From positions 1-64,000 of the forward strand of contig NZ_JAAIKB010000005.1 in assembly GCF_011040385.1 (NCBI RefSeq): a stretch of 64,000 nt of DNA, given 5' to 3'. A program made the translations under genes and the position numbers. Below, piece by piece: positions 1 to 64,000 of the stretch. Source of the DNA: Falsiroseomonas algicola (GTDB lineage: Bacteria > Pseudomonadota > Alphaproteobacteria > Acetobacterales > Acetobacteraceae). Every line of letters starts with the position of its first letter. Position 1 is the first letter of the stretch. The notes below the pieces were generated by a model. The model saw nothing but the letters and a program-made list of their open reading frames with translations, did no database searches and had not been told where the DNA came from.

Positions 1-66
1 GGATGGACCCACTTCCAGGCCGGCAAAGCCGCTCTCAAAACCCTCCAGACCTATGCAGATGTGTGA
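1..66 (+). CDS. Possible 3' end of an unidentified gene
   Basis: Frame 1 is open from the first base and ends at a TGA at 64-66. The 21 visible codons end in TLQTYADV, a composition that looks like a real protein C-terminus. The rest lies outside the window, so family and function cannot be named. It would converge on the chvI-like gene, leaving about 30 bases between the stops. The frame could also be open by chance. Confidence 0.3.
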   Translation, partial: GWTHFQAGKAALKTLQTYADV

Positions 67-98
67 ATCTACTAGCCTGCCGGGGAGAGGGCTTTCGC

Positions 99-800
<702 letters not shown>

Positions 801-881
801 GGGTCAGGCTCCTCGAGGCGCGGCAGTCGCGCGATGGGGGGATCATGGCGGCCAATTGTGGCAAAGGCGGGTCAGGCGGAG

Positions 882-1619
882 ATGGCGACGGAGAAGTTCG
901 GCTTCGAGGCCCGGAAGCTGGTGCGGGCGGCGGCTTCCGCCACCCTGGCGACGGTGACGGAAGGCCAGCCCTTCGCCGCACTCGCCACGCCGGCGGCCAC
1001 GCCGGACCTGTCCATCCTGATGCTGCTCTCGTCGCTGTCGGAGCATACGCGGCACCTGCGACAGGAAGGGCGCTGCGCGCTGCTCTATGTGGGCACGCCC
1101 GAATCGGCGAACCCCCAGACGGCGCCGCGCGTGACCCTGACCGGGATGGCGGAGCCGGTGCCGGAGGCGGAGGTGGCGGGGCTCAAGGCTCGGTGGCTCG
1201 CCCGCCACCCCTATGCCGCGCTCTACGCCGATTTCGGCGATTTCGCCCTGTGGCGGATGCGGCCCCAGGCGGCGCTGCTGGTGGGCGGCTTCGCCCGCGC
1301 CACGCGGCTCAAGCGCGCCGATCTGCTGCCGGACCCGGCGGCGGTCGCGGCGCTGGAAGCGGCGGAGGCGGAGATCATCGCCCATGTGAATGCCGACCAT
1401 GCCGATGCGCTGGCCGCGATGGCGCAGGGGCTGCACGGGCAGGGGGCGGGCCAGGATTGGCGGCTGGTGGCCGTGGACAGCGATGGCTGCGACCTCGCGG
1501 CCGGGGAGACCGTGATCCGCCATGCCTGGACGGCACCGGTCGCCGATGCGGACGGTGTCCGCGCCGGGCTGATCAAGGCCGCGCGAGCGGGGCGCGCGGC
1601 GCTGTCTCAGTCCGATTGA
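882..1619 (+). CDS. HugZ-like pyridoxamine-5'-phosphate-oxidase-fold protein with DUF2470 domain
   Basis: This 245-residue protein has an N-terminal split-barrel flavin/heme-binding domain (about 1-150) and a C-terminal DUF2470 segment marked by EIIAHVNADHADAL, the layout of HugZ/HutZ-type heme-degrading proteins. The family binds heme or FMN in the cytoplasm and some members degrade heme to release iron; activity here is inferred. The ATG at 882 is preceded by a GGCGGAG ribosome site, preferred over an in-frame ATG at 834. No heme uptake genes are nearby. It separates chvI from pckA, so these three do not form one operon. A plain PNPOx-like flavoprotein is the alternative. Confidence 0.75.
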   Translation: MATEKFGFEARKLVRAAASATLATVTEGQPFAALATPAATPDLSILMLLSSLSEHTRHLRQEGRCALLYVGTPESANPQTAPRVTLTGMAEPVPEAEVAGLKARWLARHPYAALYADFGDFALWRMRPQAALLVGGFARATRLKRADLLPDPAAVAALEAAEAEIIAHVNADHADALAAMAQGLHGQGAGQDWRLVAVDSDGCDLAAGETVIRHAWTAPVADADGVRAGLIKAARAGRAALSQSD

Positions 1620-1771
1620 ATATCGTAAACAGAAGTTGCAACAAGTAACCGGGCGGTTATCTTGATTATGGCAGCTTACCCGCCCTAATCTTGCCGCGCT
1701 CAGCGCCGAAAACGACGCCCGCGACGATGGCCGCCTGACCTCGGTCGGCCACCCCCCTCTGGAGGTTCCTG

Positions 1772-3367
1772 ATGACGTCCGACGCATCCGCCCTGTCCGG
1801 GACCGGCGTAGCCGGCTCGGCGAAGGTTCACGCCAATCTGACGGCGGCGGGGCTCTACGCCCACGCGCTGCGCCGGGGCGAGGGGCGGCTTTCGGCGGAT
1901 GGCGCCTTCATGGCGATCACCGGCCAGCACACCGGCCGTTCCGTCCAGGACAAGTTCGTCGTGGACGACCCGGAAGTGCATGACGCGATCTGGTGGGGCA
2001 AGATCAACCAGCCGCTGCCGCCCGCGAAGTTCGCCGGCTTCAGCGCCAAGGTTCGCGAATGGCTCGGCGCCCGCGATGAGCTCTTCACGCAGGACCTGTT
2101 TGCCGGCGCCGATACCGGCCACCGCATCAAGGTGCGCCTGGTGACGACGAATGCCTGGCACGCCCTGTTTGCCCGCAACATGTTCATCCGCCCGACGGCC
2201 GAGGAACTGAAGACCTTCGAGCCCGACTTCTTCATCCTGCACGCCCCGGAATACGAGGCGAATCCCGCCGAGGATGGCTGCCGCACCAGCACCCTCATCG
2301 CGCTGTCCTTCGCCAAGCGCACCATCTGCATCGCCGGCACGAGCTATGCGGGCGAGATCAAGAAGTCGATCTTCACCGTCATGAACTGGCTGCTGCCGGA
2401 ACGCGGCGTGCTGCCGATGCACTGCTCCGCCAACCTCGGCAAGGGCGGCGACACCGCGCTGTTCTTCGGCCTGTCCGGCACGGGCAAGACGACGCTCAGC
2501 AGCGACCCCGAGCGCAGCCTGATCGGCGATGACGAGCATGGCTGGTCGGACACCGGCGTCTTCAACTTCGAAGGCGGCTGCTACGCCAAGGTCATCAAGC
2601 TGTCGAAGGAAGCCGAGCCGCAGATCTGGGACGCCAGCCACCGCTTCGGCGCGGTGCTGGAGAACGTCCATGGCGACGAGCACGGCGTCCTCGACCTCGA
2701 CGACAACCGCTACACCGAGAATACGCGGTCCTGCTACCCGATCGAGTTCATCCCGAACATCGTGACGGGCGGCCAGGCGGGCAAGCCGAAGAACGTGGTG
2801 ATGCTGACGGCGGATGCCTTCGGCGTGCTGCCGCCGATCGCCAAGCTCTCTGCCGCGCAGGCCATGTACCACTTCATGTCCGGCTACACCGCGCGCGTCG
2901 CCGGCACGGAGAAGGGCCTGGGCAAGGAGCCGCAGGCGACCTTCTCCACCTGCTTCGGCGCGCCCTTCCTGCCGCGGCACCCGGAGGTCTATGGCCGCAT
3001 GCTGGCCGAGCGCATCGCCAAGGACGGCGCCGATGTGTGGCTGGTGAATACCGGCTGGACCGGCGGCGCCTATGGCACGGGCAAGCGGATGAGCATCCAG
3101 CACACCCGCGCCCTGCTGCGCGCGGCGCTGGATGGCTCGCTCGCCAAGGTCGAGTTCGTCCGTGATCCCTTCTTCGGCCTGATGATCCCGAAGGCGGTGC
3201 CGGGCATCCCCGACAACGTGCTGAACCCGCGCGACAGCTGGGCCGACAAGGCCGCCTACGACAAGCAGGCGAAGCACCTCGTCTCCCTGTTCGAGAAGAA
3301 CTTCGAGACCTTCGCCGGCGCGGTCGGCGAGGATGTGAAGGCAGCGGCGATCAAGGCCGCGGCGTAG
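1772..3367 (+). CDS. pckA: Phosphoenolpyruvate carboxykinase (ATP)
   Basis: Cytoplasmic enzyme that converts oxaloacetate plus ATP to phosphoenolpyruvate, CO2 and ADP, the entry step of gluconeogenesis. The 531 residues match the usual length near 540. The kinase P-loop GLSGTGKTTLS starts at about residue 233, the following IGDDEHGW is the second nucleotide/metal motif, and NTGWTGGAYGTGKR lies near the C-terminus. A GGAGG ribosome site sits 6 bases before the ATG. It is a single-gene unit closed by a strong terminator. In rhizobia ChvI influences pckA, which makes the nearby chvI relevant. The call is secure. Confidence 0.97.
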   Translation: MTSDASALSGTGVAGSAKVHANLTAAGLYAHALRRGEGRLSADGAFMAITGQHTGRSVQDKFVVDDPEVHDAIWWGKINQPLPPAKFAGFSAKVREWLGARDELFTQDLFAGADTGHRIKVRLVTTNAWHALFARNMFIRPTAEELKTFEPDFFILHAPEYEANPAEDGCRTSTLIALSFAKRTICIAGTSYAGEIKKSIFTVMNWLLPERGVLPMHCSANLGKGGDTALFFGLSGTGKTTLSSDPERSLIGDDEHGWSDTGVFNFEGGCYAKVIKLSKEAEPQIWDASHRFGAVLENVHGDEHGVLDLDDNRYTENTRSCYPIEFIPNIVTGGQAGKPKNVVMLTADAFGVLPPIAKLSAAQAMYHFMSGYTARVAGTEKGLGKEPQATFSTCFGAPFLPRHPEVYGRMLAERIAKDGADVWLVNTGWTGGAYGTGKRMSIQHTRALLRAALDGSLAKVEFVRDPFFGLMIPKAVPGIPDNVLNPRDSWADKAAYDKQAKHLVSLFEKNFETFAGAVGEDVKAAAIKAAA

Positions 3368-3389
3368 GCCTTTCCGGGCTGGACCATCC

Positions 3390-3424
3390 AGGGCGCGTCC
3401 CCATCATGGGGGCGCGCCCTTTTT
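3390..3424 (+). terminator. Rho-independent terminator after pckA
   Basis: A 14-bp stem (arms 3390-3403 and 3407-3420, one G-U pair) with a 3-base loop is followed directly by a run of T. It begins 22 bases after the pckA stop. The hairpin overlaps the first possible, but unlikely, start of the next gene. Confidence 0.85.
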
Positions 3425-3441
3425 CATGTCCGGACCCCGCC

Positions 3442-3846
3442 ATGCCCCTCGACGAGACCACGCCCCGCCGGCAGCCCCAGCGTCCTGAACCCGCGCGCAA
3501 CGTGCTCGGCGGCACGCTGCTGCCCTGCTCCGTGGCACCCCTGACGGGCTTCCTGCGCGACGGCTGCTGCAACACGGGGCCGCAGGATCTGGGCCTGCAC
3601 GTCGTCTGCGCCGAAGTCACCGCGGAATTCCTCGAATTCAGCGCCTCGCGCGGCAATGATCTTTCCACGCCGCGGCCGGAATACGGCTTTGCCGGGCTGA
3701 AGCCCGGGGATCGCTGGTGCCTCTGCGCGGCGCGGTGGGAGGAAGCGCGCCTGGCGGGGCTGGCGCCGCCGGTCCTGCTGGAAGCCACGCATGAGGCCGC
3801 GCTCAGCGTCGTCCGCCGCGAACACCTGATGGCGCATGGGGTGTAG
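3442..3846 (+). CDS. DUF2237 family protein
   Basis: A 134-residue cytoplasmic protein of the DUF2237 family. It shows the family's near-invariant blocks RNVLGG, PLTGFLRDGCCNTGPQDLG, ARGNDLSTP and KPGDRWCLCAARW, and ends with LEATHEAAL. The paired cysteines (GCC and CLC) suggest metal or redox chemistry, but the family's function is not established. The ATG at 3442 is chosen because upstream in-frame codons lie inside the pckA terminator. It is probably expressed on its own and converges on the MpaB-like gene, leaving 21 bases between stops. Confidence 0.85.
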   Translation: MPLDETTPRRQPQRPEPARNVLGGTLLPCSVAPLTGFLRDGCCNTGPQDLGLHVVCAEVTAEFLEFSASRGNDLSTPRPEYGFAGLKPGDRWCLCAARWEEARLAGLAPPVLLEATHEAALSVVRREHLMAHGV

Positions 3847-3867
3847 CGGGGCGGCGGTGCCCCTGGT

Positions 3868-5043
3868 TCAGCCTGGCCCTTCCTTCGGCCGGTCATGCTC
3901 GGCATGCAGCGTGCCGGGCATGGCGTAGCTGATGCGGCCGCGGTCGAAGAAGGACAGGTCCAGCATGCGCTTGAACTGGCTGGCCCGCCGCCGCTGTTCC
4001 TGGCCGGGGATCACCGAGCGCAGCAGCCGGTCGCCGACATTGCGGGCCCGCAGCAGCGGCAGGACGCCGAAGGTCGCGGTCCGGGGATAGTGGAGCTGGT
4101 CCGCCATCGTGTCCCCGATCAGCGCGCGTGACACCCGGTAGACGTAGCGCGCCAGGCTGCGCCGCGCCGCGGGATCCGTGATGCCGGCAACGAGCGGCGC
4201 GGAGTTGATCAGGCTGTTGGCCATCATGATTGCCTCCAGCTGCGGTTCCGGTTCGCAGAGCCGGCCGATATGGACGAGGTGCCGTGCCTCGGCCTCCGTC
4301 CTGGCCTGCAGCGCCGGGGGCACGCCCATGAGGTGCCCGGCATAGCGCCAGACCAGCATGAAGCTCTCCGCCTCCTCCGCCGTGAAGCGCAGGCCGAGCT
4401 GGCGGCCGCGATGCAGCAGCTGGCCGGAGAAGGCGGCGGTGGCGAAGCCGATATGCGCGGCGTGCAGCGGCACGCCCCAGGCTGCCGCGTCCCACTCCTC
4501 GGATCGGGACAGAAGCTGCCGGATGCGCGCATGCATCAGGCGGATGCGGACCGAGAGCTTCCAGCCTTCTCCCTGCCGATCCAGCCCGCCGGGCATGAAG
4601 ATTTCCACCAGGTGGCGGTTGTTCTGCTGGAGGCGCCGCACCCCCTGGTCCGTCACGCGGCCGGTGATGGCGAAGGATTTGCTGATGAGGGTGGAGAATC
4701 CCTCGATCAGCACGGCACCGACGAAGGCGCCGATCAGCATCTCCGAATTGCCGTGGAAGGCACGGTGGCCGGCGCGCGTGGCTTCAGGGTCGAACCAGGC
4801 CGGCACGGTTTCGGCATCCGCGAAGAAGGCGCGGAGGGCCTCCGGTGCCTCCGCCAGGGCCGAGCCGCCCTGTTCGATGCCGCGGTCGATCCAGTGCCGC
4901 CCGCCGGCGCCCTCCATCGCCGCCATGGCGGCATCGGCCAGCGGGTCGCCCTGGCCGGTGAGGCGGAGATAGGTTTCCGCCAGGGCAGGGTCCTGCCGTT
5001 GTGCCCGCGCGAAGCCGGCGGCGTAGTCGTGCGGGACCATCAT
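3868..5043 (-). CDS. Oxygenase-MpaB/DUF2236 family protein
   Basis: This 391-residue protein belongs to the MpaB/latex-clearing-protein-like group (DUF2236), related to heme b oxygenases that cleave isoprenoid double bonds. Family marks are RLMHARIRQLL followed by WGVPLHAAHIGFATAAFSG, and VWRYAGHLMGVP. Histidines in these blocks are candidate heme ligands. No signal peptide is visible. Start is taken at the first Met of MMVPHDYAAGF. Substrate unknown. A carotenoid cluster lies 30 kb away, so an isoprenoid substrate is possible but not shown. The fold is fairly certain, the reaction not. Confidence 0.75.
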   Translation of the reverse strand: MMVPHDYAAGFARAQRQDPALAETYLRLTGQGDPLADAAMAAMEGAGGRHWIDRGIEQGGSALAEAPEALRAFFADAETVPAWFDPEATRAGHRAFHGNSEMLIGAFVGAVLIEGFSTLISKSFAITGRVTDQGVRRLQQNNRHLVEIFMPGGLDRQGEGWKLSVRIRLMHARIRQLLSRSEEWDAAAWGVPLHAAHIGFATAAFSGQLLHRGRQLGLRFTAEEAESFMLVWRYAGHLMGVPPALQARTEAEARHLVHIGRLCEPEPQLEAIMMANSLINSAPLVAGITDPAARRSLARYVYRVSRALIGDTMADQLHYPRTATFGVLPLLRARNVGDRLLRSVIPGQEQRRRASQFKRMLDLSFFDRGRISYAMPGTLHAEHDRPKEGPG

Positions 5044-5145
5044 GATCGGTGAAGCCTGTTCTTCAGGCCACCATGGGGCAGGCCGCGCGGCCCGCCAAGC
5101 CGACCGTTGCGAAAAGGGACGGAATCGCGCCGTGCCGCGGGCGCC

Positions 5146-6345
5146 TCAGCGCGCTCCGCGCAGCCCCTGCACCGCCGCGGCGATCGCCGTGGTGGCCATG
5201 AAGGCGGCGCCGAGGAGGAAGACGGCGTGCGGGTGGCCGGTGTCCATCAGCCAGGCAAACAGGATGGGGGCGATGAGGCCGCCGATGTTGAAGCCGGTGG
5301 AGACCACGCCGAAGACGGCGCCGGCCTGGCCGGGGGGCGCGGCGGCGCGGACCATCATGTCGCGGGAGGGCATGCAGAGGCCGGTCAGGATGCCGGACGC
5401 GCCCATCAGCACCGGGATGAGCAGCGCCGGGATGGAGAAGAGGCCGAGCGTCGCGGTGATGACCGCGCCGGCGCCGAAGCCGGCCGCGGCGACCAGGCCG
5501 TGGCGCTTTGATCGGTCCGCGATCCAGCCGCCGATCAGCACGCCGAGGGCCGAGCCCACGAGGAAGAAGGTCAGCGCGGTGGAGGCGAGGGTGAGCGAGA
5601 GGCCATTGCCCGTGACGAGGGCCGCGACGACGAAGCCGTTCACGCCGCCGATCGACAGCGCGATCAGGATGAAGAAGCCGGTGAGGCCGATGACGGCGGG
5701 GCTGAGGACGCGCGTCGGCTGGCCCGCTTCCGGCTTCACGCGGCGCACGGGCTGGTCGGGCGGGCAGGCGAGCCAGACAGTGGCGGCAACGGCGAGGCCG
5801 ATGAGGCCGGCGGAGAGCACCGCGCCCTGCACGCCGAAGGCGGCGGCCAGGCCGATCATCAGCGTCGGCGCGATGGCGCCGCCGAGGTAGCCCGCGAAGG
5901 TGTGCAGCGAGAAGGCGCGCCCCATCCGCACGCCGCCGATGCCGCCATTGAGGATGGCGTAGTCCGCGGGGTGGTAGACGGCATTGGCGAGGCCCGCGAG
6001 GGCGGCCGCGGCCAGCAGGAAGGCGTAGCTGCCGGTCAGGCCGAAGAGGCTGAAGGCACAGCCGCCCAGGACCAGGCCCGCCGTCAGCACCCGGCGCGGG
6101 CCGAGCCGGTCCACCATGAAGCCCACGGGGGCCTGGGTGAAGGCGGAGACCAGGCTGAAGATGGTCATCGCCAGGCCGAGTTCGAGGAAGCTGACCTCGA
6201 GCCTGTCCCGCAGCAGCGGGAAGAGCGGCGGGAAGACCATGATGTGCAGGTGGCTGACGGCATGGGCGATGCCGATGGCCGTCAGCGTGCGGCGTTCCGT
6301 CGGTGTCCAGGCGGTGGCGGGGACGGCGTCGGCGGTGGTGCTCAT
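5146..6345 (-). CDS. Major facilitator superfamily transporter, Fsr-like
   Basis: A 399-residue inner-membrane protein with about 12 hydrophobic segments in two halves separated by a polar loop near residue 200. The motif [14 protein letters not shown] after the second helix is the MFS motif A. The N-terminal [18 protein letters not shown] and the later [10 protein letters not shown] resemble the fosmidomycin-resistance (Fsr) subgroup, suggesting efflux of a small molecule. Substrate cannot be told. The gene follows polA on the same strand with 41 bases between them, so it may share the polA transcript. Confidence 0.8.
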
Positions 6346-6386
6346 GCCGGTTCCTGTGCGGTGCCCTCAGCAGGCGGGCGGGCGTT

Positions 6387-9260
6387 TCAGTGGGCTTCTG
6401 CCCAGGATTGGCCGTGGCCGACTTCCACGGCGAGGGGCACGGCCAGGTCGGCGACGTTTTCCATGATCTGGCGGACGAGAACGCCGGTGGCCTCGACCTC
6501 GGCTTCCGGCACCTCGAACACCAACTCGTCATGCACCTGCAGCAGCATGCGGGCGGAGAGGTTCGCTTCGCGAAGCGCGCGGGGCAGGCGGACCATGGCG
6601 CGCTTGATGACCTCCGCCGCACCGCCCTGGAAGGGGGCGTTGATGGCGGCGCGTTCGGCGCCGCCGCGGCGGACGGGGTCCTTGCTGGCGATGTCGGCGA
6701 TCCAGAGCTTGCGGCCGAAGGGTGTCAGCACGTAGCCGGTGGTGCGCGCATCCTCCTTCAGCTTCTCCATGCAGTTCCGGATGCCGGGGTATTGCGCGAA
6801 ATAGGCATCGATGATGCCGCGCGCCTCCCCGGGGCCAATGCCGAGGCGGGCGGCGAGGCCGAAGGCGGACATGCCGTAGATGATGCCGAAATTGATGGTC
6901 TTGGCGCGGCGCCGCGCTTCCTTGTCCACCTTGTCGGGGGGGATGCGGAAGATGTCGGAGGCCGTGCGGGAATGGATGTCCTGCCCCGTCGCGAAGGCTT
7001 CCTTCAGCGCGGGCACGTCGGCGACGTGGGCCAGGATGCGGAGCTCGATCTGGCTGTAGTCGGCGGCCATCAGCACATGGCCGGGATCGGCCACGAAGGC
7101 GCGGCGGATGCGCTGCCCTTCCTCGGTGCGGACCGGGATGTTCTGCAGGTTGGGTTCGGTGGAGGAGAGGCGACCGGTGGAGGTGACGGCCATCGCGAAA
7201 TCGGTGTGGACGCGGCTGTTGGCGTCGAGGCGCTGGGCCAGCGCGTCCACATAGGTCGATTTCAGCTTCTGGATCTGCCGCCAGTCCAGCACGCGCCTGG
7301 CGAGCGGCACCTGCTGCTGCGCCAACTCCTCCAGCACGGAGGCATCGGTGCCCCAGGCGCCGGTGAGCTTGCTGCGCTTGCCGCCGGGCAGCTTCATCTC
7401 ATCGAAGAGGATCTCCCCCAATTGCTTGGGCGAGCCGACATTGAAGGGGCGGCCGGCGAGTTCGTGGATCTGCTTCTCGTAGAGGGCGAGCTTCTCCGCG
7501 AAATCCTCCCCGATGCGGGCGAGTTCGCCGGCATCGATGCGGATGCCGGCCAGCTCCATGTCCCGCAGCACGCCGACCATGCGGCGCTCCACCTGTTCGT
7601 AGAGCGTCAGCGCGCGGGCGGGGCGGAGTTCGGGCTTGAAGACGTGCCAGAGCCGCAGCGTGACGTCCGCGTCCTCCGCCGCGTAGGCGGTCGCCTTGTC
7701 GAGGGCCACCTTGGCGAAGCTGATGCGGTTGCGGCCGGTGCCGGTGACGCTGTCGAAGGTGATGGGCGTGTGGCCGAGATGCTTGAGCGACAACTCATCC
7801 ATGCCATGGCCATGCGCGCCGGCGCGCAGCGCGTAGGACATCAGCATGGTGTCGTCGATCGGCGCGACGGCGATGGCGCCGTTGCTGTCGCGGCAGAGCA
7901 CTTCGAGGTCGTATTTGGCGTTGTGCAGCACCTTCAGCACGCTGGGGTCCTGCAGCAGCGGCTTGAGTTCCGCCATCGCCGTGTCGTGGTCGATCTGCTC
8001 CGGCGTGCCCGACCCCATCAGGTCGCCGCTGCCCTCATGCCGCAGCGGCACGTAGCAGGCGCGGCCGGGGGCGACGGCGATGGAGAGGCCGACGAGCTGG
8101 GCCTTCAGCGCATCGAGGCTGTCGGTCTCCGTATCGAAGCCCATGACGCCGGCGGCGCGGGCTTCCGCGATCCAGGACCGCAGGGCCTCGATCGTCGTGA
8201 CCGTCTCATAGGGGCCGAAGGGCGCGGCGCCGGGCTGGGGCGCGGGCTCAGGGGCGCTGGCATCCGGCGCGCGGGGGGCGCTGCGGACGACGGCGTTGGC
8301 CTCGCCCAGGCCGAGGCGGGCCAGCAGGCTGCGGAAGCCGTTGTCGCGCAGGAATTTCTCGAGAACGGCCGGGGAGGGCGGGCGGACCTCCATCTTCTCG
8401 ATGGGGCAGGGGAGTGGCGCATCCGCGTCCAGCATCACCAGGCGGCGGCTGATGCGGGCCTTCTCGGCGTTCTGCTCCAGCGCCTCGCGCCGCTTGGGCT
8501 GCTTGATCTTGGCCGTGTTCGCCAGCAGCGTCTCAAGGTCGCCGTATTCGGTGATGAGCTGGGCGGCCGTCTTGATGCCGATGCCGGGCACGCCGGGCAC
8601 ATTATCCGTGCTGTCGCCGGCCAGCGCCTGCACCTCCACCACCTTGTCGGGGGTGACGCCGAACTTCTCGAAGACCTCGGGCTCCCGGATCGGCTTCTGC
8701 TTGATCGGGTCCAGCATCTCCACGCCCGGCCGGACCAGCTGCATCAGATCCTTGTCGGAGGAGACGATGGCGACGCTGCCGCCTTCCGCCACGAAGGCCT
8801 TGGCATAGGCGGCGATCAGGTCATCGGCCTCGAAGCCCTGCAACTCCGCCTGGCAGACGCCGAGCGCTTCCGTCGCCTCCCGGATCAGGGCGAATTGGGG
8901 GACGAGTTCGGGCGGCGGTTCGGGGCGGTGGGCCTTGTAGTCGGGGTAGAAATCGTTGCGGAAGGTGGTGCGGTTGCTGTCGAAGACGACGGCGATGTGC
9001 GTCGCGGAATTGCGGGCGAGGAACTGGGACAGCATCTGGGTGAAGCCGAAGACGGCGTTCACATGCGTGCCGTCCGGCCGCGTCATGGGCGGCAGGGCGT
9101 GATAGGCGCGGAAGATGTAGCCCGAGCCATCGACCAGGATCAGCCGCTTCTCGCCCGGCGCGACGGGCGCGACCGGGTCCGCGGCCTTTGCCGCCGTTTC
9201 CTCCCCTGCCACGAGCGTCTCAGTGCCCGTGGTCGTCGCCGGCGCCCTCGGCCAGGACAT
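6387..9260 (-). CDS. polA: DNA polymerase I
   Basis: A 957-residue repair and Okazaki-fragment polymerase with all three domains. The 5'-nuclease domain runs from LILVDGSGYIFRAYHALPP (about 36-54) to residue 330. The 3'-5' exonuclease is intact, with DTETD, the NAKYD block and YAAEDAD carrying the metal ligands, so proofreading should work. The polymerase shows DYSQIELRILAHV, the O-helix block RRAKTINFGIIYG and QVHDELVFEVPE. The ATG at 9260 overlaps the preceding zinc-finger gene by 41 bases. A GTG 48 bases inside (LVAGEE) is an alternative start. Coupled translation with that small gene is likely. Confidence 0.96.
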   Translation of the reverse strand: MSWPRAPATTTGTETLVAGEETAAKAADPVAPVAPGEKRLILVDGSGYIFRAYHALPPMTRPDGTHVNAVFGFTQMLSQFLARNSATHIAVVFDSNRTTFRNDFYPDYKAHRPEPPPELVPQFALIREATEALGVCQAELQGFEADDLIAAYAKAFVAEGGSVAIVSSDKDLMQLVRPGVEMLDPIKQKPIREPEVFEKFGVTPDKVVEVQALAGDSTDNVPGVPGIGIKTAAQLITEYGDLETLLANTAKIKQPKRREALEQNAEKARISRRLVMLDADAPLPCPIEKMEVRPPSPAVLEKFLRDNGFRSLLARLGLGEANAVVRSAPRAPDASAPEPAPQPGAAPFGPYETVTTIEALRSWIAEARAAGVMGFDTETDSLDALKAQLVGLSIAVAPGRACYVPLRHEGSGDLMGSGTPEQIDHDTAMAELKPLLQDPSVLKVLHNAKYDLEVLCRDSNGAIAVAPIDDTMLMSYALRAGAHGHGMDELSLKHLGHTPITFDSVTGTGRNRISFAKVALDKATAYAAEDADVTLRLWHVFKPELRPARALTLYEQVERRMVGVLRDMELAGIRIDAGELARIGEDFAEKLALYEKQIHELAGRPFNVGSPKQLGEILFDEMKLPGGKRSKLTGAWGTDASVLEELAQQQVPLARRVLDWRQIQKLKSTYVDALAQRLDANSRVHTDFAMAVTSTGRLSSTEPNLQNIPVRTEEGQRIRRAFVADPGHVLMAADYSQIELRILAHVADVPALKEAFATGQDIHSRTASDIFRIPPDKVDKEARRRAKTINFGIIYGMSAFGLAARLGIGPGEARGIIDAYFAQYPGIRNCMEKLKEDARTTGYVLTPFGRKLWIADIASKDPVRRGGAERAAINAPFQGGAAEVIKRAMVRLPRALREANLSARMLLQVHDELVFEVPEAEVEATGVLVRQIMENVADLAVPLAVEVGHGQSWAEAH

Positions 9261-9444
9261 GGGTGCGGGAGCAGTAGGGGCAGGTGACCTGCCTGTCCTC
9301 GATGCGGAGATAGACCAGCGGGTGGCCGAGATTGCCGCCGCCGCCGTCGCAGCCGACGACGCGGCTATGGACGATGATGGTGTCCTCCGGCGTCACCCCC
9401 GGCAGGGCGACCGGGGCATAGCCGGTCATTCGCTGGTCGCGCAT
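9220..9444 (-). CDS. Small zf-CHCC zinc-finger protein
   Basis: A 74-residue protein with a C-terminal zinc-binding segment: Cys in VVGCDGGGG, His in LGHPLVYL, then CPYC, matching the zf-CHCC family found across alphaproteobacteria next to varied genes. The family includes a mitochondrial complex I subunit homologue, but the bacterial role is not established. The C-terminus HVLAEGAGDDHGH is histidine-rich and could bind metal. An internal ATG five codons in (MTGYAPV) could also be the start. It overlaps polA. Confidence 0.8.
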   Translation of the reverse strand: MRDQRMTGYAPVALPGVTPEDTIIVHSRVVGCDGGGGNLGHPLVYLRIEDRQVTCPYCSRTHVLAEGAGDDHGH

Positions 9445-9546
9445 GGCGGTCCTCTAGGCTGGTGGGCGGAAGATAGGCCCTGGGGGGCGGATCGGCCAGC
9501 CCGGCGCGCATGGACCAGCCCTGCGCCGCGCGCTACCGGTGGGGCC

Positions 9547-10491
9547 ATGCAGCCAACCCACGCCATCGAGATCGCGGGCCTCCGCAAGACCTACCCGGGC
9601 AGCAAGGGTGGCCCGGGGAAGGAAGCGCTGAAGGGCGTGGATCTGGTCGTCCCGCGCGGATCCTTCTTCGGGCTGCTGGGGCCGAACGGGGCGGGGAAAT
9701 CGACCCTGATCGGCATCCTGGCCGGCCTGGTGCAGAAGACCGCGGGCAAGGCGTCGGTCTGGGGCGTGGACCTGGATGCGGACCCGATCGGGCTTCGCCA
9801 GCGGATCGGCGTGGTGCCCCAGGAACTCAACCTCGACCCCTTCTTCACGCCGCGGGAGGCGATGGAGATGCAGGCCGGGCTCTGGGGCGTGCCGAAGGCC
9901 CGGCGGCGGACCATGGAAATCCTGGATGCGGTGGGGCTGGCGGACAAGGCGGATGCCTATGCGCGCAGCCTGTCGGGCGGCATGCGCCGCCGGCTGCTGG
10001 TGGCCAAGGCCATGGTCCATGCGCCGCCCGTGCTGGTGCTGGATGAGCCGACGGCGGGGGTGGATATCGAGCTTCGCGAACAGCTCTGGCGCATGGTGCA
10101 GGGGCTGAACAAGGCCGGCACCACCATCGTCCTGACCACGCATTACCTGGAGGAGGCCGAAAGCCTCTGCGACCGCATCGCCATCATCGGCCAGGGAAGG
10201 CTGATCGCGGATGAGCCGACGCGGGACCTGATCGCCAGGCTGGACGACAAGACCATCACGGTGACGGTGGCGGAGGACCTCGGCGCCGTGCCGCCGGGCC
10301 TGGCGGGGCATGAGGCGCGGCTGGATGGGCCGAGGCGGCTCGAGATCCGTTATCGCGCGCGGGAGACGCGCGTCGAGGATATCCTGGACGCGGTGCGGGG
10401 CGCGGGCCTCGCCATCCAGGATCTGTCCACCAAGGAGGCCGATCTGAACGCCATCTTCCTGCGCCTGACCCGGGAACAGGTCGCCGCTTGA
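9547..10491 (+). CDS. ABC transporter ATP-binding protein (ABC-2 type)
   Basis: A 314-residue ATPase subunit. Walker A is GPNGAGKST, the signature is LSGGMRRR, Walker B is LVLDEPTAGVD, and the switch histidine is in TTHYLEEAE. The C-terminal extension of about 80 residues is typical of ATPases of drug or polysaccharide exporters (CcmA/YadG group). No partner permease is adjacent: the next gene, overlapping by 4 bases, is a lipoprotein hydrolase. The permease must be elsewhere. Start at 9547 is chosen because the domain begins at once (IEIAGLRKTY). Substrate unknown. Confidence 0.88.
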   Translation: MQPTHAIEIAGLRKTYPGSKGGPGKEALKGVDLVVPRGSFFGLLGPNGAGKSTLIGILAGLVQKTAGKASVWGVDLDADPIGLRQRIGVVPQELNLDPFFTPREAMEMQAGLWGVPKARRRTMEILDAVGLADKADAYARSLSGGMRRRLLVAKAMVHAPPVLVLDEPTAGVDIELREQLWRMVQGLNKAGTTIVLTTHYLEEAESLCDRIAIIGQGRLIADEPTRDLIARLDDKTITVTVAEDLGAVPPGLAGHEARLDGPRRLEIRYRARETRVEDILDAVRGAGLAIQDLSTKEADLNAIFLRLTREQVAA

Positions 10492-11474
10492 TCCGGGCGC
10501 TGCTGGCCGCTTGCGCGCTGCTGCTGGCGGCGGCCTGCACGCCGGTGGTGATGCCGGCCGGCCCGCCGGTGGCGCTGCCGCGGCTGGAGGAGGCGGCGAT
10601 GATCGCCGCCGATGGCGCCCGCCTGCCGATGCGGGTCTTCCCGCCGGAGGGTGAGCCCCGCGCGGTGATCCTGGCGCTGCACGGCTTCAATGACCATAGC
10701 GGCAACTTCCTGACCGACAGCCTGGAGGCGCTGAAGCAGGCGGGCATGCTGGTCTATGCCTATGACCAGCGCGGCTTCGGCCGGGCGCCCAACCGGGGCT
10801 ACTGGGCGGGGGCGGAGACGATGGCGGCGGACGCTGCCGCCGCCGCCCGCCTGCTGGCGGAGCGCCACCCTGGCCTGCCGCTGTTCATGCTGGGCGAGAG
10901 CATGGGGGCCGCGGTCTCCATCCTGGCCGCGGGCATGGACCCCGCGCCGCCGGTGCGCGGCTACGTCCTGCTGGCGCCGGCGCTGTGGAACCGCGAACTC
11001 ATGAATCCCCTCATGCGCGGCGGCATCTGGCTGGCGGAGCGCACCATCCCGGCCCTGCCGGTGACGGGTGGCGTCGGCGGCGTGGTGGCCAGCGACAACG
11101 AGGCCGCGCTGCGCCGGCTGGGGCGCGACCCCCTGGTGATCCGCGTGACGCGGGTGGATTCGGCGCTCGGCCTGATGGATCTGATGGACAAGGCGGTGGC
11201 GGCGCTGCCGCGCTGCTGCGGCGGCGCACCGGCGCTGCTGCTCTATGGGGAGCGCGACATGCTCGTGCCGCCCCGCATGACGCGGGCGGCGGTGGCGAGC
11301 GTGCCGCCGGCGAGCGGCTTGCGCGTCGCGGTCTATGCCGGCGGCTACCACCTGCTGCTGGCCGGCGGGAACCGGGAGGAGGTGGTGCGGGACATCCTTG
11401 CCTTCATCGAGGACCCGCGGGGGCCGTTGCCATCGGATGCGGAACAGCGGGCGCCGGGCTGGCTGGCACGCTGA
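10488..11474 (+). CDS. Lipoprotein alpha/beta hydrolase (lysophospholipase-like)
   Basis: A 328-residue serine hydrolase with a lipoprotein signal: the hydrophobic stretch ALLLAAAC places the lipidated Cys at about residue 17. The monoacylglycerol-lipase/PldB layout is clear: ALHGFNDHSGNF (oxyanion region), nucleophile elbow GESMGA, Asp in LYGERDMLVP and His in GGYHLLLAG. It probably acts on acyl esters at the envelope. Translation starts at TTG 10488, within the TTGA that ends the ABC ATPase gene, so the two are coupled. Substrate is inferred only from the family. Confidence 0.85.
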   Translation: MIRALLAACALLLAAACTPVVMPAGPPVALPRLEEAAMIAADGARLPMRVFPPEGEPRAVILALHGFNDHSGNFLTDSLEALKQAGMLVYAYDQRGFGRAPNRGYWAGAETMAADAAAAARLLAERHPGLPLFMLGESMGAAVSILAAGMDPAPPVRGYVLLAPALWNRELMNPLMRGGIWLAERTIPALPVTGGVGGVVASDNEAALRRLGRDPLVIRVTRVDSALGLMDLMDKAVAALPRCCGGAPALLLYGERDMLVPPRMTRAAVASVPPASGLRVAVYAGGYHLLLAGGNREEVVRDILAFIEDPRGPLPSDAEQRAPGWLAR

Positions 11475-11485
11475 CGCGTGCCAGC
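11462..11485 (+). terminator. Hairpin spanning the hydrolase stop codon
   Basis: A perfect 10-bp inverted repeat (11462-11471 and 11476-11485) has the TGA stop in its 4-base loop. The right arm can instead pair with 11488-11497. No T run follows, so it may act as a 3' end or stability element between two convergent genes rather than a classical terminator. Confidence 0.5.
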
Positions 11486-11517
11486 GTGCTGGCGCGCTGG
11501 CGCGATAGGGTCGTCGC

Positions 11518-11832
11518 TCAGTCGGCCTCATCCTGGCCGGCCCGACCTTCCAGGGCCCGACCCGCATAGAGCAGCCGCAGGATGGTCACGGTCGATCCCG
11601 TGACCTGGAAGGCAATCGTGACCCGCCGGCGGTAGCCGAGGGTGCGGAGGCCCGGCCGGATGGCATCACGCCGCGTGCCGCGCTCCGGGAACTCGGCCAG
11701 GCCGAGGCAGTGCCGCCGGAGCGCCTCCACATAGGCAAGGGCGCGTTCGGGCAGGGAGGCATCGGCGGTGGCATCGTAGAGGTCGCGGAGGTCGTCGAGC
11801 GCTTCCGGCGCGACGACGACCCTATGCGTCAC
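11518..11832 (-). CDS. parE: ParE-family toxin of a type II toxin-antitoxin system
   Basis: A 104-residue RelE/ParE-superfamily protein. The opening VVVAPEALDDLRDLYDA, the middle FPERGTRRDAIRPGLRTLGYRRRVTIAFQV and the C-terminal VTILRLLYAGR are characteristic. ParE toxins poison DNA gyrase; RelE relatives cleave mRNA, and the exact target here is inferred from the ParD partner. The gene overlaps its antitoxin gene by 11 bases, the usual arrangement, with antitoxin translated first. Regulation is probably by the toxin-antitoxin complex. Confidence 0.88.
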   Translation of the reverse strand: MTHRVVVAPEALDDLRDLYDATADASLPERALAYVEALRRHCLGLAEFPERGTRRDAIRPGLRTLGYRRRVTIAFQVTGSTVTILRLLYAGRALEGRAGQDEAD

Positions 11833-12109
11833 GCCGGGTCTTCAGCCTTGCCGCGTGATGCGCCCTGAGCGCGGCGCCAACCGCATCGGCATCCATCGCC
11901 CTGCCGGGGTCGGCCTGCATGGCGTCCTGCACAGGGGCCACTTCCTCGCGCAGCCAGCGTTCGACGGCGGCGTCACGCTCCCGCAGCGCGCGCAAGCCGG
12001 CGCGGACGACCTCGCTGGCCGAGGCATAGCCCCCGGTCGCGACCAGCTCATCCATGTAGCGCGCCTGGTCGGGCGGAAGGCTGATGGTGCGCTTCTCAGC
12101 GGGTGCCAC
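11822..12109 (-). CDS. parD: ParD-family antitoxin
   Basis: A 95-residue antitoxin. The N-terminal ribbon-helix-helix DNA-binding part reads KRTISLPPDQARYMDELVA, then YASASEVVRAGLRALRERD; the charged C-terminal half would wrap around and neutralise ParE. It is translated just before the toxin gene and probably represses its own promoter as a dimer. The module lies on the chromosome between a lipase and a tartrate gene, with no other mobile-element marks. Confidence 0.88.
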   Translation of the reverse strand: MAPAEKRTISLPPDQARYMDELVATGGYASASEVVRAGLRALRERDAAVERWLREEVAPVQDAMQADPGRAMDADAVGAALRAHHAARLKTRRDA

Positions 12110-12147
12110 GACAGGGCTCCTTGGGGGTGCAGTGTGACGTTATCATA

Positions 12148-12187
12148 CCCCCACCCCGGCCCTCCCCCGCAAGCGCGGGGGAGGGAG
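12148..12187 (+). repeat. C-rich hairpin repeat, copy 1
   Basis: A perfect 11-bp stem (12160-12170 and 12175-12185) with loop AAGC, preceded by a C-rich run. The same roughly 40-base sequence occurs in opposite orientation at 57266-57306. It lies between tarD and parD and may act as a transcription terminator. Confidence 0.75.
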
Positions 12188-12194
12188 GCAGCGG

Positions 12195-13376
12195 TCACCC
12201 CAGCGTCTTGAACACCGCAAACAGCTCGTTCTTCGCCTCGAACCCGATCCCGGGGATCGTCGGCATCGCGACCTTGCTGTCCACCACCGGCACGTCATCC
12301 GCGAAGCCGCCGAAGGGGTGGAAGACCTCGGGGTAGCTCTCGTTGCCGCCGAGGCCGAGGCCCACCGCGATGTTCAGTGCGAACTGGTGCCCGCCATGGG
12401 GCACGCAGCGGCGGCGGGACCAGCCGTGCAGCGCCAGCATGTCGAGCGTGCGGAGATACTCGACCAGGCCATAGGACAGCGCCGGGTCGAATTGCAGGAT
12501 GTCGCGGTCCGGCCGCAGCCCGCCATGGCGGATCAGGTTGCGCGCATCCTGCATGCTGAACAGGTTCTCCCCCGTCGCGATCGGCGGCGCGTAATGCTCG
12601 GCCAGCGTCGCATGGGTGGAGTAATCCAGCGGGTCCAGCGGCTCCTCGTACCAGCGGAGCCCCATGGGGCCGAGCGCCGCGGCATAGGTCAGCGCGGCAT
12701 GCAGGCCGAAGCGGCCATTGACGTCCACCGCAAGCTTCGACCCATCGCCGCCCAGCAGCTTCACCACCGCCTCGATCCGGGCCATGTCCTCGGCCAGCGC
12801 ATCCTTGAGCGAGGTGCCGGGGGCGCCGCCGATCTTCATCTTCACGGTGGAATAGCCCATGCCGAGGTAGCGCTTCATCTCCTCGACCAGCTGGTCCACG
12901 CCCTTGCCGGGGTAGTAGTAGCCGCCGGCCGCATAGACCCAGGCGGCCTGGTCCGCGACGCCGTTGTTGTAGCGATCCGCCAGCAGCTTCCAGAGCGGCA
13001 CGCCGGCGAGCTTCGCGGCCGCATCCCACAGCGCCATGTCCAGCACGCCGACGGCGACGCTGCGCTCCCCATGGCCGCCCGGCTTCTCGTTCTTCATCAC
13101 CACGGCCCAGGCCCCTTCGGGGGAGAGGGTGCCATCGGCGCGCGTCACCTGCGCCTCCGTCGCCTCCAGCAGCCGGGGGATGAAGCGCTCCGCCAGCAGG
13201 CCGGGCTGGGCGTAGCGGCCATTGCTGTTGAAGCCGTAGCCGGTGGCGCGCTTGCCGCCCGCATCCTCCACCGTCACGGCGACGATGGAAGCGGTCATCT
13301 TGCTGAAGTCGATATAGGCATTGGCGATGGCGCTCGCGATCGGCGCCGTGCCCTGCTTCACGCTGACGATGCGCAT
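12195..13376 (-). CDS. tarD: D(-)-tartrate dehydratase (enolase superfamily)
   Basis: A 393-residue enzyme converting D-tartrate to oxaloacetate and water. It matches the Bradyrhizobium D-tartrate dehydratase pattern closely as I remember it: AYIDFSKMTAS, GYGFNSNGRY, NEKPGGHGERSVAVG, AAGGYYYPGKG, the catalytic Lys pair in VKMKIGG, metal ligands in AVDVNGRF, RWYEEP and ATGENL, and the catalytic His in CVPHGGHQFALN. The start at MRIVSVKQG matches the family N-terminus. Divergent from a crotonase gene and a Bug binding protein, a layout consistent with organic-acid catabolism. The product oxaloacetate could feed pckA. Confidence 0.9.
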   Translation of the reverse strand: MRIVSVKQGTAPIASAIANAYIDFSKMTASIVAVTVEDAGGKRATGYGFNSNGRYAQPGLLAERFIPRLLEATEAQVTRADGTLSPEGAWAVVMKNEKPGGHGERSVAVGVLDMALWDAAAKLAGVPLWKLLADRYNNGVADQAAWVYAAGGYYYPGKGVDQLVEEMKRYLGMGYSTVKMKIGGAPGTSLKDALAEDMARIEAVVKLLGGDGSKLAVDVNGRFGLHAALTYAAALGPMGLRWYEEPLDPLDYSTHATLAEHYAPPIATGENLFSMQDARNLIRHGGLRPDRDILQFDPALSYGLVEYLRTLDMLALHGWSRRRCVPHGGHQFALNIAVGLGLGGNESYPEVFHPFGGFADDVPVVDSKVAMPTIPGIGFEAKNELFAVFKTLG

Positions 13377-13457
13377 GCCTGGGGGTTCCTGTCCTGGTCG
13401 CCACCTTGTCGCCCCGCCCCGCTTGGCGGCACAAGAGGGGGAGGAAGAGGAAACAGC

Positions 13458-14234
13458 ATGCCCGACATCCTGCACGAGACCCGCGGCCGCATCGCCTGGA
13501 CCACGCTGAACCGGCCCGAACAGCGCAACGCCATGACCTTCGCGATGTATGAAGGCCTGGTGGAACAGGCGGAGCGCGTGACGAAGGACGCTGGCATCCG
13601 CGCCTGGGTCATCACCGGCGCCGGCGGCAAGGCCTTCGCGGCCGGGACCGACATCAGCCAGTTCCGGGAATTCAAGTCCGGCCAGGACGGGCTGGAATAT
13701 GAGAAGCGGATCGACCGCGTGCTCTCGGCCGTCGAGGATTGCCCGAAGCCCGTCATCGCCGCCATCGCGGGCGCCTGCACGGGGGGCGGGCTCGGCATCG
13801 CCGCGGTCTGCGACCTGCGCATCGCTTCCGCCAACGCCAAGTTCGGCGTGCCGGTGGCGCGCACGCTCGGCAACTGCCTCAGCACCTCCAACGTCTCCCG
13901 CTTCGCGACGCTGATCGGCCCGGCGAAGCTGAAGGAGCTGATCTTCACCGCGCGGTTGATGGAGGCCGAGGAGGCCCGCGCCGCCGGGCTGATCAGCGAG
14001 ATCCTGCCGACGCCGGAGGCCGTCGTGGACCGCGCGATGGACCTGGCGGAGACGGTCGCCGGCATGGCGCCGCGCACGCTGACGGCGACGAAATTCGCGC
14101 TGAAGCGCCTGCGCCTGGCGGCTGGCCAGATCCAGGGCGACGACCTGGTGGAGCTCTGCTTCGGCAGCCAGGATTTCCGGGAGGGGATGGAGGCGTTCCT
14201 GAACAAGCGCGCCCCGAACTGGACGGGGAACTGA
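13458..14234 (+). CDS. Crotonase-fold (enoyl-CoA hydratase family) protein lacking catalytic Glu
   Basis: A 258-residue crotonase-family protein. CoA-binding and oxyanion blocks are present (GGKAFAAGTDISQF, then GACTGGGLGIAAVCDLRIAS). The two glutamates used by true hydratases are absent: the position after GGG-x is Gly and the one in the FGVP-x block is Val. Hydration of enoyl-CoA is therefore unlikely; another crotonase-fold reaction such as isomerisation, hydrolysis or C-C cleavage is possible. Start ATG 13458 follows a purine-rich GAGGAAGAGGAA tract. Just upstream of a Bug binding protein, likely in the same operon. Confidence 0.8.
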   Translation: MPDILHETRGRIAWTTLNRPEQRNAMTFAMYEGLVEQAERVTKDAGIRAWVITGAGGKAFAAGTDISQFREFKSGQDGLEYEKRIDRVLSAVEDCPKPVIAAIAGACTGGGLGIAAVCDLRIASANAKFGVPVARTLGNCLSTSNVSRFATLIGPAKLKELIFTARLMEAEEARAAGLISEILPTPEAVVDRAMDLAETVAGMAPRTLTATKFALKRLRLAAGQIQGDDLVELCFGSQDFREGMEAFLNKRAPNWTGN

Positions 14235-14247
14235 GGGCATCGCATGC

Positions 14248-14277
14248 TTCCTCCAATCGATAAGACGATTGGAGGAA
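14248..14277 (+). promoter_or_regulatory. Hairpin sequestering the ribosome-binding site of the Bug gene
   Basis: Arms 14248-14259 and 14266-14277 form a perfect 12-bp stem with a 6-base loop (ATAAGA). The right arm contains GGAGGAA, the obvious Shine-Dalgarno sequence for the ATG at 14282, and the left arm supplies the matching TTCCTCC. The folded RNA would hide the ribosome site. It could alternatively be an operator palindrome or a 3' end for the upstream gene. Confidence 0.65.
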
Positions 14278-14281
14278 ACGC

Positions 14282-15253
14282 ATGGTCACGAGACGCCTCT
14301 TGATGGGCGCGGCGGGCGCCTGCGCGCTGCCGCTGCCGCTTCTGGCCCAGGCCGCCTACCCCACCCGCCCCGTCTCCCTGCTGGTGGGCTTCGCGCCCGG
14401 CGGCGGCACGGACATCATCGCCCGCCTGCTGCAGCCCGCGCTGAGCGAGGAATTCGGCCAGCCCATCGCGATCGAGAACCGCGCGGGCGGGTCGGGCACC
14501 ATCGCGGCGACGCAGAATGCGCGCGGGCGGCCGGATGGCTACCAGATGCTGATGACGACGGTCAGCGCCAGCGCCGTGGTGCCGCCGACGATGAACCCGC
14601 CGCCCTTCGACATCATCAATGACCAGACGGCGGTGGTGCTGGCGGGCACGGTGCCGCTGGTGGCGGTGGTGCCGCTGACCTCCCCCGCGCAGAATTTCCG
14701 CCAGTTCCTGGACCATGCGAAGGCCAATCCGGGGAAGCTGAACTACGCCTCCTCCGGCATCGCGACGCAGCAGCACCTGGCGAGCGAGTTGCTGAGCTTC
14801 GCCGCCGGGCTGTCCATGCAGCACATCCCCTTCCGCGGCACCGGCCAGGCGGTGAACGAGATCCTGGCCGGGCGCATCGACATCGCGATCGACACGCTGC
14901 CGACCTACCTGCCGCATATCCGCGCCGGACGCGTGCGCGCCCTGGCGACGACGCTGCCGGACCGGGTGCCGACGCTGCCGGATGTGCCGACGGTGGCCGA
15001 GCACGGCTTCCCCGGCTTCGATTCCGCCGTCTGGTACATGGTGATGGGCCCGCCCGGGCTGCCGGATGCAATCGCGCAGCGCTGGGTGGCGGCGGTGAAC
15101 AAGGCGCTGGCGGAGCCGGCGCTGCGGCAGCGGGTGATGGAGGCGGGCTTCATCCCGGGCGGCGGGTCGAGCGCCGATGCGGCGGCGCTGCTGCGGCGGG
15201 ATGCGGCGAAATATGCGCAGCTGATCCGGCAGGCGAATATCAAGTTCGAGTAG
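14282..15253 (+). CDS. Bug-family (TctC-type) extracytoplasmic solute-binding protein
   Basis: A 323-residue periplasmic binding protein with a twin-arginine-like signal (TRRLLMGAAGACALPLP, cut near AQAAYP). The mature start PTRPVSLLVGFAPGGGTDIIARLL is the Bug/TctC signature, with IENRAGGSGTIAA and IPFRGTGQAVNEILAGRIDIAID further on. Bug proteins bind carboxylates or other small organic molecules; many are orphans without TctAB, as here. Linked to a crotonase gene and divergent tarD, so a tartrate-like or other organic-acid ligand is a guess. Translation may be controlled by the hairpin over its ribosome site. Confidence 0.9.
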   Translation: MVTRRLLMGAAGACALPLPLLAQAAYPTRPVSLLVGFAPGGGTDIIARLLQPALSEEFGQPIAIENRAGGSGTIAATQNARGRPDGYQMLMTTVSASAVVPPTMNPPPFDIINDQTAVVLAGTVPLVAVVPLTSPAQNFRQFLDHAKANPGKLNYASSGIATQQHLASELLSFAAGLSMQHIPFRGTGQAVNEILAGRIDIAIDTLPTYLPHIRAGRVRALATTLPDRVPTLPDVPTVAEHGFPGFDSAVWYMVMGPPGLPDAIAQRWVAAVNKALAEPALRQRVMEAGFIPGGGSSADAAALLRRDAAKYAQLIRQANIKFE

Positions 15254-15259
15254 GCTGCC

Positions 15260-15314
15260 CGGGGGAAACGCCGTTTCCCCCGTACCCCCTTTGCCAGGGC
15301 CGAGCCGGCCCTGG
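15260..15314. repeat. Intergenic two-hairpin repeat, copy R1
   Basis: Two perfect hairpins stand in tandem: 15260-15282 (10-bp stem, loop GCC) and 15294-15314 (9-bp stem, loop AGC), followed by ACCGTC. The layout matches the repeats at 21442-21497 and 58155-58321, with different stem sequences. It lies between the convergent Bug and ggt genes and may end transcription from either side. Confidence 0.7.
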
Positions 15315-15321
15315 ACCGTCT

Positions 15322-16995
15322 TCAGTCGCCCGCGGCGATGCCGTCGCGGCGCGGGTCGGCGGCGCCTTCCAGCGTGCCATCGGGCAGGCGGCGGATGACC
15401 TGCAGGCCGGTGTTCATCACCACGGCGCGGGGCGCGTGGCCGAGCGTGGTCAGCGCGGGCGCCAGGGCCTCGAGCGGCGTGCCGCGCTCGATCTCCTCCA
15501 CCCCGTTCTGTGCGCCGATACGGGGGCGCGCGGTGGCACGCTCGGCATCGGCGCCGAAGGCCAGGATCTCCACCAGCGCGGCCGCGACGGCATCGGGGAT
15601 GCGCGCGCCACCACCGGCGCCAAGCACCACCATCGGTCGGCCATCCGCGCCCATCACCATGGTCGGCGCCATGGTCGTGACGGGGCGCTTGCCAGGCTCC
15701 AGCCGGTTCTGCGCCGGCGCCTCCGCCGTGCCGGGGCTGGTCGCGAAATTCGTCATGCCGTTGTTCAGCGTGACGCCCATCGCCGTAAGCTCGGCGCCGA
15801 AATTCAGGTTGTTGGTGGTGGTGAGGGAGACGGCGTTGCCGCTGGCATCGACGATGACGACCTGCGTCGTCGCGGCCTCCGCCCAGGGATCGCTTTCCGC
15901 CGGCAGGGCGCCGCGCTGGTCGGGCGGCGTGCCGGGCGCGACCTGCGCCATGGCGCGGTCGATGCTGGCGAGCGCGGCGCGGTCATCGATGTAGCCGGCA
16001 TCGACCAGCCCGCGCGTCGGCACCGCGACCCGGTCGGGATCGCCGATCCAGCGGCGACGGTCGGCGGTGGCGAGGCGGCTCGCCTCGAGGAACAGATGCG
16101 CGGCCTCCGCACTGTCCCGCCCCTGGCGCGCGATGCCGAGGCGCTCCGCGATGCCCAGCGTCTGCAGCACGGCGACGCCGCCCGACGACGGCGGGGCGGC
16201 CGTGCAGACCTGGTGCGCGAAGGCCGTCATGCAGATCGGCTCCCGCTCCACCGCGCGATAGGCGCGGAGGTCGTCGAGGGTGATCCAGCCGGGGACGGCA
16301 TGGGCCTGCGTCGCCTCCACCAGCGCCTGGCCGATCGGGCCGCCATGGATGGCGGCGGGGCCGAGCGTCGCCAGCAGGCGCAGCGCCTCCGCCTGGTCCG
16401 GGTTGCGGAAGGGCGCGCCGGCGGCAAGCGGCTCGCCGGCGGCGTCGAAATAGAGGGCGCGCAGCGCGGGCACGCGGCGGAGTTCGGCGGCACGGGCGCG
16501 AATGACCTGCGCCAGGTAGGGCGGCAGGGGGAAGCCCTGCTCGGCTAGCGCGATGGCGGGGGCGATGAGCTCCGCCCAGTGCAGGCGGCCATGCGCTTCC
16601 CGCGCCAGAGCGAGGGCGGCGATGGCGCCGGGCACCGCGACCGATCGGCCGGAGCGCGCGACGGTGGCGGGGCCGACACCGCCCGCGGTCAGGCGGTCCG
16701 CGCTGGCGGCGGGGGCGCTGGCGATGCCCTCGTAGAAGCGGAGGCGGCGCTGGCCTTCGTCCCAGACCAGCACGAAGGCGCCGCCGAGCAGCCCGCTGGC
16801 ATGCGGCTCGGCGACGGAGAGCACGGCCTGCGCCGTGACGGCGGCATCGATGGCGGTGCCGCCGGCGCGGAGGGTGGCGAGCGCCGCTTCCGTCGCATGC
16901 GGGCTGGCGGTGGCGACCATCTGGCGCGGGGCCCTCGCGGGCTCCGCGAAGGCGGGCGTTGTTGCCAGCAGCAGGGCGGCGAGAAGGCGGCGCAT
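15322..16995 (-). CDS. ggt: Gamma-glutamyltransferase / glutathione hydrolase
   Basis: A 557-residue periplasmic N-terminal-nucleophile hydrolase with a Sec signal (about 1-17, ending TPAFA). It should self-cleave before the nucleophile Thr376 in ATTQVVIVD, giving large and small subunits that break down glutathione and other gamma-glutamyl compounds. PPSSGGVAVLQTLGI and LNNGMTNF are family motifs. The usual GSPGGSRI near the active site reads GAGGGARI here, so substrate range may differ. It is the last gene of a four-gene minus-strand run, 4 bases after the dehydrogenase gene. Confidence 0.88.
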   Translation of the reverse strand: MRRLLAALLLATTPAFAEPARAPRQMVATASPHATEAALATLRAGGTAIDAAVTAQAVLSVAEPHASGLLGGAFVLVWDEGQRRLRFYEGIASAPAASADRLTAGGVGPATVARSGRSVAVPGAIAALALAREAHGRLHWAELIAPAIALAEQGFPLPPYLAQVIRARAAELRRVPALRALYFDAAGEPLAAGAPFRNPDQAEALRLLATLGPAAIHGGPIGQALVEATQAHAVPGWITLDDLRAYRAVEREPICMTAFAHQVCTAAPPSSGGVAVLQTLGIAERLGIARQGRDSAEAAHLFLEASRLATADRRRWIGDPDRVAVPTRGLVDAGYIDDRAALASIDRAMAQVAPGTPPDQRGALPAESDPWAEAATTQVVIVDASGNAVSLTTTNNLNFGAELTAMGVTLNNGMTNFATSPGTAEAPAQNRLEPGKRPVTTMAPTMVMGADGRPMVVLGAGGGARIPDAVAAALVEILAFGADAERATARPRIGAQNGVEEIERGTPLEALAPALTTLGHAPRAVVMNTGLQVIRRLPDGTLEGAADPRRDGIAAGD

Positions 16996-16999
16996 GGCG

Positions 17000-17980
17000 T
17001 CAGTTCCTCCGGCTGAGGACTTCCTTGTTCACGACGATATCGGGGTCGAGCGTGCCGGCGAAGCAGGCGAGGCAGGCCTCGGCCGCATCCATCGCCATCC
17101 GCGCCAGGCCTTCCGCCGTGCTGGCGGCGACGTGGGGGGTGAAGATCAGGTTGGGCGCGGTCAGCAGGGGGATCGCGGTCTCCACGGGCTCGTCGTGGAA
17201 GACGTCGATCCCCGCGGCGCCGAGATGGCCGGAACGCAGCGCGGCGTCGAGCGCCGCTTCATCGACGAGGGTTCCGCGGGCGGTGTTGATGAAGAGGGCG
17301 CCCTTCTTCATGCGGGCCAGGAGGGCACCGTTCACCATGTGACGGGTGGAGGCGTCGGAGGGGCAGTGGATGGTGACGATGTCGGCCTCGGCGGCGGCTT
17401 CCATCACGTCGTCCACGGGGATGAAGCCGAGGCCGCGGATGCTGCCCTTGCCGATGTTGGGGTCTCGCACCAGCACCCGCATCCCGAAGGCGGCGCAGAG
17501 CTTCGCGACGCGCGTGCCGATGCGCCCGAAGCCCACCACCAGCACGGTCTTGCCGGCCAGGTCGAAGGTAGGGAGGTTCGCCTGGCCGCCCCAGACGGGC
17601 TTGGTCTGGCGGAGGTTGGCGTCGTAGCCGGAAAGCTGGCGCGCGCAGGCCAGCATGAGCATCAGCGCGTGCTCGGCGACGGAGACGGCGTTGGCTTCGG
17701 GCGTGATGGTCAGCGGGATGTTGCGTTCCGTCAGCGCGGGCACGTCCACCGCATCGTAGCCCACGCCGTGGCGGGCGAGGATGCGCAGGTTGGTGCAGTG
17801 GGCCAGGAAGGGCCGGTCGATGCGGATGGTGCGGACGATCAGGGCATCCGCCTTCGGCAGGTTCCGCGCCAGGCTTTCCGGCGAGATGTCCATCAGGACT
17901 TCGACGGTCACGCCCTCGGTCGCGCGCATCTTCTCGATGGCCGCTTCATGGATCGGTCTTACGCAGATGACGTGCGGCAT
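17000..17980 (-). CDS. D-isomer-specific 2-hydroxyacid dehydrogenase
   Basis: A 326-residue NAD-dependent dehydrogenase of the phosphoglycerate dehydrogenase family. The Rossmann motif is VLVVGFGRIGTRVA. The catalytic trio is Arg in NTARGTLVDE, Glu in the FHDEPVE block and His in FTPHVAAST. There is no regulatory ACT domain, so it is a catabolic or general dehydrogenase rather than a serine-pathway enzyme. Downstream of ComD/ComE-like subunits, which makes a 2-keto/2-hydroxy acid such as sulfolactate a candidate substrate (inference). Hydroxypyruvate or another 2-oxoacid is equally possible. Confidence 0.85.
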   Translation of the reverse strand: MPHVICVRPIHEAAIEKMRATEGVTVEVLMDISPESLARNLPKADALIVRTIRIDRPFLAHCTNLRILARHGVGYDAVDVPALTERNIPLTITPEANAVSVAEHALMLMLACARQLSGYDANLRQTKPVWGGQANLPTFDLAGKTVLVVGFGRIGTRVAKLCAAFGMRVLVRDPNIGKGSIRGLGFIPVDDVMEAAAEADIVTIHCPSDASTRHMVNGALLARMKKGALFINTARGTLVDEAALDAALRSGHLGAAGIDVFHDEPVETAIPLLTAPNLIFTPHVAASTAEGLARMAMDAAEACLACFAGTLDPDIVVNKEVLSRRN

Positions 17981-17995
17981 TGACGGGTCTCATTT

Positions 17996-18056
17996 GAAAA
18001 GCCCCCTCCGCTGGAAGGGGGGTTGGGCGCACTGCGCCCAACGGTGGGTGAGGGGG
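17996..18056. repeat. Intergenic hairpin pair
   Basis: Between the dehydrogenase gene and the TPP-enzyme gene lie a C-run/G-run hairpin (about 18002-18021) and a clean 8-bp hairpin (TTGGGCGC, loop ACT, GCGCCCAA) near 18023-18041. No T run is seen. It may weaken transcription into the downstream genes. Confidence 0.45.
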
Positions 18057-18062
18057 TGACGC

Positions 18063-18674
18063 CTAGAGTTGATGGTGCGCTGCCGGCCCCAGGATCGCTT
18101 CCCGGAACCTGGCCGCGAGGTAGGCGCCTTCCCGCGGCGGCAGCTTGAGCGGCAGGTTGGCCGCGTCGATCTTGATGACGGCGACGAGCGGCGCCGTGGC
18201 GGCGTGGATCGCCTCTCGCAGTGGCGCTATGCCGTCCGGCGTCGTGATGGTGCGTGCATCGGCGATCCCCGCGCCGCGGGCGATGGCGGCGAGGTCCACG
18301 CCGTGTTTCGTCGCCGTCTCCTGCCCGCCGGTCTCGCCGTAATGTTCGTTGTCCAGCACGACGATGGCGAGGTTGGGCGGCTGCTTGGTGGCGATGGTGG
18401 CGAGTGCGCCGAGGCCCATCAGCGCCTCCCCATCCCCGGTGATGACCAGCACGCGGCGGCTGGGCTGGGCGAGGGCCAGGCCGAGCCCCATCACCGCCGC
18501 GCCGCCCATTCCGCCCCAGAGGGGCAGGTTGTTCGGGCAGTCGCCGGCCGCGGTGATGTCCCAGGCGGGGGCGCCGAGGCCCGCGATGACGAGGAGGTCG
18601 CCGCGATCCGCCAGCAGGGCGTTGACGACGGCGCGGCGGTCGAGCTTGCCGGAGGGTGCGAGCATGGCCCTCAT
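18063..18674 (-). CDS. TPP-dependent decarboxylase, beta (ComE-like) subunit
   Basis: A 203-residue TPP-binding subunit with the pyrophosphate motif GDGEALMGLGALAT followed about 25 residues on by LDNEHYGETGGQ. The size and split-gene arrangement match sulfopyruvate or phosphonopyruvate decarboxylase (ComE half). The ATG at 18674 overlaps the TGA of the alpha gene (ATGA) and has a G-rich ribosome site, so the two subunits are translated together. Reaction inferred: decarboxylation of a 3-substituted pyruvate to the aldehyde. Substrate not certain. Confidence 0.82.
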   Translation of the reverse strand: MRAMLAPSGKLDRRAVVNALLADRGDLLVIAGLGAPAWDITAAGDCPNNLPLWGGMGGAAVMGLGLALAQPSRRVLVITGDGEALMGLGALATIATKQPPNLAIVVLDNEHYGETGGQETATKHGVDLAAIARGAGIADARTITTPDGIAPLREAIHAATAPLVAVIKIDAANLPLKLPPREGAYLAARFREAILGPAAHHQL

Positions 18675-19234
18675 TCTCCCCCCTCGGCCTTCCCGAAGGT
18701 CTTGGCGCCGATCAGGCGCTGGCCGAGCAGCGTCGCGGTCGGTCGGTAGGTGTTGAAGGCCATGCGGATGGTGGCGTCCACGCAGGCTTCCACGTCGCCC
18801 GGCACGTCGGCGCGGCGGACCAGCGTGCCCATGGCTTCCAGCACCGTCTGGGTGGCATTGCCCATGGGCACCTGGGCCGGGTTGAACTCCCCATAGTCGC
18901 CGCGCATGGTCACGATCATCGGCATCGGCGTGCGATGCAGGATGGGCAGGGACAGCATGTTGATGCAGTTGCCCACGCCCGAGGATTGCATCAGCAGCAC
19001 GCCCTTCACGCCGCCCATCCAGGCGCCGGAGAGCAGCGCGATGCCTTCCTCCTCCGTCGTCAGCGTCACGACGGTGATCTCGTTGTCGGCCAGGCAGCGC
19101 CGGATGAGGCGCGAATGCCCGGCATCCGGCACCAGGGCCACCTGGGTGATGTTCTGGGCCTTGAGCACGGCGTAGATGCGGTCCGGCCACTCGGCCGCCG
19201 CATCGGGGCGCATTTCCAGCGCGTCGCGATCCAT
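18671..19234 (-). CDS. TPP-dependent decarboxylase, alpha (ComD-like) subunit
   Basis: A 187-residue N-terminal TPP-enzyme domain carrying the catalytic Glu region TLTTEEEGIALLSGAWMGG and LMQSSGVGNCINML, the pattern of ComD/phosphonopyruvate decarboxylase alpha halves. The start at 19234 is set by a clean GGAGGAAGC ribosome site. It heads a four-gene minus-strand run: alpha, beta, 2-hydroxyacid dehydrogenase, gamma-glutamyltransferase. No Xsc, SuyAB or PhnW gene is in the window, so the choice between sulfonate and phosphonate chemistry stays open. Confidence 0.82.
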   Translation of the reverse strand: MDRDALEMRPDAAAEWPDRIYAVLKAQNITQVALVPDAGHSRLIRRCLADNEITVVTLTTEEEGIALLSGAWMGGVKGVLLMQSSGVGNCINMLSLPILHRTPMPMIVTMRGDYGEFNPAQVPMGNATQTVLEAMGTLVRRADVPGDVEACVDATIRMAFNTYRPTATLLGQRLIGAKTFGKAEGGE

Positions 19235-19337
19235 CTGCTTCCTCCGTCGTGGGGGCAGGATCGGGGGTGGAATTGGTGTTGGCAAGCCGGGCCGCCCGGT
19301 GCCATGTGACCGCAGCGGTTCAGGGATGCGGGGCGGC

Positions 19338-20702
19338 ATGGGATTCGCACAGATCGTCGGCGGCACGCGCCACGTTTTCCCCGATCTTCGCCGGCTGCTG
19401 GCCTGCGCGACGCCCTTCCGGTCCGGCGATGCGCTGGCCGGGGTCGCGGCCGAATCAGCCGCGCAGCGGGTGGCGGCGCAGCGGGCGCTGGCGGATCTGC
19501 CGCTGCGCCATTTCCTCGATGAAGCGGTGGTGCCCTATGAGGATGACGAGGTCACGCGGCTGATCCTCGATGGGCATGATGCGGCCGCTTTCGCGCCGGT
19601 GGCGCACCTGACGGTCGGTGGCTTCCGGGACTGGCTGCTGGCCGAGGCCGATCCCGCGTCGATCACCGCTCTGGCGCCGGGCCTGACGCCAGAGATGGTG
19701 GCGGGACTCACGAAGATCTGCCGGCTGCAGGATCTGGTCGCCATCGCGGCCAAGTGCCGCGTCACCACGCGCTTCCGCAACACGCTCGGCCTGCCGGGGA
19801 CGCTGTCGATCCGCCTGCAGCCGAACGACCCGGTGGATGACCCCAAGGGCATCGCCGCGCAGGTGCTGGACGGGCTGCTGCTGGGGGCGGGCGATGCCGT
19901 GATCGGCGTAAACCCGGCGACCGACAACGTCGACAACCTCTGCCGCGTGCTGGGCCTGCTGGATGCGGTGCGGGACCGCTACGCCATCCCGACGCAGACC
20001 TGCGTGCTGGCGCATGTGACGACGACGATGCTGGCGATGGAGCGCGGTGCGCCGGTGGACCTCGTGTTCCAGTCCATCGGCGGCACGCAGGGGCTCAACA
20101 CATCCTTCGGCGTGTCGCTGTCGCTGCTGCGGGAAGCGCATGAGGCGGCGCTGGCGCTGAAGCGGGGCACGGTCGGCGATAACGTCATGTATTTCGAGAC
20201 CGGGCAGGGCAGCGCTCTGTCCGCCAATGCGCATCACGGCGTGGACCAGCAGACGCTGGAGGTGCGGGCCTATGCGGTGGCACGGGAATTCCGGCCGCTG
20301 CTGGTGAACTCCGTCGTCGGCTTCATCGGCCCCGAATACCTCTATGACGGCAAGCAGATCATCCGCGCGGGGCTGGAGGATCACTGCGCCGGCAAGCTGC
20401 TCGGCCTGCCGATGGGGGTCGATGTCTGCTACACCAACCATGCGGAGGCCGACCAGGACGACATGGATGCGCTGCTGACGCTGCTGGGCGTCGCCGGCGT
20501 GACCTATGTGATGGGCGTGCCGGGGGCGGACGACACGATGCTGGCCTACCAGTCCACGTCGTTCCATGACGGGCTCTATGCCCGCGCGGCGCTCGGCAAG
20601 AAGCCCGCGCCGGAATTCGCGGCCTGGCTGGAACGGATGGGCCTGGCGGAACGCACGCCGGAAGCGCTGCCCGCGCCGATGACCGTGGCGGGGCTGCTGT
20701 GA
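19338..20702 (+). CDS. eutB: Ethanolamine ammonia-lyase large subunit
   Basis: A 454-residue adenosylcobalamin-dependent enzyme subunit that splits ethanolamine to acetaldehyde and ammonia with EutC. Strongly conserved blocks include RSGDALAGVAAES, RLQPNDPVDDPKGIAAQ, GDAVIGVNPATDNVDNL, YFETGQGSALSANAHHG, GFIGPEYLYDGKQIIRAGLEDH and CYTNHAEADQ. Start ATG 19338 gives the family N-terminus; an ATG at 19326 in frame adds four residues. Followed by eutC with a 4-base overlap. No shell, reactivase or regulator genes are present, so ethanolamine probably serves as a nitrogen source in the cytosol. Confidence 0.96.
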   Translation: MGFAQIVGGTRHVFPDLRRLLACATPFRSGDALAGVAAESAAQRVAAQRALADLPLRHFLDEAVVPYEDDEVTRLILDGHDAAAFAPVAHLTVGGFRDWLLAEADPASITALAPGLTPEMVAGLTKICRLQDLVAIAAKCRVTTRFRNTLGLPGTLSIRLQPNDPVDDPKGIAAQVLDGLLLGAGDAVIGVNPATDNVDNLCRVLGLLDAVRDRYAIPTQTCVLAHVTTTMLAMERGAPVDLVFQSIGGTQGLNTSFGVSLSLLREAHEAALALKRGTVGDNVMYFETGQGSALSANAHHGVDQQTLEVRAYAVAREFRPLLVNSVVGFIGPEYLYDGKQIIRAGLEDHCAGKLLGLPMGVDVCYTNHAEADQDDMDALLTLLGVAGVTYVMGVPGADDTMLAYQSTSFHDGLYARAALGKKPAPEFAAWLERMGLAERTPEALPAPMTVAGLL

Positions 20703-21439
20703 GCGCGCCGGTGCTCTGGCGCGACCTGCGCCGCTTCACCAGCGCGCGGGTCGGGCTCGGGCGCGTGGGGCATGCGCTGCCGACGGCGGCGCATCTCGAT
20801 TTCCAGGAAGCGCATGCGCAGGCGCGGGATGCGGTGTGGTCGGCGCTCGACGTGCCCGCCTTGCAGGCCGTGCTGCCGGGGGCGCGGGTGGTGGCCTCCG
20901 CGGCGCCGGACCGTCGGTCCTACCTGCTGCGGCCGGACCTCGGGCGGCGGCTGGCGGAAGGCACGGTGCTGGAGGCGCAGCCCGGCTGCTTCGCGATCGT
21001 GGTGGCGGACGGACTCTGTGCCAGCGGGGTTCAGGCGCAGGCGGCGCCGCTGCTGGCGGCGCTCATCCCCGGGCTGGAGCGCGCGGGCTGGGCGGTGGCG
21101 CCGCCCGTCATCGCAACGCAGGCGCGCGTCGCGATCGGTGACGATATCGGCCAGGCGCTGGGTGCCGCGATGGTGGCGGTGCTGATCGGGGAGAGGCCGG
21201 GCCTCTCCTCGCTGGACAGCATGGGCATCTACCTGACCCATGCGCCGCGCCGTGGCCGCAACGACGCGGAGCGCAACTGCATCAGCAACATCCGTCCGGG
21301 CGGCATTTCCGTCACCGATGCGGCGGCGAAGCTGCTCTGGCTGGTGGCGGCGGCCCGGCGCCTGGGGCTGACAGGGGTCGGGCTCAAGGACGAACAGCCG
21401 GCGCTCCTGGAAGGCGAGGCACCAACGCTACTCACGTAG
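20699..21439 (+). CDS. eutC: Ethanolamine ammonia-lyase small subunit
   Basis: A 246-residue partner of EutB that helps hold cobalamin. Conserved parts are RVGLGRVGHALPTAAHLDFQ, IVVADGLCASGVQAQA, GERPGLSSLDSMGIYLTHAPR and ERNCISNIRPGG near the C-terminus. It starts at GTG 20699 inside the GTGA that ends eutB, so the subunits are translationally coupled and made in equal amounts. The gene is followed directly by a repeat of the two-hairpin family, probably the 3' end of this transcript. Confidence 0.96.
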   Translation: MSAPVLWRDLRRFTSARVGLGRVGHALPTAAHLDFQEAHAQARDAVWSALDVPALQAVLPGARVVASAAPDRRSYLLRPDLGRRLAEGTVLEAQPGCFAIVVADGLCASGVQAQAAPLLAALIPGLERAGWAVAPPVIATQARVAIGDDIGQALGAAMVAVLIGERPGLSSLDSMGIYLTHAPRRGRNDAERNCISNIRPGGISVTDAAAKLLWLVAAARRLGLTGVGLKDEQPALLEGEAPTLLT

Positions 21440-21441
21440 AC

Positions 21442-21497
21442 CTGGGGAAGGCGCTGCCTTCCCCAGACCCCATCCGCCAGGAGGCAGAGCCCCCTGG
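21442..21497. repeat. Intergenic two-hairpin repeat, copy R2
   Basis: Hairpin 21442-21466 has an 11-bp stem and loop GCT; hairpin 21477-21497 has a 9-bp stem with one mismatch and loop AGA. The linker ACCCCATCCG and the trailing ACCATCGTCAAT are shared with the copy at 58155-58210. It sits between the convergent eutC and cupin genes. Confidence 0.75.
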
Positions 21498-21508
21498 ACC
21501 ATCGTCAA

Positions 21509-21838
21509 TCAGCCCGGCAGGTGCACCGCCAGCCACAGCGCGGCCTCGCTGGTCCAGGCCACGCGGTGGCGGCAATGGGCGGGCAGCACGGCCCAGTCGC
21601 CGGCCACCATCCGGCGTTCGCTGCCATCGTCGAAGGCGAGGCCGGCCTCGCCCGAGACCAGCAGCACGAATTCGGTGCTGGGCTGGTCGTACCAGAAGCC
21701 CTCCGGGCTGGCGGCGCGGCGGCTGGCGATACGCTGCACCGTGACGCCCTTCTCCGCCAGCAGGGTGGCGATGGCCTCGCCACCCTCCCGCGCCGCGGCA
21801 CCGGCGCCGAGTGCGCCGAAGCGGGGGTTGGGGTTCAC
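21509..21838 (-). CDS. Cupin-domain protein
   Basis: A 109-residue single-domain cupin. The two short motifs are visible: QPSTEFVLLVSGEAGLAF in the first half and GDWAVLPAHCRHRVAWT in the second, with Glu and His residues placed for metal binding. It begins at GTG 21838, overlapping the amidase stop by 4 bases, so it is co-translated with the amidase. Small cupins of this kind may bind a metabolite or act as isomerases; the role is unknown. Confidence 0.78.
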   Translation of the reverse strand: MNPNPRFGALGAGAAAREGGEAIATLLAEKGVTVQRIASRRAASPEGFWYDQPSTEFVLLVSGEAGLAFDDGSERRMVAGDWAVLPAHCRHRVAWTSEAALWLAVHLPG

Positions 21839-23184
21839 GCGGCCAGCGCCGCTTCCACCGCGCGCGCCACGCTGAACAGCTTCGCATCGCCCATGTGTTC
21901 CCCCATCAGCATGAAGCCGACCGGCGCCTCGCCAGGCCGGTGGCAGGGGATCGAAATGCCGCAGCGGTCGAGGAAGTTGCCGACCGTGGTGTTGCGCAGC
22001 AGCAGCATGTTGATGCGGCCATACTCGGCCTCGTCCTCCACTTCCGCGATCGCGGGCGGGATCAGCGGGCAGGTCGGCATCACCACGGCATCGAAGCCGG
22101 CGGTAGCCTTGGCGAAGGCGGCGATGATGCGGGCGCGTTCCTGCATCAGCAGGATGTAGTCGGCCGCCGTCATCTTCGCGCCGTTCCGGATGCGCCCCAG
22201 GATGCGCGGATCGTAGCGATGGCCCTCGCGCTCGATCAGGTCGCGGTGCCAGGCATAGGCCTCGCTGGCCGCGAAGGTGCCGCGGGCATGCGCCTTCGGG
22301 ATGTCGGCGAGTTCCGGCACGTCGAGCGTCGTGATGCGCGCGCCGGCGGCGGAGAGGGCGGAGAGGGCCCGCTCGAAGGCGGCCGTCACGCCGGCATCCC
22401 AGTTCTCCGTGACATAGCCCTGCAGCACGCCGAACCGGAGCCCGGCCACGCCCATCGGCGCGATCGGTGCAGCCGCCTCCGCGCCCGCCATGAAGCCATC
22501 GACGATGGCGCAGCATTCGACGGAGCGGGCGAGGGGGCCGAGGCTGTCGAGGGAGAAGGAAAGGGGCAGCGTGCCCTCCAGCGTCACGCGCTTCGCCGTC
22601 GGCTTCCAGCCGACGATGCCGCAGAGCGCCGCCGGGATGCGGCAGGACCCGCCGGTATCGGAACCGAGGCCGGCGAAGCCCATGCCATCGGCCGTCGCGA
22701 CGGCGGCGCCGGAGGAGGAGCCGCCGGGCAGCCGCCCCGTCGCGCGGTCCCAGGGACTGCGCGGCGTGCCGTAATGCGGGTTCACGCCGAGCCCGGAGAA
22801 GGCGAACTCCACCATGGTGGTGCGCCCCAGCACCACGAAGCCCGCGCGCTGCAGCCGCGCGACGGGGGGTGCGGTGGCGCTGGCCGGTGCCGCGCCATCC
22901 AGCGCGACGGATCCGCCGCGCGTGACCTGCCCGGCCTCATCATACAGATCCTTGATGCTGATCGGGATGCCGGCGAAGGGGCTGGGGGGACGGCCGGCCT
23001 GGCGCAGCGCATCCATGGCATCGGCATTCGCGCGGGCCTGGTCGGCCTGCACCACCATGAAGGCGCGGGCACCCTCGCCGGCGGGGTCGCCGATTCGGGC
23101 CAGCGCCTCCTCCACCAGGGCCCGCGAGGTGGTGCGGCCCGAGGCCAGGGCGGAGGCGGCCTCGGCGATGGTGGGGAAGGACAT
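21835..23184 (-). CDS. Amidase signature family hydrolase
   Basis: A 449-residue amidase. The Ser-cis-Ser-Lys triad is visible: Lys in GIPISIKDLYDE, the two serines in GGSSSGAAVATADG and in GSDTGGSCRIPAALCG. The family includes GatA, allophanate hydrolase and aryl-acylamidases; no GatB/GatC neighbour is present, so a catabolic amide or carbamate hydrolase is likely. It forms a two-gene unit with the cupin. Start at MSFPTIAEAAS. Substrate not predictable. Confidence 0.88.
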   Translation of the reverse strand: MSFPTIAEAASALASGRTTSRALVEEALARIGDPAGEGARAFMVVQADQARANADAMDALRQAGRPPSPFAGIPISIKDLYDEAGQVTRGGSVALDGAAPASATAPPVARLQRAGFVVLGRTTMVEFAFSGLGVNPHYGTPRSPWDRATGRLPGGSSSGAAVATADGMGFAGLGSDTGGSCRIPAALCGIVGWKPTAKRVTLEGTLPLSFSLDSLGPLARSVECCAIVDGFMAGAEAAAPIAPMGVAGLRFGVLQGYVTENWDAGVTAAFERALSALSAAGARITTLDVPELADIPKAHARGTFAASEAYAWHRDLIEREGHRYDPRILGRIRNGAKMTAADYILLMQERARIIAAFAKATAGFDAVVMPTCPLIPPAIAEVEDEAEYGRINMLLLRNTTVGNFLDRCGISIPCHRPGEAPVGFMLMGEHMGDAKLFSVARAVEAALAA

Positions 23185-23267
23185 GCTGGCGAGATCCCGC
23201 TGAGTGGCGGCGGGATGCTGCGCAGGACGGCCCGCTTCCGCAACCCTCGCTGCGGGCGGGCAGGCGA

Positions 23268-23423
23268 TCAGCGGTGGTCCTTGGCCTCGCCCTGGTCATT
23301 CGCCGGCGGGACGGCCAGGATGAGCTGGACGGCCCAGGGATACAGAAGAAAGCCCACGGCGGCAGCGGGTACCAGCGGCACCTCGTTGTCCTCGGCTTCC
23401 TCGATCTCGTCTTCCCGGTCCAT
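23268..23423 (-). CDS. Small single-span membrane protein
   Basis: A 51-residue protein opening with an acidic stretch MDREDEIEEAEDNEVP, followed by one hydrophobic segment of about 20 residues (AAAVGFLLYPWAVQLILAV) and a short polar tail. The ATG at 23423 has a clear GGAGG ribosome site 6 bases upstream, which supports a real gene. I do not recognise it. It diverges from the TRAP dctP gene, sharing a 157-base intergenic region with the promoter-like and palindrome sequences. It could be a small regulator of a membrane complex. Confidence 0.6.
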   Translation of the reverse strand: MDREDEIEEAEDNEVPLVPAAAVGFLLYPWAVQLILAVPPANDQGEAKDHR

Positions 23424-23499
23424 GCTCGGTCCTCCACCCACGCGACAACAGCGCGCGAAGGGGGGCAACCGTTCCCTCACAATCCGCGGGGCGGCGCAT

Positions 23500-23539
23500 T
23501 TGACAAGCCGCGGCCGGGCGGTTGTATGATGTCATATAA
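23500..23539 (+). promoter_or_regulatory. dctP promoter with overlapping operator-like palindrome
   Basis: TTGACA at 23500-23505 and TATGAT at 23525-23530 resemble sigma-70 boxes, though the 19-base spacing is long. The second box lies inside a near-perfect palindrome, 23522-23539 (TATGA-TG-TCATA core). Such short palindromes are typical GntR/FadR-family operators. A repressor here would block the uronate-uptake operon. The regulator gene is not adjacent. Confidence 0.5.
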
Positions 23540-23580
23540 GCCGGTGGAGCATCCGCCGGATCGGGAAGGAGACGGGACGA

Positions 23581-24576
23581 ATGATCCGGAAGACTGTGTC
23601 GCGCGCGGTGCGCGCGGTGGCCGTGGCGGCCGCGGTGCTGCTGCCCTTCGCCCCCGGCGCGGGCAGCGCCCAGGAATGGCGCGGCTGGAACATCCATGCG
23701 GCCGATTATCCGAATGGCCGCGGCCTCGACCGCTTCGCGGAGCTGGTGGGGAGCCGCAGCAACAACCGCATGCGGCTGCGCACCTATCACAGCGCGCAGC
23801 TCGGCCAGCAGGATGAGGCGATCCAGCAGATGCGGCTGGGCTCAATCGACTTCGCCAACTTCAACCTGAGCCCCTTCAACAACCTGGCCCCCTCCACCAA
23901 CGTCGTCACGCTGCCCTTCCTGTTCCGGGACGTGGCGCACAGCCATGCCGCGATCGATGGCGTGGCGGGGCAGGAGATCGCCCGCGACCTGGAGCAGATC
24001 GGGATCATCGCGCTCTCCTGGTTCGATGCGGGGGCGCGCAGCCTCTACACCACGCGCCCCGTCCGCACGCCGGCCGACCTCCGCGGCATGAAGATCCGCG
24101 TGCAGACCTCCGACCTCTGGATCGACCTGATGCGGGCGCTGGGCGCGAACCCGACGCCGCTGCCGTTCGGCGAGGTCTTTACCAGCCTGCAATCCGGCGT
24201 GATCGACGGGGCGGAGAACAACTGGCCGTCCTATGAAAGCACGCGCCACTTCGAGGTCGCCCGCTTCTACACCACCACCGAGCACAGCAACGTGCCGGAG
24301 GTGCTGGCCGTATCCCAGCAGCGCTGGCGCCGCCTGAACGATGCGGAGCGCAACATCCTCCGCGACGCGGCGCGCGAAGCGGCGACGCTGCAGCGGCAGC
24401 TCTGGGCGGAGCGCGAGGTGGCCTCCCGCCAGCGGGTCGTGGCGGCCGGTGCCACCGTCATCGAGATCCAGGACCGCTCGCCCTGGTCCGCCCTGATGGC
24501 CCCGGTCTATGAGAAGTACACGGGCGGCAATGCGCGCCTGTCCGGCCTGGTGCAGCAGATCCGCGCTCTGCGCTGA
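23581..24576 (+). CDS. dctP: TRAP transporter substrate-binding protein DctP
   Basis: A 331-residue periplasmic receptor for a TRAP carboxylate transporter, with a Sec signal (about 1-30, cleaved at GSAQ). Family marks are GQQDEAIQQMRLGSIDF, DLRGMKIRVQTSD with the Arg that grips the ligand carboxylate, and FGEVFTSLQSGVIDGAENNW. The gene heads an operon with DctQ, DctM, a lactonase, uronate dehydrogenase and an epimerase, so a hexuronate such as galacturonate or glucuronate is the likely ligand (inference from neighbours). A hairpin after the gene may lower expression of the membrane subunits. Confidence 0.92.
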   Translation: MIRKTVSRAVRAVAVAAAVLLPFAPGAGSAQEWRGWNIHAADYPNGRGLDRFAELVGSRSNNRMRLRTYHSAQLGQQDEAIQQMRLGSIDFANFNLSPFNNLAPSTNVVTLPFLFRDVAHSHAAIDGVAGQEIARDLEQIGIIALSWFDAGARSLYTTRPVRTPADLRGMKIRVQTSDLWIDLMRALGANPTPLPFGEVFTSLQSGVIDGAENNWPSYESTRHFEVARFYTTTEHSNVPEVLAVSQQRWRRLNDAERNILRDAAREAATLQRQLWAEREVASRQRVVAAGATVIEIQDRSPWSALMAPVYEKYTGGNARLSGLVQQIRALR

Positions 24577-24584
24577 CCGTCCCT

Positions 24585-24612
24585 GGGGGGCGTCCTCGGG
24601 CGTCCCCCTTTC
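24585..24612 (+). terminator. Leaky terminator/attenuator between dctP and dctQ
   Basis: A 10-bp stem (arms about 24585-24594 and 24599-24608, two G-U pairs) is followed by TTTCT, in the 65-base gap between dctP and dctQ. Such an element fits the usual need for more binding protein than membrane protein. Confidence 0.5.
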
Positions 24613-24641
24613 TCGTCGTTCTTCTGGCAGGACGCGCGCCC

Positions 24642-25157
24642 ATGGCGATGTTCACCCGTGCCCTCGACCTCTTCTCGCGGCTGGTCATCGTCATCGCCGG
24701 CGCCGCGCTGGTGGGCCTCGTCGCGATGATGGGGTGGCTGGTCTTCGGCCGCTACGTGCTGAACGACACGCCGACCTGGATCGAGCGCGCGGCGACGCTC
24801 TCCATCCTCTGCATCGCGCTGCCGGTGGCGGCCGTCGGGGTGCGGGAGCGTTTCCACCTCTCGGTGCTCGGGTTCCGGGAAGCGCTGCCGATCGGCATCC
24901 AGCGCTGGATCGCGGTGGGCTGCGACGCGCTGGTCGGCGCCTTCGGCTTCGCCATGGCCTGGTATTCCCAGGAACTCGTCGACATGGTCTGGAACTTCAG
25001 GATTCCGCTGCTCGGCATCAGCCAGGGCTGGACCTATGTGCCGCTGCAGGTCTGCGGCGGCCTCATCACCCTTTTCGCCATCGAGCAGGTGCTGCTCGAC
25101 ATCCTCAGCAAGGATGGCCCCGAACAGCGCGGCGTGAAGGCCGCCTTCCTGGAGTAG
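24642..25157 (+). CDS. dctQ: TRAP transporter small permease DctQ
   Basis: A 171-residue inner-membrane subunit with four hydrophobic helices, the standard DctQ size. The WIERAATLSILCIALPVAAVGVRERFHL stretch in the second helix region is typical. It would pair with DctM to form the membrane part of the transporter. Six bases separate it from dctM, and the start ATG 24642 follows a GGCAGGA ribosome site. Confidence 0.9.
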   Translation: MAMFTRALDLFSRLVIVIAGAALVGLVAMMGWLVFGRYVLNDTPTWIERAATLSILCIALPVAAVGVRERFHLSVLGFREALPIGIQRWIAVGCDALVGAFGFAMAWYSQELVDMVWNFRIPLLGISQGWTYVPLQVCGGLITLFAIEQVLLDILSKDGPEQRGVKAAFLE

Positions 25158-25163
25158 CCCCGC

Positions 25164-26462
25164 GTGGAATTCGGCCTGTTCCTGATCTTCGCGGTCTTCG
25201 TCGTCGGCGTCGTCGCCGGCGTGCCGGTGGCCTTCGTGCTCGGCATCGCGGCCCTGGTCGGCTTCATCTATGAGGGCATCAACCCCGCCGTCGCCTTCCA
25301 GCAGATGGCGAGCGGCATGAGCATCTTCGCCCTGCTGGCCATTCCCTTCTTCGTCTTCGCCGGGGAGTTGATGCTGCATGGCGGCATCGCGCGGCGGCTG
25401 GTGGCGCTGGCCTCGGCCGCGGTCGGGTGGATGCGGGGCGGGCTCGGCATGGTCGATGTCTCCACCTCCATGCTCTTCGGCGGCATCTCGGGCTCCGCGG
25501 TCGCGGATACCTCCGCCACCGGCGTCATCCTGATCCCGGCCATGAAGGCCAAGGGGTATGGGGTGGATTACGCGGTGTCGCTGACCGTCACCTCCTCCAT
25601 CGCCGGCATCCTGATCCCGCCCAGCCACAACATGATCCTCTACAGCCTGGCGGCGGGGGGCGGCATCTCCGTCACCGCGCTGTTCATCGCGGGCATCGTG
25701 CCGGGGCTGCTGATGTGCGGCTTCCTCGCCATCGCGGCCTATGTGATGGCGGTGCGGCGCGGCTATCCGGCGGAGCCCTGGGCGGGCTTCAAGCATCTGG
25801 CCCTGAAGTTCCTGGATGCGCTGCCCGGCCTCTTCACCGCCATCATCATCCTGGGCGGCGTGCTGTCCGGCATCTTCACCGTGACGGAAAGCGCCGCCTT
25901 CGGCACCATCTGGGCGCTGCTGGTCACCATCATCGTCTATCGCAACCTGAGCTGGGAGAGCTTCAAGGTCGCGGTGGCGGCCGCGGTGCGCACCTCCGCC
26001 GTGGTGTTCCTGCTGGTCGGCACGGCGACGGCCTTCGCCTACCTCCTGGCGCTCTACCGCCTGCCGGATCTGCTGACGGAGGGGATGCTGGCCATCAGCG
26101 ACAACCCCGTCGTCATCATGCTGCTGATCAATGTCTGCCTGCTGCTGCTGGGCTGCGTGATGGACATGGCGGCGCTGATCCTGATCACCACGCCGATCTT
26201 CCTGCCCGTCGTCGTCGCGATCGGGATCGATCCGGTCCAGTTCGGCATGATCATGATGATGAATCTCGGCCTCGGCCTGACCACGCCGCCGGTCGGTGCC
26301 GTGCTCTTCGTGGGCTGCGCCATCGGCCGCATCCGGATCGAGGAGGTGATGCGGACGATCTGGCCCTTCTACGGCGCCATCCTGGCCGCGCTGCTGCTGA
26401 CCACCTACTGGCCCGCCGTGTCGCTGACCCTGCCGCGGCTGCTGCTGGGCTACGAGGGGTAG
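25164..26462 (+). CDS. dctM: TRAP transporter large permease DctM
   Basis: A 432-residue, 12-helix inner-membrane permease that moves the substrate in with sodium ions. Characteristic blocks are VPVAFVLGIAALVGF, the GGISGSAVADTSATGVILIPAMKAKGY loop (helical hairpin region), LIPPSHNMILYSLAAGGGIS and the C-terminal GLTTPPVGAVLFVG. Start is GTG 25164. The lactonase gene follows 4 bases after its stop. Confidence 0.94.
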   Translation: MEFGLFLIFAVFVVGVVAGVPVAFVLGIAALVGFIYEGINPAVAFQQMASGMSIFALLAIPFFVFAGELMLHGGIARRLVALASAAVGWMRGGLGMVDVSTSMLFGGISGSAVADTSATGVILIPAMKAKGYGVDYAVSLTVTSSIAGILIPPSHNMILYSLAAGGGISVTALFIAGIVPGLLMCGFLAIAAYVMAVRRGYPAEPWAGFKHLALKFLDALPGLFTAIIILGGVLSGIFTVTESAAFGTIWALLVTIIVYRNLSWESFKVAVAAAVRTSAVVFLLVGTATAFAYLLALYRLPDLLTEGMLAISDNPVVIMLLINVCLLLLGCVMDMAALILITTPIFLPVVVAIGIDPVQFGMIMMMNLGLGLTTPPVGAVLFVGCAIGRIRIEEVMRTIWPFYGAILAALLLTTYWPAVSLTLPRLLLGYEG

Positions 26463-26466
26463 GGCC

Positions 26467-27339
26467 GTGTCCTTCCAGCTGGTCGCCGACCTGCGGGCCA
26501 GTGTCGGCGAAAGCCCGGTCTGGGATGCGCGGCGCGGCGTGCTGTGGATGGTGGACATCCTGGCCCGCGACGTCATCCGCTTCGACCCCACCGATGGCGC
26601 CATGCGCCGCATCCCGGTGCCGGAGGTCTGCGGCAGCCTCGCCCTGTGCCGCTCCGGCACGCTGCTGGTGGCACAGCGCGCGAGCGTGGTGCGCCTCGAC
26701 CCCGAGACCGGCGCCATCGCCGCCTTCGCGACCATGCCGGAGGAGCCCGCCCATAACCGCCTGAATGACGGCAAGGTGGGGCCGGATGGCTGCTACTGGG
26801 TCGGCAGCATGGACGACCGGTCGGAGAAGGGGCCGACCGGCATCCTCTGGCGCGTGCGGCCCGATGGGGTGGTGGAGCGGCGGCGGGACGGCCTCGTCGT
26901 CTCCAACGGCCTGGCCTGGAGCCCGGATGGCCGGCGCATCTGGCATTCCGACAGCCGCCGCGCCGTGCTCGACATCGCGGATTTCGACCCCGCCACCGGC
27001 GCCATCGGCGAGTGGCGGCGGGTGATCCAGCTGGATGAGGCGACGGGCCGCCCGGATGGCGCGGCGATGGATGCGGAAGGCCACTACTGGTCCGCCGGCG
27101 TCTCCGCCGGCCGGATCAACGTGATCAGCGCGGAGGGCGTCATCCTGCGCCACCTGCCCTTCCCGGTGCCGGCGCCGACCATGCCCTGCTTCGCCGGACC
27201 CGATCTCCGCACCCTCTTCGTCACCAGCCTCCGCGCCGGCAAGGACGAGGCGACGCTCGCCGCGCATCCCGGGCTCGGCGGGCTGTTCCGGGGCGAGGGG
27301 TTGGGACAAGGTGCGCCCGTGACCGACTTCGCGGACTGA
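26467..27339 (+). CDS. SMP-30/gluconolactonase-family lactonase
   Basis: A 290-residue six-bladed beta-propeller lactonase. The metal ligands are visible: Glu in VGESPVWD, Asn in PAHNRLNDGK and the Asn/Asp pair in SNGLAWSPDG with WHSDSRR. It hydrolyses sugar lactones with a divalent metal. Uronate dehydrogenase encoded next releases an aldarolactone, which this enzyme would open to galactarate or glucarate. Starts at GTG 26467. The assignment to that lactone is inference from operon context; gluconolactone is the alternative. Confidence 0.87.
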   Translation: MSFQLVADLRASVGESPVWDARRGVLWMVDILARDVIRFDPTDGAMRRIPVPEVCGSLALCRSGTLLVAQRASVVRLDPETGAIAAFATMPEEPAHNRLNDGKVGPDGCYWVGSMDDRSEKGPTGILWRVRPDGVVERRRDGLVVSNGLAWSPDGRRIWHSDSRRAVLDIADFDPATGAIGEWRRVIQLDEATGRPDGAAMDAEGHYWSAGVSAGRINVISAEGVILRHLPFPVPAPTMPCFAGPDLRTLFVTSLRAGKDEATLAAHPGLGGLFRGEGLGQGAPVTDFAD

Positions 27340-27351
27340 GGAAACCCATTC

Positions 27352-28188
27352 ATGACCAAGCCCATCCTGCTGACCGGCGCTTCCGGCAACCTTGGCCGCA
27401 TGCTGGCGAAGGAACTCTCCGCCGCGGGCCACACGCTGCGCCTGACCGACATCGCGCCCTTCCCGGACCCGCTGCCCGCCAATTGCAGCTTCACCCGCAT
27501 CGACCTGAACGAGGGCATGGGCATCCTGCGCCTGGCGGAGGGCTGCGGCACCATCCTCCACTTCGGCGGCATCGCGACGGAGCATCCCTTCGAGGTGGTG
27601 CTGGGCCCGAACCTGCGCGGCCTCTACCACATCTATGAGGCGGCCCGGCGGGAAGGGGCGCGCGTCGTCTTCGCCTCCTCCAACCACTCCATCGGCTTCC
27701 ACACGCGCCCGACCGGGAACGCCGAGCGGCTCGACCTCGACTGCGCCTTCCGGCCGGATGGCTTCTACGGGCTCTCCAAGGCCTATGGGGAGCTGATGGG
27801 GCGGATGTACTGGGACAAGCATGGCGTGGAGAACGTCAATGTCCGCATCGGATCCTGCTTCCCCAAGCCCACCAACAAGCGGATGCTCTCCACCTGGCTG
27901 AGCTACGCCGACCTCGCGCGGATGATGAAGGCCATCATCGGCGCGGAGCGCGTGGGCCATGCCGTGATCTGGGGTGCCTCCAACAACCCCGAGACCTTCT
28001 GGGGCAAGGACCACCGCGACCGCATCGGCTGGAAGCCGGAGGACAGCGCGGAGGATTACCGCGCGGAGGTCGGGCACATCGTCTCCGACGACCCGGTGGA
28101 GGAACGCTACCAGGGCGGCAGCTACACCTCCGACGGCTATACGCGGAAGGGTGGCTTCTCCCCGCGCGACCAGTTCGACCTCGACTGA
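27352..28188 (+). CDS. udh: Uronate dehydrogenase
   Basis: A 278-residue short-chain/extended NAD enzyme that oxidises D-galacturonate or D-glucuronate to the aldarolactone. NAD site LLTGASGNLGRML; catalytic Ser in VFASSNHSIGFH and the YxxxK motif YGLSKAYGE. The blocks HFGGIATEHPFE, RIGSCFPKPTNKRMLSTWLS and VIWGASNN match Agrobacterium uronate dehydrogenase as I remember it. Neighbours (TRAP, lactonase, mutarotase) fit an oxidative hexuronate pathway. It lies 12 bases after the lactonase and its TGA overlaps the next ATG by one base. Confidence 0.88.
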   Translation: MTKPILLTGASGNLGRMLAKELSAAGHTLRLTDIAPFPDPLPANCSFTRIDLNEGMGILRLAEGCGTILHFGGIATEHPFEVVLGPNLRGLYHIYEAARREGARVVFASSNHSIGFHTRPTGNAERLDLDCAFRPDGFYGLSKAYGELMGRMYWDKHGVENVNVRIGSCFPKPTNKRMLSTWLSYADLARMMKAIIGAERVGHAVIWGASNNPETFWGKDHRDRIGWKPEDSAEDYRAEVGHIVSDDPVEERYQGGSYTSDGYTRKGGFSPRDQFDLD

Positions 28189-29027
28189 TGATCCTGGCAG
28201 CGGGCGATTGGCGGGCGGAGCTGGTGCCGGAGGCGGGCGTCGCCTTCCGGTCGCTGACCTTGGCGGGGCGGGATGTGCTGCGGCGCATCCCCGACGGCGC
28301 CGACCCGAACAACGGCTTCCACGGCGCCTTCATCATGGCGCCCTGGACCAACCGGCTGGAGGATGGGCGGATCGTGGTCGGCGGCGTGGAGCACCGCATG
28401 CCGATCAACCGCCCGACCGAGGGCAACGCGCTGCACGGCTTCATCCGCGACCTCGCCTGGTCCGTGGAGCAGCAGGATTCATCGCGCGCCACCTTCGGCT
28501 GCGCGCTGGACCATGCGCCCTTCCGCTGCAGCGCGAGCCTGTCCGTGGCGCTGTCCGATGCTGGGCTGGCGCTGTCGCTGGCCCTGACGAATACGGGCGA
28601 TGCGCCGACGCCGATGGGCATGGGCTGGCATCCCTGGTTCGCGCGCCCCGCCGGCACGCGGCTCCGCTTCCACGCCACCACCATCTTCGGCCGCGACGCC
28701 AGAAGCATCTCCTCCGGCGCACGGCCGAGCGCGGGGCTGAACGGCGACGACGCCGTGCTGCTCGGGCTCGACACGCATTTCGCGGGCTGGGATGGCGCGG
28801 CCACCATCACCTGGCCGGACGGCACCGCCATCACCATGCGCGCCGCCGGCGACTGGGCGCGAAACCTGCAGGTCTTCGCGCCGCGTGGCGGCGACGTGCT
28901 CTGCGTGGAGCCCGTCAGCCATGTGCCGGATGCGGTGAACCGCCCCGCGAATGCCGCGCATGGTGCGATGCATCTGCTGTCGCCGGGCGCGTCGCTCGAC
29001 GCCTCACTGATGATTCATCGCGCCTGA
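28188..29027 (+). CDS. Aldose 1-epimerase (mutarotase) family protein
   Basis: A 279-residue galactose-mutarotase-fold protein. Catalytic candidates are His in EGNALHGFIRD, His in MGMGWHPWFARP and Glu in CVEPVSHVPDAVN, with the NPTNHPYF-type motif replaced by the GWHPWF variant found in uronate and related subgroups. It would interconvert anomers so the dehydrogenase can use the whole sugar pool. Last gene of the hexuronate operon, coupled by a 1-base overlap (TGATG). Confidence 0.85.
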   Translation: MILAAGDWRAELVPEAGVAFRSLTLAGRDVLRRIPDGADPNNGFHGAFIMAPWTNRLEDGRIVVGGVEHRMPINRPTEGNALHGFIRDLAWSVEQQDSSRATFGCALDHAPFRCSASLSVALSDAGLALSLALTNTGDAPTPMGMGWHPWFARPAGTRLRFHATTIFGRDARSISSGARPSAGLNGDDAVLLGLDTHFAGWDGAATITWPDGTAITMRAAGDWARNLQVFAPRGGDVLCVEPVSHVPDAVNRPANAAHGAMHLLSPGASLDASLMIHRA

Positions 29028-29070
29028 GGGCGCGACGCACGCTTTTCGTGCATCCGCGTTCCAACACGCG

Positions 29071-29095
29071 GGAACAATCGCCGCGTCGTGACGTT
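29071..29095 (+). promoter_or_regulatory. EcfG-type general stress response promoter
   Basis: GGAAC at 29071-29075 and CGTT at 29092-29095 are separated by exactly 16 bases, the consensus for the alphaproteobacterial general stress sigma factor EcfG. It lies 71 bases before the ATG at 29167, in a non-coding gap after the uronate operon, and points at the DUF5872/DUF3140 genes. The match is complete at all nine consensus positions. Confidence 0.8.
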
Positions 29096-29166
29096 CGCCT
29101 TCGCAACCCGATGCGTCGCGCATTGTGGCGCGCAGCATGGCGTGCATCGTGGAGGGAGCGGACTTC

Positions 29167-29574
29167 ATGGCGAGCACCGCGCAGCGGACGGACCCCGCAC
29201 TCTGGGAAAAGGTGAAGCGCCGCGTGATGCGCGGCGACAAGGGTGGCGATCCCGGTGAATGGTCGGCGCGCAAGGCGCAGTTGGCCGTCGCCGAATACAA
29301 GAAGGAAGGCGGCGGCTATGTCGGCGGCAGGAAGGCCGACAACAGCCTGGCGCGCTGGACCAAGGAGGATTGGGGCACGGCGTCGGGCAAGCCTTCGGGC
29401 GAGACCGGCGAACGCTACCTGCCCAAGGCCGCGCGGAAGCGCCTGACCAAGGACGAGGTCGCGCGCAGCACGGCGAAGAAGCGCGCCGACACCAAGGCGG
29501 GGAAGCAGTTCTCCGCCCAGCCGAAGGACGTGGCGCGCAAGGCCGCCACAGCGCGGAAGGCGGCGTCGCGATGA
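29167..29574 (+). CDS. DUF5872-type basic protein
   Basis: A 135-residue lysine-rich protein. The blocks DKGGDPGEWSARKAQL, EYKKEGGGYVGGRK, WTKEDWGT, SGKP and ERYLPKAARKRLTKDE match the family I know as DUF5872, whose function is not established. The C-terminal 40 residues (KKRADTKAGKQFS..., KAATARKAASR) are highly basic, so nucleic-acid binding is likely. Start ATG 29167 gives the family N-terminus; an upstream in-frame ATG at 29125 is less likely. It overlaps the next gene by 4 bases and sits behind an EcfG promoter, so it should rise under stress. Confidence 0.75.
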   Translation: MASTAQRTDPALWEKVKRRVMRGDKGGDPGEWSARKAQLAVAEYKKEGGGYVGGRKADNSLARWTKEDWGTASGKPSGETGERYLPKAARKRLTKDEVARSTAKKRADTKAGKQFSAQPKDVARKAATARKAASR

Positions 29575-30758
29575 GCAGCGAAGCCGATGTCGCGCGGGAT
29601 TTCCGCCGCCTCGTGAATCTCTCCGCCGAGGAGCTGCGCGACTGGCTCGGCACGGCGGAGAGCAGGGAGGCGGGCTGGACGCAGGAGGGGGAGCAGGAAT
29701 CCGTCGGCCATCAATCCGGCCGCTGGATCTTGTCTTTCCTGGAGAGCGGCGCATCCGAACCGGATGAGGCGGATGCGGGGCAGATGCGCCGGGTGGTGGG
29801 CTACATCCACCGCCACCTCGCGCAGCGGCCCAAGGGCGACGTCAGCGACACGCGCTGGCGCCACAGCCTGATGAACTGGGGGCACGACCCCCTCAAGGAG
29901 GATCGACGCATGAGCGACGAGATGAACCAGGCGAACGAGGCCGAGGACATGCCGGCGGAGCCGATGCCCGCGCCGGCGGAGGAGAAGCCGAAGCGCCGGC
30001 GGGCGGCGACGCCCCGCAAGGCAGCCGATGGCGAGGCCAAGCCGGCGCCGCGACGCGCGACGAAGGCCGCTTCCGGCAGCACCGCCAAGGCAGCGCCGAA
30101 GCGGGGCGCGGCGGGTCGCACGGCGGCGGCGGCGAAGGGCGGGCGCAGCAGCACGGGCACGGCCCGCAAGGCGGCGTCCTCCTCCACCCGCTCCACCCGC
30201 AAGGCCGCCGGTGACGGCGCGGCCAAGGCGGCACCGAAGCGCGCCACCAAGGCCACCGCAAGCCGCAGCGCGGCGGGTCGCACGGCGGCGGCGGCGAAGG
30301 GCGGGCGCAGCAGCACGGGCACGACCCGCAAGGCGGCGTCCACCACCACCCGCAAGGCGGCGACGAAGGCGCCGGCCAAGCGCGCCAGCGCGACCGGCAC
30401 GCGCAAGGCGGCGTCCGGCACCACCCGCAAGGCCAGCGGCACGGCGCGCAAGGCGACGATGAGCCGGTCGGAGGCGGCGTCCAAGGCTGGCAGCGCGCGC
30501 ACGCCGAAGAAGGCCGCGGCGGCGCGGGCGAATGGCGCCAAGGGCGGCGCCGCCCGCGCCAAGGCGGCGACCACCCGCCGCGCCAGCACGGCCAAGGCCG
30601 CGCCGAAGGCCGCTGCCAAGACGACCCGCGCGAAGAGCACGGCCGCCAAGTCCGGCCCGCCCAAGGCCGCGCCGAAGCGGGGCGCGGCCGGCCGCACGTC
30701 TGCCGCCGCCAAGGGCGGGCGCAGCAGCGGCGGCAGCAGCCGCGCCAGCCGGGCCTGA
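29571..30758 (+). CDS. DUF3140 domain fused to a histone-H1-like Lys/Ala-rich tail
   Basis: A 395-residue protein in two parts. Residues 1-112 form a complete DUF3140 domain: DFRRLVNLSAEELRDWL, ESVGHQSGRWIL, RRVVGYIHRHLAQRPKGD and TRWRHSLMNWGHDPLK, where stand-alone family members normally end. From residue 114 a 280-residue low-complexity tail rich in Lys, Ala, Arg, Thr and Ser follows, resembling bacterial H1-like proteins, with KRGAAGRT and AAKGGRSS units repeated three times. The tail should bind DNA without sequence preference. In-frame Met114 has its own strong ribosome site. Co-expressed with the DUF5872 gene under stress control. Function is inferred. Confidence 0.8.
   Translation: MSSEADVARDFRRLVNLSAEELRDWLGTAESREAGWTQEGEQESVGHQSGRWILSFLESGASEPDEADAGQMRRVVGYIHRHLAQRPKGDVSDTRWRHSLMNWGHDPLKEDRRMSDEMNQANEAEDMPAEPMPAPAEEKPKRRRAATPRKAADGEAKPAPRRATKAASGSTAKAAPKRGAAGRTAAAAKGGRSSTGTARKAASSSTRSTRKAAGDGAAKAAPKRATKATASRSAAGRTAAAAKGGRSSTGTTRKAASTTTRKAATKAPAKRASATGTRKAASGTTRKASGTARKATMSRSEAASKAGSARTPKKAAAARANGAKGGAARAKAATTRRASTAKAAPKAAAKTTRAKSTAAKSGPPKAAPKRGAAGRTSAAAKGGRSSGGSSRASRA
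29895..29912 (+). promoter_or_regulatory. Internal ribosome-binding site and in-frame start for the H1-like tail
   Basis: AAGGAGGA at 29895-29902 is followed after 7 bases by ATG 29910, in the same frame as the DUF3140 gene. The spacing is ideal. Translation from here would give a 281-residue H1-like protein lacking the DUF3140 domain. Confidence 0.65.
30103..30340 (+). repeat. Direct repeat inside the H1-like tail
   Basis: Two near-identical DNA copies of about 68 bases (about 30111-30178 and 30273-30340) encode GRTAAAAKGGRSSTGT-RKAAS. A shorter, more diverged third copy lies near 30690-30735. The pattern fits growth of the tail by unequal repeat expansion. Confidence 0.75.
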
Positions 30759-30871
30759 CCTGATGCGGCGGGGGCTCTGGTCCCCGCCGCATGCCGAACC
30801 CTCACCCCCAAAGCCTGACCCAATGGGTCCCCCCCTCCCCAAGCGGCGGGTGCTGGGCAAGACTGCGGCGC

Positions 30872-32023
30872 ATGGGAAGCGCCATCATCCTCGGGGCCGG
30901 AATCATGGGCCTGTCCACCGCCTGGGCGCTTGCCCGGGCGGGGTGGTCCGTGCAGGTGGTGGAGCAGGATGGGGTGCCGAATCCGCGCGGCTCCTCCGTC
31001 GATGACCATCGCCTGATCCGCCACGCCTATGGCGCCGCCGCGGGCTACATGCGGATGATCGACCCCGCCTACGCCGCCTGGGACCTGCTCTTCGCCGAAG
31101 CGGGCGAACGCCCCTATGTGGCCACCGGCGTGCTGGCGCTGGCGAATGCCCCGGGCGGCTGGCTGGCCGACAGCCGCGCCACGCTGCGGGGCGACGGGCA
31201 TGCGGTGACGGAGTTGACGGGCGCCGAGGTCGCCGCCCGCTACCCCTACCTCTCCGGCGACGGCATCGCGGCAGCCTTTCACCTGCCGACCGGCGGCGTG
31301 CTGCTGGCCCGGCGGATCGTGGAATTGCTGGCGGCGCGGCTGGCCGCCCGCGGCGTGCCGATCCAGCGCGGCCAGGCGGTGGCGGTGGATCCCGCCCGGG
31401 GCGCGCTGACCCTGGCGGATGGCACGCGCATGGAAGCCGACCTGCTGGTCGTGGCCGCCGGCCCCTGGGCGCCGCGCCTGCTGCCCGCGCTCGCCGCCCG
31501 TGTGCGCCCGACGCGCCAGATCATCGTCCGCCTGGCGCCACCGACCGAACACGCGGAAGGCTGGGCCCGCGCCCCCATGCTGCTCGACCTGGCGGAGGAT
31601 GGCGGCTTCTACGCCGTGCCGCCGGTGGCGGGCACGCCGCTCAAGATCGGTGACCACCGCTTCGCCCCGCATGGCGATCCCGAGGAACCGCGGGAGGCGA
31701 CGGCGGCCGAGGCCGAGGAGATCCTGGCCTATGCCCGTCACCGCATCCGCGGCTTGGCGGAATACCGCGTGTTGTCCGCCGCCGCCTGCTACTACGACGT
31801 GGAGCCGCAGGAGCGCTTCGTCGTGGAACGCCTCGGCGCCCGGGCCTTCGTGATGTCCGGCTTCTCCGGCCACGGCTTCAAGTTCGGCGCGCTGCTTGGC
31901 CTGGCGATGGCGCGCGCGGCGGGTGACGAAAGCCTGGGCCGGGCCATATCCGCCTGGGCGGCCGGCGATGCGCCGCCGCCGCCGGGCCTCCTTGCCGACC
32001 TGCCTCAGGAAATCACCGCATGA
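30872..32023 (+). CDS. FAD-dependent oxidoreductase (DAO/sarcosine-oxidase-like)
   Basis: A 383-residue flavoenzyme of the DAO superfamily. The FAD motif is IILGAGIMGLSTAWALARAG at residues 4-23; the C-terminal block VMSGFSGHGFKFGALLG is typical of monomeric sarcosine oxidase and N-methyl amino-acid oxidases, which also bind FAD covalently through a Cys near the C-terminus (a CYYDVEP segment is present). It likely oxidises an N-methyl or secondary amine. It overlaps the acyl-CoA dehydrogenase gene by 4 bases, so the two are co-translated. Substrate is unknown. Confidence 0.82.
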   Translation: MGSAIILGAGIMGLSTAWALARAGWSVQVVEQDGVPNPRGSSVDDHRLIRHAYGAAAGYMRMIDPAYAAWDLLFAEAGERPYVATGVLALANAPGGWLADSRATLRGDGHAVTELTGAEVAARYPYLSGDGIAAAFHLPTGGVLLARRIVELLAARLAARGVPIQRGQAVAVDPARGALTLADGTRMEADLLVVAAGPWAPRLLPALAARVRPTRQIIVRLAPPTEHAEGWARAPMLLDLAEDGGFYAVPPVAGTPLKIGDHRFAPHGDPEEPREATAAEAEEILAYARHRIRGLAEYRVLSAAACYYDVEPQERFVVERLGARAFVMSGFSGHGFKFGALLGLAMARAAGDESLGRAISAWAAGDAPPPPGLLADLPQEITA

Positions 32024-33651
32024 CGCTGCCCTCCGCTGCAGACGACCTGATCCTCGGCCTGACGCGCGTGGTGGACCTGCCCGGGCTGACGGCGGCCGCC
32101 GGCGCGCCCCTGGCGGCGGAGGATATCGCCGCGCTCATCGAGGAAGCCGCCCGCTTCACGCGGGAGCAGATGGCGCCGGGCTGGCAGGAGGCGGACCGCC
32201 ACGGCGCCCACTACGCCAATGGCACCGTCACCACGCCCCCGCACTACAAGGCATTGATGAAAGCCTGGATCGAGAGCGGGTGGCAGGGTGTCGCGGCGCC
32301 GGAGGCGCATGGCGGGCAGGGGCTGCCGCATGCCGTCTGGGTGGCGGTGACGGAACTCGCCTCCGCCGCCGACATGGCCTTCTTCCTCGGCCCGGTGCTG
32401 ACGACCGGCGCCATCGACCTGCTGCTCGGCCATGGCACGCCGGACCAGCAGGCGCGCTTCCTGCCGAAGCTCGTCACCGGCGAGTGGAACGGCACCATGT
32501 GCCTGACGGAGCCGCAGGCGGGCAGCGACCTGGCTGCGCTCCGCACCCGCGCGGAACCCCTCGGTGACGGGCGGTATGCCCTGCACGGACAGAAGATCTA
32601 CATCACCTGGGGCGAGCACGACACGACGGAGAACATCCTCCACCTCGTCCTCGCCCGCCTGCCCGGCGCGGCGGAAGGCAGCCGGGGCATCTCCCTGTTC
32701 GCGGCCCCGAAGGTGCTCCCCGACGGCACCCGCAACGCGCTCCGCTGCGGCGGCATCGAGCGGAAGATGGGCATCCACGCCTCCCCCACCTGCATCATGC
32801 TGTTCGAGGGGGCGGAGGCGGAGCTGGTGGGCGAGCCGGGCAGGGGCCTCAACGCCATGTTCGCCATGATGAACGCCGCGCGGCTTGCCGTCGGCGTGCA
32901 GGGGGTGGCCGCCGGCGCGCGGGCGCTGGAACTGGCGGAGAAATACGCCGCCGACCGCACCCAGTCCGGCCGCCCCATCGCGCGCCACGCCGATGTCGCC
33001 CGCATGCTGGCGGAGATGCGCGCCACGACGCTCGCGGCCCGCCTGCTGGCGCTGGAAGCCGCCGCCTCGCTCGACCGGCACCACCTGCTGGGGGATGAGG
33101 CCGGGCAGGTGCGCCTGGCGCTCCTGACCCCCATCGTGAAGGCCTGGAGCACCGACCGCGGCGTGGAGAATGCCAGCCTCGGCGTCCAGGTGCATGGCGG
33201 CATGGGCTTCGTGGAGGATACCGGCGCCGCCCAGGTGCTGCGCGATGTCCGCATCACCCCGATCTATGAGGGCACGAACGGCATCCAGGCGATCGACCTG
33301 CTGGTCCGCAAGGTCGCCAAGGATGGCGGCGCCGCGATGCGCGGCCTGCTGGCGGAGGTGGCCGCCGCCGATCCCCGCCTGGCCGGCGCCGCCTCGCGGC
33401 TCGATGCCGCCACGGGGCTGATGCTGGACCTGCAGTCGCGGGACCCCGAGGCCGCGCAGGGCCTGGCGACCGCCTATCTCGATGCCTGCGGCTGGGTGCT
33501 GGGGGGCTGGATGCTGGCCCGGGCCGCCGCCGCGGCGCCGGATCGTGCGGCGCTGGCGGCCTTCTACCTCGGCCGACTGCTGCCGCGGGCGGAAGCCCGG
33601 TGCCTGGAAATAGAGCAAGGGGCGCTGGTGCCCATCCCTGCGGTGCTGTAA
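32020..33651 (+). CDS. Acyl-CoA dehydrogenase (DmdC-like subgroup)
   Basis: A 543-residue flavoprotein, longer than simple acyl-CoA dehydrogenases because of an extra C-terminal helical domain, as in the DmdC group. Marks: MCLTEPQAGSDLAALRT (FAD and acyl-CoA site), HGGMGFVEDTGAAQVLRDVRITPIYEGTNGIQAIDL, where the catalytic Glu is in YEGTNG. It would introduce a double bond into an acyl-CoA or a 3-thio-acyl-CoA. ATGA overlap with the preceding oxidase. Ends 57 bases before the carotenoid cluster. Substrate is not fixed by sequence. Confidence 0.88.
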   Translation: MTLPSAADDLILGLTRVVDLPGLTAAAGAPLAAEDIAALIEEAARFTREQMAPGWQEADRHGAHYANGTVTTPPHYKALMKAWIESGWQGVAAPEAHGGQGLPHAVWVAVTELASAADMAFFLGPVLTTGAIDLLLGHGTPDQQARFLPKLVTGEWNGTMCLTEPQAGSDLAALRTRAEPLGDGRYALHGQKIYITWGEHDTTENILHLVLARLPGAAEGSRGISLFAAPKVLPDGTRNALRCGGIERKMGIHASPTCIMLFEGAEAELVGEPGRGLNAMFAMMNAARLAVGVQGVAAGARALELAEKYAADRTQSGRPIARHADVARMLAEMRATTLAARLLALEAAASLDRHHLLGDEAGQVRLALLTPIVKAWSTDRGVENASLGVQVHGGMGFVEDTGAAQVLRDVRITPIYEGTNGIQAIDLLVRKVAKDGGAAMRGLLAEVAAADPRLAGAASRLDAATGLMLDLQSRDPEAAQGLATAYLDACGWVLGGWMLARAAAAAPDRAALAAFYLGRLLPRAEARCLEIEQGALVPIPAVL

Positions 33652-33708
33652 CCGCTTGTCCATGCCCCTTGCAGCCCCCGGGGTCGGACGCATCTGCTGC
33701 CCACCGCC

Positions 33709-35313
33709 ATGACCGCTCCCCTCTCCTCCCCCGCCCTCCACAGACCCCGGCCGAAGGTGGCCATCATCGGCGCGGGGCCAGGCGGCCTCGCCGCCGCCAT
33801 GATGCTCGCGGCCTCCGGCGCCCGCGTCACGGTGTTCGAAAAGGACAACGTGGTCGGCGGGCGCACCCGCACCCTGGCGACCGATCAGGGATACAAGTTC
33901 GACCTCGGGCCGACCTTCTTCCTCTACCCCCGCATCCTGAAGGAGATCTTCAGCCGCTGCGGCGCCGATCTCGAACAGGAGATCGACATGCGGCGGCTGG
34001 AGCCGCAATACCGGCTGATCTTCGAACAGGGCGGCAGCACCACCCAGATCGAGGCCAGCGCCGACATGGCGCGGATGGAAGCGGCGATCGCCGGCATCTC
34101 GCCGAAGGACGCCAAGGGGCTGCGGCCCTTCATGGAGGAGAACCGCGCCAAGCTCGCGGCCTTCCGCCCGGTTCTGGAACGCGCCTTCTCCACCGCCGCC
34201 GACATGATCCGGCCGGACATGATCAAGGCGCTGCCGCTGATGAAGCCCTGGTCCACGGTGGACCGTGACCTGGCGCGCCACTTCAGCGACCCGCGCGTAC
34301 GCCTCGCCTTCTCCTTCCAGACCAAGTACCTGGGCATGAGCCCGTTCAAATGCCCGGCGCTCTTCACCATCCTGTCCTTCCTGGAATACGAGCACGGCAT
34401 CTTCCACCCCATCGGCGGCTGCGGCGCGGTCTCTGTCGCCATGGCGAAGGTGGCGGAGCGCCTCGGCGCCGAGATCCGGCTGAACGCGCCCGTGGAGCGC
34501 ATCGGCTTCGAAGGCCGCCGCGCCAAGGGGGTGGAGATCGGTGGCGTGCGGCATGACGCGGACGCGGTCGTCGTGAACGCCGATTTCGCCCACGCCATCC
34601 CGCGGCTGATCCCGGATCACCTCCGCAAGGGCTGGAAGGACCGGAAGATCGGGCAGGCCAAGTATTCCTGCTCCACCTTCATGCTCTATCTCGGGCTGGA
34701 CCGGGAACTGCCGGAACTCGCCCACCACAACGTCCTGCTCTCCGAGGGCTACCAGGAGAACATCGCCCAGATCGAACGGGGCGATATCCCGGAAGTCCCC
34801 TCGCTCTACGTGCAGCACGCCGGCGCCACGGACCCGACCATGGCCCCCAAGGGCCACTCGGCGCTCTACGTCCTGGTGCCCGTGCCGAACCTCATCAAGC
34901 AGCCGGACTGGCCCGCCCAGGCCGCACGTTACCGGGAGATCGCGCTCGACCGCCTCAAGGTCCTCGGCCTGCCGGACCTGCGGCCCCACATCAAGTACGA
35001 ACGCATCGTCGCCCCCCAGGACTGGGAGAGCGACTTCGCGGTCGGCTTCGGCGCCACCTTCAACCTCTCCCACGAACTGCCGCAGATGCTGCTGTTCCGC
35101 CCGGGCAACCGCTTCCGGGACGTGGAAGGCGTCTACCTCGTCGGCGGCGGCACCCACCCGGGCAGCGGCCTGCCCGTCATCTACGAAGGGGCCCGCATCA
35201 CGACGGGGCTGATGGCGCAGGACCTCGGCCTCGCCAGCGCGCCCAGCCGCCCCACGGCCGGCGGCGACTTCGCGGCCGCCACGCCGGCCGCCGCCTACGG
35301 GCCGGATCGGTAG
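33709..35313 (+). CDS. crtN: CrtN/CrtI-type carotenoid desaturase
   Basis: A 534-residue FAD-dependent desaturase. The N-terminal FAD motif VAIIGAGPGGLAAAMMLA (about 17-34), GGRTRTLATDQGYKFDLGPTFFLYP, FSFQTKYLGMSPFKCPALFTIL and the C-terminal block YLVGGGTHPGSGLPVIYEGARIT are typical of phytoene/dehydrosqualene desaturases. In this setting it would add double bonds to squalene to give a coloured C30 chain. It is the first gene of the cluster, separated from the second by a 246-base hairpin-rich gap. C40 phytoene desaturase is the alternative, made less likely by the absence of crtB and crtE here. Confidence 0.86.
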   Translation: MTAPLSSPALHRPRPKVAIIGAGPGGLAAAMMLAASGARVTVFEKDNVVGGRTRTLATDQGYKFDLGPTFFLYPRILKEIFSRCGADLEQEIDMRRLEPQYRLIFEQGGSTTQIEASADMARMEAAIAGISPKDAKGLRPFMEENRAKLAAFRPVLERAFSTAADMIRPDMIKALPLMKPWSTVDRDLARHFSDPRVRLAFSFQTKYLGMSPFKCPALFTILSFLEYEHGIFHPIGGCGAVSVAMAKVAERLGAEIRLNAPVERIGFEGRRAKGVEIGGVRHDADAVVVNADFAHAIPRLIPDHLRKGWKDRKIGQAKYSCSTFMLYLGLDRELPELAHHNVLLSEGYQENIAQIERGDIPEVPSLYVQHAGATDPTMAPKGHSALYVLVPVPNLIKQPDWPAQAARYREIALDRLKVLGLPDLRPHIKYERIVAPQDWESDFAVGFGATFNLSHELPQMLLFRPGNRFRDVEGVYLVGGGTHPGSGLPVIYEGARITTGLMAQDLGLASAPSRPTAGGDFAAATPAAAYGPDR

Positions 35314-35333
35314 GCGGGTTTCGCGGGCGGTTC

Positions 35334-35510
35334 GCGGGGGCGCTGCCCCCGCACCCCCGCCGGGGGGCGTGGCGCCCCCCGGGCCCCGCCGGATTTCAAC
35401 GCTGGCCAGGGAGGGGGCCTGAAGCCCCCTCCCTGGCCAGCGTTCAATACCTGAGGTCCAGGAGGCCGCTGCCTCCTGGCAGGGGGTGCAGGGGGACAGC
35501 GTCCCCCTGC
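35334..35510. repeat. Five-hairpin intergenic repeat, copy R3
   Basis: Five perfect hairpins in 177 bases: 35334-35352, 35360-35382, 35398-35444 (21-bp stem, loop CTGAA), 35458-35479 (loop CGCT) and 35488-35510 (loop AGC). The last two match hairpins 3 and 4 of the repeat at 58155-58321 in order; the final one is identical in sequence. They fill most of the gap between the two desaturase genes. Confidence 0.8.
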
Positions 35511-35559
35511 GAATCACCCCGCAAACACGCTACGAATAGAGGCACGGAGGTGCGTTCGC

Positions 35560-37146
35560 ATGGCTGATCGGGTGGTGGTGGTCGGGGGTGGCCTGGGAGG
35601 CCTCGCGGCGGCGGCGGTGGCGGCGGCGCGCGGGCACAAGGTCACGCTGCTCGACAAGAACCCTTGGCTGGGTGGCAAGGCGGCTGTGTTGAGCCTGTCG
35701 GCGCCGGATGGCAGTGGTGATTTCCGGTTCGACATGGGGCCGACCATCCTGACGGTGCCGCGCGTGTTGCGCCGGATCTATGCGGAGGCGGGGCTCGACC
35801 AGGCGAAGGAGTTGCCGCTGATCCGGCTGGATCCGCAGTGGCGGTGTTTCTTCGAGGATGGGACGCAGATCGACCTGATGGCCGATGTCGCGACCATGCA
35901 GGCGCAGATCGAAAAGTTCGCGCCCGGGCGCGGGCTGGGCGAGGGTTATCGGAAGTTCCAGGAGGAGAGCCGCCACCTGCATGGTGTCTCCGAAAAGTTC
36001 TTCTTCTGGCGCCCGGTGGAGGGTGTGACCGACACCATCGACATGAAGGCCAACCTCAACCCGAACACCATCCGGGACGTGTTGAGCCTGAAGATGGGCC
36101 AGACCGCGGCCAAGGTGATCCGCGGCCATGTGCCGGATGAGCGCCTGGCCCAGATGCTGGACCATTACTGCCAGTATATCGGCTCCTCGCCCTATCTGGC
36201 GCCGGCGGTGGTGTGCTCGATCGGCGACATGCAGGCGAGCGAGGGCGTCTGGTATCCCGTCGGCGGCACGCGCGCGGTGGCGGAGGGCTTGGCGAAGCTG
36301 GCCGCGAGCCTCGGCGCCGATCTGCGCCCGAATTCCGAGGTCACCGGCTTCGACATCGAGAATGGCGCCATCAAGGGCGTGCGCGTGGGGTCGGAGCGGA
36401 TTGCCTGCGATGCCGTCATCTCCAACATGGATGCCATCCGGACCTACAAGGAACTGGTCGGCGGCGATGTCGGCCGGAAATACGAGAAGAAGGGGTTCGA
36501 GCCCGCCTGCAGCGGCGTCGTGCTCTATCTCGGCCTGAAGAAGCGCTACGACCACCTGGCGCATCACTGCTTCGTCTTCTCCAGGGATGCGGAGGAGGAG
36601 TTCGACAGCATCTACAAGAAGGGCGAGCCCGCGCCCGATCCCACGGCCTATCTGGCGGCCACGTCGTGCAGCGACGACACCACGGCGCCGGCGGGGGGGG
36701 AGGCGCTGTATGTGCTGGTCCACACGCCGCATCTGCGCCCGCATCATGACTGGTCCAAGATGCTGCCGAAGTACCGGCAGACCATCCTCGACAAGCTGAA
36801 GCGCACGGCGGGGATGGAGGATATCGAGGAGCGGATCGTGGTGGAGAGCCAGCTGACGCCGGTCGATATCCACAACCGCTACAAGGTGCTGGACGGCGCG
36901 ATCTACGGGCTTGCCAGCCATGGCAGCTTCACCGGCGCCTTCAAGCCGGGCAACCGCAGCAAGGCGGTGAAGGGGCTCTACCTCTGCGGCGGTGCCGCGC
37001 ATCCGGGGCCGGGCATGCCGATGGTGATGATGTCCGGCTGGATCGCCGCCGATGCGCTGGACCGCGACCGTGGCGGCCGTGGCATGAGCGAGGCGGCGCG
37101 GCAGGCCGGGCGGCGCGATTCCGAAATCGCCGCGGCGGCGGAATAG
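35560..37146 (+). CDS. Second CrtN/CrtP-type carotenoid flavoenzyme
   Basis: A 528-residue relative of the desaturase family with FAD motif VVVVGGGLGGLAAAAVAAARG, DMGPTILTVPRVLRRIYAEAGL and the C-terminal GLYLCGGAAHPGPGMPMVMMSGW. Its sequence is clearly different from the first enzyme. In C30 pathways the second paralogue (CrtP/CrtNb) oxidises a terminal methyl group to an aldehyde; that role is assigned here from position next to glycosyl-, acyltransferase and aldehyde dehydrogenase genes. A further desaturation is the alternative. Start ATG 35560 follows a GGAGGTGCG site. Confidence 0.82.
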   Translation: MADRVVVVGGGLGGLAAAAVAAARGHKVTLLDKNPWLGGKAAVLSLSAPDGSGDFRFDMGPTILTVPRVLRRIYAEAGLDQAKELPLIRLDPQWRCFFEDGTQIDLMADVATMQAQIEKFAPGRGLGEGYRKFQEESRHLHGVSEKFFFWRPVEGVTDTIDMKANLNPNTIRDVLSLKMGQTAAKVIRGHVPDERLAQMLDHYCQYIGSSPYLAPAVVCSIGDMQASEGVWYPVGGTRAVAEGLAKLAASLGADLRPNSEVTGFDIENGAIKGVRVGSERIACDAVISNMDAIRTYKELVGGDVGRKYEKKGFEPACSGVVLYLGLKKRYDHLAHHCFVFSRDAEEEFDSIYKKGEPAPDPTAYLAATSCSDDTTAPAGGEALYVLVHTPHLRPHHDWSKMLPKYRQTILDKLKRTAGMEDIEERIVVESQLTPVDIHNRYKVLDGAIYGLASHGSFTGAFKPGNRSKAVKGLYLCGGAAHPGPGMPMVMMSGWIAADALDRDRGGRGMSEAARQAGRRDSEIAAAAE

Positions 37147-37148
37147 CC

Positions 37149-37964
37149 ATGGCTGCTGCGCCGAAGCCGGAGGGGGAGGACCCCGTCCCCCTCTTCGATC
37201 CGCGGCGCATGGCCTTCTTCCACTTCATGTTCCGGCGCTTCTTCGCCAAGCACATGCGCGCCGCGCGGGTGGCGCGCTGGGGGATGCCGCGGGAGTATGG
37301 CGCGCGGCCCCTCGTCATCTTCGCCAACCATCCGGGCTGGTGGGACGGCGTCGCCTTCATGCTGCTGTCGCAGCGCCTGTTCCGCGGGCGTACCATGTTC
37401 ATCCCGATGGATGCGCAGGCGCTCAGCCGCTACGCCTTCATGAAGCGCCTCGGTGTCTTCGGGATCGAGACGGGGACGCCGCGCGGTGCCGTCGCCTTCC
37501 TGCGCACGGCGAAGACGGTGCTGGCGGCGCCGGATCGCATGCTCTGGATGAATGCGCCGGGCCGCTTCAGCGATGTGCGCGAACGCCCGGTGCCGATCGC
37601 GCCGGGGATGACGCGGCTGCCGGAGATGGCGCCGGATGCGCTCTTCGTGCCGCTCGCGCTCGACTACCCCTTCTGGACGGAGCGCAAGGCGGAGATGCTC
37701 TGCGCCTTCGGCGATCCGATCGAGGCCTCGGCGTTGCTGGCGCTGCCGCGGGATGACCGCGCGCCGGCGCTGTCGCAGGCGCTGGCGCAGACGATGGATC
37801 GCCTGGCGCTGGACGCCATTGCCCGCGATCCGGCAAGGTTCGAGACGCTGCTGCGCGGGCCGGAAGGCATGGGAGGCGTGTGGCAGCTCTGGCGCCGCCT
37901 GCGCAGCACCCTGCGCGGCGAACGCTTCGATCCACGACACGATCCTCGCCAGGAGGCCGGCTAG
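37149..37964 (+). CDS. Lysophospholipid-acyltransferase-like (PlsC fold), CrtO role likely
   Basis: A 271-residue acyltransferase with the HX4D catalytic motif in FANHPGWWDG (His61, Asp66) and a following GRTMFIPMDAQ block. No signal peptide. Acyltransferases in C30 carotenoid clusters (CrtO-like) esterify the sugar with a fatty acid; the position between the flavoenzyme (2-base gap) and the glycosyltransferase (3-base gap) supports that. An ordinary phospholipid role is less likely but cannot be excluded. Confidence 0.75.
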   Translation: MAAAPKPEGEDPVPLFDPRRMAFFHFMFRRFFAKHMRAARVARWGMPREYGARPLVIFANHPGWWDGVAFMLLSQRLFRGRTMFIPMDAQALSRYAFMKRLGVFGIETGTPRGAVAFLRTAKTVLAAPDRMLWMNAPGRFSDVRERPVPIAPGMTRLPEMAPDALFVPLALDYPFWTERKAEMLCAFGDPIEASALLALPRDDRAPALSQALAQTMDRLALDAIARDPARFETLLRGPEGMGGVWQLWRRLRSTLRGERFDPRHDPRQEAG

Positions 37965-37967
37965 ACC

Positions 37968-39071
37968 ATGGTTGCGGATTTCACCTGGGCCTGGATTGCG
38001 CTCGCGCTGGCGACCTTCCCGGCGACGATGGGGGTGGTGAACCTGTTCCTGGTGCGGCCGCCGGAGGGGAAGCCGAAGGACGGCACGCTGGTCTCCGTGC
38101 TGATCCCCGCGCGGAACGAGGAAGCGAACATCGCCGCCTGCCTCGATGCCGTGCTGGCCTCCCGCGGCGTCGCGATCGAAATCGTCGTGATGGATGACGG
38201 ATCGACGGACCGCACGGCGGCGATCGTGCAGGGCTATGCGGCGCGGGATTCGCGGGTGCGGCTGGAACAGGCGCCGCCGCTGCCCGCGGGCTGGACGGGC
38301 AAGGTGCATGCCTGCCAGCGCCTGGCGGATGCAGCGCGCGGGACGCATCTGCTGTTCATCGATGCCGATGTGCGGCTTGCCCCCGATGCCGCGGCCAGCA
38401 TGGCGGGGCATGCGGCGCGCACCGGGGCGGGCATGGTCACGGGCGTGCCGCGCCAGGTCATCGAATCGCTCGGCGAGGCCGCGACCGTGCCGATGATCAA
38501 TTTCCTCCTGATCTGCTACCTGCCGGGCGGCGGGCGCGCCTTCACGAAGCGGTCCGGCATGGCGGCGGCCTGCGGGCAATTGCTGCTGGTGGAGCGCGCG
38601 GCCTATGACCACACCGGCGGCCATGCCGCGGTGAAGGGCGTGCTGCATGACGGCCTCGCCCTGGCGCGACTGATGCGCGACGCCGGGCACGCGACGGAGA
38701 TCGTGGAGGGGGCGGGCCTCGCGACCTGCCGCATGTACACGAACTTCGCGGATTGCTGGGCGGGCTTCAGCAAGAATGCGCGGGAAGGCATGGCGACGCC
38801 GGTCGGCCTGCCGGTCTGGACCGCCATGCTGGCGGGCGCGCATCTCTGGCCCTTCGTCTTCCTGCCGAACACCGCGGCGATCATCGCGCTGGCGCTGGGC
38901 TTCGCGCTGCGCGCCGCCGTCACGCTCCGGGTGCGGGAGCCCTGGTGGACCATCCCGCTGCATCCGCTGACGGTGGCGGTGGCACTCGCCATCCAGTGGA
39001 CGGCGCTGGTGCGCGGGCTGATGGGCAAGCCGGCGGGGTGGAAGGGCCGCGCCTACCAGGGCATCGGCTGA
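37968..39071 (+). CDS. Family 2 glycosyltransferase, CrtQ-like
   Basis: A 367-residue membrane glycosyltransferase: one N-terminal helix, a GT2 catalytic domain with SVLIPARNEEANI, VVMDDGSTDRT and the DxD motif in LLFIDADVRL, then three or so C-terminal helices. In carotenoid clusters such enzymes (CrtQ type) add a sugar to the terminal carboxylate. The gene is 2 bases from the HpnCD fusion gene. Its close relative HpnB-type enzymes of hopanoid clusters are the alternative. Confidence 0.8.
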   Translation: MVADFTWAWIALALATFPATMGVVNLFLVRPPEGKPKDGTLVSVLIPARNEEANIAACLDAVLASRGVAIEIVVMDDGSTDRTAAIVQGYAARDSRVRLEQAPPLPAGWTGKVHACQRLADAARGTHLLFIDADVRLAPDAAASMAGHAARTGAGMVTGVPRQVIESLGEAATVPMINFLLICYLPGGGRAFTKRSGMAAACGQLLLVERAAYDHTGGHAAVKGVLHDGLALARLMRDAGHATEIVEGAGLATCRMYTNFADCWAGFSKNAREGMATPVGLPVWTAMLAGAHLWPFVFLPNTAAIIALALGFALRAAVTLRVREPWWTIPLHPLTVAVALAIQWTALVRGLMGKPAGWKGRAYQGIG

Positions 39072-39073
39072 GC

Positions 39074-40672
39074 GTGGACGGCGCCTCGGTTGCCGCCGGC
39101 CCGCCGACGCGGGACGAGAATTCGGAGAACTTCCCCGTCGCCTCGCGGCTGATCCCGGCCGCGCTGCGCCCGAAGGTGCTGGCCTTCTACCGCTTCGTCC
39201 GCACCGCCGACGACATCGCGGACAGCGCCTCGCTGAATAGCCATGAGAAGCTGGCCCGGCTGGAGGCGATGGAGATCCAGCTCGATGACCCCGCCGGCCC
39301 GCTGGCGGCGGTCGGCACGGAGGAGGCGCGGCTGCTGCTTTCCGCCTTCCGCCAGGATGCGGTGCGTGGCCGCTACCCCGATTGGGCAGCGCTGGAGGAT
39401 TACTGTGCCCGGTCCGCGGAGCCGGTGGGCCGCATGCTGCTGCGCCTGCATGGGGAGGATGACGAGGCGGCGGGCCATGCCTCCGACGGGCTCTGCACCG
39501 CGCTGCAGATCCTGAACCACCTGCAGGATTTGGTGCCGGACCGGGATGCGATGGACCGCATCTACCTGCCCGTGCCCTGGATGGCGCTGGCGGGCGGGGA
39601 AGCGGCGTTCTTCGCGCGGGAGAACCCGGCGCGGCGCGCCGTGCTGGATGCGGCGCTCGATCGGGTGGAGGCGGGCCTGGAACAGGCGGCGCCGCTGCCG
39701 CGGCTGCTGCGGTCCCGGCTGCGCTTCCAGGCAGCGGTGACGCTGGATCTGGGATGGCGGTTGCTGTCGAAGCTGCGGGCGGCCGATCCCGTGCAGGGGC
39801 GCGTTGCCCTGGGCAAGGCCGATTTCGGGAAGGCCTTCGCGCGCCTCGCCCTGCCGCCGCCCTCCGACGCCGCGGTGGTGCGCGCGCGGGTGGCGCGGGC
39901 AAAATCCTCCTTCGCGCGGGGGATGGCCGTGCTGAAGGGGGAGCGGCGCCGCGCGCTCTTCGCCGTCTATGGCTTCTGTCGCGCGGTGGACGACATCGCC
40001 GATGGCGCCGTGCCGGAAGCCGAGAAGCGCCGCTTCCTCGCGCAATGGCGCAGCAAGCTGGAGGCGCCGGATTGCGCGCTTTCCGCCGAACTCGCCTGGG
40101 CGCGCGATGCCTTCGCGCTGCCGCTCTCCGAATGCGAGGCGATGATCGCGGGGATGGAGACGGATGCGACGGCGCCGCTGCGGCTGCGGACGGAGATGCA
40201 GCTCGATGAGTATTGCCGCCGCGTGGCGGGCAGCGTCGGCGCCATGGCGGTGCGCATCTTCGGCGCGCCGGGGGCGGAGGGCTTCGGCCTGGCGCTGGGC
40301 CGCACCTTCCAGCTCGTGAACATCCTGCGCGACGTGGATGAGGATGCGGCGATCGACCGCGTCTACGTCCCCGCCGAGCTGCTGGCGCGCCATGGCGTGA
40401 CGGCGACGGCGGCCGAGGAGATCGTGGCGCATCCCGGCTTCGCCCGAAGCTGCGAGGAACTGGCGCATCGCGCCGCCGCCGGCTTCGCCCGGGCGGAGGC
40501 GGAGCTGCGCGAACACGACCCGGCGGCGCTGAAGCCCGCGCGCGTCATGATGTGGGGCTACCGCCAGCTGTTCGACCGCATGCAGGCCCGCGGCTTCGCG
40601 CATCCGCGCGTGCGGCCGCGCCTGTCGCGGGGCGAGAAGCTGCGCATGGCCCTGCTGGCGATGAAGCCCTGA
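39074..40672 (+). CDS. hpnCD: HpnC-HpnD fusion: presqualene and hydroxysqualene synthase
   Basis: A 532-residue protein joining two squalene-synthase-like domains normally made from separate genes. Residues about 14-260 are HpnC-like (ENFPVASRLIPAALR, aspartate motifs D46-D50 and D152-D156). Residues about 275-510 are HpnD-like (SSFARGMAVLKGERRRALFAVYGFCRAVDDIAD, motifs 306-310 and 420-424). Together they would condense two farnesyl diphosphates to presqualene diphosphate and then to hydroxysqualene. All four Asp-rich motifs are intact, so both halves look active. Start is GTG 39074, 2 bases after the glycosyltransferase; it overlaps hpnE by 1 base. Confidence 0.88.
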   Translation: MDGASVAAGPPTRDENSENFPVASRLIPAALRPKVLAFYRFVRTADDIADSASLNSHEKLARLEAMEIQLDDPAGPLAAVGTEEARLLLSAFRQDAVRGRYPDWAALEDYCARSAEPVGRMLLRLHGEDDEAAGHASDGLCTALQILNHLQDLVPDRDAMDRIYLPVPWMALAGGEAAFFARENPARRAVLDAALDRVEAGLEQAAPLPRLLRSRLRFQAAVTLDLGWRLLSKLRAADPVQGRVALGKADFGKAFARLALPPPSDAAVVRARVARAKSSFARGMAVLKGERRRALFAVYGFCRAVDDIADGAVPEAEKRRFLAQWRSKLEAPDCALSAELAWARDAFALPLSECEAMIAGMETDATAPLRLRTEMQLDEYCRRVAGSVGAMAVRIFGAPGAEGFGLALGRTFQLVNILRDVDEDAAIDRVYVPAELLARHGVTATAAEEIVAHPGFARSCEELAHRAAAGFARAEAELREHDPAALKPARVMMWGYRQLFDRMQARGFAHPRVRPRLSRGEKLRMALLAMKP

Positions 40673-41901
40673 TGGTCGTCCATGTGATCGGCGCAGGCGT
40701 CGCCGGGCTGGCGGCGGCGCTGGTGCTGGTGAAGGCTGGGCGGCGCGTGGTGGTGCATGAGGCCTCCCCTGGCGCGGGCGGGCGGGCGCGGGCGCTGCCG
40801 GATGGCACGGATAACGGCACGCATGCGCTGCTCGGCGCCAACCAGGCGGCGCTGGGATTCCTCCGCGATGTCGGCGCGCTGGAGGGCTGGGTGGAGCCGG
40901 AGCCCGGGGGGCTGCCGGTGCTGGACCTGGCGGACCACGCCGCGCGCCGCGTGGCGCTGGCGCCGATGGGCTGGCTGCGTGCCGGGATGCGCCCGGCGGG
41001 GATGGATGCCGGCGGGTTCCTGGCGCTGCTGCGCCTCGCCCTGCCGGGGCGGGACCGCAGCGTCGCCGACGCCTTCGCCCGCCACCCCGTGCTGCTGCGC
41101 GCGCTGGTGGAGCCGCTGACGGTGGCCGCGCTGAACACCCCCGCGACGGAGGCCTCCGCCAGGCTGCTGGGGATGGTGCTGCGCCGCCTCGGCGCGCCGG
41201 GCGCGGCGCGGCTGCTGGTGGCGCAGCGGGGCCTCGGGCCGGACATGGTGGCGCCGGCGCTGGCGACGATCGGCGCGCATGGCGGCGCGGTGCGCTTCGG
41301 CGCGCGGCTTCGCGGCCTGGTGCGGGCGGAGGGCCGTGTCGCGGCGCTGGATTTCGGGGAGACGGCGCAGCGCCTGGCGCCCGATGACCAGGTGGTGCTG
41401 GCGCTGCCGCCCTGGGAGGCGCTGCGGCTGCTGCCGGACCTGCCCGCGCCAGTGACGCATGCCCCCATCCTCAACGTCCATTTCGCGCGGGAAGGGGAGG
41501 GGCCGGTGCGCTTCATCGGGCTGCTCGGCGGGCTCGGCCAATGGGTGCTGGTGCGACCCTCCGGCGTCTCCGTGACGGTCAGCGCGGCGGATGACAGCGT
41601 GGGTCTGTCCGACGCCGAGGCGGCGGAGCGTATCTGGCCGGAGGTGCTGGCCGCCGCCATGGCCTTCCGCCTGCCCGGCGAATGGCCGATCCGCGCGCCT
41701 GGCGCGCGCGCCGTGCGGGAACGCCGCGCCACGCCGCGCCACGGCGTCGGCCCGCGGCCCGCGCCACCCCGCCGGCCGCTGCCGAACCTGGCCCTCGCCG
41801 GCGACTGGACGTTCCCCAGCCTCCCCGCGACCATCGATGCGGCGGTGCAGTCCGGACAGGCCGCTGCCGCGGCGTTGCTGCATCCGGGGCCGCGGCCGTG
41901 A
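40672..41901 (+). CDS. hpnE: HpnE-like hydroxysqualene dehydroxylase
   Basis: A 409-residue FAD enzyme of the amine-oxidase superfamily. N-terminal FAD motif VIGAGVAGLAAALVLVKAG, then GGRARALPDGTDNGTHALLGANQA, the HpnE hallmark, and a C-terminal LALAGDWTFPSLPATIDAAVQSG. It reduces hydroxysqualene to squalene, finishing the HpnC/D/E route. The gene order after the HpnC-HpnD fusion (1-base overlap) supports this. It could instead be a carotenoid-modifying oxidase. Ends in a 4-base overlap with the aldehyde dehydrogenase. Confidence 0.82.
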   Translation: MVVHVIGAGVAGLAAALVLVKAGRRVVVHEASPGAGGRARALPDGTDNGTHALLGANQAALGFLRDVGALEGWVEPEPGGLPVLDLADHAARRVALAPMGWLRAGMRPAGMDAGGFLALLRLALPGRDRSVADAFARHPVLLRALVEPLTVAALNTPATEASARLLGMVLRRLGAPGAARLLVAQRGLGPDMVAPALATIGAHGGAVRFGARLRGLVRAEGRVAALDFGETAQRLAPDDQVVLALPPWEALRLLPDLPAPVTHAPILNVHFAREGEGPVRFIGLLGGLGQWVLVRPSGVSVTVSAADDSVGLSDAEAAERIWPEVLAAAMAFRLPGEWPIRAPGARAVRERRATPRHGVGPRPAPPRRPLPNLALAGDWTFPSLPATIDAAVQSGQAAAAALLHPGPRP

Positions 41902-43244
41902 CGCCCGCGGAGGCGCTGGCCCATCTGCGCGAAGCGGAGGCGCGGGACGGGCGGATCGATGTCGAGCGGCGCCGCGCCCTGCTGGCGCGGCTGGCCGACA
42001 GCCTGCTGACCCATGCGGAAGCGATCGCGGCGGCGCTGGATGCCGATTATGGCGGGCGATCTCGGCTGGAGACGCTGCTGGCCGACGTGCTCTGCGCCGT
42101 CGATGCCGCGCGGTATTCGCGGCGCCACCTGCGGTCCTGGGCGAAGCCCCGGCGCGTGGCCGTGCCCTACCCCTTCTGGCCGACGCGGGCCTGGGAGGAG
42201 CCGGTGCCCAAGGGCATCATCGGCATCATGGCGCCCTGGAACTACCCGGTGCAGCTGGCCCTGGTGCCGGTGGTGGACGCCATCGCCGCCGGCAACCGCG
42301 TGGCCGTGAAACCCAGCGAGGGGACGCCCCGCTGCGCCGGCCTGATCGCCCAGGTGCTGGAGGAGGCGCTGGGCCCCGACATCGCCGCGACGGTGCAGGG
42401 CGGGCCCGATGGCGCGGCCGACTTCGCCGCCCAGCCCTGGGACCACCTGGTCTTCACCGGCGGCACCACCACGGGCCGCAAGGTGGCGGAAGCGGCGGCG
42501 CGGAACCTGGTGCCCGTCACGCTTGAACTTGGCGGCAAATGCCCGGCCGTGGTGCTGCCGGGTGCGGACCTCGCCCAGGCGGCGCGGGACATCCTGGTGG
42601 GCAAGGCGGTGAATGCCGGCCAGACCTGCGTGGCGCCCGACACGGTCCTGCTGCTGGGCCACACGCCGGAGGCCTTCGTGCAGGCCTGCCGCGCCACCGG
42701 CATCGGCCTGCCGGAGACCACGCTGGCCAATGACGCCCAGGCCGAGCGCCTGGACCGGCTGGTGGAGGGCGCGCGGCTGGAGCGCCTGGCCGCGGACGGG
42801 GCAGGGCGCCACCGCGCGATCGCGCTCGCCTTCCCGGAGCCCGACCACGCCCTGCTGCGGGAGGAGGTCTTCGGCCCGATCCTGCCCGTGCTGGCCCTGC
42901 CGGATCTGCCGGCCGCGATCCGCTGGATCACCGCCCGGCCCTCCCCGCTCGCCGTCTATCTGTTCGGCGCGACGACCGTCGAAACCAGCCTGGTTGCTGA
43001 ATCGGTTCGTTGCGGTGCCCTGATCCAGGACCGCGCCGTGGAATATGCGGCCTTCCCCGCACTGGGCTTCGGCGGCGTCGGTCATTCCGGATCCGGGCGG
43101 TATAAAGGATCCGCGGGATTCGTCGCATTTTCAATAATTCGCGCGCGGGTTGTTCACGGGAAATGGAGTCTTTCCCGTATCTTCGATGTCCCGAGAAAAA
43201 AATTCGCTCCGCAGTTGATCGAGAGGCTGGTAAGGAAGCGTTAA
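41898..43244 (+). CDS. Aldehyde dehydrogenase of the carotenoid cluster
   Basis: A 448-residue class-3-type aldehyde dehydrogenase. Catalytic Cys244 in NAGQTCVAPD and Glu210 in TLELGGK, with MAPWNYPVQLALVPV for the NAD site. Its position supports oxidation of a C30 carotenoid terminal aldehyde to the acid (CrtNc-type), before sugar addition. The C-terminal tail (about 410-448) is basic and amphipathic, as in membrane-attached class 3 enzymes, and its codons are markedly poorer in GC than the rest. Starts at GTG 41898, overlapping hpnE by 4 bases. Confidence 0.85.
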   Translation: MTPAEALAHLREAEARDGRIDVERRRALLARLADSLLTHAEAIAAALDADYGGRSRLETLLADVLCAVDAARYSRRHLRSWAKPRRVAVPYPFWPTRAWEEPVPKGIIGIMAPWNYPVQLALVPVVDAIAAGNRVAVKPSEGTPRCAGLIAQVLEEALGPDIAATVQGGPDGAADFAAQPWDHLVFTGGTTTGRKVAEAAARNLVPVTLELGGKCPAVVLPGADLAQAARDILVGKAVNAGQTCVAPDTVLLLGHTPEAFVQACRATGIGLPETTLANDAQAERLDRLVEGARLERLAADGAGRHRAIALAFPEPDHALLREEVFGPILPVLALPDLPAAIRWITARPSPLAVYLFGATTVETSLVAESVRCGALIQDRAVEYAAFPALGFGGVGHSGSGRYKGSAGFVAFSIIRARVVHGKWSLSRIFDVPRKKFAPQLIERLVRKR

Positions 43245-43262
43245 CGCTGTCAGCTTCCGTGC

Positions 43263-43892
43263 ATGATCGTATCCGGCGAGCCTGACGCGCCCATCCACAC
43301 GCAGAGGCTGCGTCTGCGTCTTCCCCAACCCGATGACGCGCAGGCACTGGCCGGTCTCATGGCGCCGGAGGTGAGTGCGCGCCTGGCCTCCTGGCCCGCC
43401 AGCCTGGCGCCGGAGGTGGCGGCGCAGCGCCTGACGGAGGCCCGCGGCGCCGCCATGGCCGGCCGGGCGCTGCCTCTGGTGATCGAGCGGCTGTCCGACC
43501 AGGCGGTGATCGGCTGGATCAGCGCCACGAGGGCCGAGCTGGACCCCAACCGCGCCATCCTGACCTACTGGCTGGGCTCCGCCCATCACGGCCAGGGATA
43601 CATGCGCGAAGCGGCCCCGGCTGCGCTGGCCGCCGCCTTCGCGCGGCTCGGCGTCGCGGAGGTGCGCGCCGCCGTGCAATGCGACAACGAAGCCTCCCGC
43701 GCCGTGTTGCAGGGCCTTGGCATGATGCGGCTGGAACTTGGCAGTATCTGGTGCAGTGCCCGGGGGCGCGAGGAAGCCTGCGAGTGGTGGGGTGTCGCGC
43801 GCCCGGTGGAGGAAGCGCCCGCCGCTTCCCTTCCCGCGGTCCTGCCGACGCTGGCCGTCGCGGTCCCCGCCCTGCAGGTGGCGGCGCAGTAG
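43263..43892 (+). CDS. GNAT-family N-acetyltransferase (RimJ-like)
   Basis: A 209-residue acetyltransferase of the RimJ/RimL type, with IHTQRLRLRLPQPDDAQ at the N-terminus and the acetyl-CoA site YWLGSAHHGQGYMREAAPAAL. DNEASRAVLQGLGM is the typical later helix. The substrate, a protein N-terminus or small amine, is not predictable. It starts 18 bases after the carotenoid cluster and may be read from the same transcript. Just upstream of the tRNA-Leu gene. Confidence 0.82.
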   Translation: MIVSGEPDAPIHTQRLRLRLPQPDDAQALAGLMAPEVSARLASWPASLAPEVAAQRLTEARGAAMAGRALPLVIERLSDQAVIGWISATRAELDPNRAILTYWLGSAHHGQGYMREAAPAALAAAFARLGVAEVRAAVQCDNEASRAVLQGLGMMRLELGSIWCSARGREEACEWWGVARPVEEAPAASLPAVLPTLAVAVPALQVAAQ

Positions 43893-43937
43893 CCGCCCCT
43901 GGCCGAGCCGCGGCCGCACCGCCATAATCAGCACCGC

Positions 43938-44019
43938 GCGGGCGTGCCGGAACGGTAGACGGAAGGGTCTTAAAAACCCTCGGCCTTTGGCCATGCGGGT
44001 TCGATCCCCGCCGCCCGCA
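43938..44019 (+). tRNA. tRNA-Leu (anticodon UAA)
   Basis: An 82-base cloverleaf: acceptor GCGGGCG pairing with CGCCCGC, D arm CCG/CGG, anticodon stem AGGGT/ACCCT with loop CTTAAAA (anticodon TAA), a long variable arm (GGCC-TTT-GGCC) as expected for leucine, and T arm GCGGG-TTCGATC-CCCGC. The discriminator is A and CCA is not encoded. Confidence 0.95.
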
Positions 44020-44040
44020 TAAATGCGGTGCCCTCAAGCG

Positions 44041-44252
44041 CCGGGCGGCCCCTCCGGGGCCTTGGCTCGCCGGACTGCCGGCGGGCCGCCTTCGCGGCCT
44101 CGGCGCGCGATGCGCGCCGCCCTTTGCGGACCCTCAGACGGCGGGCGCGGCCTCCGGCCGCTTGCCTTCGCGCCCTGCACGGTGTGTGCGGGCGGCGATG
44201 CTGGCCTGGGCGCGGGCCGCCTTCGCGGCCTCGGCGCGCGATGCGCGCCGCT
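44041..44252. repeat. Hairpin-rich gap with a perfect 40-bp direct repeat, next to tRNA-Leu
   Basis: Positions 44081-44120 and 44212-44251 are identical over 40 bases, 131 bases apart. Each copy holds two hairpins (GGCCGC-CTTC-GCGGCC and GGCGCGC-GAT-GCGCGCC). Further short-loop hairpins fill the rest. No open frame here looks like a protein. It resembles, in style, the other intergenic hairpin repeats of this window. Confidence 0.75.
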
Positions 44253-44308
44253 GTTTCCGGTGGCGGGGGCGCGTTCGTTCCGCGCGGTGTGGGGGTGGCG
44301 CCTGCCGC

Positions 44309-45217
44309 CTACCCCAGCCGCGCGAAGGTCAGCTCGTGCTTGTTGTGGGCGCTGTGGAAGACGACCGCGCCGGGGATGGCGGCGAAGGCCTCGGCGGCCT
44401 CGTGGTCGGTCTCGCCCTGGAACTTGATGGTGCAGACCAGGTTGCGCGCCGCATCGGCCTCGATCCAGCGCCGCACCAGCGCCAGCAGGCGCGCGGGGTA
44501 GCAGATGACGTCGCTGAACAGCCAATCCACCTTCGGCTCCGTCCGCGGGTCGAGCCCGAAGGCGCTTTCCGCCCGCACCGTCACGCCGCGCATCGCGGCC
44601 ACGCCCGGGTCCATCGCCGCCTTGTCGACGGCGGCCACCTGCGCGCCGAGCCTCGCCAGCACCCAGGTCCAGCCCCCCGGCGCGGCGCCGAGGTCGAGGC
44701 ACCGGTCGCCCGGCCCCGGATAGCGGCCGAGCCGGGTCAGCGCCTCCCACAGCTTGAGGTAGGCGCGCGACGGGGGGCCTTCCTTGTCCTCGACGAAGGC
44801 GACCTCCCCGTTCACGAAGGGGCTGGTCTTGGTGGGGGAGGCCAGCATCCGGTCCGGCGCCAGCAGCGTCCAGGCGCCGAGATGCCCGGTCGGCGCCGGC
44901 TCCGGGAAGGCCAGCGGCCGCGCCTTCACCGGCGGCAGGCGTTCCGTGATCAGCGTGCTGCGGCGGTGATGCGCCGCCGCGTAGCACGCCCAGTTCCGCT
45001 GGATGGCCCGCAGCGCATCGGCGCCTGCCTTGACGGAGGGCACGGCGATCTCCGCCGGCGCCGTCCAGCATTCCAGCGCCCAGGCCGCATGCGCCGGCGG
45101 GTCGGGCGACAGCGCGAGCCTGCCATGCCAGGCGGTGACGCGTCGGCGCGCGCGGCGCAACTCCTCCGCCAGTTCGGCCTCGAAGCCCTCGGCCGCCAGA
45201 TAGGCGCTGGCGATCAC
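44309..45217 (-). CDS. RlmM/FtsJ-like rRNA 2'-O-methyltransferase
   Basis: A 302-residue SAM-dependent methyltransferase. The SAM motif is CLDLGAAPGGWTWVLARLGAQVAAVDKA, followed by VDWLFSDVICYPARLL (catalytic Asp region) and a Lys in CTIKFQGETDHEA, giving the K-D-K-E type tetrad of FtsJ-like 2'-O-methylases. The N-terminal half resembles the RNA-binding part of RlmM, which methylates 23S rRNA C2498. GTG 45217 is the start, overlapping the DUF423 stop by 4 bases. Exact rRNA target inferred. Confidence 0.8.
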   Translation of the reverse strand: MIASAYLAAEGFEAELAEELRRARRRVTAWHGRLALSPDPPAHAAWALECWTAPAEIAVPSVKAGADALRAIQRNWACYAAAHHRRSTLITERLPPVKARPLAFPEPAPTGHLGAWTLLAPDRMLASPTKTSPFVNGEVAFVEDKEGPPSRAYLKLWEALTRLGRYPGPGDRCLDLGAAPGGWTWVLARLGAQVAAVDKAAMDPGVAAMRGVTVRAESAFGLDPRTEPKVDWLFSDVICYPARLLALVRRWIEADAARNLVCTIKFQGETDHEAAEAFAAIPGAVVFHSAHNKHELTFARLG

Positions 45218-45576
45218 TTCTGGGGCGCCAGCGCGGCGGCCGCGGCCAGGATGCCCCAGCCCACCAGCAGCACCGTGCCGCCCAGCGGCGTGACCAGGCC
45301 GAGCGAGGTGTCCGTCAGCGCCCGCAGATAGACGCCGCCGCAGAAGGCGATGGTCCCGGCCGCGAAGCACCCGGCGGCGATGTGCACCAGGCGCCCGCGC
45401 CGCCGCTCTGCCAGCAGCCCCGCGCCGAGCAGCGCCAGCGCGTGCCAGGCCTGGAGCGAGGCGCCCGTCGTCGCCAGCGCCGCGCGCTCCGGCGCCAGCC
45501 CATGCGAGGCATAGGCCGCCATCGCCACCGCGATGAGGCCCGACAGCGCCCCGAACACCATCCACATCCGTGCCAT
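45214..45576 (-). CDS. DUF423 membrane protein
   Basis: A 120-residue inner-membrane protein with four hydrophobic helices. MVFGALSGLIAVAMAAYASHGL at the start, QAWHALALLG and FCGGVYLRALT are DUF423 hallmarks. Function unknown in the family. It is translated between endonuclease V (9-base gap) and the rRNA methylase (4-base overlap), so it belongs to one minus-strand operon. Confidence 0.88.
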   Translation of the reverse strand: MARMWMVFGALSGLIAVAMAAYASHGLAPERAALATTGASLQAWHALALLGAGLLAERRRGRLVHIAAGCFAAGTIAFCGGVYLRALTDTSLGLVTPLGGTVLLVGWGILAAAAALAPQK

Positions 45577-45585
45577 GGCCGGGGA

Positions 45586-46272
45586 TTACCCCGCGGCCGC
45601 CGCCGCCGCCAGCCGAACCCGCGCGGCCTCCTCATGCGCCAGCCGCGTCGGCTCCGGCAGGCGCCGGCCGCGCAGCGTGCGCTCCACCCAGGCGATCGCC
45701 GTCTCCAGCGAGACGCGATGCCCGACCGAGACATAGAGCGGATTGGCCCCCCGCCGCGTGCGCAGCGCCATGCCGAGCACGCGCCCCTTCCAGACCAGTG
45801 GCGCCCGCGCGCCGGGCGTGTCGGGGAAGTCGCCCTCCACCGTGCCGCGCAGCACAGATTTCGCGACGCCGATGGTCGGCACATCCAGCACCACGCCGAG
45901 ATGGCTGGCCACGCCGAGGCCCTTGGGGTGCGCGATGCCATGTCCATCGACGAGGATCAAATCCGGCTTCACCGGCAGCTGCGCGAAGGCGCGCGCCAGC
46001 ACCGGTACCTCCCGGAAGCCGAGCAGCCCCGGGATGTAGGGCAGGCCGCCCGACCGGCTGGCGCCGCCGGCGCCGATCGGCGCCAGTGTCGCGACGTCCA
46101 GCGCCACCATCGCCGCATGCACCGTCCGCGTCGGGTCGAAGCGCATCGAGGATGCATCGGCGCCGCCCAGCACCCGCACGGGGCCGAGCGCATCCTCCGT
46201 CACCACAAGCGCCGCGAGGTCGGGCTGGAGGCGCAGCGCCTCCGCGGCGGTCGCGGGCTCGGGTGGTGTCGT
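45586..46272 (-). CDS. nfi: Endonuclease V (deoxyinosine repair)
   Basis: Cuts DNA one base 3' to deoxyinosine to start repair of deaminated adenine. Metal ligands are visible: Asp in GGADASS, Glu in PGLLGFREVPVL, Asp in LILVDGHGIAHPKG; also SHLGVVLDVPTIGVAKS and GHRVSLETAI. The start is unusual. The first standard codon in frame is GTG at 46206, but coding similarity to the family N-terminus (AEALRLQPDLAALVV) continues upstream. A strong AAGGAGGGG ribosome site at about 46276-46284 stands just before an in-frame ACG at 46272, which I use as a tentative start (228 residues). Otherwise the protein has 206. Confidence 0.82.
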   Translation of the reverse strand, partial: TTPPEPATAAEALRLQPDLAALVVTEDALGPVRVLGGADASSMRFDPTRTVHAAMVALDVATLAPIGAGGASRSGGLPYIPGLLGFREVPVLARAFAQLPVKPDLILVDGHGIAHPKGLGVASHLGVVLDVPTIGVAKSVLRGTVEGDFPDTPGARAPLVWKGRVLGMALRTRRGANPLYVSVGHRVSLETAIAWVERTLRGRRLPEPTRLAHEEAARVRLAAAAAAG

Positions 46273-46282
46273 GACCCCCTCC

Positions 46283-47176
46283 TTACGCTTCGCCGGGCGC
46301 CACGATGTGGGTGGTGATCTCCATCACGCCCTCCAGCCCCGCGACGCAGACATCGCCGGGCTTCAGGTAGAGTTCCGCCGCGTTGGGCTGGCCGATCGCG
46401 GTGCCGCGCGGCGCGCCCGTCGCGATTACGTCCCCGGCCTCGAAGGGCATGAAGCGGGAGAAATGGGCGATGATGCCCTCGATCCGGTGGATGTATTCGT
46501 CGGTGTTCACGCGCAGCCGCTGCTGGCCGTTCACCACGCAGGTCAGCCACAAATCGTAGGGATCCGCGATCTCCGCCAGCGGCACGGCATAGGGGCCGAC
46601 CGGCGTGAAGCCCGGCATGTTCTTCGAGACCCAGAACTTGGTGCCGAGCTGCACCTCCTGCTTCTGGATCTCCCGCGCCGTCAGGTCGTTCAGCACCGTC
46701 ACGGCGCCGACATAGTCCCGCGCCTTCTCGCGCGGCACCTGGAAGGCGCGCTTCGTGACGATGAAGGCGAGCTCCGGCTCGTAGTCGAAGGTCGTGATGC
46801 CCTCCGGCCGCACCACGCGCGCGCCATCGCCGACCAGCGTCTCCGTCAGCTTCACGAAGCTCGTCGGCTCCTTCGGGTCCTCCAGCAGCATGCCCTTCGC
46901 GGCGAGTTCCGCGCGGTGCACCTTGCTGTTCTTGCCGACGCAGAAGATCTTTCCCGGGTTGGTGATGGGCGGCAGCACGTGGCAGGAGGCGAGCGGCAGC
47001 GCGACCTTCGCGCCCTCGATGATCGTCCGCAGTTCCCCGACGGGCAGCGCCAGCGCGCGCAGCATGTCCCAGTCGCCGCCGAGCGCCGCCGTCAGGTCCA
47101 GCATCGTCTCGCCACGCACGGCGCCGAGCCGCGGCCGCACATCGCCGCGGGAGAGGAAAGTCGCCAGTCGGATCAT
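46283..47176 (-). CDS. Fumarylacetoacetate hydrolase-family protein
   Basis: A 297-residue FAH-fold enzyme. Metal ligands lie in FDYEPELAFIV (two Glu) and the Asp of TVLNDLTARE; GTKFWVSKNMPGFTPVGPYAVP and GDVIATGAPRGTA are family blocks. Members hydrolyse or decarboxylate acylpyruvates and related diketo acids. It follows a Bug binding-protein gene by 10 bases, so a transported organic acid may be its substrate (inference). The stop is close to the endonuclease V ribosome site, so it is probably in one transcript with it. Confidence 0.88.
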   Translation of the reverse strand: MIRLATFLSRGDVRPRLGAVRGETMLDLTAALGGDWDMLRALALPVGELRTIIEGAKVALPLASCHVLPPITNPGKIFCVGKNSKVHRAELAAKGMLLEDPKEPTSFVKLTETLVGDGARVVRPEGITTFDYEPELAFIVTKRAFQVPREKARDYVGAVTVLNDLTAREIQKQEVQLGTKFWVSKNMPGFTPVGPYAVPLAEIADPYDLWLTCVVNGQQRLRVNTDEYIHRIEGIIAHFSRFMPFEAGDVIATGAPRGTAIGQPNAAELYLKPGDVCVAGLEGVMEITTHIVAPGEA

Positions 47177-47186
47177 GGAAGAAGGC

Positions 47187-48164
47187 CTATTCCAGGGTGA
47201 TGTTGCGTTCGCGGACCACGCGCTGCCACTTCGCGATGTCCTGGTCGATGAAGGCGGCGAAGGCGTCGGGCGTCATCGGCTCCGGCTCCGCGCCCAGCGT
47301 CGCCATGCGCTCTTTCGTGGAGGCCAGCGACAGGGCGCGCGACGCCTCCTGCGCGATGCGCTGCGTCACGGAAGCGGGCACGCCCTTCGGCGCGAAGAGG
47401 CCGAACCAGCCGACGGCCGCGTAGCCCGGCAGCCCCGTGGTGCTGGCCGCCGGCACGCCGGGCAGCAGCGCGGTCGGGCGTTCCGACGTCACCGCCAGGT
47501 TCACGACCTGGTTGGCGGCCACCGCGGAGGCCACGGTCTGCGGCGGCGCGAACATCAAATGGATGCGCCCTGCCACCAGATCCGTCAGCGCGGGACCGGT
47601 GCCGCGATAGGGCACGTGCAGCATCTCGATCCCCGCCATGGAGGCGAAGAGCTCCGCGGCGAGATGGCTCGCGGCGCCCGTGCCGCTGCTGCCGAAGGTG
47701 AAGTGCCCCGGCCGCGCCTTGGCGAGCGCGATCAGCTCGCCCACGTTGCGCGCCCCGACGCCGGGATGCATGGCGATGACATAGGCGGGGGCGGCGATCA
47801 GCGTGATGGGCGTGAGTTCGTCGCGCACCGCGAAGACCTTGTCACCCCCCGGCCCCGCAAGCCCCATGATCCCGCCGGTCGAGGTCACCATCAGCGTGTG
47901 CCCGTCCGGCTGCGCGCGCTGCACCATCTGCAGCCCGATCCGCCCCGCCCCGCCGCCGCGATTCTCGACGACAACGGATTGCCGCCAGGATTCTTGAAAG
48001 TGCTGGCCAAGGATGCGCGCCAGCACATCCGTGCCGCCGCCCGGCGGGAAGGGCACCACGATGGTGACGGTGCGCGTGGGAAAGGCCGCATCCTGCGCGC
48101 GGGTGAGCCCCGGCAAGGCCAGGCCCGCGCCAAGCGTGGCCAGCAGCGTCCTGCGCGTCGTCAT
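47187..48164 (-). CDS. Bug-family (TctC-type) solute-binding protein
   Basis: A 325-residue periplasmic receptor with a twin-arginine-like signal (TTRRTLLATLGAGLALPGLTRAQ). The mature start PTRTVTIVVPFPPGGGTDVLARIL, VVENRGGGAGRIG and VPYRGTGPALTDLVAGRIHLMF are Bug features. The start ATG 48164 follows a GGAGGAAAG ribosome site. No TctAB genes adjoin. The FAH-family gene next door suggests a carboxylate or acylpyruvate-type ligand. The ligand cannot be read from the sequence. Confidence 0.9.
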   Translation of the reverse strand: MTTRRTLLATLGAGLALPGLTRAQDAAFPTRTVTIVVPFPPGGGTDVLARILGQHFQESWRQSVVVENRGGGAGRIGLQMVQRAQPDGHTLMVTSTGGIMGLAGPGGDKVFAVRDELTPITLIAAPAYVIAMHPGVGARNVGELIALAKARPGHFTFGSSGTGAASHLAAELFASMAGIEMLHVPYRGTGPALTDLVAGRIHLMFAPPQTVASAVAANQVVNLAVTSERPTALLPGVPAASTTGLPGYAAVGWFGLFAPKGVPASVTQRIAQEASRALSLASTKERMATLGAEPEPMTPDAFAAFIDQDIAKWQRVVRERNITLE

Positions 48165-48280
48165 CAATCTTTCCTCCTCGGCGGGATAATCTCTTCGCAT
48201 GGGGCGAGGGATGGGCCAAGGGGGTGACGCCCCTCCAGCCCCGCCCTACAAGTTTCGCCGCCTCGGAGGAGAACCCCGCC

Positions 48281-48904
48281 ATGAAGCTCTACTACTCGCC
48301 CGGCGCCTGCTCGATGGGCATCCACATCATCCTCGAGGAGCTGGGCAAGCCCTATGAGCTGTCGCTGGTCGCGCTGAAGGATGGCGCGCAGCACAAGCCG
48401 GAATTCATGGCGGTGAACCCGAAGTCGAAGGTCCCCGCGCTGGATCGCGGCGATGGCAAGGTGCTGACGGAATTCCCGGTCATCGCCTGGTGGCTGGCGA
48501 AGTCGAACCCGACGGCCGCGCTGATCCCGACCGACCTGGAAGGGGAGGCGCGGTGCCTCGAGCTGCTGGACTATGTCTGCGGCACCATCCACCCGCAGGC
48601 CTTCACCCGCCAGTTCCGCCCCGCCCTCTACACGCTGCGGGAGGAGGACTTCCCGAAATCGGTCGAGCAGGGCAAGGCGAATGCCGACAAGTATTTCGCG
48701 ACGCTGGAGAAGGGCTGGGCCGGCGGGACCTACCTGCTGCCCTCCGGCTATTCCGTCGCCGATGCCGCGCTGTTCTTCGTGGAATACTGGGCGGTGAAGC
48801 GCTCCGGCCTCACGCTGCCGCCGCGCCTCGCGGCGCATCTCGCGGCCATGCTGGCGCGGCCGGCGGTGCAGCGGGCGCTGACGCAGGAAGGCCTGGCGCT
48901 GTAA
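48281..48904 (+). CDS. Glutathione S-transferase
   Basis: A 207-residue GST. The thioredoxin-like N-terminus starts MKLYYSPGACSMGIHIILEE, the beta-class type with a Cys near residue 10 and a Ser/Tyr that activates glutathione; the cis-Pro is in SKVPALD, then the helical domain with PSGYSVADAALFFVEYW. It conjugates or isomerises electrophiles with glutathione. ATG 48281 is the start, with a GGAGGAG site. Four bases plus a short spacer separate it from a second GST-like gene on the same strand. Confidence 0.88.
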   Translation: MKLYYSPGACSMGIHIILEELGKPYELSLVALKDGAQHKPEFMAVNPKSKVPALDRGDGKVLTEFPVIAWWLAKSNPTAALIPTDLEGEARCLELLDYVCGTIHPQAFTRQFRPALYTLREEDFPKSVEQGKANADKYFATLEKGWAGGTYLLPSGYSVADAALFFVEYWAVKRSGLTLPPRLAAHLAAMLARPAVQRALTQEGLAL

Positions 48905-48914
48905 GGGGGCGGTG

Positions 48915-49556
48915 ATGAGCACCCCCATCCTCTGGACCTCGACCAACTCCTCCGGCTCCATCGCCCACCAGGCGGCGCGGGTGTCGGGGTTGTCGATCGA
49001 GGTGCGGTTCATCTCGATCCGCGCCGGTGACGTCCGGAAGCCCGACTACCTCGCCATCAATCCGAAGGGGGAGGTGCCGGCGCTGCAACTGCCGGATGGC
49101 ACCGTCATCACGGAGATCCCCGCGGTGATCTTCTGGCTGGCGGAAGCGGCGCCCGACAGCGGCCTGCTGCCGGCCGGTCCCTCGGGCCGGGCCAAGGGGA
49201 TGGAATGGCTGGCCTGGTGCCATTGGACCATGGGGCGGCACTTCAACCCGGCCTTCGGCCCGCTGCGCTTCGCCGGCGGCAACGAGGCCGCGGGGAATGC
49301 GGTGCGCGCCGCGGCGCTGGTCCGGGCGAAGGAAGCGCTGGCCTTCGCGGATGCGGCGGTGAGGCGGGGCGGCGGCACGCTTTGCGGCACCGACCAGCCC
49401 TGCGGCGCCGACATCTTCCTGGCGGCGCTGGTCGGCTTCGCGGGGTTCCTCAAGATCGACATCAGCGACCTGCCGGCGCTCGGGGCGCTGCGCGATTCCG
49501 TCGCGGCGATGCCGGGCGTCGCGGCCGCGATCGCGCGCGAAGCAGCACAAGGATAG
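48915..49556 (+). CDS. Second glutathione S-transferase-like protein
   Basis: A 213-residue GST-fold protein. SIAHQAARVSGLSIEVRFISI, then PDYLAINPKGEVPALQLPDGTVITEIPAVIFWLAE give the N-terminal domain, with cis-Pro in GEVPAL. The catalytic region reads TNSSGSIAH rather than a YSPxxCS motif, so the glutathione-activating residue would be a Ser. Start at ATG 48915; a GTG at 48912 is possible. Adjacent to the first GST gene and probably co-transcribed. Substrate is unknown. Confidence 0.82.
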   Translation: MSTPILWTSTNSSGSIAHQAARVSGLSIEVRFISIRAGDVRKPDYLAINPKGEVPALQLPDGTVITEIPAVIFWLAEAAPDSGLLPAGPSGRAKGMEWLAWCHWTMGRHFNPAFGPLRFAGGNEAAGNAVRAAALVRAKEALAFADAAVRRGGGTLCGTDQPCGADIFLAALVGFAGFLKIDISDLPALGALRDSVAAMPGVAAAIAREAAQG

Positions 49557-49558
49557 CC

Positions 49559-50137
49559 ATGACGGGCCTCACCCCCACCACCTTCTGGTTCCTCCGTCAT
49601 GGGGAGACCGACTGGAACGCCCAGGGGCTGTCCCAGGGCCGCACCGACATCCCGCTGAACAGCGTCGGCCTGGCGCAGGCGCGGCGCGCGGCGCGCACGC
49701 TGGCCCCCCTGCCCATCAAGACCATCGTCGCCTCCCCCCTGCTGCGCGCGCGCCGCACGGCGGAGATCGCGGCGGAGGCGCTGGGCCTTCCCGTCAGCCT
49801 CGACCCCGACCTCCAGGAGGTGAATTTCGGGGAGCAGGAAGGCCAGCCCATGGGCGACTGGTACGATGACTGGATCGCCGGGGACTACACGCCAGCGGGC
49901 GCCGAGACCTTCGCCGGACTCCGCGCCCGCACGGTGCGCGGCATCAATGCGGCGCTGGCGCATCCCGGCCCGGTGCTGGTGGTGGCGCATGGCGCGCTGT
50001 TCCGCGCGCTGCGCATGGAGGCGGGGCTGGAGGCCAATGTCCGCACCCCCAACGCCCTGCCGCTGCTGATGGAACCGCCCAGGCCGGGCGAGGCCGCCTG
50101 GACCATCACGCCGGCGGTGCTGGCGCCCGACGAGTAA
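49559..50137 (+). CDS. Histidine phosphatase (phosphoglycerate-mutase-like)
   Basis: A 192-residue phosphatase of the histidine phosphatase superfamily. The phospho-accepting His is in FLRHGETDWNAQG (about residue 14), the two Arg in SPLLRARRTAEI, a conserved Glu in LQEVNFGEQEG and the second His in VVAHGALFRAL. Such enzymes remove phosphate from sugar phosphates, PGM-like metabolites or cobalamin intermediates (CobC). It starts 2 bases after the GST gene. Function cannot be fixed without a search. Confidence 0.85.
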   Translation: MTGLTPTTFWFLRHGETDWNAQGLSQGRTDIPLNSVGLAQARRAARTLAPLPIKTIVASPLLRARRTAEIAAEALGLPVSLDPDLQEVNFGEQEGQPMGDWYDDWIAGDYTPAGAETFAGLRARTVRGINAALAHPGPVLVVAHGALFRALRMEAGLEANVRTPNALPLLMEPPRPGEAAWTITPAVLAPDE

Positions 50138-50140
50138 TCC

Positions 50141-52066
50141 TCACTCCGGGATCGGCGGCTCCTCCGCCACCGGTCCCGCCAGCGGCAGGGTCATGGTGCA
50201 GGCCAGGCCCTGCGGCGACCATTCCATGGCGATGCCGCCGCCGAGCTGCCCGCGCAGCGTCGCCTCCAGCACGCGGCTGCCGAAGCCCTGGCGGTTCGGC
50301 GCGACGGCGGGCGGCCCGCCGCTCTCCCGCCAGCGCATCACCAGCGTGGCGCCGCCATCCTCGGTCCTCCAGCTGACGGAGACGCGGCCGCCGGCGACGG
50401 AGAGCGCGCCATGCTTCGTCGCATTGGTGGCGAGTTCATGCATGGCCATGGCCACGGGCTGCACCGCGCGGCCCTGCAGATGCACGGGCGGGCCTTCCAG
50501 GACCAGGTGCTGTCCCTCGCCGATGAAGGGCTTCAGCTCGCCTTCCAGCAGCTGGGCCAGCGCGGCGCCCGACCAGTTCTCCCGCGCCAGCAGCGTCTGC
50601 GCCCGCGCCAGCGCGGCGACGCGGCCTTCCACCGCGGCGCGATAGGCGGGCAGGCTGTCGGCCCGCGTCAGCCGCAGTGCGGCCAGCACCACCGCCAGCG
50701 CGTTCTTGGCGCGGTGGTCCACTTCCCGCGCCAGCAGCGCCTGGCGTTCCTCCGACGCCTTGCGCTCCGTCACGTTCAGGAAGACGGCAGCAAAGCGTCC
50801 CGGCTCCGTGCGATAGGCAAAGACCTCGAACCAGGCGCCGAGCGTCGCGACCTGGTATTCGACATGCGCCGGCTCCCCGCTGCGCACGACGCGGCCATAG
50901 GTCTCGATCCAGAAGGGCTCGACGCCGGGGATCAGGACGGAGACGAGCTGCCCTTCCGCGGCCTTGCGCGTGATGCCGGTCAGCCTCTCCCAGGCGTCGT
51001 TGACCTCGAGGTAGCGGAAATCGACATCGCGCCCGGCCTCGTCCCGCACCATCTCGCAGAGCGCGAAGCCCTCATGCATCGCGGCGAAGAGGCCGCGCCA
51101 GCGGGCCTCGCTGGCGCGCAGCGCGACCTCGGCCTGGGCGCGCGCGAGGCTGGCGGCGATGCGCTCCGCCATCTCCCGCAGCAGCGCCTCCTCCGCCTCC
51201 AGCCATCGCCGCGGCACGGCCTGGTGGACGTAGAGCAGGGCCGTGAGCCGCCCCGCGCTGGCGATGGGGATGAGGAGCCCCGAAGCGGCGCCGCCGGGCA
51301 GCCCCTCGACCGGATCGGTGGCGGCATCGTCGATGCGCCGGGGCAGGGCGGCGGGCGCGGCCTCGACCGGCATCAGGGGCGTGCCGGGGGGAAGGGAGGG
51401 CAGGGTGCCATCGCCCCATTCGGCGGTGACGAGAAGCGCCTCGCCGTGCTCATCCGGCTCCGCATAGCCGCAGCGGCCCACGCGGAGCTGCGCCCCCAGC
51501 ATGCGGAGCGCCACCTCCGCGACGCGGGCGGGATCGGCGATGTCGCGCAGCGCCTGGTCGAGCGCGAGGCCGAAGGCCTGGCGGCGTTCCGCCATGATTC
51601 GGGCGGTGATCTCCGCGCAGGCGCAGAACATGCCCGCGACCCGTCCCTCCTCATCCCGCACCGGCGTGGTGGAGAAGGAGAAATGCGCCTCCTCCGGATA
51701 GCCGTTGCGGGTCATCACCAGGGCGATGTCGTCCATATGCGTCGCTTCGCCGGCGAAGGCGCGGTCCACGATCGGGCCGACATCCTCCATGACGTCGAAC
51801 CAGACGTCGCTGAACGGCTTGCCGAGCGCGGCGGGATGGCGGGCGCCGCAGAGCACCGCGTAGCTGTCGTTGTAGAGCATGAGGCGCGCCGGGCCCCAGG
51901 CGACATACATGGGCTGGCGGGACCCGAGCATGATGCCGACGGTGGTCTTCAGCGCCTCCGGCCAATCCTCCGGCGGGCCGAGGGGCGTCGCGGCCCAGTC
52001 ATGCGCGCGCATGAGGGCGCCGAGGGCGCCGCCATCGGCCAGGAATCGCAGCCGCCTATGGGGCAT
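50141..52066 (-). CDS. HWE-family sensor histidine kinase with PAS and GAF domains
   Basis: A 641-residue soluble sensor kinase. Order: PAS (about 30-160, YVAWGPARLMLYNDSYAVL), GAF (about 165-310), PAS (about 330-440, FRYLEVNDAWERLTGI), then the HWE kinase: H box in REVDHRAKNALAVV, N box HELATNATKHGALS, and the LVMRWRESGGPP motif for which the family is named. No transmembrane helix is visible, so the signal is probably intracellular, possibly light or redox. No response-regulator gene is adjacent. HWE kinases in alphaproteobacteria often feed the general stress response, which fits the EcfG promoter at 29 kb. Confidence 0.86.
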   Translation of the reverse strand: MPHRRLRFLADGGALGALMRAHDWAATPLGPPEDWPEALKTTVGIMLGSRQPMYVAWGPARLMLYNDSYAVLCGARHPAALGKPFSDVWFDVMEDVGPIVDRAFAGEATHMDDIALVMTRNGYPEEAHFSFSTTPVRDEEGRVAGMFCACAEITARIMAERRQAFGLALDQALRDIADPARVAEVALRMLGAQLRVGRCGYAEPDEHGEALLVTAEWGDGTLPSLPPGTPLMPVEAAPAALPRRIDDAATDPVEGLPGGAASGLLIPIASAGRLTALLYVHQAVPRRWLEAEEALLREMAERIAASLARAQAEVALRASEARWRGLFAAMHEGFALCEMVRDEAGRDVDFRYLEVNDAWERLTGITRKAAEGQLVSVLIPGVEPFWIETYGRVVRSGEPAHVEYQVATLGAWFEVFAYRTEPGRFAAVFLNVTERKASEERQALLAREVDHRAKNALAVVLAALRLTRADSLPAYRAAVEGRVAALARAQTLLARENWSGAALAQLLEGELKPFIGEGQHLVLEGPPVHLQGRAVQPVAMAMHELATNATKHGALSVAGGRVSVSWRTEDGGATLVMRWRESGGPPAVAPNRQGFGSRVLEATLRGQLGGGIAMEWSPQGLACTMTLPLAGPVAEEPPIPE

Positions 52067-52312
52067 CGGGGGCGCTGGCACAGAGGGGCGGCATGGGCAT
52101 GGGCGGCTATCCAGGGTCCAGGGCGTGTCCCCGACCAGCCTGCCCGTCGCCGCCGCCGGGGGCCGCGGCGCGGCCTTGCCTGCGGCCGCCTCGGGCCGGC
52201 ACCGCACCGAAGCGTTGCAACCGGGCAATGTCAAACGCCTGGCGCGCCTCAGGGCGCGCTTCCGCTTCGCCTCACGCAGGCGTGTCGGCGCCCCCCCGCC
52301 AGGCCGTGGCCT
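52067..52312. other. 246-base gap between divergent-style gene ends
   Basis: This gap lies between the kinase start and the tctA stop. It is very GC-rich, with several short inverted repeats but no convincing promoter, hairpin-terminator or coding frame. I see no member of the ordered hairpin family here. Confidence 0.5.
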
Positions 52313-53797
52313 TCAGGCCGCGGCGCGGCGCATCCGAACCAGGCGCGCCAGCACCGGCCAGAGCAGCCCCGCCAGCGTCACCACGATCAGCGTCATGGCG
52401 ATGGGGCGCGCCAGGAAGCCGGTCAGGTCGTCGCCGAAGATGATGAGGGATTGCTTCAGCGTCTCCTCCACCATGCCGCCCAGCACGAGGCCCATGATCA
52501 GCGGCGCGGGGGAGAAGCCGGCGCGGCGGAACAGCAGGCCGACGAAGCCCGCCACCATCATCACCCAGACATCGCCCATGGACTGGTTCGGCCCATAGGC
52601 GCCGATCAGTGACAGCGCGAAGACGGAGGGCCAGAGGAAGGCGGGCGGGATCAGGCTGATGCGGGCGAAGAACTTCGCCATGGTCAGGCCCATCACGAGG
52701 TAGAAGATGTTGGCCGCGAGCATGGAGGCGAAGACGGCGTAGAGCAGCGTCGGCTGTTCGTTGAAGAGATGCGGCCCCGGCCGCACGCCCTGCACGATGA
52801 GGCCCGCGAGGATGATGGCGGTGGTGGCACTGCCGGGAATGCCGAGCGCCAGCGTCGGCACCATGGATCCGCCGACCGCGGCGTTGTTCGCGGCCTCCGG
52901 CCCCGCCACGCCCTCGATGCTGCCATGGCCGAATTCATGCTTGTGCTTCGACCAGCGCCGCGTCTCGTTGTAGCCGATCAGCGCGGCGGTGGTGGCACCG
53001 AGGGCCGGCAGCGCGCCGATGAAGGTCCCGATGCCGCTGCCGAGCCAGATGGATCGCCAGCATTTTCGCATCTCCGCCCAGCCCGGCACCCGCGCGGCAT
53101 CCAGCGCGATGATGGCGGGCTTGCCGAGGCGCCGGGTCGCCTGGTCCAGCATCTCGCCGACCGCGAAAAGGCCGATGAGGACGGGCACGAAGCCGATGCC
53201 GTCCGACAGTTCCATCACGCCGAAGGCGTAGCGCTCCACGCCCGTGGTCAGGTCCATCCCCACGGTCGCGATCAGCAGGCCGAGCGCGGCTGCGATCAGG
53301 TTCTTCAGCGCGCTGTCGCCGCCCACCGCCGCGCACATGGACAACCCGAACAGCGCGAGCGCGAAATACTCGGGCGGGCCGAAGGAATAGGCGGCGCGGG
53401 CCAGCAGCGGTGCCGCGAAGATCAGCACCACGACGCTGACGATGCCGCCGATGGCGCTGCTGATCGCGGACATGCCGAGCGCCAGGCCCGCCTGTCCCTT
53501 CTCCGCCATCTTGAAGCCCTCCAGCGCCGTCGCGCTGGCCGAGGGATCGCCCGGGGCATTCACCATGATGGCGGTGATCGATCCGCCGAAATTGGCCGCG
53601 CAATAGATGGCGCCGAGGAAGCAGATGGCCGGCACCGGACCCATCGCGATGGTCATGGGCAGCATCAGCGCGATGGTGGTGGACCCGCTGATGCCGGGCA
53701 GCGCGCCCACGAAGATGCCGAGCACGGTGCCGAGCAGCACCATCAGCATGACATAGGGATCGACGAGGATGGCGAGGCCGCCGAGGAAGGCTTCCAC
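52313..53797 (-). CDS. tctA: Tripartite tricarboxylate transporter large permease TctA
   Basis: A 494-residue 11- to 12-helix inner-membrane permease of the TTT system. Hallmarks: GALPGISGSTTIALMLPMTIAMGP, PGDPSASATALEGFKMAEKGQAG, and GVAGPEAANNAAVGGSMVPTLALGIPGSATTAI in the second half. It moves a carboxylate delivered by TctC. Third in the minus-strand order tctC-tctB-tctA, starting 5 bases after tctB. Substrate unknown; the GntR regulator and CoA-transferase neighbours suggest an organic acid activated to a CoA thioester. Confidence 0.95.
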   Translation of the reverse strand: MEAFLGGLAILVDPYVMLMVLLGTVLGIFVGALPGISGSTTIALMLPMTIAMGPVPAICFLGAIYCAANFGGSITAIMVNAPGDPSASATALEGFKMAEKGQAGLALGMSAISSAIGGIVSVVVLIFAAPLLARAAYSFGPPEYFALALFGLSMCAAVGGDSALKNLIAAALGLLIATVGMDLTTGVERYAFGVMELSDGIGFVPVLIGLFAVGEMLDQATRRLGKPAIIALDAARVPGWAEMRKCWRSIWLGSGIGTFIGALPALGATTAALIGYNETRRWSKHKHEFGHGSIEGVAGPEAANNAAVGGSMVPTLALGIPGSATTAIILAGLIVQGVRPGPHLFNEQPTLLYAVFASMLAANIFYLVMGLTMAKFFARISLIPPAFLWPSVFALSLIGAYGPNQSMGDVWVMMVAGFVGLLFRRAGFSPAPLIMGLVLGGMVEETLKQSLIIFGDDLTGFLARPIAMTLIVVTLAGLLWPVLARLVRMRRAAA

Positions 53798-53802
53798 GAT
53801 GC

Positions 53803-54261
53803 TCAGCCCCCGAAGACCATGCCGGTCGGCAGGGTCAGCCTGAAGATCTTCACGAAGACCAGCCAGATGATCGCGGTCATGGACAGCGAGACGGCCAGCA
53901 GCATCGGCCAGCGCACCTCTCCCCAGAGCCGCCCCACCACCACCAGGAAGACGGCGATGGTGCCGAGCATGCCGATCACCGCCATCAGCGGCACGGCCAG
54001 CAGGCAGGCGGCGAAGATGGCGATGGCGTCGCCGCGGATCGGCGGCGCCACCTCCGGGTCATGCGGCGCCGATTCCTGGAGGAACAGCAGCACGGCCATG
54101 CCCGCCATCACCAGGCAGATCAGGCGCGGGAACTCCACCGCGCCCAGGCCCGGCAGACCCTCCGGCACCGGATCGAAGCCGTAGGTGGCGGCGAAGGCCG
54201 CGGCCGCGACCAGCGCGACGCAGAGTGCGGCGGCCTGGTTCGTCCCGAAGCGGCGGATCAT
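53803..54261 (-). CDS. tctB: Tripartite tricarboxylate transporter small permease TctB
   Basis: A 152-residue membrane protein with four hydrophobic helices, standard for TctB. The GAVEFPRLICLVMAGMAVLLFL stretch is typical. It partners TctA. Overlaps tctC by 4 bases, so translation is coupled. Confidence 0.9.
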   Translation of the reverse strand: MIRRFGTNQAAALCVALVAAAAFAATYGFDPVPEGLPGLGAVEFPRLICLVMAGMAVLLFLQESAPHDPEVAPPIRGDAIAIFAACLLAVPLMAVIGMLGTIAVFLVVVGRLWGEVRWPMLLAVSLSMTAIIWLVFVKIFRLTLPTGMVFGG

Positions 54262-55232
54262 CCGCGCAGCAGTCCGAGCGCCGTCAGCGCCTCCCGCCCG
54301 TCATTGTTGAAGCCGGCGAGCTGCGCGCCCCAGGCCTCCCGCCCCGCCACGCTGTCCGGCGCCTGGCCGGTGTTCTCGAGGTAGGTCTTGTAGATCGGGC
54401 CGGACATGGCGCGGATCAGCCCCTGTTCCAGCCGCGCGACCCGATCCTCCGGCGTGCCCTTCAGCACGCAGAAGCCACGCAGCGTGTAGCCCGTGGCATT
54501 GATGCCGAGCTCCTTCGCCGTCGGCAGCTCACCGAAGGCGGCGATGCGCGTATCGGCCAGCGACATCAACGGGCGGAGTTCGCCGGCGCGGAGCTGCGCC
54601 TCGGCCTCGCCCGGGTTCACCACGGCGGTGTCGATGTTGCCGCCGACCAGGTTGATCACGATCTCTCCGCCGCCGCGGAAGGGCACGAGTGTCGGCCGCT
54701 GCAGGCCGGCCGCGCGGCCGAAGGCGAAGATGGTGACGTGGTCGACGCCGCCGACATGCGTGCCGCCGAAGCGCAGCGATCGCGTCTTGCCGGCCTCGAT
54801 CAGGTCGGCCGCGGTGCGGAAGGGGCTGTCGCGGCGCACCAGCACCAGCTGCGGGTCGGCGGTGGCGCGCGCCACGGGGATCAGGTCCCCGAATTGCGGC
54901 AGGTTCGCGTTGCGCAGCTGCGTCAGCAGATGGGTCTGCGTGACCAGGATGATGGTGTGGCCATCGGCGGGCTTGCTGGCGAGGTATTGCAGCGCCTGCG
55001 CGCCGCTGCCCGCGGTGCGGTTCACCACGGTGAATTCCTGCCCGAATTCCGCCGGTGCCTGCACCATCATCATGCGCGCCGTGATGTCCGTGCCACCGCC
55101 GACGCCGGCATGGGTCACGACCTCGATGGTGCGGGAGGGAAAGCGCTCCTGCGCGTGCAGCCTAGCCGGCGCGGCGAGGGCGGCCGCCGCGCCGGCCAGC
55201 AGCAGGTGGCGGCGATGGATCGTGCTGGTCAT
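54258..55232 (-). CDS. tctC: TctC/Bug solute-binding protein of a TTT transporter
   Basis: A 324-residue periplasmic receptor with signal peptide (HRRHLLLAGAAAALAAPARLHAQ). The mature start RTIEVVTHAGVGGGTDITARMMM is a variant of the PFPPGGGTD motif; VPFRGGGEIVINLVGGNIDTAV follows. It is the only one of the four Bug proteins here with its own TctAB. The start at 55232 lies inside the end of the GntR gene (71-base overlap). Confidence 0.9.
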   Translation of the reverse strand: MTSTIHRRHLLLAGAAAALAAPARLHAQERFPSRTIEVVTHAGVGGGTDITARMMMVQAPAEFGQEFTVVNRTAGSGAQALQYLASKPADGHTIILVTQTHLLTQLRNANLPQFGDLIPVARATADPQLVLVRRDSPFRTAADLIEAGKTRSLRFGGTHVGGVDHVTIFAFGRAAGLQRPTLVPFRGGGEIVINLVGGNIDTAVVNPGEAEAQLRAGELRPLMSLADTRIAAFGELPTAKELGINATGYTLRGFCVLKGTPEDRVARLEQGLIRAMSGPIYKTYLENTGQAPDSVAGREAWGAQLAGFNNDGREALTALGLLRG

Positions 55233-55956
55233 CGTCGTTTTCTCCCTTTCGCCCTGTTCCGGGCTTCGTTGTCGCATCGGTCGCCTGGAAGCGGCGCTTG
55301 CCGCCGGCGATATGGGCCTCCCCGGCCGCGCGGGCCGCGGCCGCATCGCCGGCCGCGATCGCCTTCAGGATCGTCGCGTGTTCCGCGTTGCTCTCCCGCA
55401 TGTTCTCGGGCTGCACGAGCGCGCGGCGGCGGAAGAGGTGAAGCTCGTTGCCGAGATCCTCGTAGAGGCGCTGGGATCGCGGCCCGCCGCCGAAGGACAG
55501 CAGCGCGGCATGGAATTCCAGGTTGGCGGCGTAGTAGCTGGGCGGGTCGTCGGCGCGGCGCGCCGTGTCCATCCGCTTCACCAGCGCGCGCAGCGTCGCC
55601 ATCTGCGCGGGCGCGGCGCCCTCCGCCAGCCTGGCGCAGGCCAGGCCCGTGATGGCGGCGCGAAGGTCGTAGATCTCCAGCGCCTCCTGCGCGCTGACGG
55701 TGCGCACATAGGATCCCTGGTTGCGCACCGCGACGACGAGGCCCGAGCGTTCCAGCCCGCGCACCGCTTCCCGCACCGGGCCGCGGGAGACGCGGAGCTG
55801 CGCCGCCAGCTGCTGCTCGTTCAGCCGTTCCCCCGCCGGCAGGGCGCCGGAGAGGATCATGCGTTCGATTTCCTGGGCGACGAGGGAGGAGAGCGATCGC
55901 GTGCGCACGATCTCGAGCGCGGTGGGCTCGGGCGCTGTCAGGCTCATTTCCTCCAT
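55162..55956 (-). CDS. GntR-family (FCD) transcriptional regulator
   Basis: A 264-residue regulator. The winged helix at about 20-90 has the GntR signature LPAGERLNEQQLAAQLRVSRGPVREAVRGLERSG. The FCD effector domain follows, with His/Asp metal ligands in FHAALLSF, SNAEHATI and GEAHIAGGK. It likely represses the tct operon and the divergent CoA-transferase gene until its acid ligand binds. The C-terminal 35 residues extend past the usual domain end into tctC. ATG 55956 is the chosen start; 55992 and 55947 are alternatives. Confidence 0.85.
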   Translation of the reverse strand: MEEMSLTAPEPTALEIVRTRSLSSLVAQEIERMILSGALPAGERLNEQQLAAQLRVSRGPVREAVRGLERSGLVVAVRNQGSYVRTVSAQEALEIYDLRAAITGLACARLAEGAAPAQMATLRALVKRMDTARRADDPPSYYAANLEFHAALLSFGGGPRSQRLYEDLGNELHLFRRRALVQPENMRESNAEHATILKAIAAGDAAAARAAGEAHIAGGKRRFQATDATTKPGTGRKGENDDDQHDPSPPPAAGRRGGRPRRAG

Positions 55957-55985
55957 GACGGAAGCGTGCCGGTGCGGACTGCCAT

Positions 55986-55995
55986 CTGTCAACAG
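55986..55995. promoter_or_regulatory. Possible GntR operator
   Basis: CTGT-CA-ACAG is a perfect short palindrome 30 bases before the GntR start, in the divergent region towards the CoA-transferase gene. The regulator encoded here is a plausible ligand. The site is short, so chance occurrence is possible. Confidence 0.35.
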
Positions 55996-56062
55996 TTGGC
56001 GCGGCCGGATTTGCCTGGGCGGGGGAGGGTGCTAGACAGGCCGGGTCCAGGAGAACCCGCCG

Positions 56063-57259
56063 ATGGCCCAGGCCCCCCAAGCGTCCACCGCCCTGTCCCG
56101 CTTCACGGTGCTCGACCTCACCCGCGTGCGTTCCGGCCCCACCTGCGTCCGCCAGCTGGCCGACTGGGGCGCCAACGTCATCAAGATCGAACTGCCGCCC
56201 GCGCTCGACGAGGGCGACCCGATGGGCGGTCCGCGCGCGGGCTCCGACTTCCAGAACCTGCACCGCAACAAGCGGGCGATGACGCTGAACCTGAAGTCGC
56301 CCGATGGCGTGGCGCTGCTGAAGAAGCTGGTGGAGAAGGCCGACGTCGTCGTCGAGAATTTCCGGCCGGATGTGAAGAAGCGGCTGGGCATCGACTACGA
56401 GGCGCTGTCGGCCGTCAATCCGAAGCTGGTCTACGCCTCCATCAGCGGCTTCGGGCAGGATGGGCCCTATGCCACGCGGCCGGGCTTCGACCAGATCGCG
56501 CAGGGCATGGGCGGCCTGATGTCCATCACCGGCCTGCCGGGCCAGGGGCCCGTCCGCGTCGGCATCCCGATCGCCGATCTCTGCGCCGGTCTCTTCGCCG
56601 CGCAGGGCATCATGATCGCGCTGCTGGAGCGGGAAGTCTCCGGCAAGGGGCAGTGGGTGCAGTCGTCGCTGCTGCAGGCGCAGATCTTCATGCTGGACTT
56701 CCAGGCCAGCCGTTGGCTGATGGAAGGCCAGGTGCCGAAGCAGGCGGGCAACAACCACCCGACCAGCATCCCGACCGGCGTCTTCACCACCAGCGACGGC
56801 TACATGAACATCGCAGCCTCCGGCAACAAGATCTGGGAGCGCTGCGCCAAGGCGCTGGGCCGCGACGACCTGCTGGCCGATGACCGCTACAAGACCGCCG
56901 CCGGCCGCAGCCAGAACCGCGACGAGCTCAATGCCGAGATCGAGAAGACGACGCTGACCAACACCACCGCGCATTGGGTGGCGGCGCTGAACGAGGCCGG
57001 CGTTCCCTGCGGCCCGATCTACAAGGTGGACGAGATGTTCGCCGACCCGCAGGTCCAGCACCTCGGCATCGCTCAGAAGCTGAATGGTGGGAACAAGGGG
57101 GAGGTCGCCTATGTCGGCCAGCCCATCAAGCTGTCCCGCACGCCGAGCAGCATCGTCACGCACCCGCCCGAACTCGGCGAGCACACGGATGAGGTGCTGG
57201 GCGAACTCGGCCTCGACAAGGCCACCATCGACGACCTGCGCGCCCGCCAGGTGATCTGA
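56063..57259 (+). CDS. CaiB/BaiF (family III) CoA-transferase
   Basis: A 398-residue family III CoA-transferase. Marks are DLTRVRSGPTCVRQLADWGANVIKIE, NLHRNKRAMTLNLKSPDG, VVENFRPDVKKRLGIDYEAL and the catalytic Asp in PIADLCAGLFAAQG. It moves CoA between carboxylic acids. Followed by a crotonase gene; together they would process an acid brought in by the TctABC system. The gene is divergent from the GntR-tct unit, which supports shared control. Acid substrate unknown. Confidence 0.92.
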   Translation: MAQAPQASTALSRFTVLDLTRVRSGPTCVRQLADWGANVIKIELPPALDEGDPMGGPRAGSDFQNLHRNKRAMTLNLKSPDGVALLKKLVEKADVVVENFRPDVKKRLGIDYEALSAVNPKLVYASISGFGQDGPYATRPGFDQIAQGMGGLMSITGLPGQGPVRVGIPIADLCAGLFAAQGIMIALLEREVSGKGQWVQSSLLQAQIFMLDFQASRWLMEGQVPKQAGNNHPTSIPTGVFTTSDGYMNIAASGNKIWERCAKALGRDDLLADDRYKTAAGRSQNRDELNAEIEKTTLTNTTAHWVAALNEAGVPCGPIYKVDEMFADPQVQHLGIAQKLNGGNKGEVAYVGQPIKLSRTPSSIVTHPPELGEHTDEVLGELGLDKATIDDLRARQVI

Positions 57260-57265
57260 CGAATA

Positions 57266-57306
57266 CTCCCTCCCCCGCGCTTGCGGGGGAGGGTCGGGGT
57301 GGGGGT
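57266..57306 (-). repeat. C-rich hairpin repeat, copy 2
   Basis: A perfect 11-bp stem (57268-57278 and 57283-57293) with the loop GCTT and a G-rich flank. It is the inverted equivalent of the sequence at 12148-12187. It sits between the CoA-transferase and crotonase genes and may act as a terminator or attenuator. Confidence 0.75.
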
Positions 57307-57344
57307 TCCCACCCGCTCCCCATCCGCAGGAAGGATCGACGTCC

Positions 57345-58151
57345 ATGGACGGAATGCTCGTGACCGGCAGCGAGAAGATGCTGGCCCGCAAGGCCGACGG
57401 CATCGGCTGGATGACCTTCAACAACCCCGAACGCCACAACGCTGTCTCCATGGAGATGTGGCAGGCCGCCGAGCGTATCCTGGCCGACTTCAAGGCGGAT
57501 GATGCGGTGCGCGTCATCGTCGTCAACGGCGCGGGCGGCAAGGCCTTCGTCAGCGGCGCCGACATCTCGAAGTTCGAGAGCGAGCGCAGCGGCGAAGCGG
57601 CCGTCGCTGCCTACCAGGCGCAGACCGCCAAGGTCTATGACGCGCTGGCGGAAAGCCCGAAGCCCACCATCGCCATGATCCAGGGCCACTGCATCGGCGG
57701 CGGCACCGCGCTCGCCGTCTGCTGCGACATGCGCATCTGCGGGGAGACGGCGAGCTTCGGCGTGCCCGCGGCCAAGCTCGGCCTCGGCTATCCGCTGGCC
57801 GGCATCCGCCGCCTGGTCGATCTCGTCGGCCCTTCCTTCGCGAAGGAGATCTTCTTCACCGCGAAGAAGTGGACCTCGGAGGAGGCCCGCATCATGGGCC
57901 TGGTGAACCGCGTGGTGCCGAACGACAAGCTCGAGGACTTCGTGCTGGACTACGCGAAGACCATCGCGGGCAATGCGCCGCTGACGGTCGGCAGCGTGAA
58001 GTTCATCGTCGGCGAGGCGCTGAAGGATCGCGGCGCCGCGAACGAGGCCGCCTGCGACGCCATGGTGAAGGCCTGCTTCGCGAGCGAGGACTACAATGAG
58101 GGGCGGAAGGCCTTCCTCGAGAAGCGGCCGCCGCAGTTCAAGGGGCGGTGA
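57345..58151 (+). CDS. Crotonase-fold (enoyl-CoA hydratase family) protein lacking catalytic Glu
   Basis: A 268-residue crotonase-fold protein. CoA-binding and oxyanion blocks are GGKAFVSGADISKFESE and GHCIGGGTALAVCCDMRIC. The two hydratase glutamates are missing: the site after GGG-x is Ala and that in the FGVP-x block is Ala. It is clearly related to the protein at 13458-14234, which has the same loss. An altered reaction is more likely than hydration. The neighbouring CoA-transferase would supply its acyl-CoA. Start at 57345 (MDGMLVTG); a later Met is possible. Confidence 0.8.
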   Translation: MDGMLVTGSEKMLARKADGIGWMTFNNPERHNAVSMEMWQAAERILADFKADDAVRVIVVNGAGGKAFVSGADISKFESERSGEAAVAAYQAQTAKVYDALAESPKPTIAMIQGHCIGGGTALAVCCDMRICGETASFGVPAAKLGLGYPLAGIRRLVDLVGPSFAKEIFFTAKKWTSEEARIMGLVNRVVPNDKLEDFVLDYAKTIAGNAPLTVGSVKFIVGEALKDRGAANEAACDAMVKACFASEDYNEGRKAFLEKRPPQFKGR

Positions 58152-58154
58152 GTC

Positions 58155-58321
58155 CCGGGGAAGGCGCTGCCTTCCCCGGACCCCATCCGCCAGGGGGGAG
58201 ACCCCCCTGGACCATCGTCAATTCCAGGGTTCCAAGGGCCCGCTGGCCCTTGGCCGGGGGTGCAGGGGGACAGCGTCCCCCTGCGTGTAATGGTTGGTGC
58301 GGGGGAACGGCGTTCCCCCGC
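58155..58321. repeat. Five-hairpin intergenic repeat, copy R4
   Basis: Hairpins at 58155-58179 (loop GCT), 58190-58210 (AGA), 58232-58253 (CGCT), 58262-58284 (AGC) and 58299-58321 (GGC), all perfectly paired. The first two and the flanks match R2 (21442-21497); the third and fourth match the last two of R3 (35458-35510), with compensating changes in the stems. It lies between the crotonase gene and ettA. Confidence 0.85.
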
Positions 58322-58397
58322 GGGCAACCCGGTTTGCAGCGGCGTCCCCCGCGCGGTAAAACCCCGCCCTCCCGCCCGTCCTCCGGAAGCCGAAGCA

Positions 58398-60077
<1,680 letters not shown>

Positions 60078-60081
60078 GGAT

Positions 60082-60606
60082 TTGGTTCCCGCCCGTCTGG
60101 CGGAAGGCAATGGCATCACGACGGAGCGGCTTTCGCTCCGTCCCGTGGCGCCGGAGAATTTGCCCGACCTGATCCGCCTGAAGGCGGATGAGGCCGCCTT
60201 CGGCCTCATGCTCCATGGCACCCGCTCCCCGGAGCGGGCGCGGGAGGAGCTTGAGGACGACATGGAGTTCTGGCTGGTGCGGGGCTACGGCACCTGGGCG
60301 GTGTTCGAGCGCGGCACGGGCGAGTTCCTCGGCATCACCGGGCTCATGGAACGGCCGGATGGGCGGGGCGTCGCGGTACGCTTCGCGCTCTGGCCGTCCT
60401 GCCGGGGCAAGGGCTATGCGCGGGAAGCCGCGCGGGCCGCGCTGGCCTTCGGCTTCCGCCGCGGCCTGGCCCGCATCGTGGCCGTCGCGTGGGAAGGCAA
60501 CCACGCCAGCCGCGCGGTGCTGACCGACCTCGGCATGACGGAATGCGATCGCTTCCAGTATCGCGGGCGGGAGATGCTGGTCTTCGAGGCCTTCCCGCCG
60601 GGTTGA
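60082..60606 (+). CDS. GNAT-family N-acetyltransferase
   Basis: A 174-residue RimJ/RimL-type acetyltransferase: ITTERLSLRPVAPENLPDL at the N-terminus, FALWPSCRGKGYAREAARAAL for acetyl-CoA binding, and WEGNHASRAVLTDLGM. No standard ATG lies at the right place; TTG 60082 is the best start (TAGGGA site), 4 bases after the ettA stop. It should be transcribed with ettA. Substrate unknown. Confidence 0.78.
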   Translation: MVPARLAEGNGITTERLSLRPVAPENLPDLIRLKADEAAFGLMLHGTRSPERAREELEDDMEFWLVRGYGTWAVFERGTGEFLGITGLMERPDGRGVAVRFALWPSCRGKGYAREAARAALAFGFRRGLARIVAVAWEGNHASRAVLTDLGMTECDRFQYRGREMLVFEAFPPG

Positions 60607-60625
60607 GGGGCGCTCCGGGCGCCCC
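60607..60625. terminator. Convergent hairpin between the GNAT and mlaC genes
   Basis: A 7-bp stem (60607-60613 and 60619-60625) with a 5-base loop, placed in the 25-base gap between two convergent genes. No T run follows. Probably a bidirectional 3' end. Confidence 0.5.
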
Positions 60626-60631
60626 CCGCTC

Positions 60632-61276
60632 TCAGCCTCCCTCGCGGGAGGCCAGCTGCTGGATCTGCTGGCGCATCGCCGTCAGCAGGCTGGCGACGTT
60701 GCCGCCGTTGCGGCTGATGACGCTGCTGTATTCGCTTCGCGTTGTCAGGCGCAGGCTGGTGCCCTCCGCGATCACGTCCACCACCCGAGGCGCGCCGCCC
60801 ACTTCCGCCACGCGCCAGTCGAGCCCGAAGGCCGGGCTGCCAGGGCGTTCCACGACGGTGTTGACCAGCACGTCCTCCTCCGTCCGCGCCTGGCTGCGGC
60901 CGAGCGAGAAGCGCACGCCCTGGTATTCGCCGAAGCGGGCGGAGAGGTTGCGGATCAGGATCTCCTCGAACAGCCGGAGATATTCGGCCTGCTGATCGGG
61001 GGAGGCAGTCCGCCAGAAGCGGCCGAGGATGAAGCGGCCCACGCCCTCCACGTCGACGGCGCGGCGCAGCACCGCGGCCACCCGTTCGCGCCGCTGCGCG
61101 ACGGGCGAACCCACGGCGTTCATCGCCTGCACCAGCTCCTCCCCGGTCTGCTGGATGAAGGAGGTGGCGCGGGCGGGGTCGATCTGCTGGGCCTGCGCGG
61201 CCCGGCCCATCAGGGCCATGCCGGCGGCGGCGATCAGCAGGCTGCGGCGGTCAAGGGAATGCATCATCCGGTCCAT
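60632..61276 (-). CDS. mlaC: MlaC-like periplasmic phospholipid-binding protein
   Basis: A 214-residue MlaC/Ttg2D-family protein with a signal peptide (RRSLLIAAAGMALMGRAAQAQ). It carries phospholipids between MlaA at the outer membrane and the MlaFEDB complex at the inner membrane. Conserved parts are VDVEGVGRFILGRFWRTASPDQQAEYLRLFEE and VDVIAEGTSLRLTTRSEYSSVI. The gene follows mlaA on the minus strand by 23 bases. The mlaFED genes are not in the window. Confidence 0.88.
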   Translation of the reverse strand: MDRMMHSLDRRSLLIAAAGMALMGRAAQAQQIDPARATSFIQQTGEELVQAMNAVGSPVAQRRERVAAVLRRAVDVEGVGRFILGRFWRTASPDQQAEYLRLFEEILIRNLSARFGEYQGVRFSLGRSQARTEEDVLVNTVVERPGSPAFGLDWRVAEVGGAPRVVDVIAEGTSLRLTTRSEYSSVISRNGGNVASLLTAMRQQIQQLASREGG

Positions 61277-61299
61277 CTGTTCGGGCGTGCAGGGGACGC

Positions 61300-62103
61300 T
61301 CAGCGCTGCTGTTGCTGCGGCACGCCGGTCCCGACTCCAAAGCCGGTCCCGCGCGCCGCGGCAGGGGCGCCACCCTGGTTGCGGATCTCCACAACGCGCC
61401 GCTGGCGATAAGCGCTGCGGATCGTCGCATAAGGATCGAGTGAACTGGCCTTCACCTGGTCCACCGTCTCGATCAGGCTTTCGCGGGTATCGAGGGCGGT
61501 CAGCGCGGTGCGGGTGATGGTGATGGCTTCCAGCGTCTCCCCGCTATTGCCGGTCCAGGTCAGTGGATGGAGGGCGGTATCGACGCCGGTGCCCACCAGG
61601 TCCCGCGGGTTGGAGGGGCCGAGCACGGGCACGAAGAGGTAGGGCCCTTCCGGCGCGCCCCATACGGCCAGGGTCTGGCCGAAATCCTCGGTATGGCCGA
61701 GCAGGCCGAAATCGGTCGCGCGGTCGAAGATGCCGCCGATGCCGACCGTGGTGTTGACCAGGAAGCGCCCCATGGTGGTGGCGGCGCGCTGCGTGTCGCC
61801 CTGCAGCAGGTCGTTCACCAGGATGACGGGGGTGCGGAGATTGGCCAGCACGTTGCGGATGGCGGTGCGCAGCTCCGGCGGCAGGAAGATCCGGTAGGCC
61901 TCCGCCGCCGGGCGCAGCACCAGGGTGTCGATGCCGTCATGCACGAAGTAGGAAGCGCGGTTCAGCGGCTCCAGCGGGTCGTTGGTGGCGTTGAATTCCG
62001 CGACGGCCTCCGCATCCGCAGGATCGGGGCGGGTGGCGCAGGCGGAGAGGCCAAGCGCCAGTCCGAGGGCGAGCACGGGCGCGCCTAGGCGCTTCGCCAT
62101 CAT
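61300..62103 (-). CDS. mlaA: MlaA (VacJ) outer-membrane lipoprotein
   Basis: A 267-residue lipoprotein with lipobox LSAC near residue 24. MlaA sits in the outer membrane and removes phospholipids from its outer leaflet. Marks are FNATNDPLEPLNRASYFVHDGIDTLVLRP, VNDLLQGDTQRAATTMGRFLVNTTVGIGGIFDRATDFGL and GPYLFVPVLGPSNPRDLVGTGVD. The C-terminus has an added proline-, Gln- and Gly-rich tail. ATG 62103 has a short AAGG site; ATG 62124 is an alternative. First of the mlaA-mlaC pair. Confidence 0.9.
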   Translation of the reverse strand: MMAKRLGAPVLALGLALGLSACATRPDPADAEAVAEFNATNDPLEPLNRASYFVHDGIDTLVLRPAAEAYRIFLPPELRTAIRNVLANLRTPVILVNDLLQGDTQRAATTMGRFLVNTTVGIGGIFDRATDFGLLGHTEDFGQTLAVWGAPEGPYLFVPVLGPSNPRDLVGTGVDTALHPLTWTGNSGETLEAITITRTALTALDTRESLIETVDQVKASSLDPYATIRSAYRQRRVVEIRNQGGAPAAARGTGFGVGTGVPQQQQR

Positions 62104-62332
62104 GCCTTGGCGGTTCTGCGTCATGCGGCTCAAACCTGGACCTCCGAGGGCAATGGCGGGGCACAACCTCCCCGTGCGGCCCAGCCCTTCCTGGGACGCA
62201 GGGTTCCCCTTATATGCGGCGCGGGCGGGCAACGGAACAACGGTGCCGCCGAAGTTACGAACGGTCATATCAACCAGGGGTTTTCCGCGTGGCGGCGGGA
62301 CACTCCGCTGTGATGGATGCGAGAACGGACCG

Positions 62333-63265
62333 ATGGACCAGGCCTATCCCGGCACCCTGCAGCGCTGGCTGACAGGCCCCCGCGTCGCCGGTCTTCCGGT
62401 GCCGAGCGAGATGCCGCCACCGAAGCTGTCCTTCGAGTTCTTCCCACCCAAGAACGAGGCCCTCGAGCAGTCCCTCTGGGCCGCGATCCGGCGGCTGGAG
62501 CCGCTCGGCCCCCGCTTCGTCTCCGTCACCTATGGCGCGGGCGGCACCACCCGGACGCGCACGCATGACACGGTGGCCCGGCTCGCCAAGGAAACCAGCC
62601 TGACCCCCGCCGCCCACCTGACCTGCGTCGGCGCCACGACCGCTGAGGTGGATGAGGTCGCGCGCGCCTATCTGGAGGCCGGGGTCCGCCACATCGTCGC
62701 GCTGCGCGGCGATCCGCCCGCCGGCGCCAGCCAGTACACGCCGCATCCCGGCGGCTATGCGCAGGCCGAGGACCTGGTGCGGGGGCTTCGCCGCATCGGC
62801 GATTTCGACATCAGCGTCGGCGCCTATCCGGAAACTCATCCCGCCGCGGCCTCGGCCAGCGCGGACCTCGACTTCCTGAAGCGCAAGATCGACGCGGGCG
62901 CGACGCGCGCGATCACCCAGTACTTCTTCGACACGGACATCTACCTCCGCTTCATCGACCGGTGTGCGGCGGCGGGCATCACGGTGCCCATCGTCCCGGG
63001 CATCCTGCCCGTGTCGAATTTCTCCCAGGTGAAGAAATTCAGCGCGATGTGCGGCGCCTCCGTCCCCGCCTGGATGGGCAAGCTGTTCGAGGGGCTGGAC
63101 GAGGATGCGGAGACGCGGCGGATGGTCTCCGCCGCCATCGCCGCCGAACAGGTCCGGCTGCTGCAGGCCAACGGGGTGGACGAGTTCCATTTCTACACGC
63201 TGAACCGCGCCGACCTGACCTACGCCATCGCGCATCTGCTGGGGGCGCGCCCGAAGGCGGCCTAG
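62333..63265 (+). CDS. metF: Methylenetetrahydrofolate reductase
   Basis: A 310-residue FAD/NADH enzyme that reduces 5,10-methylene-THF to 5-methyl-THF for methionine synthesis. The TIM barrel opens with PKLSFEFFPPKNEALEQSLW (catalytic Glu), then FVSVTYGAGGTTRTRTHDT, HLTCVGATTAEVDEVA, IVALRGDPP, GAYPETHP and ITQYFFDTDIYLRFIDRC. Length is normal for the family. It stands alone between divergent mlaA and a Bug gene. I searched its leader by eye for a SAM riboswitch and found none. Confidence 0.95.
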   Translation: MDQAYPGTLQRWLTGPRVAGLPVPSEMPPPKLSFEFFPPKNEALEQSLWAAIRRLEPLGPRFVSVTYGAGGTTRTRTHDTVARLAKETSLTPAAHLTCVGATTAEVDEVARAYLEAGVRHIVALRGDPPAGASQYTPHPGGYAQAEDLVRGLRRIGDFDISVGAYPETHPAAASASADLDFLKRKIDAGATRAITQYFFDTDIYLRFIDRCAAAGITVPIVPGILPVSNFSQVKKFSAMCGASVPAWMGKLFEGLDEDAETRRMVSAAIAAEQVRLLQANGVDEFHFYTLNRADLTYAIAHLLGARPKAA

Positions 63266-63381
63266 GGCGCAAGCCCGAGGGGCATTCCAGGCTACCCCGC
63301 CGGGGCGGAACGACCTTCCCCTGCCGCCGCGCCGGGTCCAGCATCGCTGGGCCGGCGTGAGACCGGAGGAGGAAGCGCCCC

Positions 63382-64000
63382 ATGACCCTGATCACCCGCC
63401 GCGCGGCCCTGCTGGCCGCGCCGGCCCTGGCCCTTGGTGGCCGCCTGGCCCAGGCCCAGGCCTTTCCCGCCCGGCCCGTCCGCATCGTCGTGCCCTATAC
63501 GCCCGGCGGCGTGTCCGACATCACGGCCCGGCTGATCGCCGACCCCATGGCCACCGCCATGGGCGTGGCCGTGCCGGTGGAAAACCGCGCCGGCGCCGAT
63601 GGGGTGATCGGGACGGAGGCCGTGGCGCGATCCCCCGCCGATGGGCACACCCTGGCCCTGGTTTCCGTGGGCCATCCCGTGAATGCGGCCTTCTACCGGC
63701 TGCCCTATGACACGATGCGGGACTTCACCTTCATCACGCTGACGACGAAGACGCCGCTGGTGCTCTGCGCCGCGCGGAACTTCGCGGCCTCCACGCCCGC
63801 CGAGCTGGTGGCGCATGCGAAGCGCAACCCGGCGGGGCATGTGACCTTTGCCGGCACGGGCGGGGTGGTGCGCCTGGCCCCGGTGCTCTTCGCCCAGCGC
63901 ACCGGGATCGAGATGACCTATGTCCCCTATCGCGGATCGACCCAGGCGCATCCGGACCTGATTGCCGGGCGCGTCGACATCATGTTCGACACGGTGCCGG
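63382..64000 (+). CDS. Bug-family solute-binding protein, 5' part
   Basis: The first 206 codons of a gene cut by the window end. A twin-arginine-like signal (TRRAALLAAPALALGGRLAQAQ) leads to PVRIVVPYTPGGVSDITARLIA, the Bug mature start, then VENRAGADGVIG and VPYRGSTQAHPDLIAGRVDIMFD. It is the fourth Bug protein here. The ATG at 63382 has a strong GGAGGAGGAA site. No transporter partner is visible before the window end. Confidence 0.88.
   Translation, partial: MTLITRRAALLAAPALALGGRLAQAQAFPARPVRIVVPYTPGGVSDITARLIADPMATAMGVAVPVENRAGADGVIGTEAVARSPADGHTLALVSVGHPVNAAFYRLPYDTMRDFTFITLTTKTPLVLCAARNFAASTPAELVAHAKRNPAGHVTFAGTGGVVRLAPVLFAQRTGIEMTYVPYRGSTQAHPDLIAGRVDIMFDTVP

Follow-up and report, generated by a model that had tools for sequence, protein, structure and literature searches.

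Positions 29,071–29,095 of a 64,000-nucleotide stretch of the Falsiroseomonas algicola genome (hereafter the window) form a putative EcfG-type promoter, supported beyond chance by recurrence at orthologous loci and by the intergenic placement of other such sites in the genome, and the gene pair that follows is very likely under general-stress regulation. The first gene (gene A) encodes a small basic DUF5872 protein, and the second (gene B) joins a DUF3140 domain to a long histone-H1-like tail. On balance, we lean toward a two-gene general-stress unit whose products would form a DNA-condensing or DNA-shielding complex, a reading in which we infer the sigma factor dependence, the complex, the binding and the compaction. 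Taken singly, nucleic-acid binding by the pair is likely, whereas for nucleoid compaction as its main role we consider the chances about evenly balanced. That a DUF3140 module lies behind predicted stress-type promoters is a firmer and more general fact than the chromatin pair.

The predicted stress-type promoter and its conservation

The putative promoter consists of GGAAC (29,071–29,075) and CGTT (29,092–29,095) on the forward strand, separated by 16 nucleotides. It lies within the 139-nt gap between the end of an aldose-epimerase gene at 29,027 and the start of gene A at 29,167, whose ATG is 71 nt downstream of the site; position, spacing and distance agree with those given in an earlier sequence-only reading of this DNA. 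When spacers of 15–18 nt were scanned, this was the only GGAAC/CGTT match within the 64-kb window. Shuffling gives an expectation of 0.78 matches, so a single occurrence in the window could be due to chance. Across the whole genome, GGAAC-N16/17-CGTT was found at 41 sites and a reversed control motif at 39, and since the two counts are equal in effect, motif counting was dropped as proof of a promoter.

The placement of the genomic sites was compared using the fetched sites minus the window's own, 40 in number, with genes around them called by a simple GC-position score. Fifteen of the 40, but only four of 39 reversed controls, were intergenic and no more than 155 nt from a called start (Fisher p 0.0045), two of the 40 preceding near-identical exchanger genes; the numbers that were intergenic at all were 20 of 40 and 11 of 39. 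Of 12 chosen proteins encoded downstream of the genome's own sites, four stayed unmatched in Pfam at E up to 1e-4; among those identified were CsbD, an alpha-amylase-family enzyme, a short-chain dehydrogenase, a Na/H exchanger, an acyltransferase, a glycosyltransferase and a transporter. Nearly identical EcfG-like sites occur at L217 and L224 (contigs C18 and C28 of the window's genome, G000), and the proteins behind them are Na/H exchangers with identical first 60 residues. GCAACC-N16-CGTT was found 13 times in this genome, as against three for its reversed control, and is possibly a second form of the stress promoter.

We then turned to orthologues, using 57 family loci that comprise 55 of the 57 matches in the family genomes (two partial ones were excluded) plus the loci of G006 and G013. 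GGAAC-N16/17-CGTT was present in 21 of 56 upstream regions of 200 nt, the GCAAC form in 17 and the GAAAC form in three, with shuffle means for the same 56 regions of 0.12, 0.10 and 0.04, respectively; four shifted-spacing and two reversed motifs gave no match in these regions. Within 330 nt of the 57 loci, 22 had the GGAAC form and 17 the GCAAC form. The distance to the projected start was 27–78 nt for 18 of the 22 GGAAC sites and for all 17 GCAAC sites. These matches are not independent draws, because the sites are related by descent; promoter state changed nine times on a tree of the family loci, which was built from 104 columns for 54 of the 57 loci and is poorly resolved. When aligned, the window and four relatives share CGCGGGAAC and TGACGTT without change and differ in the flanking sequence. 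The promoter consensus of the sequence-only reading is kept at many orthologues, but 18 of the 57 loci have neither strict form. Among the best 80 DUF3140 loci of a wider scan (described below), a strict GGAAC site lies within 1 kb upstream of five of 15 named alphaproteobacterial loci and one of 65 other loci.

Both promoter sequence and distance to the start resemble those of EcfG-regulated stress genes of alphaproteobacteria. For S. melonis, the tabulated EcfG-dependent genes have predicted sites of both the GGAAC and the GCAAC type, and good EcfG sites in that organism mostly lie, according to the authors, no more than 100 nt from the start, as compared with 71 nt for the site in the window; in the excerpts of this account, neither DUF3140 nor DUF5872 is named among EcfG targets (PMC6599016). 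As for the regulators, the window's genome has one match to the NepR anti-sigma factor over the cut-off, beside which lie sigma-like and PhyR-like open reading frames as judged by eye. No strict promoter site was found at this genome's own nepR-phyR locus. L001 contains no GGAAC-N15-19-GTT, and the stretch from the sigma-like to the phyR-like gene has no strict site either; the nepR region was therefore dropped as a means of deriving a promoter consensus for this organism. NepR was detected in 35 of 40 DUF3140 carriers tested (56 carriers are known) and not found in the other five (G003, G007, G521, G660 and G667), two of which, G003 and G660, carry a GGAAC site of the strict form.

The paired proteins and their appendages

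Gene A (29,167–29,574, forward strand) encodes a protein of 135 residues with a pI of 10.5 and a net charge of +18 that matches Pfam DUF5872 (PF19197; E 2.2e-7, 31.9 bits, cut-off 27.5). Pfam alone was rejected as a means of detecting DUF5872, since it under-counts the family (5 of 99 genomes) and misses adjacent or fused copies that were recovered by eye and with our own profile; we therefore built profiles from our own alignments. In one genome (L026 in G004), only a short remnant of DUF5872 is left, with the conserved promoter on one side and DUF3140 on the other.

Gene B (29,571–30,758, forward strand), whose start overlaps the end of gene A as ATGA, encodes 395 residues. Its DUF3140 domain (residues 10–101, 29,598–29,873) matches PF11338 with E 2.3e-31 and 108.5 bits (cut-off 25), is acidic (pI 5.5), and was the only match, with no HU domain, in a Pfam scan at E up to 0.01; NCBIfam gave no match at E up to 0.1 for either protein. 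An acidic linker follows (residues 110–140, 29,898–29,990, pI 4.1), and then a histone-H1-like tail (residues 139–395, 29,985–30,755) that is long, basic, Ala-rich and of disorder-type composition: it has 257 residues, a net charge of +64, 32% Ala, 13% Lys and 13% Arg, and no F, W, Y, L, I or V. The tail contains three copies of AAGRT(A/S)AAAKGGRS, the first being AAGRTAAAAKGGRS at 30,108–30,149 and the others lying at 30,270–30,311 and 30,684–30,725, all on the forward strand. The 280-residue Lys/Ala/Arg tail described earlier corresponds to about 286 residues behind the domain, that is, the linker plus the 257-residue basic tail.

At the joint of domain and tail, the forward strand reads AAGGAGG-N8-ATG (29,895–29,912), a possible internal start that could yield a free tail. 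We treat it as a lead, because the Shine-Dalgarno-like run follows from common Glu and Lys codons and is missing in genera g37 and g4. Several genera nevertheless have a Met preceded by such a run at the corresponding joint.

Among relatives, the 22 tails free of contig-end cuts are 219–403 residues long and contain 45–65% K+R+A, a range whose lower bound is partly set by definition because segments shorter than 40 residues or with less than 40% K+R+A were not counted as tails. A AAGRTAAAAKGGR unit is common to several genera and absent from the Pararoseomonas-type clade. The variable length and the repeats, which fit slippage, would suit a drifting low-complexity filler behind a promoter that is a lineage remnant. 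We find this barely plausible, given that K+R+A makes up 45–65% of these tails, that AAGRTAAAAKGGR is found in several genera, and that the promoter blocks are invariant and their flanks are not.

DUF5872 occurs with DUF3140 in 42 of the 57 family loci, in 29 as an adjacent gene and in 13 within one open frame, which upholds the two-gene unit of the sequence-only reading; the fusion of the two domains is the strongest sign in these sequences that they may act jointly. With some loci cut by contig ends, the architectures were an adjacent pair with the tail on DUF3140 (10), a fusion with (12) or without (1) a tail, a pair without a DUF3140 tail (19), and DUF3140 alone with (5) or without (10) a tail; one of the loci scored as 'alone', L018, lies behind a frame with a Rho_N-like end that the profile missed. 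The genes around the unit (window positions 24,507–35,313) recur around it in several relatives, and the unit itself is patchy: SMP-30, epimerase and aldose-epimerase genes precede it, and FAD oxidoreductase, acyl-CoA dehydrogenase and Amino_oxidase-family genes follow. The sole Rfam match over the gathering score in the window is a tRNA gene at 43,938–44,019.

Of the 57 loci, 27 have the tail on DUF3140; in the clade with genus code g4, DUF5872 or both proteins carry it. A Rho_N/SAP-like segment of the GRS[RK]M type, which was seen where DUF5872 ends, was found in 16 of the 30 loci without a DUF3140 tail and in none of the 27 tailed loci, so that the scan of relatives proposed by the sequence-only reading returned recurrent basic or Rho_N/SAP-like appendages in addition to the linkage. 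The tail changed twice on the poorly resolved tree and is, as far as this pattern indicates, a lineage-specific addition to DUF3140. Because its gain amounts to about two events, neither the exclusivity of tail and Rho_N/SAP-like segment nor the correlation of tail and promoter counts as independent: the former is suggestive and falls short of statistical proof, and the latter was discarded as independent evidence.

A Rho_N/SAP-like segment in the tail's place suggests nucleic-acid binding, and this bears on what the tail is for. The tail and the basic partner might instead act as disordered protectants that shield proteins or membranes when cells dry out or meet osmotic stress, with no specific DNA role, as could be expected from a stress-type promoter and from a tail that is hydrophilic, low in complexity and built in part of KGG-bearing repeats. 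The folded, conserved DUF3140 head and the replacement of the tail by the Rho_N/SAP-like segment in 16 of 30 untailed loci make this quite unlikely. RNA is another known ligand of Rho_N-type segments and of basic tails, and the pair could in principle bind RNA or ribosomes in stress in a hibernation-like manner. Pfam Rho_N does match some DUF5872 proteins (at 1e-4 in one, more weakly in two, not at all in two), always below the curated cut-off, but neither protein matches an RNA-binding family in Pfam or NCBIfam, and we judge a role of this kind very unlikely.

DUF3140 and DUF5872 in other genomes

DUF3140 is carried by 11 of 99 relatives, 54 of 397 family genomes and three of 385 class genomes, each count including the window's own genome; because only 54 of the 397 family genomes carry it, it is dispensable. 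A wide scan covered 84,980 species, and the best 80 DUF3140 loci among the matches listed, which are not a census, were inspected for neighbours. DUF2945 (Hva1_TUDOR, PF11160) was a neighbour in 54 of them, DUF5872 in 10, both in none and neither in 16. Fifty of the 54 DUF2945 genes lie directly upstream of DUF3140 on the same strand, and DUF3140 is untailed in most of the 80 loci. DUF2945 was tested only after it had been seen annotated, clustering of neighbouring open reading frames having missed it; Pfam confirmed it in all six proteins tested, five of them from these 80 loci. Clustering of all neighbouring open reading frames was itself dropped as too noisy. DUF2945 was not found in the window's genome, is present in 10 of 59 relatives, and was not detected near DUF3140 in any of the 57 family loci by single-sequence searches of the surrounding stretches.

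The DUF2945-DUF3140 pairs, found mainly in Actinomycetota, resemble the unit in the window in that DUF3140 comes second behind a small partner gene and in that a stress-sigma-type promoter is present in part of them. They differ in having a Tudor-like partner, no tail and a SigB/SigF-type promoter, where the unit here has DUF5872 and an EcfG-type promoter. GTTT-N15-GGGTA occurs upstream of 13 of 56 actinomycete units (0.03 in shuffles; 0 and 1 with shifted spacings), and GGGTA lies within 60 nt of 32 of the 56 (3.5 in shuffles). Eight of the 13 units belong to Actinoplanes-type genera and the rest to Mycobacterium, Micromonospora and Nocardia, with none from Streptomyces. In the excerpts of the respective reports, this sequence matches promoters of the SigB homologue of S. 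coelicolor and of SigF in mycobacteria (PMC8346170, PMC7693655).

Given DUF2945 neighbours in 54 of the 80 loci and SigB/SigF-type promoters in 13 of the 56 units, DUF3140 seems to belong to the general-stress response of two phyla and to have partners that can be exchanged. A more far-reaching reading, which we offer tentatively and consider rather doubtful, is a cross-phylum stress chromatin module with a DUF3140 core that would use SigB/SigF and DUF2945 in Actinomycetota and EcfG and DUF5872 in Acetobacteraceae, with an H1-like tail added and shifted between subunits; some genera may free the tail through an internal start.

On plasmids, DUF3140 was found in 18 of 72,556 records. Seven plasmid regions were opened: in one, it lies near DUF2945, catalase and treZ, in one near catalase, and in another downstream of an overlapping pyridoxamine-phosphate-oxidase-family gene. 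None of the seven has a strict EcfG-type site before the DUF3140 unit, and near misses with an altered -10 were found in L198 and, by eye, in L200.

DUF5872 also occurs in phages. It corresponds to two PHROGs, phrog_17747 and phrog_14910, one for each half, which jointly cover the domain and which are two separate frames in several marine phages and contigs. DUF5872 was detected in 17 of 50,697 phage records, from Pelagibacter, Roseobacter-group, Synechococcus and Puniceispirillum phages, and viral contigs contributed at least 593 relatives among the 600 candidates listed. The halves are separate frames in nine viral contigs (L172, L173, L174, L175, L178, L181, L184, L185 and L191), with the frame break at or one codon after GGGYK and sometimes extra sequence between the halves. 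Cellular DUF5872 may be a fusion of two phage-type genes, or the phage genes may be a split of it.

Structure, known systems and proposed mechanism

Residues 1–109 of gene B were modelled as all-helical with a mean pLDDT of 93.3 (51-row alignment), and the DUF5872 model had a pLDDT of 83.5 and a pTM of 0.51. No relatives of DUF3140 or DUF5872 were found in the PDB by sequence at E up to 1. The best Foldseek hits for the two models had E of 2.8 and 5.6, and VIA-align reached a best Z of 3.0 for DUF3140, none of which is significant; the VIA-align matches to Sap1 were set aside, since Z of 3.0 and below is at noise level. Such weak or missing structural matches do not show that the predicted folds are new. 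The acidic DUF3140 (pI 5.5) and basic DUF5872 (pI 10.5) fit with mutual binding. For the DUF2945 partner, the excerpted paper on Cryptococcus Hva1 describes a crystal structure that resembles Tudor domains and also an NADP-binding reductase. Its suggestion that the Hva1 family is linked to NADPH gives no pointer to chromatin.

Two known tailed proteins invite comparison. Mycobacterial MDP1/HupB has a long disordered C-terminal tail, as gene B has, but its head is an HU domain, for which gene B has no match in Pfam. To our knowledge, the head of AlgP of Pseudomonas aeruginosa is not DUF3140 and AlgP has no DUF5872 partner. Since the head domains differ, we rejected membership of gene B in an AlgP-type or HU-type family. 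In the excerpted reports, the disordered tail of MDP1 brings about DNA compaction (PMC5974015), and AlgP, which is tied to polyphosphate granules, acts in starvation and has a 154-residue KPAA-rich H1-like C-terminal domain that is needed for granule spacing (PMC9239181). The tail of gene B is similar in kind to this AlgP domain and could bind polyphosphate or DNA and position storage granules in starvation. We consider such a tether unlikely, because the head of gene B is DUF3140 alone and a scan of six proteins encoded next to it in the window showed no phasin and no polyphosphate enzyme.

In the two-gene general-stress unit that we favour, an EcfG-type sigma factor would read the GGAAC/CGTT promoter upon stress, and genes A and B would be made together, the ATGA overlap suggesting translational coupling. 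The small, basic DUF5872 protein and the acidic, helical DUF3140 domain would act in one complex, whose strongly positive, disorder-type tail would bind DNA without sequence preference. The tail would then neutralize DNA and condense or shield it in growth arrest, as tailed bacterial nucleoid proteins do. DUF3140 would be the constant adaptor, and its partner and the nucleic-acid-binding appendage would be interchangeable. We put forward a dedicated chromatin pair as an interpretation only, because DUF3140 is acidic, matched no solved relative in the searches above, and in the best 80 loci is mostly untailed and paired with DUF2945.

The sequence-only reading regarded the pair as undescribed as a chromatin system, and this holds within the openly licensed full text of PubMed Central. 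There, no mention of DUF3140 or PF11338 was found, DUF5872 appeared, in the passages retrieved, only in a virus gene list, and DUF2945 came up only with Pfam 2019; PMC8715426 came up for PF19197, but its main text does not contain the term.

DUF3140, DUF5872 and DUF2945 gain a testable role as stress-regulated partners in a nucleic-acid-binding module. If this reading is true, stress sigma factors unrelated to each other would control a common core in two phyla, each with its own partner, and one lineage would have built a counterpart of linker histones around a DUF3140 core. The module would offer a handle on how DNA is packed and protected in non-growing alphaproteobacteria and actinomycetes.
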